A stretch of DNA of 64,000 nucleotides, taken from the NCBI GenBank assembly GCA_948099385.1, contig CANUEZ040000165.1, forward strand, positions 1,624,501-1,688,500. Direction: 5' to 3'. Shown here piece after piece: positions 1-64,000 of the stretch. Origin of the DNA: Fasciola hepatica (taxonomy: Eukaryota; Platyhelminthes; Trematoda; Plagiorchiida; Fasciolidae). Both the position numbers and the translations under genes were made by a program. How positions within the stretch are numbered: position 1 is the stretch's first letter; each line of letters starts with the position of its first letter. A model generated the notes under the pieces. That model was not told where the DNA came from. It worked only from the letters and a program-made list of their open reading frames with translations, and did not search any database.

Positions 1-1745
1 TGGCCAACGGACTCACTATGATTCACGAGTCGACTAAGACCGATCAGTAGCCCTATGTACAATCTATCAGTAACCCGGCCGACTTCTGCTCGAGAGGCCC
101 ATGAACGCTAGAAAGGATGGGGGTGTGGACAACGGGGCCGGACTTCCTAACTGCATCTAAAGCGGTGTGGCCAACACTGCTAATACCTAAGCCTGAGGAT
201 GGCAATATCATATTAAAACGACTGATACTGGCTATAAAATCCGGGGGAAGCATAAGCCTAATAGGAAAACTGTGTCATTTTCCCGGCTGGATAAAAATGT
301 TTAGAACCGCCGCCTGGCGGACAAGATATAAAATGTTGTTACCGATTTCGAAGGACACACAACCGTAAAACATGTTAAACGTAGAAAGGATACTACAAAA
401 CGAGCTGAACAAAGCCGAACTCGATTCCCACGCCCATTACAACTAGGAGCCTTCCCGTCTGAGACCAGTGAGCTGGCCAGGATAGCTGATAGCGCCAAAA
501 AAGCAGGCTATTGAACGGCAATACCCGAAGGTTAAATCCTGTGCAAGCCAATGGGCTACTGAGAGCTGGAGGGAGGCTGACGAGTTCAAACCCAGGGTAC
601 AAAACGAAATATCCCATAATAGTTTCTGGTGAACGACACATCACGAGATGCACGATAGGCCATTTACATCGGAAAAAAACACGCAGGCTTAAACTGCTCG
701 ATGAACAATAAGCGTCGATGATTTTGGGTGACCAAAGTACCGGTGGCGTTCAAGCGGGTCCAAAAATTGCACTATATAACGACCCCCGGAATGCGGAAGC
801 AGGCCAACAAATGATGGCCCCCTTCCAGCCGTAAAGAACCAACCGGGATGATGCCTGTTCGTGGAAAATGGTGTGGACTGCCTTGGCTTGTCACTCGTGT
901 GATAGCAAAGGAGCAAGCAAAAGAGGTACGGCTGCCTGATGACGTGTTCACAATCCAGAGCAGTCCATCTTGAAGCAATGCGTAATGTGGCCACCGATTC
1001 ATTTCCAGTGGCCTTACAAAGGTTCAACACGAGGCTGGGCGTCCCCAGGAACGCATACTCAGACAATGGCTCCAACTTCGTTGGAGCTCATAAGAAGTTA
1101 GAGGAGTGGTGGAACAGCCTGGACCAAGCCAAAATACCAAACAAGACCGTAGCAAAGTGGTAGAATGGTACTTCAACCCACCTTACGCTAGTCATCGCGG
1201 TGGCGTTTGAGAAAGGCTGATACGATTGACTGGTAAAATAGCCACAGCCCTGACTTCAGAGAAAAACCCTCAATGAGGAGATGCTGACTACCTTACTAAC
1301 AGAAATAAAAAGTTTACTGAAGAACGGACCCCTAGTGCCGATGGTCCCGGATCAGGAGGGCGAACACGCTCTCACTCCCAATGATCCGTTGTTTTGCAGC
1401 CAAAAGTAGGAGCAATAACACCGAAAACCTTACGTGGAAAGTACATCGTTGGATGGAAACAAGTGAACCACCCGGCACGGGCTTTCTGGATACTTTGGAC
1501 GAGGGAGTACCTAACGACCCTGCAACTTCGGCGAAAATGGATCTCCAAAGAAAGATCGTTCAGACGTGGCGATGTCGTCATCTCCATGGAGAGCCACTTA
1601 CATAAAGACGTATGGCTGGTTGGAGTGACCAAGGACTGCTGTACATAAGTCAGTGGCCTCGTGCGCAAGCTGGTGGTGGGAAAGAATAAAGGAGAAGTAT
1701 TGCAAGATATCCACAAGATATGTTTGCTTAAAGATGATAGTGGCG
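1..1745 (+). pseudogene. Bel/Pao retrotransposon pol, C-terminal part (decayed)
   Basis: Broken pol of a Bel/Pao LTR retrotransposon, continuing from before the window. In order I see: the RNase H/linker signature NPADFCSRG at about 75-101, followed by W..GPDFL near 125-160; an integrase zinc-binding region with LLRAGGRLTSSNPGY and KYPIIVSGERHIT at about 550-650; the integrase core with RAVHLEAMRNVATDSF and YSDNGSNFVGAHKKLEEWW at 957-1,120; NPPYASHRGGVWE near 1,175-1,210; and a DUF5641-like end with GKYIVGWKQVNHPARAFW at about 1,430-1,490. Several stops and frame changes interrupt it, so it cannot encode a working enzyme. It ends at IHKICLLKDDSGG, just before a LINE 3' end. The family assignment is firm from the order of motifs; the element's 5' half and LTRs are not visible. 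Confidence 0.85.
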
Positions 1746-2405
1746 GAATAATAATATAATATTGGTTTATTTCGGAAACGCCCGAAGCATGCCATGTCCA
1801 TGATCTTGTTGATACAGGTGATGGAATGGACAGATATTATTCATGGAAATATGGAAAATCATGAAAATATTGGATAAAAATGCCCAGAGGGGGGAATAAA
1901 GTAGGATGAAAATAGGATAAAAGTATGCATACCATAGAGATTGTGTGGAGATTAAATGAGCTCAAGAGCGGATTCGAATGGACGCCTGGTGAGTTTGAAT
2001 GTCAAGGTCAGATGGACTGAATGGCTGGTCCGGGTAGTTACATATGAAGACCGACTGGTAAACATGAGAAAGGCTGGAAAGCGGTATAAGGAACTGCAGT
2101 AGCGAGGAACGATGGAGAAAAAAGTGAGGTGCACTGCAGTGGATAAGATATCAATGAAGCATTGGTACTTTGCGGTGGATTGTCGGCAGACAGGACAAAA
2201 CTCACCGTAAAACAGGCAGCGAGCAATGCAAGACGTAGAAGGATGATCAGATGGCAAAAACGATTTAGAAGGATTGGATACGGTAGATGTGAGGCACAGA
2301 TGTAGAGTTGATGGATGCCTATGACGACGGTCGTTAGGATGATAGCAAGAGAAATGGCCGATGAGGAACTGCAAGATGCAGAGCGCGTGCACAAAGATAT
2401 ATATG
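1746..2405 (-). mobile_element. LINE C 3' UTR fragment
   Basis: Non-coding 3' end of a LINE lying on the minus strand. The low-coordinate end is an A/T-rich simple repeat followed by the motif GGTTTATTTCGG, which recurs at about 3,465 and 32,995 beside similar repeats. Bases 1,770-2,030 resemble 3,480-3,760, and 2,060-2,390 resemble 8,535-8,850, which tie this piece to the other LINE C copies. It is 5'-truncated, as is usual for target-primed insertions. It sits directly after the end of the Bel/Pao pol. Confidence 0.65.
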
Positions 2406-3451
2406 CGTCAACGCAACAGACCATGCCCAGATTAAGTCCTTTGAGGCGAACCGAAACCGAATTTATTCATTTACTCCTCATGCATTCTCCTGTGGGTCTC
2501 AACCCTTCACACAGTCTTTGAAGTACGTTTGCGCCTAATTCCTCACGGTGTTCACGACTTACAATGGATTCAGTTGTCGAGACCCCAAGGTGGGGAGCAG
2601 GGGAAGCCCTGGAACGACCGCTCGTTGGCCGTTTGTAGAAACATTCCTATTTTCGGAACCTCCAATCTGTATTGTTATCCAAGCCGTGTTCAAGATGATA
2701 TAAGTGTGAGCTAAGCATACTTTCACGGTGGTTACGCCACACATTTACTTCCCTGATTTTTCAAGTACCTTGTAGCAGCCTCAAATCTTCCTTAAGCATT
2801 CTCAGTCTTCATTTTTCCATGTACTTTACTTTTATTCGGAAGGCCTTTTGTCCTCTACGTTCCCTAAACTGTCTACGCTTTCCGGTCACTCTGAAGCCCT
2901 TTCTGTGTACCGATAATGTCGTATCATCTTCAGTTGAGGCTCTAAGACGTCGACGTATTGCGCCTAACCTCAAACTTGTCCGTGACTAGCTTACAATAGA
3001 CGAAGCCCATGGCGCCCTACTTATGCACTGACTTTAAGGTCTAGTTAGGATACTGTGAATCAGTACCCTCATCTATTCCTTGGATGTTGACCTTTTCATG
3101 GAAGGATCTTGTTGGCGGTGTAATGTGCGTGCTTAGAAATCCTCCGCAGCCAACGTCACACACTTGTGTTGTTGAGACTGCGCTCTTTATCTTTTTGACC
3201 CTCGAACAAGTACAGCACGCATCAACCACTACACTCGAACATTTTTTATACTTTGCTCATGTGCCGTGACATTTTTGATTCGTACTAGGACTGCCGTGAA
3301 GGTGGTACCTGACAGCGACCCTTGTTGAACTCTGGTCTTCGTTGCTAGACGTTGTGGTCGTACAGTTGAGGATTGTATATGTTTATATGCGTGTAATTTG
3401 TTACCTGAGTATCGCGAGATCAGCGCATCAATCTTGTTCCGGCTTTGGGAT
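2406..3451. other. No recognisable feature
   Basis: About 1 kb without a recognisable gene or repeat. The open frames are short (60-62 codons) and show no family motif. Confidence 0.5.
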
Positions 3452-3800
3452 TTAATAATAATAATGGTTTATTTCGGAGATGCTCGAGGCATGCCAGGTG
3501 CATGATCAACTGTTTGCAGCTGATGGAATGGACAGACAAAACCCTTGAAAATGTAGAAATTCACATGGGAGAAGTTGGAAGTAAGTGTAAGGTGGGATGA
3601 AAGTATGGCAAAGGTATGCACACCAAAAAAATGTACTGAGTTTAAATGGACCCATAGGCGGATTCAAATGGAGGCCCAGTGAGTTCGAAAGTCAAGTTAA
3701 GGTTGAGGATCCGGCTGATGGTAGCGGCGGAAGTTCCGACCTGGAGATTTTTGAATTGGCTCGGAATCCTGGATTTCTGGGGTGCGAATTTTGAAGAGCA
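3452..3800 (-). mobile_element. LINE C 3' end fragment
   Basis: Starts with an (ATA)n repeat and the GGTTTATTTCGG motif, then follows the same sequence as 1,770-2,030 (GCATGCCAGGTGCATGATC, TGATGGAATGGACAGA). Only the terminal 300-350 bp are present, so this is a heavily 5'-truncated insertion. The high-coordinate limit is approximate. Confidence 0.6.
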
Positions 3801-4294
3801 CCAAACTGATCTGCCAAGGTTTTTGTGAAATACGATTAACTCGTTGAGTTGTAAGCGAATTAACTGTTATATTTATAATAAGAAAATGTTGAGCGGTTTT
3901 TCCCTAGTTAAAACATTCCGATCGACGAAATGGTAGTCATTTTTGTACAGTGGACTATAAAATTGAACTGCGGTGTCGAAAATGGCGAAAAATGTGTGAA
4001 ATATTTTGAAAACCTTGGACTGTTTCTTTATTATTATTTGGAAAGTGGTCTCCACTTCTCATTGTCCCGAAATCCGTATTTCGTTTGAAAAACATGCCCC
4101 GAATGGTGGTGCGTTTTCAGGAGGACCACTGGGTGATGTGGTCTGACCCAGTGAAATTGGGCTAAATTAATAACTGCCATAATACCAAAACTGTTTTTCT
4201 TCCACCTGCGTGTACACCACTGGTGTAAGGAGTTACTTAACTGATGGGTGGAAGTCGACAAGGTTTGGTTTCGCTTCCACCGGAAGCCGAAGGG

Positions 4295-4299
<5 letters not shown>
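3801..4299. other. No recognisable feature
   Basis: A/T-rich DNA with no recognisable gene. Open frames are 75 codons or shorter. Confidence 0.45.

Positions 4300-4367
<68 letters not shown>
4300..4367. repeat. (TA)n microsatellite
   Basis: An uninterrupted run of alternating T and A of about 68 bp. The true length is likely to vary between individuals and is prone to sequencing error. Confidence 0.97.
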
Positions 4368-4371
<4 letters not shown>

Positions 4372-4814
4372 TGTCCCACTGTACGAGCTCTCTTCCACGT
4401 ACCTAGAAGCTTAGTTTCACTGAACTAACTAGCTGGTCTTCTTGTCTGAACGTAGTAGATAGCCGGGCTTCTGCTATTAATGCTTTCCTTATTTATGAGT
4501 ACTGTCACACGTGAAATGGCTAACGGATGGAATCAAATACTACTTCCTTCCCATCTTTTGAAGCTGCCAAACGTCAGTCCATCTTCGAGAAATGTTTAAA
4601 AAAGCACGGAGTTTTCCATATACCACACCCAAACTCGCAAATGATCGCTGCTATATGAAGCTAGTATTCCCGAGATTGTGCACGTGAAACAAGACACATG
4701 CAAGAGAACTGAGAAGGCAACAACAAAGTGGTTTCAGAGAAGCAACACAGTAATTAAAATGTGGTGTCCCCATTGAGGCCACGTTAACAGTCTCGCTGTC
4801 CTCTGCTTTGGTCA
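4368..4814. other. No recognisable feature
   Basis: Non-coding stretch between the TA repeat and the 3' end of the transposase pseudogene. It could hold the element's 3' terminal repeat, but I could not identify one. Confidence 0.4.
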
Positions 4815-6881
4815 TCAAGCCGGACAATGCACGCGCTCGTACTTGTAGTCCTTTCTAAATCCCGCGCTTTGGAAACGGGCCCATCGACCACAGGAGCCAC
4901 ATTGCACCCACTGAACGTCCTCGTCAATGTCCACCGTTGGCTCCCCCAATCTGCATACGCTGCAAACGTCCTCCCGAATTGGTGAAGCGGCTGGATCCAC
5001 AAGCCGACTCTTGCTTTCTGTTTTGAATAGTGTCGACGTATTGGTGCGCAACCGACGGAAATCCAAGGCTCACAGTGGGTTCCCTACGAAAACGATATCC
5101 TCATTGTCCGCATTCCTAACTACCAAGGCAGATTTTCGTCTCGACCTTGACTTACTACCGCTGGTGCTGGATACTAATGGGCTACTACTAGCTAGTGGCG
5201 ATGCTAGAAAGTACAACGCATTACCACTTAAGTCATCCTCTATGTTCCCCTTGGACTTGGGAACTTCCTGTAGTCGGTATCATGAACTGGACCTTTCAGC
5301 TAGTCCACGCGATAGGCCGTGATTAAGGTCCATTATATGCTTAAACTTATCACCGCTTAAGTTGCTCACAATTACCCCAATTACACCCGTCGGAAATCCT
5401 GTTTCCTTTTCTACTCGAAGCAAATATAGACATGGCAGAGCTCACTGATGACTGAATGAACAGTTATACCGTGGGTTCTCCTATCCTAGGTTAACTCTAT
5501 AAATGCGACCTTTGGAAGTAAGCACTACACAGTGCCTAAAACCGCGTGACTGTCAAAATGCTTCAGAAGCACACCGCTTGCGTGTGCAGTCAGCCGGCCT
5601 TGGACGGCCTACGTCAGTCCAAGATCTATCGCAGCCCTAAAGGGAGTCATCCGTTCTCTCGCAAGTTGATGCCTACAAACATTCATTAAAGACTCAGTGC
5701 GGTCGAGAATTTTCTTAAACACCTACATCGATGACCTCCGAGACAGACCGGTTTTCAAATGCCTGTTCTCAGTTTCAACCCTATTTGTGGTACAGTTGCC
5801 ATGAAGCAAATACTGCCGGGTGGCACGTGCAGCTCAGTTAGTCATATACGGCATCCAACTACTTTTCAAGTACTGGGAAGCCTCGGAACTTCGACTTTCC
5901 GTGGCGGAAAAGAACCTAATAAAAGCTGCTATGTCCTCCGTGTACACCACATTGCGCATCCACTGGAATATTCTACCTTGATCTGTGGTGGAAACGTGTG
6001 ACAGCAGACCGTATCTTCGGCGCATATCATTTATGACGTGGAACCTACAGAATACAACTTGCGCCTCCTAGTACTGTGTCCTCAGGGCTTTGTACCACAC
6101 CAGACTGCGGTCTACCACTATGGTTTTACAATTTCTGGGCTGGAGTAGAAACTAAGCCAAAAATTCGACGGATGTTTTGTAGCTAGTGCCGCTTTCGTCG
6201 GGCATAGGGGCATACAAAATACTGTGCCCTAACCCGGTGTTGTACAAAACCGTAACGTGCCACAAGACATACCCACTGTAATTCATTTGATGTGTGGCTT
6301 TGGTCAACGTCAAGTCACCGAATCTGCCGACCAGCTCGTTACTTACAAGAGGAACAAACAGAATAAACTTGATCATGCTATCATCACTGACGACTTGTGA
6401 ATACCCCTGATTTCTAAGTAACCCACCTACACGCGTTGCATCCTAAGTGGGGTCAGCGGAATCTAATCTTTTCCTTATACAACAAACGTCGTGACTGCGA
6501 AGGCGTCGGGTAAACATTCGCCAAGTTTAATCCCTAAGCTCGGCGGTATTATGAAAACTTTCCATCATACCTAACACGTGACTCTCTCGGTCACCGGTCA
6601 AGCGGCGGTTACCGACGTAATAACCCTCGGCCCCTCGTTGGACCTCGTGGGTATGGACCATGGCCCACTGCGACACCATGTAGGATCATCCGACGGCAAG
6701 CACCGAGACGAATGCTTGGCAACCCAGGTTGGGGTATCTGCAAACAGTTAATATTAGGAACAGGTAAGGAAACAAATTACCTTCTTCCAGCGCAGCTTCT
6801 TCTTCTCCGATGGATGCAGCAATACTTGATGAAATAGTACTGCGTGCCAGATGGCAAAATAATACCACGTTTACTTGCCAT
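4815..6881 (-). pseudogene. MULE/ZSWIM-like DNA transposase gene, decayed, with one short intron
   Basis: A decayed transposase of the Mutator-like (FAR1/ZSWIM-related) type, read right to left. Exon 1 starts at an ATG at 6,881-6,879. A 43-nt GT...AG intron at 6,780-6,738 joins it in frame to exon 2. The two exons together give a FLYWCH/FAR1-like region (QYYFIKYCCIHR, then GCQAFVSVL and VHTHEV). Next come NRRLTGDRESHVLG near 6,575, the DDE core (LTKATHQMN near 6,300, TIVVDRSLVWYKAL near 6,110, FCRFHVINDMRRRYG near 6,030) and GNCTTNRVETENRHLK near 5,790. After one frame change near 5,400, a Ser-rich linker leads to a PHD-like finger (VCSVCRLGE, WVQCGSCGRW, VHCP) ending at 4,815. About nine stops and the lost first catalytic D (TKATH where DATH/DGTY is usual) make it inactive. 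The transposase identity is strong. That the C-terminal finger belongs to the same gene is inferred from strand, spacing and near-open frame. Confidence 0.75.
6738..6780 (-). other. Candidate 43-nt intron of the MULE transposase pseudogene
   Basis: On the minus strand the stretch begins GTAATTTG and ends CTGTTTGCAG, with CTAATATTAAC as a possible branch region. Removing it joins AGAAG to ATACCCC so that RRYPNLGCQAF reads in the transposase frame. Without removal, the upstream frame that carries the Cys/His residues would not connect. Very short introns of this kind are known in flatworm genes. Confidence 0.6.
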
Positions 6882-7247
6882 TTTCCTTGTTCGTGAATAG
6901 TATGCGTAAAAACTAGAATAAGTTGTTATCGGAAGTCCCGAAAATCGGATCTGAATGTATTCAAATTCAAGTACCCCTAGTTAACAGTTGCACAGAACTG
7001 GGTAGAATCATCAGCGATGCTTAGCTCTACGTCGAGAATCAGCCAGTGCGAGAAAGAAGTGACAAGTGAACATCAAGCCTGACCAGTAACCCAATCAACA
7101 AGCTGCAACGACCAAGCCAATAACGGGAGAGCTAATTACCGAGATTTGACCAGGAGAAACAAGTTTCAACAAAAATTACCGATGTGCTTTTATAAAGTTC
7201 GTTTCCATAAAGCAAACTTCTGCAGTGTTTTTGTTCAACTCAAATGC
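6882..7247. other. No recognisable feature
   Basis: Spacer between the 5' end of the transposase pseudogene (-) and the spliced-leader head of the p24 retrocopy (+). No TIR-like end or promoter could be assigned. Confidence 0.4.
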
Positions 7248-7278
7248 AACGGTTCTCTGCCCTGTATATTAGTGCATG
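7248..7278 (+). other. Spliced-leader sequence at the head of a retrocopy
   Basis: Thirty-one bases, AACGGTTCTCTGCCC... ending ...TTAGTGCATG, match what I recall as the fasciolid trematode spliced leader, lacking its first few bases. The same sequence occurs at 43,688-43,720 on the other strand. It is followed directly by a 34-nt leader and the p24 start codon at 7,313. It is not an SL RNA gene, because no GT splice donor follows the ATG. The leader's own ATG (7,276-7,278) is out of frame with p24. Confidence 0.85.
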
Positions 7279-7312
7279 AGTTCGTCTCACAACCGTGTTG
7301 TTTATCTGAGCA

Positions 7313-7966
7313 ATGCTTCCTGTTTGGCGTCTGTGCTTCTTATTGCTCATTGATTTTTGCCTCGTTTTTGCTTATCCGAAACGATTCACTATTGAAATTC
7401 CCGATGGGGAAACGTTTTGCGCCTATGAGAACTTGTTCGCACTGAAAAAATATGCTCTGATGTATCAGGTTATTCATGGTGGGAATTTGGACGTCCATCT
7501 GATAATTCGTGATCCAATGAAACGTACTCTTCATGAGACAAAGCGTGGCTCGCATGAGGATATTAAATTCGACTCCCATGTCAATGGTACTTTCGAGTTC
7601 TGTTATGGCAACGAATTTTCTTCATTATCTGAGAAGCTGGTCTATTTTGAACTGAGGCCAGATCCGTACGAAACACTTTCATAAGAAGCGGGCGAGGCGC
7701 CTCATGTCACTGTTCTTACCATGGTACAGTCTGCACTGGAATCGGCCCATTTATATCTGTCACATGCTGAGAGCACTCAAATCGAGTTGCGCAATCGGGA
7801 ACTGGGTGATCGTTTGGTTGCAGAAGACCTCAATCAGGCTGTTTTGTATTGGAGTATTGCTGTGACCATTGCCATCTTTGTGACAACTCTGGGTCAAGTA
7901 ACAATACTGAAAAACTTTTTCGCTGATAAAAAGGTGTTCTATTCGACTCGTGCATCACGCATGTAA
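7313..7966 (+). pseudogene. p24/TMED family cargo receptor (gamma, TMED3/7-like), one in-frame stop
   Basis: Encodes a p24 protein, which in intact form is a type I membrane receptor of COPI/COPII vesicles cycling between ER and Golgi. The ATG at 7,313 gives a clear signal peptide (WRLCFLLLIDFCLVFA). A GOLD domain follows with two expected cysteines (ETFCAYE, FEFCYGNEF) and YQVIHGGNLDVHLIIRDP, then a helical region (AESTQIELRNREL), a membrane helix (VTIAIFVTTLGQV) and a short tail with the FF-type sorting motif (LKNFFADKK). A TAA at 7,682-7,684, between GOLD domain and helix, cuts the frame; the reading frame before and after it is the same. Only one disabling change is seen, so the copy is fairly young. 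I rate the product as non-functional, since the part before the stop would be secreted without an anchor. Confidence 0.88.
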
Positions 7967-8198
7967 TCAAAACTGTTCACTGTGATGATCGTTCTAATTC
8001 TGTGCGGTTGCCGTTTATCGAGTAACCTATTTGCCCACCCGTTTCATACTCCCCCAATCTGAACTTTTCCCCACATATTCGTAAAAAATGCGCGGCTATG
8101 TGGTTGCTCCAGGTCCGTTCTCCCTTCCTGTCATGTCCCGTAGATCAGCGTTTGCTGCTCATGTCCCATACAAGTTTCTCGTTTCGCATTGTCAGCTT

Positions 8199-8213
8199 GT
8201 GTGTGTGTGTGTA
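8199..8213 (+). repeat. Short (GT)n tract
   Basis: About seven GT units within the 3' part of the p24 retrocopy. Confidence 0.8.
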
Positions 8214-8529
8214 TTTGAGCGAGAGAGAATTGTATAGTAACAACTGGATTTTCTTTTTCTAATGTACACTTAATTTTATTGGTATGATCCTTGGTACCAG
8301 GCGTCTTTCCCACGCTCTTCACACCCATTGCGGTGTGTGCATGCTTTGTTTGTTAGCGTATTTTTTGTTTCAAAAATGTGTGCACACACTGGTAGGAGGG
8401 ATACATACACACTAGTTCCGTAAAAAAAAAGCTGTTTATGTCTGCATTACGCCAAGCCAGGTCGAAACTCGCACCACTGTCTCCGGCTGGTTCGTATGGG
8501 GACATCTGAAAGCCGACTGATATATATAT

Positions 8530-11300
8530 ATGAAAAAGGCTAGAAATCGGCAGAAGAAACTATGTCAGCGGGAGACGATGGAGAAAAAGTGAGATTCACT
8601 GCAAGGGATTAGATAGCAACGACGCGTTGGTACTCTGCAATAGATGGTCGGCGAACAGGGCACAAAACTCATTGTAAAACAGGAAAGGAGCAAAGTAAGA
8701 CCTAGAGGGTGGATCAGGTAAAATAAATAGTTCACAGGAGTTGGACACAGTAGATGTGAGACATAGTTGTAGAAGGATGGTCAGCCGGATGATAGCAAGA
8801 GAGATGGCCCGTGGGGAACTGCGGGATACAGAGCTAATGCGTATATACATATGTGCGCGTGTATATATATATATGTATGAATACATATATACATATAAGA
8901 GGGGCCGGAGCAATAACAATGGAGTCCTAGAAAGAAATTGTCAGGTATTAGGAGGGGCAGGTTAGGTTAGGTCGAATTTCTGTAGAATTAACTTTGAAAT
9001 ATCGTGGAGAATTATCTTCATGACAGGTGAACTCGGCTGATCAACAGAGAGGGTGGAGAATGCAGAAGCGCAGAAAAGATAACGGCTGAGGGGCAGTTAA
9101 AAAAAAGGAGAGATGAAGAAAAGTATCGAATAGAACAGGTAAGAATGGATCTAATAATCTGATTGATGTAGGTGAGACGTGTGGTGTCGGTCAAGAATTG
9201 GAGAAGCATGAATGAATAGACTTACAATAATCAGCAGGAAGTTGGTGGCGACGGAGATGGCTAAGCAGTGCAGAGCAAAGTGGAGAAAGGTGCCAGGGAG
9301 ATGAAACTGCCGGTGGTGCAAGATGCAGCAGCTGTGACGGCAGACAGCTTGGGAGAGAAATGAGCTAAGTGGGTACCAGAGGGTAATAGCAGATCAAACG
9401 GACTTGGGCCTTGAATGAGAACCATGACGAAACAGTGGTTTTACATTAGGTGGCAAGTGAAAAAGCCGAAAGGTCTGAAAGACACGCGTAAAATGCCTGT
9501 GGCAAACAATAAACGAAAAGAGAGATGGGAGCTCGAGCCGAAAAAGGCAGGTGAGACATAACCAGTAAGATCATTTCATTGCAGGTGGAACACGAAAAAG
9601 GCAAGGAGGAAAGAAACACCGGGACAGGTAAACCGGTGGACGAATATAACGCATGAACACTGGATGCTCGCCGGAGTCGGGGACATGGAATTTGGGAGCT
9701 GTATGCATGCAGGCAATTGTACAAGCGGATGCAACTGGACTATGCTACTATACCATCAAGTGGAAGGATCCACAGAGGAATCGCGGAGCCGGGCAAGAAA
9801 AATAGAGTGATAGTGACTGGATAACAAATGTGGCTGCGAGAGGTGCAGAGTTTGGAACGGCAGTTCTAATATGCGAAATGGTCATTGGTGCGGGTGGGGC
9901 TGGTGTGTAATGGTATTAGGCATGAGGAGGGAGAACAAGGGATGGTCTGACAGAATTGTAGGCAGTGAGGCTTAAGAATGCAATCAATGAGCTTAATAGG
10001 CCCAGGATGATACCAAATGAATGGACACTACAAACCGGAAACGCCAACATGAGTAAAGAAGTAAAATATTTGCGGTCGTCGGCAAAGCAAAGTGGGTAGA
10101 ACGATAGTGACGTGCAATGAGAGGTACCACAGTCAGAGTCGATAGGAACAAGGACAGAATGGGTAGGTGTATACAACATAAAAGAACGAAAAAATGGACG
10201 GGATAAGATTGATGACGAGAGTGATAGGTGGGAGTACCGCGGCAAACAAGGACGGTCGGAGCTTGTGATCCGCAACCGGCGCTAGTGGGTGGGACTGGCC
10301 GTGCGCTGGACACCCAACCTGAAAAACACTTCGAAGTGAATAAAAGAGGTGTGATCCGCCAGCGTAATTGTGCTGGCACATCGTTGCAGACGACCTGCAC
10401 GCCCTATGTGCGCCGGCCAAAGAGGTGGATCTGACCGCGTCCCTCACCGTTGGGAATGGCATTGATGCTCATTGATGGTTATGCATAACAGGCGTAGTTC
10501 AACTGCGTAAGTATGAGATATAAGTTCGGCGATCGGGTGGCCAGGTTGCGAGGGGTTCCAGAGGACTGAGCCAGCGGTTAGTAATCGACGAAACAGCGGA
10601 GTTATCCAGGCGCTTATGCCAAAGTTGAGCTTGGAATGCACTTAAAAAGAGAACTGGAAAAGGAGAGCAGATAAAAAGGAGCAGTCAGGGTGTGCCCCTG
10701 CTATGGATTACCGGTTAATAGAGGCATATAAAAACCAGTAAAGGACGAAGCATACGAGTGACAGAGACTACGGGGGTGAGAGATAAGTGGATGGAAATAG
10801 TGGCATTTCAATTGGGTTGATTCATAACTAGTCAGCCGTTGAGAACTCAGCCAAACAGATGAAACTGTCTGTCGTTGATTGTGCCCTCAAACGAAGGGAG
10901 CAGGGTCGGCGAATAAGTTGGTCTTGGAAGACAAGGCCCTTCTGGTATGCTGTATATTCTGCCCTGCACATATTAGATAACTGGAGTGCGCGGGTGACAC
11001 TGAGATATGAGATGAATGCCGACAGAAATTAAGACTTAGTTTGTGAAGCTCGAAAGGTGATAGGCAACTTGTTCCAGACTTTGGAGTAGGCAGGAAGGAA
11101 ACAACGTGACCGGATGGCCGATTTAGCTATACTAGAGGAGACAGTAAAATGCCTGTACCGAGGTGAGTAGGGGTCTCACAGGAGAAGCTTACTGGGTTAA
11201 AGGAAAAGGACCGTTTATGGAGCAGGTTATACAAGAAGACTAAGTTTAGTCTCAAGTTGTGGAGCCAGAGTGGGCCAAGATTCAGATGTTTGCATCGTTC
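8530..11300 (-). other. 3' UTR of LINE C copy 1
   Basis: Non-coding sequence of about 2.8 kb after the RT frame. The blocks shared with the 32,975-35,074 and 1,746-2,405 pieces show it belongs to the LINE and is not host sequence. TA-rich microsatellites lie at 8,519-8,532 and 8,853-8,896. The open frames here are chance frames. Confidence 0.6.
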
Positions 11301-11309
11301 TCTATAGCT

Positions 11310-12803
11310 TCAAGACGTGGACCAACCGAGTAGCTGTTTGGTAAAACGCCTTTGTATGCTTTCTATCGCAACTCTGTCAAATTTTGTGATGTTAGAAAAT
11401 ATTATTGGACAGGATTCAAGCAAAGGCCTGACGTAGGGTTTGTAGATGCTGACGATACTGTCCCAGAGACGAAAAAAGCGTAAGAGAAGAGCTACACTTC
11501 TTCTAGCCTTGGCCGCTCGGATGGCGGTGTGCTCAGAAAAATTGGGGGAGCAGGAATAGTTGAGGCCCAAATCGCGTATGGTAGGTCGGCTGGCTATTGG
11601 AGACCCACCATGAGTTAAGGATCCAGGGGGTAATTAGAATTTGCAGGTTGGGGCCTCGCAATTATCGGTGGAAAAGCTCATCATCCAGGTGTGGCATCAG
11701 CGGTCAAGTGCAGAAAGGTCAGCGTAAACGTTTCAAAGAGTAGCAGTAGCACCATTGGAAAAGAAAGAGTGAAATATTTTCATATCGTCTGCAAACAAGA
11801 ATGGCGTGTCACTGTGTACTAGATCCAATGCGTCATTAATGTACATCAGAAATAGGAGAGGACCCGTTACACTGCCCTGGATAGCGCCGCTTGTAGCAGG
11901 TTTCGGCTTAGGAGCATGTCCATTGGTAAGGACCACTTGAGAACGATGATCGAGATGAGATTTCAGCCAAGAAAGCAGCCGGTCAGCAATGCCGAATGAA
12001 CTCAATTTGGAGATAAGATGCAGGTGTGGAACACGGTCAAAAGCCTTCGGCAGATCCGGATAGACAATTACTAATGCCTGCCAGCTATCAACAGCCTTAG
12101 TGACTAGGTTGAGGAAGTCAGGCTCACATGTGGCGCACGATATCGATTTGGGGAACCCGTGCTGCTTATCACTAAGAAGGTTTGAAGCGGGAAGCTGGGT
12201 AGTAGTGCCATCTTTGGCAGTCGTTTCCATTATTCTGGAAATGATAGGGGTATGGTTGATGGGACGGAAATTAGCGAGTTCGTGGACATGTCTGTTTTTG
12301 TGTCGTGGAATGATGACTGAACACTTCCAGTTCGACGGTAACAAAATAACTTTGAGTGACGAGGTGAATAAGTTTAGTAGTGGAAGTGGAAGGTCCGATC
12401 CACCGCTAAGGATTGCAGCTGGGGGCAACCCGTCTGGTCCACGATGGGCAGATGCTTTATAGCGTGAAATGAGCCTGGAAGTAACGTTTGCTTCAAAAGT
12501 TGGGGTAGATAAGGAAGAGCTGGTAATAGCCAGAGGATTTGAGGGGGCTATATCTGAGGCGGGGGCTTTGGAATTGACGAAATAAAGGTTAAAGGCCTCA
12601 GCTATATCAGGAGAGGAGATGGCCGAAGTTTCATTCGGTAACACAAGACAGTGGATCATAGTATCTGTTGCCGAATTTCTGGATTTATGTAGGAGTGCGG
12701 GTTTCAATGCTTTATTGGGATGCCTTAGGGCTTTGGCTTCTTGATGGCGGAGCTGCTTTTCCTTTAGGTCCCGGATAATATCAGTAAGGCGTGTTAGTCT
12801 CAT
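11310..12803 (-). pseudogene. LINE C copy 1 reverse transcriptase, decayed
   Basis: Frame 12,803-11,733 carries RT motifs in order: HRGPDGLPPAAI, WKCSVIIPRHKN, NFRPINHTPIISRIME, KQHGFPKSISCATC, DLPKAFDRVPHLHLISKL, SGAIQGSVTGPLLFLMYIND and the catalytic block FLFADDMKIF (FADD kept). A further block in the same frame at 11,570-11,310 is the thumb (NFSEHTAIRAAKARR, YVRPLLESCP, IESIQRRFTKQLLGW), which matches the thumb of the copy at 35-36 kb. Stops and shifts between them disable the enzyme. Confidence 0.85.
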
Positions 12804-13030
12804 GAGAAGAGAGAAGTCGTGGTTTTGGAGGTAAAGTCTTTGAATCTTAAGGTACTTTCATGGAGGGAGGCAAGTTTGGACTTCCTAAGGGAGGAGTTTG
12901 GGGCTATTGGGCTAAGCTTCAAGAGGCAGTTTTCCATGTTAAGGTAAAAGTGGTTACCAGCCTGTCAGGGGTCAGCCATTAGAAAAAAACTGCTCCAATC
13001 TTGGTTACGGATGAGATTGCGCAGAGGATT

Positions 13031-13600
13031 CTAATTTAAACGGAGGAAATTGTTGACTGGGGTCAGATAGTCTGATGGGTAAGGATGGAATGAAAGGTTA
13101 CCGGCCACTATCTTATGGTCGGTACTCGGAAATCTATCCACAACGGAAACCGAAAATTTGGAAACGTTGTGAGTGAATATAAGATTAAGGATGTTGGCGT
13201 TTCTAGTAGCGGTTTGAACGTGTAGCACCCAGCCCTCAATGCGAGTGTGGGAGACAAAGTCTATTGAGTTGGGATGTGCTGTGAGGTTTCTCCAGGATAT
13301 TTTAGGCCAGTTAAAATCACCGGCTATGATTTTCGCTGCCGAAGGTAGCAGTGAAAGGTAATCAAAGGCTTCAATCAAAGGAGTTAAGTCTGCAATAGTA
13401 AATGAGGTCTGTCGATAGACGCAACCAATGCGCATGACTACAGTTGAGAACCGAATTGTGAGCCATAGAGAATCCGGAATTGGATCGAGTTCGGTATGTC
13501 TAACGGGGATTACTAAGAGGGCGGGCTGTAAGTACACTAGGCACCCACCTCCGCGTCTGTCAGTCCTGTTTGTTCTAAAAACCTTGTATCCTTCAAGCAT
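13031..13600 (-). pseudogene. LINE C copy 1 AP-type endonuclease, partial
   Basis: A frame of about 189 codons with endonuclease motifs of non-LTR elements: TDRRGGGCLVYL, SLWLTIRF, GCVYRQTSF, KIIAGDFNWPKISW and PSTDHKIV (the SDH-type catalytic motif with T for S). It is the same domain as at 37.0-37.9 kb. It lacks the N-terminal strands and ends at a stop (VNNFLRLN) before the RT. Confidence 0.85.
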
Positions 13601-14098
13601 AATTTCGCTTGTGTGGGTGTGTTCGGTGAGCCAGGTTTCAGTAATAAAAATGACGTCAGGGCTGCATGTTACGACATAGTGTTTTAAGTGATGAAGCTTA
13701 TTTAAGATGGACCGCTAGTTAAACGAGATGAAGGATAACACACTCATGTGAAAGTGAGTGTATGGGTTAGGTAACGTGAAGAAGTTGTTGGTCAGAGAGA
13801 GTGCACGGTGAGGGGCATGAGTTGGAGCAATTACCGAAGAGGGGGAAAAGTGAGCTTTAGATGCCTCCCCGATGGCTTCAGAAGCATCAGCCGTGGACAA
13901 ACCGGAAATCAATTTTGGGTTATTACGAGGTGAAAGAGAAGACCCTAGACGAAGTAGTCCCGCTATTTGTCCTGATTCGTCGGGATTGTTCGGTGCTCCA
14001 GTGCAGTGACAGAATACGGGGTTATGAAAGATATTGGCTTTCCCATGTGACAACCTTGGTATTAGTTGGTGTTGTGTGGTAAGAGCAGGCCTCAGAGG

Positions 14099-15994
14099 CT
14101 AGGAACTGGGGGAGTGTGGGGTGGCTTTGCCGCTTGTTGATGCTGCTTGCCTGGACGGGAAAGAATAGGAATCGGTGGTTGGTACAGGGGGTACATGGAG
14201 GTTACTTTGGAAGAAGGCAGTGGTAATACGCAGTGTTGCGTAGTTGGCCTGCGGAGTTTGGTGCGCTACCGAAGGTGTGAACGACTGATAAGGCGCAGGT
14301 ATTGAAAAGTGGTTCATTAGGGCTAGAAGAGAGGAGAGATTGTGGGATTGTTTGCCAAAAGGTGGGGAAAATTTACTCGAAGGGGGTTTGTGGATGTATC
14401 CTGCGCGTAAAATGACTGTGGTGGGATAGGCCCTGGTGGAGCAAAGCGAAACTTTTGGTATGGTAAAGGAACTAGCGGGATGAACGGCGGAGGCACGAAG
14501 TTAGAAAAATGATGAGCTAGGCAGATGTAGTGTTGAATAACAGCTGTGAGGTGGTTTGCGAGCATTGTCTGTATAAATGCAAGTACAGCTGGGATTTGGT
14601 TGGGAGGGATCACGGTTTAAGAAACTATCTATTTTGGGAACAGAAATTGTTGGTCCCGGCATTAGTGATATCCGACCAGGGTATCTGTTCGCTTCTAATC
14701 TCTACAGGACCTTCGGGATGTAGCCTGGTGATATAAAACGCTCGTTGCCTAGTGAACTAAACGTTGGGGCCTTCAGTAGGGGTGGAGTGTGGGTTGCCGA
14801 ATTCTGGATTTGCGGCCATGGATTACCGTTGGTACCGACATTCTGCATTGGGGGCTGAGTGTTGATCGTTACCAACTTTCGGCCCATGGGCGATAAGCTA
14901 GATTGCAGCAATGAGGTTGTGTCCTTAGGTAAGCTACTTCTTGGCAGTTTGTTGGCGGGAGTATGCCCTGGAGGCTGACGGGTTTGATTCGAGCGAGAAT
15001 GACCTGGCAATGATATGGTGCGGTCCGGTCGATGGGTTTTAGTCGTGGCTATATGGTGTAGACAAGAAAGAACATACGTTGATTTATGTGTCGCCTTGGG
15101 AGAGTGACGCAAAGTTGTTGGGTCAGGGGGGCTACGCGATCTAGGTAGCTGTTTCTGATGCACAGATCTGAGCTTTCTGGCAAGACTCGGTGGATTCAAG
15201 TCCCAGGCATCTGCGACAATATTGACGAGCCTAGGGCGCTTGGAGACTGGTGGATTTGGAGGAGGTCTAGGCGTTGCGCCAAGGTCTACGTCAGACTGTT
15301 GTTTGCTGACAGACGTTAGTTTCATAGAGTAGGTTAAGTGTCTTTTGGGAGGATTCCTGCCTTAAATTTTGGGAGAGTTCAACTTGCTCAGCACTTTTCG
15401 TTGTAATGGCGTTTTGTCGGATGCTATTCGAACGTTTTTGTACGGCAAGTTAAAAGCTGTAACTGTAATAAACTCACTGGCTGTCGGTGAGTCCGGAAAT
15501 TGGAAAAGCAGGGGGCATTGGTGTCGTCGTGTCTGTTTTCGTAGTCTGCGGCAATGGTACATCACACGTTCCATGTTAGCAGCCTTCAGCAAGGTACTAC
15601 TCCCTATGTTGAGCAGGGCCCTATCGGGAATGGTAAACACAATGGCGTGACTCGAGTTTCGTATTCGTTTTGAAACCTCTGCAGATATGCTGTCAATAAC
15701 GTTACACGTGGCAACTAAGTCACAGTCTGTAGCTACCATAGATGGCTCGAGGATTTGAGCCAGTGGTGTCAGAATTCTGGTGGCTTTGTCAACAGCTTCA
15801 GTTTGCGATTCGAGTGAGCTAAGGTGTTGTAAGAGGCTGTCAATCTTGCTATTTGCGTCGTCATGGGTGATCGTTAATGAGACGGAGCATGACGTAGTGA
15901 ATGGGGGAAGTACGGCTACGCGTGACAAAATCTTACTGGCCGGTCTAATTTTTTTTTGAATTGCGCATTGTAAATGTAGCCTTTGGATAATCAA
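14099..15994 (-). pseudogene. LINE C copy 1 ORF1, broken
   Basis: Upstream of the endonuclease, three frames (15,994-15,362; 15,325-14,702; 14,317-14,099) share one phase, and 14,613-14,323 lies in another, which points to one ancestral ORF of about 630 codons with a stop near 15,362 and two shifts. The first part has an RNA-binding-like region (SHAIVFTIPDRALLN, HQCPLLFQFPDSP). The rest is rich in Pro, Ser, Thr and basic residues. I do not recognise a catalytic domain. Its position and strand make it ORF1, presumably a nucleic-acid chaperone. Confidence 0.55.
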
Positions 15995-16000
15995 CTAGTT

Positions 16001-17629
16001 TTGTTGAAAATTCAGCGACTGCATAGAGCCTGGATACGGAACGGAGCTGAAGTTCTATAGGAAGTCACCTAGGCCGCTTGTAAACGGGGTTGGCCAGGTG
16101 CTTCCACTGTATGGACGAAAGGGGGTTAGAGTTTTAGGCAAGGAGGAAACGATAACTGAAAAAGTTGATTTATCAAGCAATCGCTAGGTATTTTATAACG
16201 AGCTCACAAGGGGTGATTCGTGGTAGGTATAGATCTAGATTTCCTGGCAAGGGGTAGTGTTGATTTTTCGCGGTAATAGGTTACGGACCCACAGTGGCGT
16301 GTTGCAGTTATTGCTACGGACAATCTGACGCTTCAGGGTAAATAACTACTACTACTTTGTGCTACGTAAAAGCGGACGTAAAAGACGGAAAGAGGAAAAA
16401 ACGAGACAACCTGATACATACGTCGAGTTGACTTTGACTTGACCCTTTTGTAATTGGGCCATTCTTTACTCACGATCGGAACAACAGTTACACACCCTAC
16501 AAAATCCAAAATATTTGCGAATTTCCGCGGGTACCTGAGACAGTCTTGCCTGTCCTTCCAACAGTAACAAAAGTAGTATTTTACCTAACCAAGGCCAAGA
16601 CGCAGGCCCAAGGCATGATCGTAGAGTACAGTGGTGCACAGCAATGTGAGCTGTTCAAGAATTCACAATGTGAGTTTCGCTCAATTACAGTTTTCGTACA
16701 AAAAGCTGGGCAGTCTTTGGGCAAACAGAAGTGGAGATGATCAAAGTGGCATTTATGAATCTACTTCGAATTAAGGAAAACGGCGTTATGGATAGAAAGT
16801 CAAGGTTGAAAATGCAAATAAAAACAACAGTGAAGAAGGCCGAAGGTGCAGTGTATACAAGGAACAATGGGGCAGCTGGAGACAGCATCGGATATCACGG
16901 CGTGAGCATGAGGGAGAAGCAAGAATAATACAGAAAGTCTTATAGGGCGCCGAAAGTAGGCCGCGATGAAATCGGTAGTCTGGACTAAACCACACAAATC
17001 TACCGAGTTCCTTGTGAAGATCGATCAGCTGGGGAGTGGACGGAAGAGATCCAGAAATTGAGTCCGGTACTGTAGAAGAAGACGCGAAAGTTTACCAACT
17101 GGATATGTGATGGATCGTTGTCGGGGAACAGGGGAAATGTGTTGCCACAAGACACGTTTGCAATTAAATCCCACGTAGGGCAGTGAGATTGCAGTTTGAG
17201 ATGCAGCGGCACATAGGAAAGAGTGGTTCCAATAAATAATAACTGGTTGTGGATCAAGCCTGCGATATGAATGAAAGTGAGTCGGATATGATAACGTGAC
17301 TGGCATTTTTTGTGTAGGTAGTTGCCAATGCCACGTGGAGTTTCACGTGAGGGTGGTCTTAGGGGAAAAACTTCACGAGCGGTGCGGAGTACCTTTGAGC
17401 TGTTTAAATGGTGAAAGGCCGCAGAGCAGAGAATTTCGAAGAATCGTCGAAGAAACCGCTCTTCGGAGACAAAAGGCACTAAGAGCGCGAAAGATCAAAC
17501 ACACATAAGCGAAAAGGAGGGAAGAAAACAGCAAGGATCTGAAGAAAGCAGGAAAATTAGAAGAGTGTAGTAGTAAGCCTTCCTACATACGTCATAAAAG
17601 AACAGACAAACAGGTTCCGGTTGACTACA
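16001..17629. other. Unassigned, possibly LINE C 5' region
   Basis: Lies directly upstream of LINE C ORF1 and just before another LINE-like 3' end. It may be the 5' UTR of copy 1. The longest frame (17,479-17,000, -) has no recognisable motif. Confidence 0.3.
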
Positions 17630-18120
17630 TGTTGTTGTTGGTTTATTTCATAATGGTCTTGGTTGCCACCGGTTTCAGGTACATAACGATTAGGGTGGCA
17701 GGCAAAGGGGGCTAGGTTGGCGTCGATGGACGAAATTGGGACAAGAGTTTGAGAATGCAAAGGCGGGGGTCGACTTTCAGTCATTCTTTTTGGTACTGCA
17801 AGGCAGAACGAACCGAACCTTTTGGGTGGCGTAAGGGAGATGTATGCTGAGGCGGTGCAGGTTGTTGACTGAAGTCGGGAATCCACCCTCCGGTCCGGCG
17901 AGTTGATTATAATGGATTGTAACCCGGGTAATAACACTGTGGGCGCGGTGGCCATTGGCGTTAGGTAATCCATATAGCGTCGTCCAACTTGAGTAAAGGT
18001 TTGAACTGTGGACATCCAAGTTGGGGGTAGCCTAACCCGATCTACCAAGTCGGTAAATCTGTACGGCAGTCTTGGGGTAAAACCCAGTTGGCTGATGACT
18101 ACCCAGGTAACCAGCATGAT
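17630..18120 (-). mobile_element. Possible LINE C-related 3' end
   Basis: Bases 17,633-17,655 read (GTT)n followed by GGTTTATTTC, which resembles the terminal motif of LINE C at 1,765, 3,467 and 32,998. The sequence beyond it does not clearly match the other copies, so this may be a related subfamily. The upper limit is arbitrary. Confidence 0.35.
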
Positions 18121-21100
18121 CTGAAATAGAGCGGGAGTAAGTCAGTTTAAAGGGTTTTCCAGCCGATGGTTTTGACTAAGGTTTCAATAGAAATCAGACA
18201 ATGATAATTTTTATAAGTGACGGCCAAAGGACAGATCTGTGGAAGATTAACGAGAGGAGGCAACGTAGTAGTTTTCTAGGGTAGCTGATTTATGATGGAG
18301 TCTTAAAGGAGATGTTAAGATGGGACATAAGGAGAATGAGAAACGGTTTATTTGGAAGGAGGTGAACGATAGGGGGGCACACTCGAGGACCAATTATAGG
18401 GGGAATAGGATCACAATAGATAACGGAGTAGAATAGAAAAATTTACAGCAGTCTGGTTTTTGTACCAGTTGCTGTTAAGGATAGAAAAAGAGTGAAAAGA
18501 AAATATTCGGAGTTTGGATGGGGTAATCTTCATGTGGATGAGAACGTGTCGGTCTTTCTTGGGGGTCAGCAGAAACCAGAAGCAAGCGGAAGCCAAGCAT
18601 AATGGGATCCCAACGTACCATGAGCATATGAGCAGACCGGAGGGTATTCGTTACCAAAAAATGGTAATACTCAAGGTAAGATTCGGGTATACAGAAAACA
18701 AGAAAAGAGGTAAAGAGACAGCTCATTTAGAGCCTGAGACAAGAGAATCAATTGAAGCTGATAATCTACCAACAAAAGAAAAAGCAGTTTCTTCAAGGCA
18801 GGCCAGTGTCAGGAATCATTTTGGTCTTGTGCTTGGGTCACCACTGTAGCAGGCAGTTCACAGCTGACTTTGTACAGCATTATTATTGCCTGAGCTCGAG
18901 GGGAATTCGGAGAAATAGGGCAGTCGGAAGTAACTCACAAAAGAGTTTTCATAATGTTCCTCTATATGGCAACCAGGGCCGGCGGGGTTTTGCCCACAGT
19001 TGTGAACCCCAGGCGTATCAATGCCGGGGTGCCGTCAAAGCAGAGATCACGTAATTCAACTATCCAACTTGTGCAACGACTATTGCACAGGACATGGCCA
19101 AGCCAGTTAATGGTTTTGCAGGGGACCTGAAAGGGATGAAGCTGAAAAAGACGGAGTCGGCAAGCATATAAGTGGAGCTCGAAAGGCGTGCTGTCACCCC
19201 GCACAGGTTCAGACAGAAAGACCGAGGGCTATCTCAAGTGTTTGGGGTCTCTCTCGTGCAGGTTCGGGCCTAAGCTGTTATCAAAAGTTCGTCTGTTAGT
19301 AGTGAGGGCGGGCAGCTTCGGCCCAGAACCTTAGTCAGAAGAGTAATTTTCTGTTTTTTACAGAACAACCTGGAAGAAATTTACATCGCAAGGTTTACTT
19401 CCTATTTCTCTTTGACCCGGCCTCCTTTACACAAGGCCCATTGGATCCGAGGCAGACAGGACTGCTTGACTCTTCTTAATCTGAGATTGCCACAGACTGG
19501 ACTCCAAAACCTTCGGAGACGATGTGGCCTCAAGCTGTGAAAGAAGAAGGCCGAGGATGGACAGAACTCTCAGACAATGGCAGCATTCCTGGGGCTACCA
19601 CTTATCAGCTTGCTTCTGCCAGTAACAGTGTGAGGGAGTTCCAGTGTAAACAGAGTCACCTGGTGATTACAATGCTGGTTTTGATATCCAGGGCAAATTC
19701 ACAGGCATGACAACTTCCGTGAAAAGTACCACCATGGACTTTGCGGGGGTTAGCCACCAGCCAGCGCTGCAGCGGTGGATGAGTGGCGCGGGTATATCGG
19801 TGAGTGTCGGCCCAAGGTGCAAGCTGGAGGTAAGAACTGGCGGACTGTAAAGATCTTCGGATTCAGTATACCGAAAAATGATAAACGAAGGAGAGGAATG
19901 GTTCTGCAGAAATTGGGTTATAGGTTACGACGAGACAACAGTTACCGAATTCTGTATACCAAACATGAAGTGGTCCAACCATTCACATATCTTTACTACG
20001 AACATCACCATTCCTGATAATTTCCTGGAGGGATCATTCACCCACTGGGCAATTAGTATTTCATCACTCCATTTACCTTAACTAAACCATCCTCTTACCT
20101 GCCAACAATATCGAAAGTCACGCGGCGGCCCTCTCTCCAGCTCTTGACCTGCGTGACACCAGCTCTCAATTCCATTTTATCCCTCTGCAACTCCGGTTAT
20201 TCGGTTGTTTGCCTTTTCTGACGGTCGCGTTGGTAATGAATTATCCAACACCAAGGATATCAATCGTTCGATTGCTTCCTCAGTATCCTGTTCAGATTTT
20301 CTTCGGCATACATATCTATGCAACCACACGCAAGTCCTGACAGTCTCCCATATGAACTACTCTTATATGACTCCAAGAGTCCACTATTTTTCTATCTCCC
20401 GCACCCACTTCTTACCAACCTTTGGTGCTCCCATGTCATTCACCAGCGAACTCAGGCAAATCCGTAACTGCATCACGTTTCACCCATCCATGGACCCCCG
20501 TCGCTGTTCTACCAGGTTACCATGGTCGGAAGCCTGCGCCACAATCCATTGAGCGCTTTTTCCATAACTTTGGCTGGAAGTCAACCATCCATAGTCCAGG
20601 TCAAAGTTAATTTCTTTTTCTCCCCAAAGTGTAAGGCTGAACTTTCAGCGTCATAACCAGTCAATCAATCCTCCGTGCTTTTTGATGGTTTCAGTAATGC
20701 ATTACTTCCGGTCGATTCGGTCGGATATCCAACAAATATATCATCTTTAGGCCCATTTCGTTATAAGTCTGTATTCTTCATACTTTACTCTCGGGGTCTT
20801 CCCAGATAAACCTATAGTTGAACATTATTACACCCACCTTTCAATTGTTGCCACTTCAATCAATTTTCGGCCATCGAGCGTCCACACCGAATGTCACTCC
20901 GAAGGCGATTTTTCTAACCCTTTGCTGAAGATGAGCTGAATATATGTCAGATTGCTGACCGTTCGATTGTTTCCTGGTGCCCCATATCAGGCTTCTATTA
21001 GCATGTCTCGTTATGCGATCATCTGTTTATCTTGGCAGTATCACTTATGCGTTATTCCTATATGGCCTCACAGGACCACAGTATATCAACTCCCCAGCCT

Positions 21101-22869
21101 ACTGTGTTATCATCTAGTGCTCAATAATTAACCTAAAACAAACCCTCTACTTGAGTCGGATTTCGTTCCGTGTCAACTTTCTTTACTCTATCTCACCAAA
21201 TTTCCAGGTTTGGGCACCCACGTAAGCCTTACTGTGAGCTTGTCTTCCACGACCCTTTCGCTGGATGCTAAGTAATCATTTTGTGGCAAATCAGACTTTC
21301 TGTCTCATTTACGCAATTTCTGTCCCGAGAGACCACCTCGCAACTCCTTCAATATTATATTTCCACTATCTCCCGTGTTATTAGAACTATCGATCCAAGT
21401 GCGAACGCGTCAGCACCAATAATTTCCCCATTTTTTTGTCAGTGCTCTTTCGGAAATTCCTTTGTCAGTGTACTCTTCTCTGTGACTTTGTGTCGATACT
21501 CTCCGGAGTCCCGCGCGATTTTGTTCCATCCCTTCTTTACTTGATTGCTTATCCCGACCACGAAGCCCATTTCCTTCACTACTGTGCGATGGGCATATCT
21601 GACCTTCACATTTAACTTTTGTCGGGCATTCATTTATGCAACTGCTGAAACCTCTTCGCTCTTTTGTGCTACATGCACCCAACTGAACATCCAGGAGTTT
21701 TTTGTGACCCCACCTGTGCCATATGATTGTGCAACCAAACAAGCTTCGGGTGTCTTCAAAATAGACCATTATTACCATCATAACTTCTTGATCAACAGAT
21801 GGTGAGTATAACGTCGAAAAGTACAGCGCTGTATGATGAACAAACTGATGTTGGGGGACCATCTCCAAACCACGAGCCTCTGGCACAATGATGAGTCGAA
21901 CCAGGTAATTTCCAGCGGATCTTTCGGCAAGATTTTTAAATATGAGTTAGGTTATCCATAGGCAAATTAGAGAGTAATATGGCAAGTTCTGGTGGGGAAG
22001 AGAAGTAAAGTGAATAGACGAATATCGAAAGCAGAGAGGTAAAGGCCATGCGATGGCTATAGAAAAGAAGACGGAAGAACTGGCAAAACTAGAAAGGTAG
22101 TGGCCTCCAGATTCCGCAAACCGGATGAAGATCTGACTTGGAATTGCCTGGACTAAAGATAAAACCGCTCTTTAAGAAATTGTGGAACAAAAGAGGCAGA
22201 ATATTAGGGTATGAAAAAGAAAGTGCCGTCAAAACTGGGGGTTGAGTTCAGTTGCCGAGACACTTCGAGTAAAAGTTCTAACACTAGTCTTGACGAAGTA
22301 TGCCAGGAGGGTCTTAGGAGCCTAAATGGAAAAATCGCATGGGAGTGAAAAACCAAGTGAATGGATGGGTACCGTGGAAGTAGAGGCAACGATCAAGCTA
22401 TGACAATGGAACACGAGAAAATCGGGTGTTCAAAAAATGGAGTTCGACAGTCGTTAGAAACCTAACTTAACTTCAAAATCCTCTTCTTCACTTATGTAAG
22501 TAACTATAAGCTGGATTATATTTTGTTAGGAGAAGGGTTAGCCTAAATGAGTCTTAGACGTCTTAAATGGCCTAAAAGAACCTAATTTTTCCATAAAGCC
22601 AGGCGCATGACCAGAAAAATGTGGATCTGACAGCAAACCCAGAAATGAGAACGGTAACTGTGTTGTCTCACAGTCTTAAGGAATACTGTGAATTTGTTAG
22701 GCATAAGGATTATGGTGCTGATACGATGATTCTACTTGCAACCTCACCGGGAATAATATGAGGTTTAGCTTTATGCCTCTAAGCAAATGCGGGTCTGGAT
22801 ACAAATGTTCGCTGCGTTGGCTATAGTTATTCTGGGTGTAAAAACCGATTACCTACTTTCTCGTTAGCC
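18121..22869. other. Unassigned region of about 4.7 kb
   Basis: I find no protein family here. Open frames reach 158 codons (21,886-21,410, -) but lack motifs. A splice-acceptor-like TTCTGTTTTTTACAG ends at 19,367 and a donor-like GAGGTAAG is at about 19,832. The frame between them is interrupted, so I do not call an exon. Strand-asymmetric purine-rich and pyrimidine-rich blocks suggest decayed LINE UTRs in both orientations. Confidence 0.35.
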
Positions 22870-23210
22870 TTTGAACACTTTCAGTGGGCGCTCTATCCAA
22901 CGGGTGCTAGTTAGAGTGGATTATGGAACACTATTCCAGTAGGAGATTAAAGTGAGTCTTACGGGCATTGAGTTTGCTTTCCGGAAGGCGGGATGTTCTG
23001 TGAAGTAAGTCTTTGAGCCTTCTAGCCTTCTGGCCTTCGCAATTTGAGTGACAGAGTGTTCTGATAAATCGGAAGTGGCTGAATACCACGAATATGAATC
23101 CCGTACCGGAAAGGCTGTTGGAAACTGAGTAGCCGTCAATATTGAGCCTACCCGGGCGAATATGGCTTTTCTTAGCAGAAAATTGCATTGTTAAACTATT
23201 CACCAAGATC
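22870..23210 (-). pseudogene. LINE C RT thumb fragment
   Basis: On the minus strand two overlapping frames give LSEHSVTQIAKARRL and RLPESKLNARKTH. Together they match the thumb region seen at 11.3-11.6 kb and 35.6 kb (FSEQTDTQIARSRRL, RLRESKLSVYTTHVRP). One frameshift near 23,030 separates them. It directly adjoins the decayed Bel/Pao to the right. Confidence 0.7.
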
Positions 23211-23499
23211 CGAGTGTTATTGGATGTAGTAGTATATCACTGAGTCCATAATCGTCTGAGCCTTGAGTAGTATCACCAGAAGTTTTACCTCCTGAAGCTG
23301 ATTGGAGTAGTTCATTCGTCCACCAACACCGCCCCTGGATCCAGCTTCAATGGCCTCTTGTTCATTGGAGATCTGTCAGTGCCCATGTCATCATTCCCGT
23401 CTCGTAACCTTCTCAGCTCTCTACCATAATCCTTGGTCTGCACAATGAGAATAACACTCCTCCACTTCAAAGCCGTGCTACTGCCTCTCACGACCGCAA

Positions 23500-26400
23500 T
23501 ATGTCTTAAGACGAGTTAGCCTAGCTACCAATCCCACCAAGCGAAACAATCAGGAGCGACCCGCTAGAAGTGAGTCCACTCATGCATTCTGCAACATTAT
23601 GTGGACCGTACCCGAAGGTTGCTACAACACCAATCTCGGTGGTTATGCAGTAGCCTTGGGACTGGTCGGTCACAGGGTTTCATCATTCATCAACAAGCTA
23701 AAACCTTCGAAACAGCAACTGATATCACTCGGCAACGTTGTACCCCCGTTGCCTAGCTTGCAGGGCCAGCTCGCGATCTGACATTAAGTTGCTGCTGGAG
23801 CCCAGTCCAATGGTGGATTACGACCAAACGATTCACAACGTATGTACCAAACCTCATTTTAGTACTGTTTACGAAGTGCAAAACGATTACAGAGTCCGTC
23901 AAGTGGTAAGTCTTATCAAGTTTGAGTCGAGTTTCTTCTGCAAGAGTGCGAGAGACTCTGACGGTCAGCCTAGCAGTGGTTAACTCCAAATGAAAGATCG
24001 TTAAGGTTTTCAGAGGAGCTACCCTTGATTTGGAGAAAAATGGGGAGCATCCGGGGCCACTTCTTTTGAAACCACTCTGGATTACGTCATCACTTCACAG
24101 CCAAATTCAGGAGCGTCACAAAACACGAAACTGCGCGCCTCCTTTCATTGAGTCACCTCTAGGAACGCTAAGCCAAATCTTCAATGAGCAAGATTGGTCC
24201 ATACACCTTTGTCTCTCATTCCAGCAGAGTATATTTTTTCTTCAGTTGGGTCGTCCCAACCATGCTTCGAGCAACACGGTGATTGCAAACAAACCTTACC
24301 TGGCAGAACAAAAGGTCAAACTAGCCCCAGTGGGTCGAACACCGAAGATACTATAGACAACACACCACGCCTTGTTTGAGGGTTTTCGTGTATTGTAAAT
24401 GACAAGTGAAACTTCCCTCCCACGGCACTCTACTCCAATCCTAACAGCCTCTCCGACACTGATGTGCGGCCATCCATTTCCAAAGAGGATTCGGCCAACT
24501 CAGACCTCGGCAAAATATCCAGCACCTCCTTGCGATTACATGCCCACCCGTGAAGCCGAAAGCCACCACATGGTAGTAGTTTGCTTATCCGATTCGCGAG
24601 AATTCTTGCATTCTGCAGCTTGGGCAAGGGCACAAAACAGTCATCTACATAGAAGTCATCACGCAAGCCGCCCTGGAGACGTGATCTTTATACTGTCCTC
24701 CTTAGTTGTCCACCGCGTGACGTAACGCGAAATTCGCACAAAAGGGTAAAGGTGGCACTCAATGGGTGGGCATTCACTTGATATTCAACAAGGTTACCGC
24801 CTAGTTGACCATCCTCCCACGAAGGAAACTTCAGAGCGCCCGTCTTTTGTCAGCACTCAAACCTGCATTACCATTATCTCAATGTCTGCAGCTAATGCAG
24901 CAGATTCCCTTCGAAAACGAAGTAACACTCTGTAGCAAGTAATGATTCAACGAGCATCCTCTGAATGCAGCCCCACAGACAAACACAGTTCTCAACTTGC
25001 TAGGCTCCTTACGGTTTGTTACTGAGTAATTTAGGCTCGAAATTGATTTTTAACTTTATATCGGGCACTACGTTGGCGTGGTCCTCGCGCGAATATTCCT
25101 GCATTATTGTAGAGCATCTCCCAAAGGACTGAGAATCGCTCGCAAACTTTTCCTCAGTCCCTTCAATCTCGCTTTGGCCACAGTATAATTAATGTGATAT
25201 CTTACCACAGGATTCCTTCTTGGCAGTGCAACTTCATTAAGTCCGTTCAGTAAGGTTATGGCATTGGCAGCCATGTCAACAGCATGTTTATCTTCTAATC
25301 AAAGAGAGCTTCCCAAAGTGTACGCAATGCGGAACCCGGGTGTGTAAATTCGATTGATCGGTTCAGCCAAGGGATCATTTTCCATCACTTTATGTTTTAC
25401 CTCCCTCACAAAGGGTGTTTCCTGGTATATTCAACCAAGAACGATTCATCTGAAAATCGTCCGCACGGCATACGGTTGTCTTCTTTTACGGTATCTTTGC
25501 CCTACTGCCCAATGAGCCCCCGAAACTTCGGTACCTACCAGGAACGGCGGTCCCGAATCTCACGGGTACCGCCTTTCAAAGCAATGTAGGTGAGGTCTGA
25601 GCGGTATTGGATTGTTTGAATAGGTAGCCTATCAACAGAGTAGGCTAGTTTAAATCCCGCAAGTCACTACCTAACGGCTCCGTTATTCCCGAATTCTAAG
25701 TGACAGTTCCATCCAAGATCGAAACCGAAATCGGGGCAGGGGTTGCTTAGGCTTACTGGGCTTATGAGGCCATTTTGAAAAAAGGCACGCAAGATCCGTC
25801 ATCTAGTAGAGCCTAGGTTCCCAAAGAGACCCGCATTCCGTCGGCTTGCCCCGGCAGCGCGCTAAAATGACACAATACTCTGGCCCAAGAGTAGTCGCTA
25901 AGTTATCGGTCCTCTGGCCAGGCTTCCTTGCATCATCCGTACTAAACTAAAATAGTGGCAGCCATTTTGCTGAAATGCGTATGACTCGATGGATGAATAG
26001 CTTCTCTGCACTTGATAATGCATGATGGTGCAGTGTCTGACAACCTGATTCCGCACATGATTTAGAAACAGGATAGTTTCTTGACAGGTGTCCACACCCG
26101 AGACAAGATAACCAAGCTTTGGTTCCTTTAACAGATATCCGGCGACCGAGTGCATCACGAGACTGGAAACACTGACATTTCTCAAGAGCGTGTGCTCCAT
26201 CACATGTAAAGCATTTGTTAGTTACGACCAACAGCGAACGACCTTATTTTGGCTCAAACGACATCGCCTCTTGAAGCAGATTTTATGCTTAATTCCTCTC
26301 GTTGGATGATCGCGAATATACTTGAGCCTTGCTATCGGCAGCAACTTTACCTAACCTATTTCTAGTGTTCCGTGCATCTCGGGCACTAGGTACTGCAGGC

Positions 26401-26700
26401 TTCGGAACTGGGGTCATCTTCTCCTCTCGAGATATCATCGACGGTCGTGGCCCACAAATCTTGAAAACTCTTTGTCAGCACTCGAATAATCCATTCCATG
26501 GTCTGCAGTGAGTTGAGGTCTGGCATGTAATTCACTTGCGTGAGAGCTAATTCATAGTCGAGCATTCTCCGCCGCAACTTGGTCAGGCACCTGAGTCTTC
26601 CATCAGAAGCTTCAAACATTACAGTAAGCTGTAAATCAGTGGGCGAGCCACTACTTGGTACTGTTCACACAAATACTTTTGGATTTCCCTAGCCCAATCA
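23500..26700 (-). pseudogene. Bel/Pao retrotransposon gag-pol, decayed
   Basis: A second, older Bel/Pao on the minus strand. High to low: gag part (26,619-26,386, CLTKLRRRMLDYEL); two zinc knuckles (26,231-26,030: CFTCDGAHALEKCQC, SCLGCGHLSRNY, CQTLHHHALSS); reverse transcriptase (24,666-24,430) with the catalytic FYVDD and LLPCGGFRLHGW; then a connection with VLSIVSSVFDPLGL near 24,370; then RNase H (23,989-23,753: ELTTARLTVRVSRTLAEE, TDSVIVLHFVNST). Many stops and frame changes. The integrase is not visible, and at about 23.3 kb the sequence passes into the LINE scrap. Its high end is cut by the 5' LTR of the next element. Confidence 0.8.
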
Positions 26701-26774
26701 AATGCCAGTTTAGGAGACATCATATCACATATTGAAACGATTCCTTTGTCTGTCCCATGCACCGATGCATCAAA

Positions 26775-27077
26775 TACATTATTGACTTGTCCTTGCGAAC
26801 TGTTTGTTTTTATGGACCAATTGTTGTTTGTTCGCGCCCACAGCGCTACTTTGTCACGTCCTTCGTTCTGGACCTGCGTGACGCACGTGCTGATTGCTCA
26901 CACGCTGCAATTCGGTTTCTCGTTGTTGAGTCCTTGTGATCGCATTGTTGAGGTTTGTATCTTTTTGATGTCAGTGTTCATGCAATAATCTAGTATCGTA
27001 GAATATCACGGATAACCGCTTTTTGATTTCGGGATCCGTTGCGAATTTGGCTACACATTGCTCAAACGTGTGTTACA
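26775..27077 (+). repeat. 5' LTR of the + strand Bel/Pao element (5' part missing or diverged)
   Basis: Direct repeat of 30,430-30,736 and inverted copy of 57,929-58,228. The three agree from TTGACTTGTC to the end ...ACACATTGCTCAAACG...GTTACA. The LTR ends at CA (27,076-27,077). Compared with the 376-bp solo copy, about 75 bp at the 5' side are absent or unrecognisable, so it abuts the older minus-strand Bel/Pao directly. Confidence 0.8.
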
Positions 27078-27079
27078 AT

Positions 27080-28370
27080 ACTCAATTGATCAATTTGGAA
27101 CGAGGGAAAACACGCAAAATCCCAAGAATAGGATCAAAAACATTGGAATCTGGACAGGAAGTAATACGGCAAGCCGTTGGGGAGGTTTTTGGTACATTTG
27201 ATTCTTTAGTTAATGTTAGATCGCCTAGTCCTGTCAGTGCTACTTCATGTGTTAATGAGGGCAATATGGATCGTAAGGATGTTGATCTATATAGGCTGAG
27301 AATACTAGACCTAGAACAACAGTTGTTATCTGCTAGACTACAGGCCCAGGAAGCATAAAATAAGTGTATACAGAAAGAGCGTGAACATGAGACTAACGAC
27401 TACGACACTTCCGATAGATCACGGCACAACAAAAAAGGAAACTTCACGCCGGTCGCCGACTATAAAACACCAACGATCGATTTGCCAGGAGTAGAACTGA
27501 CGGTTTTTGATGGGCGATCTGAACACTACTGCAAGTTTTTCAAGCAGTTCGAGACGTTCGTCGAAAATAAGGTAACCGACCCTGGGCAAAGGCTTCTCTG
27601 CCTGACTCACTACTGTCGAGACCGAGCAAGAGAAGCTATCGACGGGTCTACCATGCTCGACCCGGAACAAGGCTACACAAGAGCAAGGAAGTTTCTAAGG
27701 GACTTGTTTGGCCAACCGTTCAAAGTAGCCCGTAGCCCAATAGAGGGCATGATGGTAGAGGCAAAGAAAACCAAGGGCGATGTCTACACAATGGCTGACC
27801 TGGTGATTAAGATGCAAAACTGCTCAATAGCCCTCGACCATATAGGTTACAGGGCTGACCAAGATGCCGTGCACACTTTGGAAAACATAGTCCGTCACCT
27901 TTCTCCCGAACTACAGGGTCGGTGGGCGGAAGAAGCGGAACGGATAAGCCGAAGTGACAGAGAAGCTAACTTCGAAGACCTGACTGAATACTTAGACAGG
28001 CAAACTAAGATAGCTGACAGCAGATTCGGCCGACTCATCCGGGACAGCAACCGGGCAAACAAGCCCAGTACTAGCCAAGATCAAACCCCTGCATAGGAAC
28101 ATCCAAAATACCGAACTTGGACCAATGAGCACGCCATTTCACGCGATGCCACGGCGCAGTCAATTTGCAGATCCTGTGGTGCTAGCCATGGACTATCAGA
28201 ATTTCCCAAGTTCGGCAACGCCACAATAGACGAACGATGGGGAATGGCGAGGATGGCAGGAGCATGTTTTATTTGTCTCAACACCAAGCACCGGGAGGCA
28301 GCTTGTAGGACAAGGAACCGGTGCGGTTACGAGGGCTGTACGGGCAGACACCGCCGATAGCTGCACCAGG
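27080..28370 (+). pseudogene. Bel/Pao gag (DUF1759-like plus zinc knuckles), stop at 27,356
   Basis: Structural protein of a Bel/Pao element. One frame runs from the LTR edge to 28,096 with a single TAA at 27,356-27,358. It begins with a short coiled coil (DRKDVDLYRLRILDLEQQL) and continues with the DUF1759-like body (LPGVELTVFDGRSEHYCKFF, ARKFLRDLFGQPFKVA). After a stop at 28,094, zinc-knuckle sequence follows in another frame (CRSCGASHGLSEFPKF, ACFICLNTKHREAAC, RCGYEGCTGRHRR). The few breaks suggest modest age. Confidence 0.85.
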
Positions 28371-28399
28371 CGAGAGTAACCTTATCCGAGGCGAGTACC

Positions 28400-29090
28400 A
28401 AGCCCAGTGTTATTTGTTCAACGTCACGATCTGCCAGTAAACCGGTACGTTTAGGCTTAGTGGCCGTAGGAGTAGTGACCCCAACGGGGGCGGTCAAAGC
28501 GTTGGCTTTCGTCGACAGTGGATCTGACACTACCCTAGTGAAAGAGCGGTTTGCCGACAAACACCGACTCGCTCAAGATGCGACGTGGTTGGCAGTGAGC
28601 ACGGTGGGCGGAACACAGGTAATGACTGCCGGTAGATTGAGGCTGCAACTCATCTCTCTAGACACTAACGAGGAAGTTGAACCAAAGGAGGCATTCACGT
28701 TAGCAGATCTCCCCATGCGAGCACCAAGGTCGGTCAACGCAATCTTGGCTCGGTGGCCCCATCTGCAGGACGTAATCGTTGTAGACTGGGAAGACGACGA
28801 AGTGAATCTCCTCATCGGCTGCGATGTGCCAGAGGCGCATTGGGTACTTGACCAGACAGTGGGCGACCGCCAGGCACCTTATGCCGTGCGCATGGCTCTG
28901 GGATGGATGTTATATTTTCCAGTAGGGTGACGTGGTTTCGTGAATTACTTATCAGCCGAAACGGACCGCAAAAACCATCAATTTCAGCGGCTGTATGAAA
29001 AGGAGTTTCACGACACTGGAGACGAAAGACTATCGTTGTCTCAAGAGGATAACTTCGCTTCGTAAACAGTGCAGCAAGAAACTAGAGGCC
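28400..29090 (+). pseudogene. Bel/Pao aspartic protease domain (DUF1758-like)
   Basis: Frame 28,460-28,930 has the retropepsin-like signature ALAFVDSGSDTTLVKERFA (DSG catalytic motif) and, further on, VNLLIGCDVPEAHW. The usual role is cutting the Gag-Pol precursor. After a stop at 28,928 the linker normally leading to RT continues briefly (FVNYLSAET, LSLSQEDNFA) and then breaks off. Confidence 0.85.
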
Positions 29091-29214
29091 TCAAAACACA
29101 GTTCGAGGTCCTTCTCCAGGGCGCACATCTGCTGACCCGTGGACTGATAACAGACACTATGTTCTTCAACGACTACTACGACCAAAAGAAAGCTTCTTTC
29201 AACAGCCGCCCGAC

Positions 29215-29710
29215 GACGAGACGTTGAACACCGCCATGACTGAGGTAGAGACAATCCTGAACAACCGCCCCCTGGTTCCAGTAATGAACGGCCACCCCAC
29301 CCACCTGGCGCTCACCCCGAACGACTTATTGACGTTAAGGTCGAACGAGGGTTTCCAAGGGCCGGTAAGCCTTCGTGGGAGCTACCTTCACGGATGGAAG
29401 CAGGCGAACTATCTTGCCAAGGTCTTCTGGAGGCGATGGCTGCGGGAGTACCTACCGGCTCTGCAGACTCGACGGAAGTGGCTGTCAAAACAAGACCATT
29501 AAACGTTGGGATGTGGTAATGATCGCAGACGAACGCGCACATTTTGGCACCTGATCCTTGGGAGTAGTTATGGAAACCATCGAAAGCACTGACGGAATGA
29601 TAAGAACGGTGAAGGTGAAGACAGCTAACGGAGTGCTCATTCGTGACATACGCAGTATTAACCCACTCGAGAGTGAAGGTGGAGAAGATGATAACGCTAG
29701 GGCCCACTAG
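29215..29710 (+). pseudogene. Bel/Pao pol C-terminus (DUF5641-like)
   Basis: TEVETILNNRPLVPV, the conserved HLALTPNDLL, then GSYLHGWKQANYLAKVFWRR, WLREYLPALQTRRKW and, after a shift near 29,500, VKTANGVLIRDIRSINPLE. It is joined directly to the post-protease linker, so the catalytic part of pol is missing. The homologous end in the first Bel/Pao is at 1,300-1,740. Confidence 0.85.
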
Positions 29711-30359
29711 ACTACTTCGCACTGGTCGTCGAGGTGGGTAAAGATATCCCATATATGGAAGCAATCCCGACACACCGACGTATCGAACCATCATACACCC
29801 CGACGCACACTCACCTACATTGTGCTCGTTATACCACATGGTCTCCGTCTAACCCGTTACGGTGCTCACAGTCTTTCGTTGACATTATGGGAGGTTTTTC
29901 CAATATGTCATGACAAATGCGATTCCATTGTATATCCAGACACATACACACATACCCGATACATGCTATACCCCGTAAGCCCTATCGAACATGTGACGGT
30001 GGTGGCTATTTGTTTTTGTTGACTTTACTGAAATGTATCTTGCATATGCGTAGGTAGCGGCGATTACATCATACGCATATACACTCACGCATGCACATAC
30101 AACCGGGGCAGGACGGCCCTCCCAAGAACAGCATCCATGTTTCCCCTTCACGCCCGTCATCGGTCAGTTGTTCTAGCGGAAGATGTAGAACAGCCTCTTG
30201 TCTATGTGGCCAACGGATTAGGCGCGACCATGAGTAGAACTTTGACGACAAGCATTAGACGCGCCCACTGACAGCAGGGTCCAGAGAGGTAGGAAGAAAC
30301 AGTACCTTTATACCAAACCTTGGACTCTGCTAAGGATTTGGGAGGATTTTGGTGGGCGG
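29711..30359. other. 3' untranslated part of the Bel/Pao element
   Basis: Non-coding stretch between the end of pol and the 3' LTR. The G-rich run at 30,340-30,357 just before the LTR (GGGAGGATTTTGGTGGGCGG) fits a polypurine tract. Confidence 0.5.
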
Positions 30360-30736
30360 CATTACGACCGGTCGTGGAAAATCCCCATAAAACCTTAGCG
30401 ATTCTGTGCTTTTCTTAACATCACTCACTTGCTTACACTATTGACGTGTCTTTGCGAACTGTTTGTTTTTATGGACCAATTGTTGTTTGTTCGCGCCCAC
30501 AGCGCTACTTTGTCACGTCCTTCGTTCTGGACCTGCGTGACGCACGTGCTGATTGCTCACACGCTGCAATTCGGTTTCTCGTTGTTGAGTCCTTGTGATC
30601 GCATTGTTGAGGTTTGTATCTTTTTGATGTCAGTGTTCATGCAATAATCTAGTATCGTAGAATATCACGGATAACCGCTTTTTGATTTCGGGATCCGTTG
30701 CAAATTTGGCTACACATTGCTCAAGCGTGTGTAACA
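30360..30736 (+). repeat. 3' LTR of the + strand Bel/Pao element
   Basis: About 377 bp. It matches the solo LTR at 57,929-58,304 (opposite strand) over its whole length, including ACCGGTCGTGGAAAATCCCC near the start, and the 5' LTR from 26,775. The terminal hexamers have decayed from TGTAAC / GTTACA to CATTAC / GTAACA. Confidence 0.85.
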
Positions 30737-31284
30737 CGATGCAGCTGCGAGGGTTCGGCTCGCGAAAAGATTTTGCGCAATGAAACAACGTATCAGAATC
30801 CCGGTAATTGCAGTCCAAGTAAATGAAATAATGTCGTCTGCAATGTGGATTTTGGTGAACGGAACAGGTTTTCCTGAACTCCTCCATGACCTTCGAAAAA
30901 ACACCAAGAGTGATACCAAAACGTATGAACTGCCTCTGAAGAGAACGACCTCTGCAGGGGACATGGGCACCGTATCACTAAGTACTGCTCGTTGGTTTTG
31001 GTGAAGTAACATACACTGTTCCGCTAGACAGCGGGAAATCGTTCGTCATAGAGCCCCAGTGGAACACGACTGGCTCCGGCCAAGCAAATTCCTGTGAAAA
31101 ACTGGACTGAACATAACACACGAAAAATCCTTGACCTAGGAGGCTTGAGCTTTGGGCCCGTGAAGTCAGACAAACCCGAAGAAAATTAATATAGATGTGC
31201 TCAGTCAAAGACTCCTCTTAGGAGTGGACCGGAGTGGGGCCCCAGTTCTTGGGGGGTGGGGGTGAAATATGTAATGATGATCAC
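30737..31284. other. No recognisable feature
   Basis: A 100-codon frame on the minus strand (31,012-30,710) runs into the LTR and shows no family motif. Nothing else is seen. Confidence 0.4.
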
Positions 31285-32756
31285 AGCATAGAAGGTGCCT
31301 TAAGCCTGCTCTTCGAGGGTGTACGTAGACAACATAGGGGACAATAAACATCGACCGAAAATTAGGTGGTTGCCCCTAACCTCCCCAATCTGCTAATTAG
31401 GGAAAGAGAGATAGAGGAATTATTGGTATGAATTAGCATACCCAAGTGGGCGGGGCCTGAAGGTGTATACCCAGCTATCAAGCGGCCATTGGCCGCCTCG
31501 ATCGGTTGACATGTCTGCCTTCTATATTGTGCCACAATTAGCGAGGGGGCACTACCTTTAGATTGGAAGTTGGCTACGGAGGTGACTACCCACAAGGGAG
31601 GATCACTGTCACATGAAGAAAATTATGATCCTGTAAGCCTCAAATGAATTCTCTTTAGGTGTTCAGGATGACTGGTAGTGGAACATATGCAAACACCCAC
31701 TAGGCCGCAAGTTGCTCTGTAACACACAGCACTTTTTTGGAAGAGTGCATCCTGCCTTCCAAAGTCACAAACAAGCTCGACAAGGAAGGATGGTCGAAGT
31801 TTACTACCTGGACTTTAAAAAAGTTCTTGCTTCAATCGCCGATCGCCCTTTGATGGGGAAACCCAAGACGTTTTGGATAGGTGGGCAAATACACTACTGG
31901 GTGTCAGCCTCCCTGACAAACAGGTTGTTTCACATTAATGTAGGAACCTGGAGGTCAAAAACAGCAGAGGTAACCCTCGGAGTACCTCGAGGGTCAGTTT
32001 CAGGCCCACTATTTTTTCTTCTCTACATAAATATTCGGCGGAAGGGATATCACTGCCCTGTTTCGTTGTTGAGGACGATGTAAAGTTTGTGGAATTAGGA
32101 GATAGTGATTAATTAGCAAAGAACCCGACGCGGGTGGTTACCTAGGCAAAAAATGGTATATGCCCTTAAAGGAAAACAAGAGTCATCTGCTAATCAGAGC
32201 TCCGGTGGGAGTGACGGTCATGGGGAAGATCGACCATTCTAAGTTGAGGCGACACAGTCAACAAAGGACTTGAGTGTCCAGATGACTGCGGACTTCAAGT
32301 GTGTTGAACAGTGCGAGCTGACTGCTTACAAGGCGCGAAGTGAGCTCTTTCGGTTTCGCTCAGTACTTCCTTGCGGATCAGTGGAAGTGTTCGTACCTAC
32401 TTACAAGGCGGTATTGAGGCCATTTTTATAACATTGTGTACAAGCTTGGGCACCGTCTTTGAAAAGGACGCAGCCTGCCTGATAAAGGCCAAGCGAATGG
32501 CCACTCGGATTGTTGAAGCACAACGAGGGAAGTCATATGAACAACGACTGCGTGATATGGGACCCTCCTCATTTGGGAAAAGAAGACTCAGAGAAGACCT
32601 TACTGAAGCGTTTAGAGTTCTGAAGGGTTTATCGGGCATAGGTGCAAGGGATTTACTTAAAAAGGCCGCTGGTCACAGAACGAGAGGAAATAGTGCAAAA
32701 TTGTGGAAGCCAAGCTCTGGGCTAGGTATGCGAGCGAACTTCTGCGGCAATAGAGT
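31285..32756 (+). pseudogene. LINE A-like ORF2 remnant (RT)
   Basis: A CR1/Jockey-like reverse transcriptase, badly decayed, plus strand. Matching blocks to the intact copy at 59.6-62.5 kb: LFEGVRRQHRG; WAGPEGVYPAIKRPLAASI; LPLDWKLATEVTTHKGG; VEVYYLDFKKVLAS; TLGVPRGSVSGPLFFLLYIN; VEDDVKFVELGD (the FADD site is lost); FEKDAACLIKAKRMATRIVE; GKSYEQRLRDMGPSSFGKRR; and RANFCGNRVLS. Many stops and shifts. It is cut at about 32,757 by the end of the Gypsy-2 LTR. It is clearly older than the other LINE A copies. Confidence 0.8.
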
Positions 32757-32974
32757 CTTAAGTTTGGTTGGAACTTGCTTCGCGGTTTCTTTGGTAAACG
32801 CGTGCTTCAGTCCCTTGTACTTCGGGGACCACTTGCAAGTTGTTGTTATGCTCGGCACTATACGAATGTATTAACCAAAACGGCACTCTCCACTACCCGT
32901 GCGAACGAGAAGGCAATTGGGAGAGAAAGTTGCTAGCGTGTATTTGGGAGCGTGCGTGAGAACGTGTGCAAGTG
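32757..32974 (-). repeat. Gypsy-2 3' LTR, distal part
   Basis: Matches 47,405-47,621 closely (GTAAACGCGTGCTTCAGTCC, GCTCGGCACTATACGAATG). It stops at GTGTGCAAGTG, and the sequence continues after the LINE insertion at 37,946 with GTGCAACGG. Confidence 0.85.
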
Positions 32975-33543
32975 ATAATGATAATGATAATGATAATGGT
33001 TTATTTCGGATAACCCGAGGCATGCTGTAACGCAAGATCAAACGGTACAATTGGACGTAGAGTCAAAATTCCAAGAGGTTGGTTAAGGTATGTGCACTCA
33101 ATATTGTACAGGAGAAAGTATTTAAGTCACTCTCTGTGGCGGCGCCCGGAAAATTTGAACTCAAGGTCGGGTGGCCAACCCGGTCAAGTCAGGGTCGAGC
33201 TAGTCGAAGGTAGCTGACTCTTCCTGAAACAGTACAAAAAGAAGTGCTATGCAACAAGAGAATCAAACAGAATTGACGAAAGTTTTGTTCACTTCGAGGG
33301 AAAAGAAGTTTCTGAGGGAGACATGAACCAGCTACAGCGCTCCGCGGAGTATGGCACGGCTTTGGATTGGAAATCAGACGATGAGAGGAATGAATTTGCA
33401 GACAAAGAACAATCAAAATCTTTCAAAGATTTTCCTTGAAACGTTCAGCGACCAAATATCGGCTGAGTCCGTTAAATACCCAATGAAGGACTCATTTGTA
33501 GAGAGTGATTGCCTAGGTGATGGTAAAAGTGACCGGACGCAAG

Positions 33544-34141
33544 CATGTAATCGTTGCGCACATTGTTAACGTTCATGACGGGGGAATGTGATGCACCAAA
33601 ATAGAAATGGGTACTGGGCGACAAATCAGTTTGTGATGCGTAGCCATGATATCAGCAGACACACGGTTTACACAGATGTGTATTTAAATGGCAGGTAAGT
33701 ATTTACGTTTGATTATCGTTATCTAAGGGCCAAAAATAAAGACCAGAGAGATGCAAGAATCAAAATTGTCTGGGAGGATTTACCAAGATAGAATACCGGA
33801 TATGAAAAAGCACCAACAAACGCTGAATACAGTTGCGAAGTTGGGCGGCTGGATGTGGGTGGAGTCCGTGATAAACCAAACAAACATCACATCTGGCGAG
33901 GTCGCTGGAGTGGTGGTGGAAGAAGTGGCAGGATGTAAACATGTAATCGTTGCGCACATTGCTTACTTTCATAAAGGTGAAATGTGATGCACCAAAATAG
34001 AAATGGGCACTGGGCGAGTATTTAAATGGCAGGTAAGTATTTACGTTTGATAATCGTTATCTAAGGGCCGAACATGATGACCGGAGAGATGCAAGAATGA
34101 AAATTGTCTGGGAGGATTTACCAAGATAGAATACCGGACAT
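33544..34141. repeat. Direct duplication within the LINE C 3' UTR
   Basis: Two copies of a 200-230 bp unit start at about 33,544 and 33,938 (offset about 394 bp). Both begin CATGTAATCGTTGCGCACATTG-like and share ATGTGATGCACCAAAATAG, GGCAGGTAAGTATTTACG and GGGAGGATTTACCAAGATAG. The second lacks about 60 bp present in the first. Confidence 0.8.
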
Positions 34142-35073
34142 TGTGGTACGGAAGTGTATGGCAACAATAAATGTGACTTTTGCAAATATATTGATAACTT
34201 ATAAAATAAAAGCGAGTTTTATCTCAGGGATTGGTTAATTTTGCTAATAGGACAAGCGGGCAGTTTGGCACGAATCAACGGGAAAAAAAGGATCATGAAC
34301 GGTGAGCCGAGTACGGAAACGGTCTTTTAACCCCGCGATAATTATGTGCTAGGGAAAGTAGATTTTTCTGGGCGTAGGAAACGGTAAGTTAAGGTTGCGA
34401 AGATGGAGACAAGTACGATGAAAAATAGGCGGTCACTGGGGGAGATAGTTCCATATTTGTAGCATTTCGGGTGAATGATTTTTTGCTGCGACCGGTGCTG
34501 GTGGGTGAGGCTGACCGTGCGCGGGACACCCAACCTGAAAACCGTTTTTGTTGACAGGTGCCATCCGCAATCCTATCTGCGTCCGCACATCGTTGCAGAC
34601 GTCCTGCACGCCCGATGTGCGTCGGCCAAAGTGGTGGATCTGACCGCGGCCCGCATCGGCGGGCTTCGCTTGAGTGATATTGGCGTTGTCACTTGGAGAT
34701 CGAATAATCCAGGAGCTTGCGACCAGGTTGCGAGGGGTCCTGGAGAGCATGGCCTGTGTGGTGATGACGAAATGACTAGCAGGTATCGAGTTTCCAGCGG
34801 GAAATGTGGGCCAGGTATTATGCCAAGCCATCGAAGGGAAGGCATCATCAGCGGTTGTCTGGAAAAGTAAAAATAGTCTGGGGTGCTCCCAGCTGAGGAT
34901 CAGCGGTCAGTAGTAAAGAAAAACCTCTAGTATCTATAAATTGGAACTACTTGGGGGATGGTTCGACTTTGCTAAACACAAGGTTTTACGCGAAAGATTA
35001 ATGAAACTTGAGTGGTATTTACGGCGACTTGTAGGGTACGTAGGTCTCGTGGCCCCCGACTCAGACCCGCGTG

Positions 35074-37945
35074 TCAGTAACCCAAACCAACTTCGTACGC
35101 TCGCTCCTCCGAAGTGTATGGATCATTGTTTGATACGAGTGTCAGGACATCAAGCCGTTTGTTTAATTCCTCTTTGAATCTCGGCAAGTGGCTTATTGCA
35201 CGGACATTTGGTGGAAGTTTATCCCACATTTGTGAATATTTAACAATGAAGAAATTGGACCGTAGGCTGGTTCTCGAGGACGGTACAGTGACCGAACGAC
35301 TGCGGTGTCGTAACGAATACCTTAAGCTTAATGGGTCTCGTACCACATGGGAGGCTTTGCAGGATCTATATTTTAATAGTGAGTGGAAAAAAGACGAGTT
35401 GTTCTTTATCCGTCGGAGCCAAAGGGGTTCGAGGTGTAGCAGGTCACAGCGTTGTTCATAGTTGAGACTGGACGAATATCCAACTATTTGTTTAGTAAAG
35501 GTGCGCTGGACATTTTCGATGGCGATCCTATCAGTCTGGCGCATGTTGGAGCCAACCATTGAACTATACTCTAGCAATGGTCTAACGTGTGTTGTATAGA
35601 CACTGAGTTTACTTTCACGCAAACGGAATGTTTTGTGGACAAGTCCTATTAACCTGCGGGACCTAGCAATTTGAGTGTCTGTTTGCTCCGAGAAGTTGAA
35701 CGAACAGGAGTAGTATTTGCCCAGGTCGCGTACTGATGATTTGTTGGGGATCAGATGACCACCTATACTAAACGTTTCGGGAGGGACATGACACTTGTAT
35801 GCAAGAATGCAGCTTTTGTCCGCCGAGAACTTCATTAGACAATCGGTACACCACGAATTGAGCATCCGCAGGTCCTCAGATATTTTTGCTATAGTATTAC
35901 CCAATGAATTATGGTCGAAGGTGTACAACAACTTTACATCATCAGCGAATAAAAAAGGAGTTCCATGACGAACCACGGTAAATATGTCATTTATGTACAT
36001 GAGAAACAACAACGGGCCCAGTACACTACCTTGGATCACACCGCTGGTTACAGGGCTGGGTGTGGAAGTTATGCCACCAACGTTTACCACTTGACTGCGC
36101 GAGGACAAGTACGAATCTAGCCAGGCATATAGTGGGTCAACAAAGCCGAATGTCTTAGCCTTTGACAACAAACGAATGAGACACCCGGTCGAAGGCCTTA
36201 GACATGTCTAAGAGGACTGTGATCACTGCCTTACCATCATTGGCAGCTATCGTGATAAGGTTCAGAAAGTCAGTCATACAAGTTGCACAGGATCGATGTT
36301 TTAGGAAACCGTGCTGACCTTCACTTATAAGGTGGTTTTTAAGGAGGTGATCTGTTAGTTTAAGTTTTATTAATCTTTCCATAATCCTCGATACTACTGG
36401 GGTATGATTCACAGGCCGGTAGTTGGCCGGGTCCTCCCGTGTTCCTTTCTTATGAATTGGAATAATAACCGACGTTTTTCACTGTGTAGGATACCAACTA
36501 AAGCGCATAGACAAATTGAATAAATTCGATAAAAGAATTGGGATATCTGGGCCACCCAATTTAAAGATGGCCGATGGTAACGAGTCCAATCCGGGGTGGA
36601 AAGACATTTTGATATTTGAAATTAAAGGCTCGATTTCGGAGGGCAGGAATGTTACAGCAGAAAGTGGCTCATATGATTGTACTGGTGGATTGCAGAAAAA
36701 TGGTGCTGTGTCACTAATTAAGGAAGAAGCAAAAAACGTGTTAAGCGCTTCTGCAATGTCCAGCGGTTTGTTGAGGCACGTGTTATCGAAGGAGATAGAA
36801 GAGATAGATGAAGTTGTTTTGGGGTTCCTCGACTTCATCAGCTTTGCAAGAATCTCGACTTTCTTGGAATCCCGTAAGGCCCTGAGTTCCTATTGTATCA
36901 TTTCACTCTCGGAGTACAGTTTTATCGTTTCAGCCAGACGATTCAACTGTATAAACAGCGAAAAGTCCCTTGTCTTAAGATAAACGCGTTGGAATCTACT
37001 TAACTTCAAGTTGAGACGAAACAATTTATTGTCTTTAGGGAGGATTGACGACCCTTGTGACGGAGTTATTCGGTTGAGGCATCGTTCAAAGATGGAGTAA
37101 AGTTGATCTGCCGCCAGCTGGGGATCTGCACTTAAAAAGAAGGTGTCCCAATTTTGGCTCCGAATCAGAGAAGGTAGTATATTCCAGTTAGCCTTATGAT
37201 ATGGTCTATGCGGGGGTGTCGGCTGTTTATCCTTTATGGGCACTGTGAAGCAGCAGTGGACAGTTGCGTGATCACTTCCGGGTAGAGTATTCTGAACTTT
37301 TGTTACAACCTGGGTTAATCCTATTGCCAAGATTAAGTCAAGAGTGTGGTCGCGTCTGGTTTGGGACGTGACGTGCTGCTTCCATCCTCCTAGGTGAATT
37401 GCATTCAAAAACTGTAGTAAATGGCGTGGTGCTGTGAGTGATGTCCAGCATATTTCTGGTGCACTAAAGTCACCAGCTATCAATTTTGGGCCTATTTTAA
37501 GATCACTAATCAGGTTGAGTGCCTCTATAATTTGCTCGAAACTAATAGGACTAGATTTAGGCGGACGGTATACGCAACCTAGTATCAGTTCTTGACGTTC
37601 AACTTCAACGTTCAGCCATACAGAGTCGACAATGCCGTCTAGGATAGGGTGCTGAAAGCTTGTCGCCCTGAGAGTTTCCTTTACATACACTTGACAGCCT
37701 CCACCACGTTGATGTGTTCTGCCTTTGCTGAAGGATTTGTAGCCGAGTACCTCAATATCCTCTACTAGATAGGAGTCCGATAGCCAAGATTCCGTCACTG
37801 AAATAAAGTTATAGTCATTTGTTAGTGCAGCTGATCTTACGTATTGGATTTTGTTCCTAATAGATCGTGCATTGACCAATAGCAATGTGAAAATTTCAGT
37901 GCTTCTGACGTCATCATTGATATTAGTACTTACCGTTTGTTGACT
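35074..37945 (-). pseudogene. LINE C copy 2 ORF2 (endonuclease-reverse transcriptase)
   Basis: Non-LTR retrotransposon polyprotein. Endonuclease: NARSIRNKIQYVRSAAL, FISVTESWLSDSYLV, GGCQVYVKETL, LGCVYRPPKSS, KLIAGDFSAPEICW, LDLILAIGL and PGSDHATV. RT: PGLDSLPSAIFKLGG, NYRPVNHTPVVSRIMERLIK, GQHGFLKHRSCATC, LDMSKAFDRVSH, SGVIQGSVLGPLLFLMYIND, FLFADDVKLLYTF (catalytic FADD intact) and the thumb NFSEQTDTQIARSRRL. Breaks: in-frame stops at about 36,890 and 36,479 and one frameshift near 36,165. The reading frame continues upstream into Gypsy LTR sequence by chance (bases 37,946-37,969), so an apparent GTG start there is not the real one. Confidence 0.9.
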
Positions 37946-38038
37946 GTGCAACGGCCAAATGGCAACCACGCTTGGCAGTCAGCGTTTAGTTAAACAATAA
38001 ACGTGTCAAAGTTACGAACGAAGATGACCATCGCTACA
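37946..38038 (-). repeat. Gypsy-2 3' LTR, proximal part
   Basis: Matches 47,620-47,711 (AAATGGCAAC, TTGGCAGTCAGCGTTTAG, GCGAACGAAGATG...CATCGCTACA). On the minus strand the LTR begins TGTAGCGATGG, and the TG is at 38,038. Confidence 0.88.
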
Positions 38039-38639
38039 GGGGCCCTCTCCTAGAAATCCGACGGAGTTGGGCTTCGATCGTGACGGTATGCCGGAAGTAT
38101 TGATTGTCTAGGGACTCCTCGTAGCTTGCCCGTTATACACTTGGTGACGTCCAACGACTGCTGATGAGTTTAACGGTGCCTGCACTCTCGAGGTCCGATG
38201 TGCGTAGGTCCAACTGTGTTTTGGCGCCCACGGGTCTCATACACATGCAAGCCTGAGGGTGCCGCCTCAGGTCCATCCAAAAGGGCGTCCAGTTGTCGTC
38301 TCCAGAACCACGCTGACCAATCGTCCCCTTGTCCAGTGAGTGGTTGGCTCCTTGAACATGCACGGGAGTCAGCGAGGCTACGGATGAAGCCAATGTGACC
38401 GTGTAAATCCGTCTGAGAGATGACAAGGTAAACCGGAACAAAGTAAAGCCTGAGGGCGCCTGTGGATGTAGGACCGTATTATCAGCACAGGAACGATGTT
38501 CCGTGTTGTTGTAGTCGCTAGGAGACCAGAAAAAAATGGAATCACAGCTACTGACTTTAATTTCTCGGGCCTTTTGGTCAGCAAGTCCATGGTGAACGTC
38601 CCAGCTTATGGCTAAAAGTCGGTTGTAGATATCGTCACG
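38039..38639 (-). other. Gypsy-2 3' untranslated region
   Basis: Sequence between the end of the pol frame and the 3' LTR of the minus-strand Gypsy-2. No conserved protein is recognised. Confidence 0.5.
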
Positions 38640-38938
38640 AAATCGGCGAAGTGGACGGGATTTCGTAGTTGGCGACGGCGGCGGCTACCTTGCGTTGCGG
38701 GCACGGTTGAAGATTCTGATGGACTACCTGCCGAGTCCTCACTAGGAGTAATTGGGGGTGGCTCGAGTAATAACCCGTTCGATTCGGGTGACTGGGCGGC
38801 AAGAGCCGGTGGAAATTGTCTTAGCCGCTGCTCGTCCGCTAATGTTTATGACAAATGCTTTTGCCCTACGTTTTATCAACCGAAACAGGCCATTTTATGG
38901 CGCTTGTAATGGTGATCGAACGCCGTCGACGAGGAGTG
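38640..38938 (-). pseudogene. Gypsy-2 integrase C-terminal tail
   Basis: On the minus strand it continues the integrase frame of 43,568-43,403 after the Gypsy-1 insertion: THA then LLVDGVRSPLQAP, RLIKRRAKAFVINISGRA, ERVITRATP. This corresponds to the ...[14 protein letters not shown]...KTFKVD..GR region of Gypsy-1. It has some stops. Confidence 0.75.
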
Positions 38939-39350
38939 TGTAGTGACCTCGATCGTTTTGAGAAAATGACTATTTTCTGGACACCATTTTGGATCTATTT
39001 TCTCCACAATCTTTTCTGACGTTTGACATTGACCTCAGTGTTCTCCGGTTGCCTACGTTTTACTGGACTGACTTTTCCGAGGTTTCCGTCGACCTCGTTT
39101 CAAACCACTTTCACTTTCGTTCGTTCGCTCGCGGTTCGCTCTCAGCACAGCCGTCGCGTTTCGTTCCGTTTTCTGTACGGTGTATTTCTCGTATCGGTAC
39201 TGTTTCGGTGCCACGATATATAGAATACACTTCGCATCTGTAAACCGACTTACGTCTTCTCTATTCGCCCGATAGAGGGGATATCGTTGGTATTCGCTGC
39301 TAGACCCGATAGGAGACTCGTTCGCCAGCCGCACCCGAACGTCTTCTATA
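38939..39350 (+). repeat. Gypsy-1 (+) 5' LTR
   Basis: 412 bp, TGTAGTGACC...TCTTCTATA. Identical by eye to the 3' LTR at 42,987-43,398. It differs at many positions (my rough estimate is 15-20%) from the LTRs of the minus copy at 53,094-53,521 and 58,695-59,122, although the boundaries are the same. A GATATATAG block at 39,213 in a GC-rich context may be the promoter core. Confidence 0.92.
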
Positions 39351-39497
39351 TTGGTGAGCCCTAAACTTCCAGAAACTCCTGGATTATTCGCCCGCCCGGT
39401 GAGTCTGTGATTTTTTGCTGTTTCACGTCTTCCTTTCGTTGCACGATATATATTTTTTACGATATATTATCGCAACATAAGCACGCCAGAGGATAAG

Positions 39498-39542
39498 ATG
39501 CAGCCCGACACAGACCTCACTTTTTCTGCGGTTGCTTTTAAG
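39498..39542 (+). pseudogene. Gypsy-1 (+) gag stub
   Basis: ATG at 39,498, then [14 protein letters not shown], which corresponds to the first residues of gag in the minus copy (QLDTDLTLSAVAFK at 58,546-58,505). Directly afterwards comes pol sequence in another frame. This marks the left edge of an internal deletion. Confidence 0.8.
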
Positions 39543-42427
39543 CACGGGTATTGCAGCTCGAACAGATGCACACCGAATCACAGGATTGTTTTCTAACATT
39601 CCGCACGATTTTCAGTCTTTGTTTATCAAATTCCCCATATTGACTAAACCATTTGAAGAGATAGAGACAGTGACCGATCGTGTCGCACACCACATTGTCA
39701 CTAACGGACCACCAGTCACGGCACGACCTCGCCGACTGGCACCGGACAAATTGGTTGTCGCCAAACGTGAGTTTGACACTTTACTTTCTAAAGGTATTGT
39801 TCGTCCTTCTCACAGTCCAAGGGCCTCACCTCTGCACATGGTTCTTAAGAAAGATGGCATTAGCTGGCGACCATGTGGCGACTATCGCGCACTAAATTCG
39901 GTTACCCGTTACGATAGTTATCCGATACCCCACATACACGACATCACGGCATCGCTTCACGGCACGACTGTATTTTCCAAGATCGATTTGGTGCGAGCCT
40001 ATCACCAGATCCCAGTCGCCGCTGAAGATGTCGAGAAAACCGCTGTCACAACTCCTTTTGGTTTGTTTGAGTTCCTACGTATGCCTTTTGGTTTGCGAAA
40101 TGCTGCTCAAACATTCCAGAGGTTTATCGATAGCATTACACGAGACTTGGAATTTGTTCACGTCTATATCGATGACTTGCTAATCGCATCGTTGAGTATA
40201 GATGAAGATTTCCAACATTTGACGCTACTATTTCAACGTTTGTCCGAACATCGAATAGTAGTCAATCCTGATAAATGTGAACTTGGCAAACCGGAACTTG
40301 TGTTCCTCGGCCACAAGATCACTCGAGAGGGTATTAAGCCTTGCGAGGATAAAGTGCGCGCTATTTTAGATTACGCCGTACCGTCCTCAATCAAGGAGCT
40401 CAAGGCATTTTTGGGGTTAGTTAACTTTTATCGTCGTTTCATACCCCATGCTGCTGAACGTTTGCTTCCATTAACTGACCTACTTCGTGGCAATCCACGT
40501 AAGTTGTCGCTTACGGATGCCGCACGAGTAGCGTTTTCGGAGATTAAAGCGACATTAGCTCAGACCACGCTCCTCATGCACCCAGTTCCATCCGCCACGC
40601 TAAGCATAGCGGTGGATGCATCCGACTTTGCCATCGGAGCGGTCCTGCAACAGTCTGTTTCTGGGATATGGCAGCCATTAGAGTTCTTCTCTCGACGCCT
40701 CAATCCCACGGAAACCAAATATAGTGCTTTTGGTCGCGAACTGCTGGCTGCATATAATGCCGTTAAGCACTTTCGCCATGCAGTCGAGGGTCGATATTTC
40801 ATCCTCTTTACAGACCATAAGCCTCTGACGTATGCATTGCATACTAAGTCTGATCGTTACTCTCCACGAGAAGTCAGACATTTAGACTATATTTCTCAGT
40901 TCACGACTGGCCTACGACACGTTAAAGGTGAGTCGAACTGCGTTGCAGATGCTTTGTCGCGTATTTCGCTCAATGCTATTAAACCTCCGATTTTAGACAT
41001 CCCTGCCATGGCTGCAGCACAGGCACAGGATTCTTCATGTATGGAAGCAGCTCAGTCATCGTCGCTACAGTGTCAGTCTGTACCTCTGGCCACCAGTGCT
41101 GGGACTATACTCTGCAACATGTCTACTGGCCTGCCTCGACCAGTGGTACCCTCTACACATCGACGTCTCGTGTTTGATACCCCACGTGGACTCTCACGTC
41201 CAGGCATCGCAGCCAGTCTCCCATTAGTAGCTGCACGATACGTCTGGCAGTTCATGAATAAAGATGTTCGTATGTGGGCAAAACAGTGTCTACAATGTCA
41301 ACGGTCAAAAGTGCATAGGCACGTAGCTTCGCCTATCGGTACTTTTGCTACGCCTGATGCTCGCTTCGATCACATCCACGTAAACATTGTGGGTCCTCTG
41401 ACCCCATCACACGGGTACACCTATTTACTAACGTGCATTGATAGATTTACGAGGTGGCCCGAGGCTATTCCCATCTCTGTCGTCACGGCCGAATCAGTGG
41501 CTCGACATTTGATAGAACGATGGATATCTTCATATGGTTGTCCTTCTACATTCACCACCGATCGAGGGCAACAATTTGAGTCCGATCTATTCTCTTCATT
41601 AACTCACACGCTGGGTACGGAACGCATTCGCACGACCGCGTACCATCCGACATCGAATGGTTTAGTCGAACGTTTTCATCGCCAACTCAAAGCGGCTCTC
41701 AAAGCACACGAGAGCCCCGACTGGTATGAAACGTTACCGCTAGTTCTGCTTGGTATCAGGACTTGCATAAAGGCAGATATCCAATGTTCCGCCGCAGAAC
41801 TTGTCTACGGCACGACATTACGACTGCCTGGGGAATTCTTTACTCCACGGAGTACAGATTCACTTGCCGTACAGACTTACGTTCATCGTTTGTCTACGCA
41901 CATGCAAAATCTCGCTCCGGCGCAGACTCGAATGCAGCGACGACAGGGTTTTTGTTCCGACCGAACTCGAAACTTGTTCGCATGTATTCATTCGTGTTGA
42001 TTCGGTACGGAAACCATTACAACAGCCTTACGAAGGTCCATTTCGCGTGATTTCTCGTCACGATAAGACCTTTAAGGTTGATCGACACGGTCGCGTCGAT
42101 ACCGTCAGCATCGATCGTCTCAAAGCCGCGTACGTTGATGATAGCGTGTCGCCCGCTGACATGCAATTCGATGATCACCCTGCACTACCTGTTGACGACA
42201 CTTCCGTGTCACGTCAAGGTCTGCAGTTAGCGTTGCCTGCTACGACTTCGAATGAGGCTATCGTCTCACGTTCAGGACAGCACCCAGTTGGTACTGCTAC
42301 GACTTCGAATGAGAATACTGTCTCACGTTCAAGTCAGCAGAGCACGCCTACGCACCCGTCCGTGAATGAGGCTCCCGTCTCACGTTCTGGTCGGAAGATC
42401 GATCGCCCAGCACGTTTTCGCTACTAG
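39532..42427 (+). pseudogene. Gypsy-1 (+) pol: RT, RNase H, integrase
   Basis: Open frame 39,532-42,000, then the last part of integrase in the next frame to the TAG at 42,427. [49 protein letters not shown] and catalytic YIDD at residue 212. RNase [47 protein letters not shown]. Integrase: zinc-binding ...[10 protein letters not shown], core [10 protein letters not shown] (first catalytic D replaced by N, residue 618), TDRGQQFES (D677), NGLVERFHR (E713, correct D-35-E spacing), then a chromo-like end ([13 protein letters not shown]). A T5 run at 41,949-41,953 shifts the frame by one base before [12 protein letters not shown]. There is no ATG at the frame's start, because gag and protease are deleted. 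Confidence 0.92.
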
Positions 42428-42986
42428 GTCAAACACGATCTTAACCATTGCACTTCGCAGTAATAACTTTCGTGTTTATCGTTTCGACACGATTTAACAT
42501 ACCTCATTAGTTATTACTGTATTCTAGTCAAGTCCATTGCGGTTGCTACACCAGTTTTTCGTTTCTTTTTGTCTCATGGAACCTCGCCATATGGTACGCT
42601 TCGCTGGTCCCACGAAATCTGGAGAATTTTGGCACCAACGTTTGCATTCTGGATCGGCCTTGTCGTTCTCGTTCCTGCCCATTTACGAACCTATCGATTT
42701 GGCTTCCGGATATCATATTGGTTAACGGTTACCCGACACTGGACGTTATTGGTGTGGCACACCTTGATGACGATTTACGCAACCGACGTCATTGGCAACG
42801 AATCTGGTTTACGCTCGACCATCGTCCTACGGTTCCTGCATACCACGGATTTTGCCCGTCAGCATCCTACAGCACAGCTACATGCACGTATTTTGCACGC
42901 ATTCGCGCACACGAATACCGTTTGTATGCCATGTCCTCCTTGACATTTTTTTCGAAAGCTTTCTGTGCTTTCTAGCGGGGGGCTGC
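42428..42986 (+). other. Gypsy-1 (+) region between pol and 3' LTR
   Basis: About 560 bp. It has open frames (42,537-42,725; 42,569-42,943; 42,718-42,975) whose counterparts exist in the minus copy (53,968-53,593), but many codon changes between copies alter the amino acid and no single frame spans the region. I regard it as untranslated. The polypurine tract is at its end. Confidence 0.6.
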
Positions 42987-43398
42987 TGTAGTGACCTCGA
43001 TCGTTTTGAGAAAATGACTATTTTCTGGACACCATTTTGGATCTATTTTCTCCACAATCTTTTCTGACGTTTGACATTGACCTCAGTGTTCTCCGGTTGC
43101 CTACGTTTTACTGGACTGACTTTTCCGAGGTTTCCGTCGACCTCGTTTCAAACCACTTTCACTTTCGTTCGTTCGCTCGCGGTTCGCTCTCAGCACAGCC
43201 GTCGCGTTTCGTTCCGTTTTCTGTACGGTGTATTTCTCGTATCGGTACTGTTTCGGTGCCACGATATATAGAATACACTTCGCATCTGTAAACCGACTTA
43301 CGTCTTCTCTATTCGCCCGATAGAGGGGATATCGTTGGTATTCGCTGCTAGACCCGATAGGAGACTCGTTCGCCAGCCGCACCCGAACGTCTTCTATA
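42987..43398 (+). repeat. Gypsy-1 (+) 3' LTR
   Basis: 412 bp, same ends and by eye the same sequence as the 5' LTR, followed by the target duplication AGTG. This indicates a recent insertion. Confidence 0.92.
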
Positions 43399-43402
43399 AG
43401 TG

Positions 43403-43568
43403 CATGAGTAGCGGTTTCTAACGCAGTTGGGACATAACTGGTTGACTGCTGTTTGCGCGGCGCACTGGTCCTGAGCGCTCGCATGTGCTGCGTAAGGCGC
43501 TGGGCATAGTCGCCGTAGTCGTAAGTCACGGTTGGTGATGGGGCTACCAGCTCCCCAGGCAGAAGAAG
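43403..43568 (-). pseudogene. Gypsy-2 integrase segment between two insertions
   Basis: Minus-strand frame LLLPGELVAPSP, YGDYAQRLTQHMRALR, YVPTALETATHA. It links the integrase core (LVYGCT, ending at 43,723) with the tail at 38,938. The Gypsy-1 equivalent is [12 protein letters not shown] and [12 protein letters not shown]. It lies between the SINE-like insert and the Gypsy-1 insert. Confidence 0.85.
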
Positions 43569-43722
43569 TTCAGTTCAGTTCAGTTCAGTTTGCACAGTAC
43601 TTGTTGTGGCTAGAGCCAATCGTGTTTCCAGATAGTTGTGTTGTCTGCGCGTTTCCGTAGCTCCAAACACTGCGTGATTTCCTTTTTCATGCACTAATAT
43701 ACAGGGCAGAGAACCGTTAAGC
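43569..43722 (-). mobile_element. SINE-like element with a spliced-leader head and LINE A-like tail
   Basis: A 154-bp insert with edges fixed by the host frame: Gypsy-2 integrase reads LVYGCT up to 43,723 and resumes LLLPGEL at 43,568. In minus-strand order: 33-nt spliced leader (43,720-43,688, TTAACGG...GTGCATG); a unique body starting AAAAAGGAAATC (43,687-43,633); a 3' region (43,632-43,591) resembling the last bases of LINE A, with about 39 of 50 positions equal over the compared tail by my hand count; and an (ACTGA)n-type pentamer repeat (43,590-43,569), the same as the LINE A end at 59,277-59,300. This is the build of a SINE: RNA-derived head, body, tail borrowed from a partner LINE. No target duplication and no pol III boxes are evident. 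It could also be a one-off chimeric retrocopy; copy number would decide. Confidence 0.75.
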
Positions 43723-46403
43723 TGTGCAGCCATATACTAGTGCGGCCGGTGTTGTGTGTAATTTCTACCTAACGGTACTACGCAGGCTTAAGTGTGCTGA
43801 TGGTAGTATTTCACACCAAAGGGGGTTACCATTCGCTCGAAGGGTGCTTTTAATTGCCGGTGGAAAAGCTCAACCATGCCATCGGTCTGAGGGTGGTAAG
43901 CTGTCGCCCTGGCGTGTTGGCAACCAAGCGTAGCGAGTACACTGCCGAAAGGGCCGTCAAAGTGTGGACCACAATCGATGGTCACTATTGCTGGGCGACC
44001 GAAATGACTAACTTAACCGGTCAGAAAAGCTTTCGTGGCCTCTTCCGACTTTCGAACGAGAAATAGGAATGGCCTGCGGCCAGCAAGTAAAACCGTCCAC
44101 GCATGTGAGTATGTAAACGTGCCTAAGCGAAGGTGGGAGTGGTCCCACGAGGTCGACATGCACATGATAGAAAAGTGTGTCAGGTTCTGGGAAACTGGCT
44201 AGCGCCGCCATAGTGCGCCTATGGGTCTTAACACGTTGGCACTGCGGGCCAGCGCGAGCCCATTGACGGACATCTCGTTTGACATCGTGCCAAACAAAAC
44301 GCTTAGTTATCAGTTCCACCGAGGCAGTCACACCCGGATGAGCCAGATTATGGAGTGTCAGGAACGTAGGATAACGGTGGGCAGCAGAAACTACTGGCCC
44401 AGGGCGACCTTGCGCTATATCGCACACGATGGTATTCTGGGAAGTTGGGATAGGGACTGCGGATAAGCTCAAAGGACCGTCTTGTCGAAGTTGTTCGATG
44501 TTAGGGTCCATAGTTTGGGCCTCTGCCATTGCGTCCAAGTTGACGTTAGGCGTCTGTGACAGACTTAGTTGATATACGCGCGATAAGGCGTCGGCGACGG
44601 GATTCAATACCCAGAGACGTGTCGTGTGTCCACAGTAAACTGTAAGACAAAGTCTAAGTGGCGAATCTTGCGTGGTGAGTATCGATCCGAAGCTGACTTT
44701 AGTGCGTAAACCAAAGGCCTGTGGTCTGTATACACCGTAAACGAACGATCTTCGAGTGCATGTCGAAATTGACGGATTCCCAAGTGGATGGATAATAACT
44801 TCCTACCAAATGTGCTGTACTTAGATTCGGCAGGTTGTAGGCCCTTGGAGCAGGATGCTTAAGGTTGCCAAGAATCGTCTACGAACTGTTGCAGTACTGC
44901 TCCAACCACTGTGTCCGAGGCATCCGTCACCACCGAAATAGGGGCCAAAGGGCCGTGGTGGGTAGGGAGTGTTGTGTTGGCGACAGCATCTTCGACCAAG
45001 GCGAATGCGACTTGTGCCGTGTCGGGAAACACGAACTTCCGCTTTCCTCCACGCAGCAGGTCGATGGGGGGTTGCATCATTTCCGCACAGTGAGGAGTAA
45101 ATCAGCTGCAGACGTTCACCAGGCTGACGCAGCTGGCGAAAAGATTGGGGTTCAGGATGGTCGCGAATGGCGGAAATTTTATCTGACAGAGAGCGGATAC
45201 CCGAAGATGAAATAGAATGTCCCTTGAAGGTGATATCAGACCGGTCTACTTCGCATTTCGCGACATCGATCGTAACGCCGTACTGGCCAAGGCGTTCAAA
45301 GGGTGCTCGTAAGTGTGCGGCGTGCTCTTGCTCTGAAGAACTAGCCACCAAAAATCATCTAGGTATACGTAGACATTTTCCAAACCACGAGTTGCCTCGT
45401 GCATGAACCGCTGAAATATCTGGGCTGCATCGCTGAGTCCAAACGGCATTTGCAGAAACTCATCAGCCCGAAAGACGAAGTGACGGCAGTTTTAGGGATA
45501 TCGGCCCCTGCTACCGGGATCTGGTTGTACGCATGAACTAAACCGATACGGTTGAAGACGGAGCAACCTAACAAAGACGAAGTAAGGTCCTGTATATAAG
45601 GAATCGGGTATCGGTCAGGGACGGTGACCTTGTTATGTGCTGTGTAATCACCACAGGGTCGCCAGTCGCCACTAGACTTAGGGACCACATGAAGAGGAGA
45701 AGCTCAGGGGCTACTAGAAGGGCGTATTATACCCAGTACTAGCACGTGTTCGAATTCAGCCTGTGCAACAGGAAGCTTGTCTGGTGCTAACCGACACGGC
45801 CTACTGAACACTGGGGGTCCCTTAGTATCGATATAGCGAGTGACATGGTGGTTACTGCTGGGAGAGGCCTGGCCTGCCGAAACATGGTCGGGTAGGCGGC
45901 GATTAGTTTGCCATAGGGTTGGTTTGCCGGTGGTTGGACGTAAAAAGGCGTGAAGTGATTCACTGGCGCATTATAACCCGCGACAGCGAGAGTGGTTCAA
46001 CGATCCAACAATCTGCGGCGCGGTGCATCAACTAACAAGTCAAAGTAATGTAGGATGTCAATACCTAGAACTGGGTACGGGACGTTGGCGATGATGAATA
46101 CCCAGCAAAAACACTCCTTAAACCCAAGTTTAAGGTGAGCGACCACTGGCCGAACGTTGGGATGGCCTTGCCATTGGCAGCGCGCAGTGCTTGGGCCTGT
46201 GGTGTGCTACTGTCACCTTTCGGTCGGGAGAGGACGCTCACTTCGGCACCGGTATCTACAAGGAATAGGTTATTTGAAATGATGTCACTTACGTTCAAAA
46301 GACGACTGTTGGTCTGATACCCGGCCTCGTGGGTCGCCACCACGGGCCTGGGGTTTAGTTTGCCTGATGAGCACCGGGAAACGTACACCCTGGTTCTCGT
46401 CAT
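43723..46403 (-). pseudogene. Gypsy-2 pol: protease, RT, RNase H, integrase (decayed)
   Basis: Protease: FLVDTGAEVSVLSRP with intact DTG (about 46,255), AANGKAIPTFGQ. RT: DWRPCGDYTAHNKVTVPDRY, FNRIGLVHAYNQIPVAG, MPFGLSDAAQIFQRFM and the catalytic YLDD near 45,360. RNase H: VVTDASDTVVGAVLQQFVDD. Integrase: VADALSRVYQL, QWARAGPQCQRVKTH, HVHVDLVGPLPP (first catalytic D present), TIDCGPHFDG (second D), TAYHPQTDGMVELFHRQLKA (E present), then PAALVYGCT before the SINE-like insert. Several frameshifts and stops separate these blocks. It is a different family from Gypsy-1, with clearly diverged protein sequence. Confidence 0.88.
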
Positions 46404-46589
46404 CTGGCTCCCTCATTGGAGCGACTGTGGTGTTTACAATACTCTTCTTTTGAAGAGCCGAAATGTCGCCACAAGGACGGACTATAGAGCTTAGGTGAGC
46501 GTGCACGGTGCCGCCCCTGTGACTCACTTCTTCTTACTGCTAGGCGTTGCAGGCCCACGTCATCTCTGGACAAAACTGACGCGAGGTCG

Positions 46590-47152
46590 TTAGATGTTGG
46601 CAAGACAGGCACCGTTGTGACGGAGGACCTGATTAATCCAGCTACAGCGGGGTTGTATCGCAACAATGTCATCAGCTACCGCTGCAGTTTCCCCCAGCGA
46701 CCATTTGCGCGTGGCACTTGGTAAAACTGGAATGTTATGAGGCAAGCGCTGCAGCCAAATTTCCTTTAAGAGCGGGTCCTCACCTGCCGTTGGTCCCCTC
46801 AAGCACTGCATCTGGCGCAGTAGTTTGGAGGGCTTCCTGCTTCTGATCTCAACGTTTTGAAGTTGTTGCATACGTTGGTCCTCCGTTGGGATCGTGCGAG
46901 AAACGGCGGCCCCCTTCAAAGCCTCGTAGTTTCGGGAGGAGATTATCACGTCCCTTACTTGCACTGTGACCTCCGGCGGAGACGGCCCGCTATCCATCTG
47001 AAACGCATGGCGCCACTGGCCACACTGCAGTTTTCGAATTTTAACTCGACCAGGGTCAACCAGAGTTCAGGATCAGCAGGTGTGAATGCCTGTATGTGCA
47101 TCGTAATCGCCCCCGAATTGGGGTCTGAGCAGTGTTTCCGTTCAGCAGACAT
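46590..47152 (-). pseudogene. Gypsy-2 gag
   Basis: Two frames joined by a shift near 46,990. The first gives IQAFTPADPELWLTLVELKF, the usual start of flatworm Gypsy gag (compare AFIPHDPEVWFAALELQF in Gypsy-1). The second gives PPEVTVQVRDVIIS, YEALKGAAVSRTIPTEDQRM, LKEIWLQRLPHNIPVL and WSLGETAAVADDIVAI. It is the capsid-like part; the zinc-binding end follows toward 46,400 in broken frames. Confidence 0.8.
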
Positions 47153-47160
47153 CCATTAAT

Positions 47161-47412
47161 TTATCGGATACAGATGGTAAAAGAATTCGTTGTCCAATGG
47201 GTGATATAATCGTCAGGAAAACAAAAAACACGAAAAACTAGACACCAAAAATATGTATAGACAGAAAACATTATTTGGTAAACCGACCAAAAAGTCAACT
47301 GATAGGAAAACAGTAAAACGCACGAAAACATATGCAGACGGGACCTTCAACAGTAGAAAACAAGGAAACTCACGTGACCTGGGGATCACCTCGGGCTCAC
47401 TAATTGCAAGGT
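47161..47412 (-). other. Gypsy-2 leader with primer-binding site
   Basis: Untranslated leader between the 5' LTR and gag. On the minus strand TTAGTGAGCCCGAGG near 47,404-47,390 resembles the TTGGTGAGCCC that follows the Gypsy-1 5' LTR, so it is probably the primer-binding site. The primer tRNA was not identified. Confidence 0.45.
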
Positions 47413-47711
47413 TGGTTAGAACCTACTTCACGGTTTCTTTGGTAAACGCGTGCTTCAGTCCCTTGTACTGCGGGGACCACTTGTAAGTTGTTGTTATGCT
47501 CGGCACTATACGAATGTATTAACCAAAACGGCATTCTCCACTACCCGTGCGAACGAGAAGGCAATTGGGAGAGAAAGTTGCTAGCGTGTATTTGGGAGCG
47601 TGCGTGAGAACGTGTGCAAGTGCAACGGTCAAATGGCAACCCGCTTGGCAGTCAGCGTTTAGTTAAACAATAAACGTGTTAAAGTTGCGAACGAAGATGG
47701 CCATCGCTACA
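47413..47711 (-). repeat. Gypsy-2 5' LTR
   Basis: About 299 bp and intact. It corresponds to the split copy at 32,757-32,974 plus 37,946-38,038. On the minus strand it starts TGTAGCGATGG. The inner edge may extend a few bases to 47,405. Confidence 0.85.
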
Positions 47712-48041
47712 GAGTATTGAGAATGAGAAATAGACGAACATGAAGAAATAGTTAGCGCACTAAGCCCGAGGCATCTTGAAAAGAAGCTGAGCCCTAAGTG
47801 GGACGATCTATTTACAGAAGTGGAAAACCGGGGACTATAGAGGAGGTATAGTTTACTCCAGGCTTTTCACTATCCTGTGTCCGCGCCTACTACCTGTGGC
47901 ACCAAATGTGGTGGAACGCTAAAGTCTTGGTGGTCTCTCTCACGGGTTGTTGGAAGAGAGCTTTTTCTACCTCTTTACTCGGCCAACTGAAGGAACTAAT
48001 CCACTCGAGTCACCAAACTTGGAGAAATTAAAAAGTCGCAA
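47712..48041. other. No recognisable feature
   Basis: Flank of Gypsy-2 with short frames only. If the outer insertion split the LINE A-like ORF2 that ends at 32,756, its continuation should lie here, but I could not recognise it. Confidence 0.35.
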
Positions 48042-48670
48042 TTCAGTTCAGTTCAGTTCAGCTTGCACAGCACGGGTAATAGCCACTGCCAACCGAGCAT
48101 CCAGAATTCCTTCGATGGTAAGCACACCGGTTATGCACCCACCACTGCACAGTGTATTTCGTCGAGTCCCCGCTAAAAATGAGAAGGAAAAGGAAAACCC
48201 CATCACACATCAACTGCGAGGGACACTGTGTACTATGAGCGTCCACTGAGACAGCAGGCAAGAGAAAAACGTCAACTAGAACACACCCCAGAATAACCAT
48301 GGTGTTATCAGTCGTCCATCTAGTTAACGTACTCAACGTTCACTGCAAAGAAATATTTCGTGTTACTTGTGATCTAGGAAATCTTCGATGGATTGGACGG
48401 CCTGCAGGTCTATCATCCCACCAGGCAGACTGTTCCAACTATTCTCTACTCTGTTGTTAAAGAAGTGTGTGCTAGTCATCAACCTGGCTCGAACTTACGT
48501 CAGCTTCTTTTCATGTCTCCTTGTTCTGGAATCTAAAGCCACTTGGAATAGACCATCTGGTCTAAGGCCAGAAAAACCCTTCATTAACTTGAACGTTTCC
48601 ATGAGATCCCCTCGACGTCCCCTTCTTTCCAACGAGAAGAGGCTCAGATCACAGTCTCTGTGTGTACGGA
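48042..48670 (-). mobile_element. LINE A 3' fragment
   Basis: Begins with (TTCAG)n, then the LINE A terminal sequence (GCACAGCACGGGTAATAGCC, CCAGAATTCCTTCGATGG, TGCACCCACCACTGC), the rest of the 3' UTR, and the last 100 or so codons of ORF2 on the minus strand (48,388-48,667; equivalents at 59,607-59,909 and 52,737-53,018). It is 5'-truncated at about 48,670 and moderately diverged from the intact copy. Confidence 0.85.
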
Positions 48671-49016
48671 AAATAAAAGATGTCTGGTGCGTTCATGCAA
48701 AACAGGATCACCAGCAAGCAAACTCAGAGCTGTGAGCCAAGCAGTACGCATAAACGTAAACCACAAAGGGCAGCCCACCCTCTTTGGAGACTGAAGGAAG
48801 CAGACCGTCCGCCTGGTATGGTATCACCCTGGTTAATAGGCGTCAAAGCTTACCAGCCCCCCCCCCCCCCCCAGCAGTCTGTTTGCTCTCTAGCCCCCCA
48901 ATATCTTCAGCTCCTAACTCCACGGGACCTCCTTTCTACCCTGAACCCTCCATCTTTCCCACTCCTCAAACCCAAAATCAGTTGTCTCCGACTGTTCTGC
49001 AACAAGTCCTGAACAT

Positions 49017-50199
49017 GTGCTCAAGTGTTTTTACAGCAATTGCCTGAATGTGCTGAGTAAGACCTCGGAGCTTCGGCAGCCTGCAGTGGACAAGGAGCCT
49101 CAGACCATTGCTTTCACAGAAACCTGGCTCACCCCTGATATACTTGATGCCGAAATATCCTTTCCGGGATACTTCACAGTAGGGCAGGGCTCCAGCATAG
49201 GTCGTGCTGGCGGGGTTATCATATACTACGGTAATTCTATCCCTCCTCCCACTTTACTGACAACCCCTACCTTTTCATTTATTGATTAATTGTGGGTTGT
49301 GTTTACCCTCTCTAGGACAGAATGCCTACTGCTTGGTGTAGTCTATCATCCTCCCGCATGCAATTCAACTGACAGTCTAGGTCTCATAGACTTATTAGGC
49401 TCCTCAAAAAGATACACAGATTTCGCCCATCTGTTAGTCACTGAGGACTTCAACTCACCCAATATCAACTGGCAAAGAACTGATGCTTCAGATATCACCT
49501 TTGGTAAACCCCTCCTAGATCTTGTACTCAAGAACTCATGGGTGCAAAACGTAAAATGGTCCGACTAGATATTGCACAGGACACGCCCAGTCCCTACCAG
49601 ACCTGGGCATCATCAATGAAAGGTTCCAAATAGATGTGGTGCATTACTTTCCACCCCTCGGCAAAAGTGATCATATTCTCACTGGATTCGATTATATTGT
49701 GAAATGGCCTCCTCTTCCCTCAGAAATCAAAATTGTGCGATCCTCCAAAAGGACTAATTTTGACCAAGTCTGTGCATTTATTCACCCCCAGCTAAATCAA
49801 GCTAACCTGGGTAACTCTGCTGATGAAGTGGCAGAGAATCACAGAGGGTTGAGCTCCTTAGCTGATAGGCTATTTGTCCCTAGAATTCATCTCCCACAGA
49901 CCGGTAAGCAGCCCCTCCCTCGCCCCATTGGGCGCATTCTAGACGAACGCACACGCCTCTTTGCTGGATATACAGCCACAGGCCTTGCCCGTGATGCAGA
50001 AAACTTCAGGACTATAAGCAACATATGCAAAGACAAGGTTAGGTCCTGTCAAAATGCAATTCAACGATTTGTGCCAGATCGAGCACGGACCAATAAGGCA
50101 CTCTCCTTTCAGTACATACGCCGTCTAGGGGGCACAGCTCCGACGCCACTATCTCTCAAAGATAGTGTCGGATCTCCAATCACTTCCCCAACCAAGTAG
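49017..50199 (+). pseudogene. LINE B endonuclease domain and linker
   Basis: Blocks in order: SKTSELRQPAVDKEPQTIAF, TETWLTPDILDAEISFPGY, RAGGVIIYYGNS, then an in-frame stop at 49,289, LLLGVVYHPPACNS, LLVTEDFNSPNINW (GDFN replaced by EDFN), LLDLVLKNSW, then a shift to PLGKSDHILTGFDY (the SDH motif). The linker continues to 50,199. Confidence 0.82.
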
Positions 50200-50312
50200 C
50201 CGAGGCCTTCAGCCCCTACTTTCGTACAGATTTAGCTCCATTCCCATATCATCCCACCCTATCATGCACCCGATATCTCTAATCAGTACACTTAACCACG
50301 TTACTATTCCCA

Positions 50313-51706
50313 TTGGTGCAGTCGCACAAGGTTTCCCACGGCTCAACCAATACTGCTCCATGGGTCCCGACTTACTCCACCCCCGTATTCCCAAAGAAAC
50401 CGCAGACACATCAGCTGCTCCTTATGCCTCTTCTTCGGCGATGTGTTGGCGATGGAGTTTTCCCCGGCAGGTTTAAGAAGGGTAGTAGACGTCTTGCCTT
50501 TAGTTACATACCCAAAAGTCTAACTAGCATCACCAGCAAGATCTTTGAGCGAATTCTTAGGAGTGAGGTTCTTTCCCATCTGCATAGAAATAGGATCCTC
50601 TCCTCGTCCCAACATCGGTTTCTTCCTGGCAGATCATGCGTCACCAATATGCTTACTGCCATGGATAGTCTAACGAAAGCCTATGATGGTGGCCAGCTCT
50701 CATACGCTGTATTCATCGATTTTGCTAAGACCTTCGACAAGGTCCTCCATGACCCCCTTCTTCATGAGATGCAAACGTACGGGACTACAGGCTCCATGTT
50801 GGCCACCTTACGCAGCTTCCTTACCGACCGCACCTTTGCGGTTAAGGTGGGGAACTTTTTGTCTCAACCCTCTCCAGTAACAACTGGGGTCCCCGAAGGG
50901 TCGGTTATAGATCCTCTTCTTTTCCTGATCCATATCAACGATCTTCCGACAGCCATTCCTGCGGGCATTGTCATGTACGCAGATGATGTAACCCTCTAGA
51001 GTTCAAGCGTTGAAAACCTGCAAATTGCAGTTTATGAAACAAAACGCTGGTCCGAGGATTGGAACCTTCCAGTAATGATGACAAATGCGTGAGCATGTCT
51101 TTCGGCAGAGAGACTGGTCACACGTTTTCCATTGACGAAGCAACCAAGCTGCCAAGGGTTGACTGACACAAAATACCCGATTTTTTGTTAGACAGTAACT
51201 TGTCCTTCTCTCATCATCACCAACTTGCGAGCAAGTCTGCCTTTTGAGTCCTAAACATGATTCAAAGGTCCTACCCGCGCATGTCTAAGGATGATTTCCC
51301 CATAATTTTCGGCACGTATATCCGACCTCTGCTGGAGTACCTTAGTCAGATAGTGCACTCTGGTCTTGCCCGAGACCGTGAGATCCTAGAAGGAGTTCAG
51401 GGGGCCTCCACCAAGGCAGTAAGGGGTCTATCCCATCTACCTTATCCCATCCGCCTCTCACTCCTCAACCTCTATCCCCTTGATGTGAGACGCGTAAGAG
51501 GTGATCTGTTTTTGATGTTTCGCCTTCTTGAATCAGGCCAAAGTGATTGCTTCTTCCCTGTCTGTCCAGCCTCTTCTCTCCGTGGTCACAGCAGAAAGGT
51601 ATTCAAACCGAGACCACGCCCTTCACTAAGGATTAACTTTTTTTTAGCTATAGGGTTATTACTAGCCCTTGCCACTATCAGTCCTGTGCAACCAGATGTG
51701 ATTTGA
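50313..51706 (+). pseudogene. LINE B reverse transcriptase
   Basis: RT motifs: PKSLTSITSKIFERILR, SSQHRFLPGRSCVTN, AVFIDFAKTFDKVLHDPLL, TTGVPEGSVIDPLLFLIHIN and the catalytic MYADDVTL (YADD kept). A stop at 50,999 and shifts follow. The thumb and C-terminal part are in the frame 51,257-51,706 (YIRPLLEYLSQIVHSGLARD, SLLNLYPLDVRRVRGDL). It is distinct from LINE A and LINE C in the catalytic context (YADD versus FADD). Confidence 0.85.
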
Positions 51707-51723
51707 CCTGACCTGACCTGAAA

Positions 51724-53093
51724 ATCATTTAGAGTAGACTGCCTCAGAAGTGGAAGGTCGCCGCCTTCAAGGCAATACATAAGAATGCACCTAAGTCGAC
51801 TATGCACAGCTACAGGCCGGTAAGTCTGACTATCACCCTACGTTAAGTCCTTGAGAAGATCATCCGTGCTCACGTCTGCCAGCACTTACTGCAGCACTCC
51901 AATTCTAAGTCCGGCCTAGCATGGATTCCTGAAAAATAGATCTTGTCTCACCAATCTCTTTTGCTTCTTAGATTAAGTAACTCAGCGACTGGACGAAGGT
52001 AAGAAAGTTGAGGTATGCTACTTCGACTTTAGCAAGGCGTTCGACTCCGTTATTCATCGCCTTTTGCTATGCAAGATGAAGACATTTGGTACAGGTGGGC
52101 TAGTGTTTAGGTGGCTGTAGGACTTCCCCTCCCACAGGACGTTTTACGCCAAAGTGGGGGACAGGTGCTCCAGTTTGGTGAATGTCAACAGTGGAGTATC
52201 TCAGGGATCCGTCCTAGGCCCGGTCCTACTCTTGTTATTTAACAATGACCTTGCGTCCCCTCTTCAATCGCCTAGCTTTATTTTTGCGAACGATGTGAAG
52301 ATTGTTGGATCTGAGAGTAGGGCAGACTTGGGCAAGGATATAGGTACCGTCTTGGACTGGACATAGAAATGAGACTTACCTGTGAACGCTGAATAAAGCC
52401 ATCTCTTGCCAAGGGCAAAAGAGAGCCTAACTGTCGCCCGTGGTCAAGGGATGCTCGCCAAAGAAGCAGTCAGCAGGGATAAAGACCTTGGGGTCATCAT
52501 GAACAGTGACTTCAAATGGTCGGAGCAGTGCAACTCTGCCGCGCAGAGGGCCTGTGGGAGCTCTCTGGATTGCGGTCAGCTTCGTCTTGCCGGCAGCCGG
52601 AGGTATTCATACCTATTTACATGGCTATAGTGCGACCTCACTTCGAAGGTAGCGTGCAGGCTTGGTCACCTTTCTGCAAAAAGGACGCTGCCTGTCTAGA
52701 GAAGGTTCAAAGTCTCGCCAGGCGGAGGGGTAACACTTACGAACAGAGACTCTGTGGCCTGAATCTTTTGTCGTTGGAAAGGAGGAGAAGTTGAGGGGAT
52801 CTCATGGAAATGTTTAAGGTAATAAAGGGCTTTTCTGGCCTTAGACCAGATAGTCTGTTCCAAGTGGCTTTAGATGCCAGAACAAGGGGACATGAAAAGA
52901 AGCTGATAAAAGCCCGAGCTAGGTTGATGGTTAGATCGCACTTCTTTAACAACAGAGAAGTGAATAGTTGGAACAGTCTGCCTGGTTGGATGATAGACCT
53001 GCAGACCGTCCAATCCATCGAAGATTACCCAGATCGCAAGTGGTATGAGATATTTCCTCGAAGGGAGCCTCAAGTAGGTCATTTAGGTGGATG
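51724..53093 (+). pseudogene. LINE A ORF2 remnant (+), host of nested insertions
   Basis: A 5'-truncated LINE A copy. RT blocks: LPQKWKVAAFKAIHKNAPKS, VEVCYFDFSKAFDSVIHRLL, GVSQGSVLGPVLLLLFNNDL, FIFANDVKIVGSESRADLG (FADD changed to FAND), KDAACLEKVQSLARR, LMVRSHFFNNREVNSWNSLP, KWYEIFPRREP. Many stops. Its 3' UTR continues on the other side of two later insertions at 59,123-59,276 and 63,820-63,947. Confidence 0.88.
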
Positions 53094-53521
53094 TATAGAA
53101 GACTTTCGAGAGCTGCTGGGGAATGTGTCTCCCATCGGGTCTAGCAGCTAAATACCAGCGTTATCCCCTCCATCGGGCGAATAGAGAAGACACAGGTCGA
53201 TTTATAGATGCAAGGTGTATTCTATATATCGTGGCACCGAAACAGTACCGATACGAGAGATACACCGAACGGAAAACGAAACGAAACGCAACGGCTATGC
53301 AGAAAGCGAACCGCGAGCGCGTACAATCGGCGAACGACCGAAAGCGAAAGTGATTCAAAACGAGGCCGACGGAAACCTCGGAAAAGTCAGTCCAGTAAAA
53401 AGTACGCAACCGGACAACACTATGAGGTCGATGTCAAACGTCGGAAAAGATCGTAGAGAAAATAGATCCAAAATGGAGTGGAGAAAACAGTCATCTTCTC
53501 AGAACAATCGAGGTCAATACA
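53094..53521 (-). repeat. Gypsy-1 (-) 3' LTR
   Basis: 428 bp. On the minus strand TGTATTGACC...TCTTCTATA. Compared with the 5' LTR I see three differences (TGTAT versus TGTAG, GTT versus GTC, AAAGTC versus AACGTC). Confidence 0.92.
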
Positions 53522-54089
53522 GCAGCCCCCGCTAGATAGTGTGGAAAGCTTTCGAAAAATGTCAAGGAGTAGAAGGCATACAGATGATATTTCTACGCGT
53601 AAATGCATGCAAAATACGTGAATGTAGCTGTGCTGTAGGATGCCGACGGGCAAAATCCGTGGTATGCAGTAACCGTAGGATGATGGTCGAGCGTAAACCA
53701 GATCCGTTGCTGGTTACATCGGTTGCGTGAATCATCAGCCAGGTGTGTCACACCAATAACGTCCAGCGTCGGGTAACCGTTAACCAATATGATATCCGGA
53801 AGCCAAATCGGTAGGTTCGTCGATGGCAAGGAACGAGAGCGAATGGGCTGATCCAGAATGTAAACAATGGTGCCGAGATTCTCCAGATTTCGTAGGACCA
53901 GCGAACCGTACCATATGGTGAGTTTCCATGGAAAGAAATGAAACGGAAAACTGGTGTAGCAGCCGCAATGGACTTGACTAGAATACAGTAATAACTAATG
54001 AGGTATGTTAAATCGTGTCGAAACGATAAACACGAAATTTATTACTGCGAAGTGCAGTGGTTAAGATCGTGTTTGACCTAGTCGCGAAA
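53522..54089 (-). other. Gypsy-1 (-) region between pol and 3' LTR
   Basis: Counterpart of 42,428-42,986. Near pol it is almost identical to the + copy; toward the LTR it diverges step by step. It contains the same short frames, changed in many residues. Confidence 0.6.
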
Positions 54090-57079
54090 ACGTGCTGGGC
54101 AAACGATCTTCCGACCGGAACGTGAGACGGGAGCCTCATTCACGGACGGGTGCGTAGGCGTGCTCTGCTGACCTGAACGTGAGACAGTATTCTCATTCTA
54201 GGACGTAGCAGTACCAACTGGGTGCTGTCCTGAACGTGAGACGATGGCTTCATTCGAATTAGTAGCAGGCAGCGCTAACAGCAGACCTTGAGGCGGCACG
54301 GAAGTGTCGTCAACAGGTAGTGCAGGGTGATCATCGAATTGCATGTCAGCGGGCGACACGCTATCATCAACGTACGCGGCTTTGAGACGATCGATGCTGA
54401 CGGTATCGACGCGACCTTGCCGATCAACCTTAAAGGTCTTATCGTGACGAGAAATCACGCGAAATGGACCTTCGTAAGGCTGTTGTAATGGTTTCCGTAC
54501 CGAATCAACACGAATGAACACATGTGAACAGGTTTCGAGTTCGGTCGGAACAAAAACCCTGTCGTCGCTGCATTCGAGTTTGCGCCGGAGCGAGATTTTG
54601 CATGTACGTATACAAACGGTGAAAGTAAGTCTGTACGGCAGGTGAGCGTACTCCGTGGCGTAAAGAATTCCCCAGTCAGCCGTAATGTTGTGCCGCGGAC
54701 AAGTTCTGCGGCGGAACATTGGATATCTGCCTTTATGCAAGTCCTGATACCAAGCAGAACTAGCGGTAACGTTTCATACCAGTCGGGGCTCTCGTGTGCT
54801 TTGAGAGCCGCTTTGAGTTGGCGATGAAAACGTTCGACTAAACCATTCGATGTCGGATGGTACGCGGTCGTGCGGATGCGTTCCGTACCCAGCGTGTGAG
54901 TTAATGAAGAGAATAGATCGGACTCAAATTGTTGCCCTCGATCGGTGGTGAATGTAGAAGGACAACCATATGAAGATATCCATCGTTCTATCAAATGTCG
55001 AGCCACTGATTCGGCCGTGACGACAGAGATGGGAATAGCCTCGGGCCACCTCGTAAATCTATCAATGCACGTTAGTAAATAGGTGTACCCGTGTGATGGG
55101 GTCAGAGGACCCACAATGTTTACGTGGATGTGATCGAAGCGAGCATCAGGCGTAGCAAAAGTACCGATAGGCGAAGCTACGTGCCTATGCACTTTTGACC
55201 GTTGACATTGTAGACACTGTTTTGCCCACATACGAACATCTTTATTCATGAACTGCCAGACGTATCGTGCAGCTACTAATGGGAGACTGGCTGCGATGCC
55301 TGGACGTGAGAGTCCACGTGGGGTATCAAACACGAGACGTCGATGTGTAGAGGGTACCACTGGTCGAGGCAGGCCAGTAGACATGTTGCAGAGTATAGTC
55401 CCAGCACTGGTGGCCAGAGGTACAGACTGACACTGTAGCGACGATGACTGAGCTGCTTCCATACATGAAGAATCCTGTGCCTGTGCTGCAGCCATGGCAG
55501 GGATGTTTAAAATCGGAGGTTTAATAGCATTGAGCGAAATACGCGACAAAGCATCTGCAACGCAGTTCGACTCACCTTTAACGTGTCGTAGGCCAGTCGT
55601 GAACTGAGAAATATAGTCTAAATGTCTGACTTCTCGTGGAGAGTAACGATCAGACTTAGTATGCAATGCATACGTCAGAGGCTTATGGTCTGTAAAGAGG
55701 ATGAAATATCGACCCTCGACTGCATGGCGAAAGTGCTTAACGGCATTATATGCAGCCAGCAGTTCGCGACCAAAAGCACTATATTTGGTTTCCGTGGGAT
55801 TGAGGCGTCGAGAGAAGAACTCTAATGGCTGCCATATCCCAGAAACAGACTGTTGCAGGACCGCTCCGATGGCAAAGTCGGATGCATCCACCGCTATGCT
55901 TAGCGTGGCGGATGGAACTGGGTGCATGAGGAGCGTGGTCTGAGCTAATGTCGCTTTAATCTCCGAAAACGCTACTCGTGCGGCATCCGTAAGCGACAAC
56001 TTACGTGGATTGCCACGAAGTAGGTCAGTTAATGGAAGCAAACGTTCAGCAGCATGGGGTATGAAACGACGATAAAAGTTAACTAACCCCAAAAATGCCT
56101 TGAGCTCCTTGATTGAGGACGGTACGGCGTAATCTAAAATAGCGCGCACTTTATCCTCGCAAGGCTTAATACTCTCTCGAGTGATCTTGTGGCCGAGGAA
56201 CACAAGTTCCGGTTTGCCAAGTTCACATTTATCAGGATTGACTACTATTCGATGTTCGGACAAACGTTGAAATAGTAGCGTCAAATGTTGGAAATCTTCA
56301 TCTATACTCAACGATGCGATTAGCAAGTCATCGATATAGACGTGAACAAATTCCAAGTCTCGTGTAATGCTATCGATAAACCTCTGGAATGTTTGAGCAG
56401 CATTTCGCAAACCAAAAGGCATACGTAGGAACTCAAACAAACCAAAAGGAGTTGTGACAGCGGTTTTCTCGACATCTTCAGCGGCGACTGGGATCTGGTG
56501 ATAGGCTCGCACCAAATCGATCTTGGAAAATACAGTCGTGCCGTGAAGCGATGCCGTGATGTCGTGTATGTGGGGTATCAGATAACTATCGTAACGGGTA
56601 ACCGAATTTAGTGCGCGATAGTCGCCACATGGTCGCCAGCTAATGCCATCTTTCTTAAGAACCATGTGCAGAGGTGAGGCCCTTGGACTGTGAGAAGGAC
56701 GAACAATACCTTTAGAAAGTAAAGTGTCAAACTCACGTTTGGCGACAACCAATTTGTCCGGTGCCAGTCGGCGAGGTCGTGCCGTGACTGGTGGTCCGTT
56801 AGTGACAATGTGGTGTGCGACACGATCGGTCACTGTCTCTATCTCTTCAAATGGTTTAGTCAATATGGGGAATTTGATAAACAAAGACTGAAAATCGTGC
56901 GGAATGTTAGAAAACAATCCTGTGATTCGGTGTGCATCTGTTTGAGCAGCTAGAATCGTAAATTTGGTGTCCGACGAAGGATCGATAAGCTGCAGCCTAC
57001 GTGAACCAACAAGTAATTCACAGAGCTGCAGAAAATCGATTCCCAGTATGCCTGTGGGAACATCCGCAAGAGTGGACAC
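54090..57079 (-). pseudogene. Gypsy-1 (-) pol: RT, RNase H, integrase
   Basis: Frame 57,079-54,455 (874 codons in the longest open stretch) and its continuation 54,740-54,198. RT, RNase H and integrase are almost identical to the + copy; I see only scattered changes, such as YDSYLIPH for [16 protein letters not shown] for ITREGIKP, and [13 protein letters not shown] for [13 protein letters not shown]. It has the same integrase N in place of the first catalytic D (codon AAC at 55,118-55,120) and the same T5 frameshift (A5 at 54,552-54,556). A 2-bp deletion near 54,650 adds another shift, and a stop lies near 54,198. It begins with the end of the protease ([10 protein letters not shown]). Confidence 0.92.
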
Positions 57080-57470
57080 CCACAGATACCGTCGTCATGG
57101 TCTCAGTTGACCGCAAGCGGTCTCGTGCCGTAGGTAGGAATGTTAGAACCATTCGCCGCTGACAGCCGAGCCAAGGAAGCTCGTGGCTTGTCTTTACCGA
57201 CCAGAAACACAGAAACTTGGACCCTAATATCAACTGGGAATCTAGCGTTAGTGCACGAATCATGCACGTAAAATAAACGGCCAATGTGAGACTGAGTGCC
57301 GGTGAGCGTGACCGCTCTTACTCGCCGGCAGTGGCGTTTCCCACCGCGTATGAACACGGCTGTCTGCACATACGGGCGGCTGGTCCGAAAACGCGGTAGA
57401 ACCAACAAAAACCGCTGACAGGATGATCCGGTTTGAACAAGGCAGGTGAGGCGGATTCACGGCGGACGTG
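57080..57470 (-). pseudogene. Gypsy-1 (-) protease and gag end, active site lost
   Basis: Frame 57,408-57,103 contains GRLFYVHDSCTNARFPVDIR followed by VQVSVFLVG and LSAANGSNIPTYGTRPLAV. The alignment with Gypsy-2 (FLVDTGAEVSVL, AANGKAIPTFGQ) shows that the catalytic DTG has become DIR. A frameshift near 57,100 separates it from the next part. The zinc-binding end of gag precedes it in broken frames (57,460-57,260). Confidence 0.75.
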
Positions 57471-58561
57471 AGCAGTGGAGGGCCCGCGCCCGTGCCGTTG
57501 CTTACTTGGGATACTGCGGGGGTACGGTATTTTTATTCTTCCCTTGAGGGACAGTCGGCGCCGGATAGATCGAGAGTGCCGAGGCCTCTCCGGCGATTCA
57601 TCCAGATCAACATCCCGAGGACTGCGCGATGTCGTGGCGATGAGGGGATTAGTCCCACTGCCGACATGTGCGACAATCTAGTCAGCCACGGCGGCTGCTC
57701 GTTCCAAGGACGAGTATTCGGGGAGAGCAGTTACGGTGGTCCGAACATGGAAGGGTGAAGAGTCCAACCATAGTTCCTTAACTATCTCCGAATCCTTATC
57801 GGCGGGCCTGGCCAGGGACCGGAAGTGAGCTGGATGGCGGCTGGGTTTTGTATCCCCAAGGGGTGCCGGGCAAGTAGCTGAAGTAAACGTTCCTCCCGAG
57901 AAGAGAGGAAGTGTTGCGGCATGGCCTCTGTAACGAACGTTTGAGCAATGTGTAGCCAAATTCGCAACGGATCCCGAAATCAAAAAGCGGTTATCCGTGA
58001 TATTCTACGATACAAGATTATTGCATGAACACTGACATCAAAAAGATATAAACCTCAACAATGCGATCACAAGGACTCAACAACGAGAAACCGAATTGCA
58101 GCGTGTGAGCAATCAGCACGTGCGTCACGCAGGTCCAGAACGAAGGACGTGCCAAAGTAGCCCTGTGGGCGCTAACAAACAACAATTGGTCCATATTAAC
58201 AACCAGTTCGTAAAGACAAGTCAATAGTGTAAGCAAGTGGGTGATGTGAAGAAAAACACTGAATCGCAAGGTTTTTAGGGGATTTTCCACGACCGGTAGT
58301 TACAGCCTCCTTAAGGCGATCGTACGGCTGCTGTTGAGGAGGATTTAATACTAAATCCCTCACTGAGGCGACAACATCGCCCGGGATTGCCTCTAAGGCA
58401 TAGGAATGTCATTGGCGCTGGCCGATAATCCTACGTGCCTCAAATTGCAGCTCTAAGGCTGCAAACCAAACCTCAGGATCATGTGGGATAAACGCCAAGG
58501 TCTTAAAAGCAACCGCAGAAAGAGTGAGGTCTGTGTCGAGCTGTACCTTATCCTCTGACAT
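57471..58561 (-). pseudogene. Gypsy-1 (-) gag, interrupted by a solo LTR
   Basis: ATG at 58,561, then QLDTDLTLSAVAFKTLAF, HDPEVWFAALELQFEARRI, a stop (TGA) near 58,410, then AIPGDVVASVRDLVLNPP and QQPYDRLKEA. The solo LTR enters here. After its removal the frame continues AMPQHFLSSREERLLQLLA, then after a shift DSEIVKELWLDSSPFHVRTT and SSLERAAAVAD. This is the capsid-like region of flatworm Gypsy gag. Confidence 0.82.
57929..58304 (-). repeat. Bel/Pao solo LTR with 5-bp target duplication
   Basis: 376 bp, same family as the LTRs at 26,775-27,077 and 30,360-30,736. On its strand it begins TGTAAC and ends GTTACA, a perfect 6-bp terminal inverted pair. The 5-bp direct repeat GCCTC is at 57,924-57,928 and 58,305-58,309. 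Removal restores the gag frame (KEAMPQHF). It arose by recombination between the LTRs of a complete insertion. Confidence 0.95.
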
Positions 58562-58694
58562 GGTTACTTTGCGATAGTATTCCGTAAAAATATATATCGT
58601 GCAACAAAAAGGGGACGTGAAACAGCCAAAAAATCACAGAATTACCGGGCGGGAGAATAATCTTGGAAGGTTCTGAAGGCTTCGGGCTCACCAA
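58562..58694 (-). other. Gypsy-1 (-) leader and primer-binding site
   Basis: Untranslated leader. On the minus strand TTGGTGAGCCCGAAGCC follows the LTR; it starts TTGG as expected near a primer-binding site. The rest differs from the + copy's leader as much as the LTRs do. Confidence 0.55.
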
Positions 58695-59122
58695 TATAGA
58701 AGACGTTCGAGAGCTGCTGGGGAATGTGTCTCCCATCGGGTCTAGCAGCTAAATACCAGCGTTATCCCCTCCATCGGGCGAATAGAGAAGACACAGGTCG
58801 ATTTATAGATGCAAGGTGTATTCTATATATCGTGGCACCGAAACAGTACCGATACGAGAGATACACCGAACGGAAAACGAAACGAAACGCAACGGCTATG
58901 CAGAAAGCGAACCGCGAGCGCGTACAATCGGCGAACGACCGAAAGCGAAAGTGATTCAAAACGAGGCCGACGGAAACCTCGGAAAAGTCAGTCCAGTAAA
59001 AAGTACGCAACCGGACAACACTATGAGGTCGATGTCAAACGTCGGAAAAGATCGTAGAGAAAATAGATCCAAAATGGAGTGGAGAAAACAGTCATCTTCT
59101 CAGGACAATCGAGGTCACTACA
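58695..59122 (-). repeat. Gypsy-1 (-) 5' LTR
   Basis: 428 bp. On the minus strand TGTAGTGACC...TCTTCTATA. Nearly identical to 53,094-53,521; clearly different from the 412-bp LTRs of the + copy. Confidence 0.92.
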
Positions 59123-59276
59123 GATAATGGGTAGCACTGTAGTCCTTCCGGAGTATAGTTTAATCGACTTTTTCGCTTATTGCATACTGCTTCAGTGAAT
59201 GCTCACGATGCCTAATGTTTCTCGCAGTTGAGGTGTGATGAGGTTTTCCTTTTCGTTCTCATTTTTAGCGGGGACT
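59123..59276 (+). mobile_element. LINE A (+) host, 3' UTR middle segment
   Basis: Continues the LINE A 3' UTR cut at 53,093: GGGTAGCACTGTAGTCC, CACGATGCCTAATGTTTCTC, CATTTTTAGCGGGGACT. The same sequence is found, less diverged, in the inverted LINE A at 59,400-59,560. It ends with the GACT duplicated by the next insertion. Confidence 0.88.
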
Positions 59277-59300
59277 CAGTTCAGTTCAGTTCAGTTCAGT
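59277..59300 (-). repeat. (TTCAG)n 3'-terminal repeat of LINE A
   Basis: About four and a half TTCAG units on +, i.e. (CTGAA)n at the LINE 3' end. The same repeat ends the SINE-like unit (43,569-43,590) and the LINE A scrap at 48,042. Such terminal repeats are typical of CR1-type LINEs and serve in priming. Confidence 0.92.
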
Positions 59301-59572
59301 TTGCACAGGACAGGTAATGGCCACGGCCAATCGAGCGTCCAGAATTCCTTCGATGGTATGCACACCAGTTATGCACCCACCACTGCCGAGTGTATTTCGT
59401 CGAATCCCCGCTAAAAATGAGAGGGAAACGGAAAACCTCATCGCACATCAACTGCGAGAGACATTATGCATCGTGAGCGTTCACTGAGACAGTATGCAAT
59501 GAGAGAAAAAGTCTGCTAAAACATACTCCAGAAGGACCACAGTGCTACCCGTCATCCATCTAGTTGATATTC

Positions 59573-62449
59573 TTAAGGCTCACTACAAGGAAAGATCTCG
59601 TACCACTTGCGATCAAGGGCACATTTGAAGGATTGGACTGTCTGCAGATCTACCATTTCACCAGGCAGACCGTTCCAACTGTTCACAACCCTGTTGCTGA
59701 AGAAGTGCGATCTAGCCATCAACCTAGATCGGGCTTTTATCAACTTCTTTTCGTGTCCCCTTGTTCTGGAGTCTACGGCCAATTGGAATAGACTATCTGG
59801 TCTGAGGCCAGAAAAGCCCTTCATTACCTTGAACGTTTCTATGAGATCTCCTCGACTTCTCCTCCTTTCCAGCGAGAAGAGATTCAGGTCACAGAGTCTC
59901 TGCTCGTAAGTCTTACCCCTCTGCCCTTCAACCATCCGCGTGGCGAGACGTTGGACTTTCTCTAGGCAGGCGGCGTCCTTTTTGTAGAAGGGTGACCAAG
60001 CCTGCACACTACCTTCTAAGTGAGGTCGTACTATAGCCATGTAAATAGGTACGAATGCCTCCGGCTTCCGGCAAGACAAAGCCGATCGCAGTCTAAAGAG
60101 CTCCCCACGAGCCTTATGCGCAGCCGCGTTGCACTGCTCCGACCATTTGAAGTCACTTTTCATGATGATCCCCAGGTCTTTAACCCTACTGGCTGCCTCT
60201 ACGGTGAACAGCCCTTGATCATGAGCGACAGTTAGGCTCTCTGTTGCCCTTGACAACAAATCGCTTTTTTGAGCGTTTAGAGGTAAGTCCCATTTGTATG
60301 CCCAGTTTAGGACGGTGCCTATTTCCCTGCCCAAGTCCGCCCTACCCTTAGATCCAACAATCTTCACATCATCCGCAAAAATAAAGCTGGGCGATTGAAG
60401 AGTGGATGCTAGGTCATTAATAAATAACAAGAATAGGACCGGGCCTAGGACGGATCCCTGAGGTACACCACTGGTGACGTTCACCAAACTGGAGCACCTG
60501 TCCCCCACTTTGACGTAAAACGTCCTGTGGGAGAGGAAGTCCTCCAGCCACCTATATACTGGCCCACCTATCCCGAAAGTCTCTATCTTGCATAGCAAAA
60601 GACGATGATTATCGGAGTCGAACGCCTTGCTAAAGTCGAGGTAACATACCTCAACATGCTTACCTTCGTCCAGTCGTCGAGTTACTTCATCTAAGAAGCA
60701 CAGGAGATTGGTCAGGCAAGATCTATTTTTCAGGAATCCGTGTTGCGCCGGGCTTAGCATGGAGTGCTGCAGTAAGTGCTGGCAGATATGAGCACGGATG
60801 ATCTTCTCGAGAACTTTACAGAGAATGCTAGTTAGGCTTACCGGCCTGTAGTTCTGCACATCCGACTTAGGCCCACTCTTATGTATTGCCACGACTGCCG
60901 CGACTTTCCAGTCCTGAGGCAGCTTTCCCTGGTCCAACGTGGATCTATACAATCTGCATACCGATGGAGCTATGATATCCGCCAACGGCTTGATGATAGC
61001 TGGATGAATGCCATCTGGGCCCGCTGACTTGTGGCTGTTTAACTCCTGTAGGTACTTACGCACGCATTCCTCTGAAAGATCTAGCTCGTTTAACTGAGGA
61101 GGATGTATCAGCGCCAGATCTACTAGTACCCCACTATCTATCCTATGTACACTACCAAAGTATTCCCCCAGGGCGTCTGCTTTGCCCTGGTCGTCAGTGA
61201 CAATACCAAATTCTCTAGTGGATAGCGGACCTACGGCATTTCTTGTTGAGCCTTTAGACTGTACATAGCTGTAGAACTTCTTCGGCTGTTGTCTTACAGA
61301 CTGGGCCAATTTCAGCTCAAATTCCCGTTTAGAAGTTCTCAAAAGGCTTACAGTCTCGTTTCTCAGCTTCGTATAGCGATTCCAGGCTAGCTGGCTGCCG
61401 GAAGCTTTGTACTGGTTCCAATAGCGGTTTCTACGTCTGATGGCCTTGGCTATTGCAGCCTTCCACCACATGGGCTTGCCCTCCCCACTCGTTCGTTTTA
61501 GGGGTGCGAACTCTTCCTGTAGGGCAGTCAGGGATCCTTTTATGGCCTGCCAGCGCTCCTCCACAGTAGCCTCCTCTGGCGCGTCCCAGGTCAAACCCAT
61601 CGCCCTATTACGAAGCCTATCTATGTCCATACTACCGAAATTCCTAATCAGCCTTGAGGGTACCTTCGGTTGCCGCATGCATAGAACTATTTTGACACAC
61701 ACGTGGTCACTCTTTCCCAGCGGTGCACAATAATGCAGTCCAGCCACATCGTTGGGGAAGTTCGTTATAGCTAGATCCAGCAGGGATGGAACGCATCCAG
61801 TCCTATATCTGGTATTCTCCCTAATATGCTGATGCAACGCATTGTCATGCAGCCATTCTAAGTAGCTTTGCTCCTCCGATCCCGGCACGCAGACCTCAGC
61901 CACCCAGTCGATGTGCGGAAGATTGAAGTCACCCACTATGAGGGTCTTTTGTGCGTCCTTAACTAGTTCAGTCAAAGTCCGCAGCAAGCAAACGTCCTCT
62001 TCGTGGTTTGTGCTTGGTGCCCTGTAGACACAGACGACGTTAACCCTTCTGCCTGGAAGGATGATCGTAACAGCGCATAGCTGGATATTGCGAGTGCACA
62101 TCTTGGTCTGGGACTCAAGGTGGTTTGCACCTGACCTAACGAGGATGGCTACTCCACCACCAAGGCAATCTTGTTCCCGATCCTGCCTGTAGGCTGCAAA
62201 GCTGTTACTTATTAGGCCTGGCACATGGTCTTCTTCAGAAAGCCACGTTTCCGTGACGGCAACTATTGATGCTTTCTGTTCGTCAGCGGTTTTGGCAAGT
62301 TCCGCCCATTTGTTTCTAATACTACACGCGTTAGTATATAACACCACCGCGTTTGCTCCGTCGCCTAGGTGTCTTTTTTCATTCATTCCTGACTGTTTCT
62401 CAGGCGCAACGCCTGAGATGATGGCACGTTTTTTGCTTCCGATGTCCCC
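59573..62449 (-). CDS. LINE A ORF2: AP endonuclease-reverse transcriptase
   Basis: Nicks target DNA and copies LINE RNA at the nick. The open frame extends to 62,500 and beyond; the first ATG I see is near 62,449 (MHPSGDIGSKKR), giving about 958 residues, a usual size for CR1-like ORF2. Endonuclease: NACSIRNKWAELA, AVTETWLSEEDH, GGGVAILVRSG, VCVYRAPSTNHEED, LIVGDFNLPHIDW, SLLDLAITNFPND, LGKSDHVCV. RT: HKSAGPDGIHPAIIKPLAD, WKVAAVVAIHKSG, NYRPVSLTSILCKVLEKII, QHGFLKNRSCLTN, CYLDFSKAFDSDNHRLL, GVPQGSVLGPVLFLLFINDL and FIFADDVKIVG (FADD about residue 706 counted from 62,500). The C-terminal part has the thumb and KWYEIFPCSEP. It overlaps the end of ORF1 in another frame, so its translation probably depends on re-initiation or a frameshift. 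Confidence 0.93.
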   Translation of the reverse strand, partial: GDIGSKKRAIISGVAPEKQSGMNEKRHLGDGANAVVLYTNACSIRNKWAELAKTADEQKASIVAVTETWLSEEDHVPGLISNSFAAYRQDREQDCLGGGVAILVRSGANHLESQTKMCTRNIQLCAVTIILPGRRVNVVCVYRAPSTNHEEDVCLLRTLTELVKDAQKTLIVGDFNLPHIDWVAEVCVPGSEEQSYLEWLHDNALHQHIRENTRYRTGCVPSLLDLAITNFPNDVAGLHYCAPLGKSDHVCVKIVLCMRQPKVPSRLIRNFGSMDIDRLRNRAMGLTWDAPEEATVEERWQAIKGSLTALQEEFAPLKRTSGEGKPMWWKAAIAKAIRRRNRYWNQYKASGSQLAWNRYTKLRNETVSLLRTSKREFELKLAQSVRQQPKKFYSYVQSKGSTRNAVGPLSTREFGIVTDDQGKADALGEYFGSVHRIDSGVLVDLALIHPPQLNELDLSEECVRKYLQELNSHKSAGPDGIHPAIIKPLADIIAPSVCRLYRSTLDQGKLPQDWKVAAVVAIHKSGPKSDVQNYRPVSLTSILCKVLEKIIRAHICQHLLQHSMLSPAQHGFLKNRSCLTNLLCFLDEVTRRLDEGKHVEVCYLDFSKAFDSDNHRLLLCKIETFGIGGPVYRWLEDFLSHRTFYVKVGDRCSSLVNVTSGVPQGSVLGPVLFLLFINDLASTLQSPSFIFADDVKIVGSKGRADLGREIGTVLNWAYKWDLPLNAQKSDLLSRATESLTVAHDQGLFTVEAASRVKDLGIIMKSDFKWSEQCNAAAHKARGELFRLRSALSCRKPEAFVPIYMAIVRPHLEGSVQAWSPFYKKDAACLEKVQRLATRMVEGQRGKTYEQRLCDLNLFSLERRRSRGDLIETFKVMKGFSGLRPDSLFQLAVDSRTRGHEKKLIKARSRLMARSHFFSNRVVNSWNGLPGEMVDLQTVQSFKCALDRKWYEIFPCSEP

Positions 62450-63477
62450 ACTGGGGTGCATGAAGCCGGCTGATGGTCCAGAATTTCTGACGACTCCCAA
62501 TCCATCTCTATAGGAGTGGCCACAACATCCAGCCTGGCAGGGATCACGCTGTCATCTATCTTCGGGCAGCACTGCCAATTTTCGTCTTCCAGAGCATCTT
62601 CAATTACAACTATTAGCGACCCCGCACGTGGCTTCTTTACTATTGCCGGGGTCGGGGCCTGAGAGCCGAGTACGGCATTCCGCTGAACTTTTAGATTTCT
62701 CACCAGCGCCCTGGCTGGTCGAGCAAGGATACCTCTTGGGGCTAGACCACCAGGCCTTACTCTATGTTCGTCCGGCACAATCTGGTATCTGCCCTTTGTA
62801 ATCTGAGCTACTACCGCTGCGATTCGCAGTATGTCGCAGACCCTCCTCCTGTCAATGTCTCTCCTGGCCTTCGATTCCCTTATAAAGGGTTCTTCCTGGT
62901 TTAGGATCAGAAGCCTGTGGCTTGAGACCCTGCCCATCGACAAGACCTGCCTCTGCAGGTCCTTCACCTTGTTTTCTAATACCAGAAGAGCAGGGTCATC
63001 CACCCTGGCCAACCCATCTTTCGCTCTATTACAGTCTCCCTTCTTTTTGACCTGCCTCTCCCTTCTCGGCTTCTGCTCCGTCCACTGGCCCTCGTCGGTC
63101 TGCTTCAAAGGAGTGGAGGCAACGACCGCCTGGCAAGCCTTCGGAACTGGTTCATTCGCTCGGATGATCGTCCTCTCGGGTGTTGATACTACTTCCGCAA
63201 ACGACTTACTACAACCTGCTTGCGGTGGTTTGGGGCTTACAACCGAGGTACTACTTGGTGGACGTTGGTCCTGCAGTTTAAAGGCCAGACTGGCCGCCTC
63301 CTTGCAGGGGGCACAGACCCATTCAGCCCATGGGTTCTGTTTATAAAGGACATAAATGTCCTTTGCTATCCCTGAACACCTTGGGTGAGCCCATCTCTTG
63401 CATATCTCGCATTCTATACCGTTTACCACTCGTTTTCCGCACTTGGGTGCTAGACACGGGTCGGAAACGCGTGTCAT
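62383..63477 (-). CDS. LINE A ORF1: PHD-like zinc-finger protein
   Basis: 364 residues from the ATG at 63,477. Near the N-terminus a PHD-type zinc finger (CLAPKCGKRVVNGIEC, CEICKRWAHPRCSG, WVCAPCKEA; C-x4-C, C-x2-C, H-x2-C, C-x2-C) fits the finger seen in ORF1 of some CR1 elements. The middle is basic and polar (EQKPRRERQVKKKGDCN), followed by a predicted coiled-coil or helical part (ALLVLENKVKDLQRQVLSM), and the end is proline- and charge-rich. The likely role is RNA binding and RNP assembly; the finger may bind protein or chromatin. It overlaps ORF2 by about 70-120 bp. Confidence 0.85.
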   Translation of the reverse strand: MTRVSDPCLAPKCGKRVVNGIECEICKRWAHPRCSGIAKDIYVLYKQNPWAEWVCAPCKEAASLAFKLQDQRPPSSTSVVSPKPPQAGCSKSFAEVVSTPERTIIRANEPVPKACQAVVASTPLKQTDEGQWTEQKPRRERQVKKKGDCNRAKDGLARVDDPALLVLENKVKDLQRQVLSMGRVSSHRLLILNQEEPFIRESKARRDIDRRRVCDILRIAAVVAQITKGRYQIVPDEHRVRPGGLAPRGILARPARALVRNLKVQRNAVLGSQAPTPAIVKKPRAGSLIVVIEDALEDENWQCCPKIDDSVIPARLDVVATPIEMDWESSEILDHQPASCTPVGTSEAKNVPSSQALRLRNSQE

Positions 63478-63819
63478 ACCGAAAACCGCAAAAACGAGGG
63501 AAAATACAACTCAAAAGCTCTTTACCCAAACACAAAATACGCACTCTGACAATAGCAGGTAAATCCCGCTAACACAAAAAGCAAAAACAAAAAGAAAGAC
63601 TAGAAGCGAGAAAAGATCGCCTCAAAAAAACACCGAACACTACTCAGCAGTGCTACAAGGAGAATAAAAATATTCTCCGGATAAAGCGCACCTTAAATGC
63701 AATTATGATACGCTCAGTATTGTGAATTAAACTGGGTTAATTCACAAAACTATTCAAAAACTCAATTCAAAGACGAGAGCACTATGAATTCAAACCGCGC
63801 GGCACGTACACGCAGTTCA

Positions 63820-63947
63820 GACTCGACGAAATACACTCGGCAGTGGTGGGTGCATAACCGGTGTGCATACCATCAAAGGAATTCTGGACTCTCGATCGGC
63901 CGTGGCCATTACCTTTTCTGTGCAAACTGAACTGGACTGAACGACTG
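63820..63947 (+). mobile_element. LINE A (+) host, 3' terminus
   Basis: Last part of the split LINE A: GACTCGACGAAATACACTCG, CAGTGGTGGGTGCATAACC, GGCCGTGGCCATTACC and a decayed tail ACTGAACTGGACTGAACGAC. With 51,724-53,093 and 59,123-59,276 it forms one element. Confidence 0.9.
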
Positions 63948-64000
63948 ACCTTACACTGGCACTTTGTTTGACTGAGCGCACGGCGGACGTTGCGATTGGG

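What the first reader, a model, noticed from the sequence alone, without database searches (positions are those of the whole stretch)
43569..43722. A SINE-like element whose 5' head is the trans-spliced leader
The insert carries the 33-nt spliced leader at one end and the 3' tail and pentamer repeat of LINE A at the other. Its borders are fixed to within a few bases because it splits an otherwise continuous Gypsy-2 integrase frame (LVYGCT / LLLPGEL). SINEs with tRNA, 5S, 7SL or snRNA heads and a LINE-derived tail are known. I know of no described SINE with a spliced-leader head, though I cannot search the literature. The leader is not followed by a GT donor, so the head came from a trans-spliced RNA and not directly from an SL RNA gene. 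If it is a family, it would be a short parasite of LINE A that uses the host's capped leader.
Basis: partly seen in the sequence, partly recalled or inferred. Interest (0 to 1): 0.92.

Follow-up and report, generated by a model that had tools for sequence, protein, structure and literature searches.

The report
Spliced leader joined to LINE tails
A short jumping-gene insert in a flatworm genome begins with the cell's own messenger-RNA leader, most likely because the cell spliced that leader onto the tail of a LINE retrotransposon RNA before it was copied back into DNA; this recurs in several LINE families, so it looks like a repeated by-product and not one new SINE family.

Summary
The insert is exactly 154 bp (43569-43722): on the minus strand one extra G, spliced-leader (SL) nt 4-37, then the last 119 nt of a LINE ending in (CTGAA)4. 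Nine of nine other Gypsy copies examined are uninterrupted there.

The SINE-family reading is not supported. In 59 of 59 distinct ordinary copies of this LINE, the junction follows a 3' splice acceptor in the 3'UTR (TTTCTGCCTTTCAG|A). Eleven loci have the SL, or its 3' remnant, at that same base, with different flanks and no detectable lineage of their own.

The splicing explanation made predictions that held. LINE A has another acceptor; SL is joined there in 16 of 40 scored hits. Decoy AGs gave 0 of 40 and 0 of 40. A third LINE gave 3 new loci. A fourth element agrees.

Best reading: SL is trans-spliced onto LINE RNA near its 3' end, and the roughly 155-nt product, which keeps the LINE 3' end, is retroposed: a trans-spliced analogue of human L1 SpIREs. 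SL-tagged elements in flukes are noted in print; my searches found no account of this mechanism. No RNA was tested.

The parts
43569..43722 (-). the whole insert, 154 bp, in a degenerate Gypsy integrase region, no target-site duplication
   Evidence: 9 of 9 other Gypsy copies examined are uninterrupted at this point
43722..43722 (-). one extra G before the leader, absent from the SL at that place and from the empty site; probably untemplated
   Evidence: its origin is inference
43688..43721 (-). spliced leader nt 4-37 (34 nt), ending in ATG and not followed by GT
   Evidence: identical to nt 4-37 of the SL in PMC3795323; SL RNA genes in the same genome
43569..43687 (-). last 119 nt of LINE B; first base is the first base after the LINE B 3'UTR splice acceptor
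43569..43588 (-). (CTGAA)4 end of the LINE
59411..59412 (-). AG of the 3'UTR splice acceptor of a LINE A copy (TTTCCCTCTCATTTTTAG|CGGGG), the site used to predict SL-LINE A joins
48173..48174 (-). AG of the same acceptor in a second LINE A copy
34859..34860 (-). AG of the acceptor of a fourth element (ACTTTTCCAG|ACAACC), unspliced here; L016, L033 and L034 begin SL|ACAACC

Best explanation
The insert is a trans-spliced, retroposed LINE 3' end. LINE B RNA carries a good 3' splice acceptor in its 3'UTR, 86 nt after the stop codon and about 120 nt from the 3' end. The host's SL trans-splicing machinery joins the 37-nt leader to that acceptor, which removes the LINE coding region and leaves an RNA of about 155 nt. 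That RNA keeps the LINE 3' end and the CTGAA repeats, so the LINE enzyme copies and inserts it. The event recurs from LINE RNAs and in several LINE families; SL-headed copies do not detectably give rise to further SL-headed copies. Shown from sequence: exact junction, acceptor in the parent, exact empty site, recurrence at different acceptors, absence at two decoys, no lineage detected. Inferred: splicing in the living worm, copying by the LINE enzyme, and the extra G as an untemplated base.
For: 59 of 59 distinct plain LINE B copies have AG at the junction, behind a pyrimidine tract; one more (L041) has it with one base inserted. Eleven SL-headed loci share the junction position and differ in flanks. 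Exact empty site in 9 of 9 Gypsy copies; L119 reads as a second one, inside the coding region of another copy of the same LINE. Prediction for LINE A: 16 of 40 scored hits cross SL|CGGGG; 8 of the 16 were read and all 8 join at that base. Decoy AG 41 nt upstream in LINE A: 0 of 40. Decoy AG 32 nt upstream in LINE B: 0 of 40. Third LINE: 3 new loci at the predicted place. Fourth element: acceptor in the window, SL in L016, L033, L034. No lineage among SL copies: LINE B 7 of 11 closer to a plain copy, 4 tied; LINE A 7 of 8 closer, 1 not. SL-headed copies of host mRNAs exist in the same genome.
Against: No RNA was seen. The LINE copies are related, so 59 of 59 is not 59 independent observations. 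L122 (LINE A) is nearer another SL copy (8) than a plain copy (9). Five mutations are shared by two SL copies and absent from the plain LINE B sample, two of them joining L015 and L118. The two copies identical to the LINE consensus (L002, L005) could come from either source. The plain copies outnumber SL copies in the comparison, which favours a plain nearest neighbour. Eight of the 16 LINE A hits were not read. The three third-LINE loci keep the junction position but differ from the one known plain copy at several bases.
Confidence: 0.92

Rival explanations
1. A true SINE family: an SL-headed copy is itself transcribed and amplifies through its LINE tail.
For: At least 11 copies share junction and tail; L002 and L005 have identical bodies over the compared positions, and L015 and L118 share two mutations not seen in the plain sample.
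Against: No SL copy is closer to another SL copy than to a plain LINE copy in LINE B; mutations shared by two or more SL copies are 11 against 10.8 +/- 2.5 expected for unrelated copies; L002 and L005 equal the LINE consensus; the same structure arises at a different acceptor in other LINEs.
Confidence: 0.04
2. Template switching: LINE reverse transcriptase jumps from LINE RNA to an SL RNA or a trans-spliced mRNA during insertion, as proposed for U6-L1 chimeras.
For: Known for L1 with small RNAs (PMC13174262, passages); the heads of several copies are truncated, and L120 has a partial second SL beside the first, which a jump could explain.
Against: The join is at the SL donor end and the LINE acceptor base in all 11 LINE B loci and all 8 LINE A loci read; decoy positions give 0 of 40 twice; no SL intron sequence follows the SL in these copies.
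Confidence: 0.03
3. Assembly artefact or two successive insertions (an SL-bearing retrocopy next to a LINE end).
For: Boroni et al. raised chimeric assembly for SL inside schistosome elements (PMC5832876, passages).
Against: Exact 154-bp insertion against 9 uninterrupted copies; the same junction on many contigs; old copies have both heads and bodies mutated (L015, L118).
Confidence: 0.01

Closest known systems
SpIREs, spliced integrated retrotransposed elements of human L1 (PMC5860796; abstract and outline seen)
   Same: A LINE RNA is spliced at an acceptor of its own and the shortened RNA is retroposed; described as mostly a dead end.
   Different: There the donor is in the same L1 RNA and the loss is in the 5'UTR or ORF1. 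Here the upstream exon is the host's spliced leader in trans, the acceptor is in the 3'UTR, and the whole coding region is lost.
L1 chimeras with mRNAs and small RNAs, trans-splicing among the proposed routes (PMC13174262; passages seen)
   Same: Foreign RNA at the 5' end of a LINE piece, splice sites at some junctions.
   Different: There each case has its own partner and trans-splicing is one possibility; 'spliced leader' does not occur in that text. Here one dedicated leader recurs at fixed acceptors in several LINE families.
SL loci next to LINE and LTR elements in flatworms (PMC12582326, sections 6 and 25 and passages; PMC5832876, passages)
   Same: Same phylum and same idea: SL sequences at mobile elements may come from retroposed trans-spliced transcripts (597 discarded loci; six S. 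mansoni elements).
   Different: In the parts seen they are set aside as a filter or a remark; no acceptor, no 3'UTR product and no control is given in those parts. Supplements were not seen.
SL-tagged retrogenes of dinoflagellates (PMC12014239; abstract and passages)
   Same: An SL remnant in DNA marks a retroposed trans-spliced RNA.
   Different: Those are copies of protein-coding mRNAs, not LINE 3' ends.
SINEs with RNA-gene heads and LINE tails (recalled; related passages in PMC4233971)
   Same: Short, non-coding, RNA-derived head, LINE-derived tail.
   Different: No evidence here that SL-headed copies beget SL-headed copies.

Membership tests
SINE family | short non-coding element with an RNA-derived head and a LINE tail | tested here: met
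   154 bp, SL head, LINE B tail
SINE family | copies descend from copies of the same composite element | tested here: not met
   7 of 11 closer to a plain LINE copy, 4 tied, none closer to an SL copy; shared mutations at the level of unrelated copies; LINE A 7 of 8 closer to a plain copy, 1 not
SINE family | own internal RNA polymerase III promoter | not tested
   no promoter search was made; Rfam finds no family in the window at its thresholds
SpIRE-like spliced LINE insertion | junction falls on a splice acceptor of the parent LINE | tested here: met
   59 of 59 plain copies; LINE A 16 of 40 against decoys 0 of 40 and 0 of 40
SpIRE-like spliced LINE insertion | upstream end falls on a splice donor | tested here: met
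   the SL ends at ATG, where SL RNA gene units with an intact donor continue with GT
SpIRE-like spliced LINE insertion | donor in the same LINE RNA (cis) | tested here: not met
   the upstream exon is the SL, encoded elsewhere; so it works like a SpIRE but is not one as defined for human L1
SpIRE-like spliced LINE insertion | retroposition hallmarks of L1 (target-site duplication, A-rich tail) | tested here: not met
   no target duplication and a CTGAA tail; plain LINE B copies also end in CTGAA repeats
SpIRE-like spliced LINE insertion | spliced RNA detected | not testable with these tools
   no RNA data held
SL-tagged retrocopy | SL remnant at the 5' end of a retroposed RNA | tested here: met
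CR1-like LINE (parent, LINE B) | reverse transcriptase domain | tested here: met
   PF00078, E 2.3e-33, in L008
CR1-like LINE (parent, LINE B) | place in the CR1 clade by phylogeny | not tested
   the name CR1-like is a recalled likeness (short terminal repeats, no clear target duplication)

The most novel reading that the evidence does not exclude
SL trans-splicing into LINE 3'UTRs is not an accident but a standing process. Three related LINEs have a strong acceptor some 14-24 nt upstream of the same 3' box (GCAGTG), so their RNAs may routinely be cut there, either as a host check that strips the coding region or because the short leader-capped RNA serves the element. In animals with a spliced leader it would also be a one-step route by which SINE-like elements are born. 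The evidence does not exclude this, but conservation of the acceptor by selection was not tested.
Probability: 0.15. Interest if true: 0.8.

Novelty: new variant of a known kind. Interest (0 to 1): 0.58.

Why it matters
It explains, with predictions that could have failed, how a host leader ends up at the head of short LINE-tailed inserts. It turns a passing remark in the flatworm SL literature into a concrete mechanism with a parent acceptor, fixed junctions and decoy controls. It gives a simple probe (SL plus the sequence after any LINE acceptor) for such events in other trans-splicing animals, shows that LINE RNAs probably meet the SL spliceosome, and offers a plausible first step for SINE birth in such animals. 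It also warns that searches for SL genes and repeat libraries in flukes will pick up such hybrids.

Tried and rejected
Without result: a pattern scan of the whole genome for all SL-LINE B junctions did not complete, so there is no complete census. Counts come from DNA queries that score at most 40 places each and are lower bounds. Rfam finds nothing in the window at its thresholds. Other trematode genomes and RNA data were not available to search.

Considered and rejected: an SL RNA gene remnant (no GT or SL intron follows); LINE A as the source of the tail (83% over 66 nt, against 95-96% for LINE B); a one-off chimera (11 loci); a SINE lineage; template switching.

Statements that I found no published account rest on paper searches in an open-licence library only, read as listings; of the papers opened I saw abstracts, outlines, passages or named sections, none in full. 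Paper search looked for the SL letters.

Full report
What is there. The window lies in a 1.5-Gb genome (G000, contig C165). Its leader is nt 4-37 of the flatworm SL listed as 'Platyhelminthe 2' in PMC3795323 (one passage seen; match checked). The minus strand of 43569-43722 reads one extra G, SL nt 4-37, then 119 nt ending in (CTGAA)4. Nine of nine other Gypsy copies examined (of 1665 first-look candidates, 40 scored, 10 fetched including the window's own) run straight through this site, so the insert is exactly 154 bp without target duplication. Two corrections: the leader is 34 nt, and the tail is not LINE A's.

Whose tail it is. The body matches many genome copies (431 first-look candidates, 40 scored); 33 of those 40 rows stop at the junction and 7 go on into SL. 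Read in the element's sense, plain copies continue upstream as ...CTGATACTGCACAAAATTTCTGCCTTTCAG|AAAAAGAAAATCACGCAG.... L003, L006, L007 and L008 share about 1.5 kb upstream; in L008 this is an open reverse-transcriptase frame (PF00078, E 2.3e-33), in the others the frame is partly broken. The stop codon lies 86 nt before the junction in L003, L006 and L008. I call this LINE B; it is related to LINE A of the window (about 67% over 371 nt of the coding part). So the first base of the body is the first base after a good 3' splice acceptor in the LINE B 3'UTR. At the final recount, 72 distinct 3' ends were in hand: 59 with LINE sequence upstream, all 59 with AG at the junction; L041, the same with one base inserted; 11 with SL; and one (L058, second match) with unrelated sequence upstream. 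An earlier, looser count gave 61 of 61.

How often it occurs. SL or its 3' remnant is joined at this base in 11 loci: window (L001), L002, L004, L005 (7 nt of SL left), L012, L013, L015, L026 (ATG mutated to AAG), L062 (10 nt left), L118 and L119. Rows with such a head were 7 of 40, 7 of 40 and 10 of 40. Their flanks differ. Five of the 11 heads are 34-37 nt long by my reading (window, L002, L004, L015, L118). L119 reads as a second exact empty site, inside the coding region of another copy of the same LINE, again with nothing duplicated. The queries carry the SL and so favour SL copies; these are not frequencies.

Family or repeated event. Over 100 aligned positions the 11 SL copies were compared with 61 plain copies (L058's second match was dropped and L118 moved to the SL group before the count). 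Seven SL copies are closer to a plain LINE copy than to any SL copy, four are tied, none is closer to an SL copy. Eleven mutations are shared by two or more SL copies; 10.8 +/- 2.5 are expected for unrelated copies with the same numbers of mutations. Five of the eleven are absent from the plain sample, two of these joining L015 and L118. All six differences of the window copy also occur in plain copies. There are more plain than SL copies in the comparison, which favours a plain neighbour, so this is evidence against a lineage and not proof.

Predictions. If trans-splicing makes the junction, a LINE with another acceptor should be joined at its own AG. LINE A has ...TTTCCGTTTCCCTCTCATTTTTAG|CGGGGATTCGACG. 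A probe of SL plus the sequence after that AG gave 16 of 40 scored hits (94 first-look candidates) with at least 8 nt on both sides of the junction. Eight of the 16 were read: all 8 join at that base, with point changes in some, and have their own flanks. The other 8 were not read. A decoy AG 41 nt upstream in LINE A gave 0 of 40. A decoy AG 32 nt upstream in LINE B gave 0 of 40; one hit there runs 7 nt past the junction. In LINE A 20 of 20 plain copies show AG at the site, but one of them (window 63815) is truncated and its AG is not the LINE's. Seven of the 8 SL copies are closer to a plain copy; L122 is not (8 against 9). Shared mutations are 4 against 3.0 +/- 1.5.

Third and fourth elements. 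A third LINE, known here from one degenerate copy in L003 with AAATTCTTCCTCTCAG|ACCAAAAATTC, was probed in the same way. Five of 40 scored hits cross the junction; two are LINE B copies (C101 and the window's own) and three are new. The three were read: SL is followed by the same 22-nt distance to the end of the GCAGTG box, but several bases after the junction differ from L003. A fourth element lies unspliced in the window with ...ACTATTTTTACTTTTCCAG|ACAACCGCTG (34859-34860), and L016, L033 and L034 begin SL|ACAACC; L016 matches the window copy at 85% over 738 nt from the junction on.

Mechanism. Shown from sequence: donor end of the SL, acceptor in the parent, empty site, recurrence at different acceptors, absence at two decoys. 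Inferred: the SL is trans-spliced to LINE RNA in the worm; the short RNA keeps the LINE 3' end that the LINE enzyme recognises; that enzyme inserts it by target-primed reverse transcription. Copies of host mRNAs with SL heads in the same genome show that SL-bearing RNAs are retroposed in general: a 390-aa DEAD-box helicase frame at L014, and a p24-family copy in the window at 7248.

Comparison. The nearest kind is the SpIRE of human L1 (PMC5860796, abstract and outline): a spliced LINE RNA retroposed, mostly a dead end. Here the upstream exon is the host leader in trans and the acceptor is in the 3'UTR, so it works like a SpIRE without being one as defined. Trans-splicing has been proposed for some L1-mRNA chimeras (PMC13174262, passages). 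Flatworm papers mention SL beside LINE and LTR elements and suggest retroposed trans-spliced transcripts (PMC12582326, sections 6 and 25 and passages; PMC5832876, passages). I therefore call it a new variant of a known kind. It resembles a SINE in shape only: descent from copies of itself was tested and not met.

Limits. One genome, no RNA, no complete census; the genome tool scores at most 40 places per query.

Noticed in passing
window 7248-7966 (+): A second SL-headed retrocopy in the window: SL nt 7-37 followed by a p24/emp24-family (PF01105) frame without visible introns, in two open pieces separated by one stop.
   Followed up: partly
L019, L020/L021, L027/L028, L075: An LTR retrotransposon, gag-like DUF7041 in L028, carries the SL inside its roughly 490-bp LTR; on C149 and C43 it sits in two copies about 4.7 kb apart, as expected for a pair of LTRs.
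   Followed up: partly
L017 and L022: Two copies of a roughly 1040-bp sequence starting at the SL, 99.8% identical with different flanks and ending ...AGAAATATACCATTATT; possibly a true SL-headed repeat.
   Followed up: partly
L024, L025, L073: SL-headed copies that begin at the same place after the SL although 17-26% diverged; L024 and L025 share a tail resembling that of L017/L022.
   Followed up: no
L018, L030, L031, L035-L038 (contig C214): SL RNA gene array with units about 1.1 kb apart; in several units the GT donor after the SL reads AT (ATAAG or ATGAG).
   Followed up: no
L014, L023, L032: SL heads followed by host-gene frames: DEAD-box helicase (390 aa open), MBT-repeat protein, tetraspanin.
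   Followed up: partly
L120: A partial second SL lies just upstream of the SL of this SL-LINE A copy.
   Followed up: no
3'UTRs of LINE A (window 59410), LINE B (L008) and the third LINE (L003 near 2047): All three have a pyrimidine tract and AG some 14-24 nt upstream of a shared GCAGTG box; whether selection keeps it was not tested.
   Followed up: no
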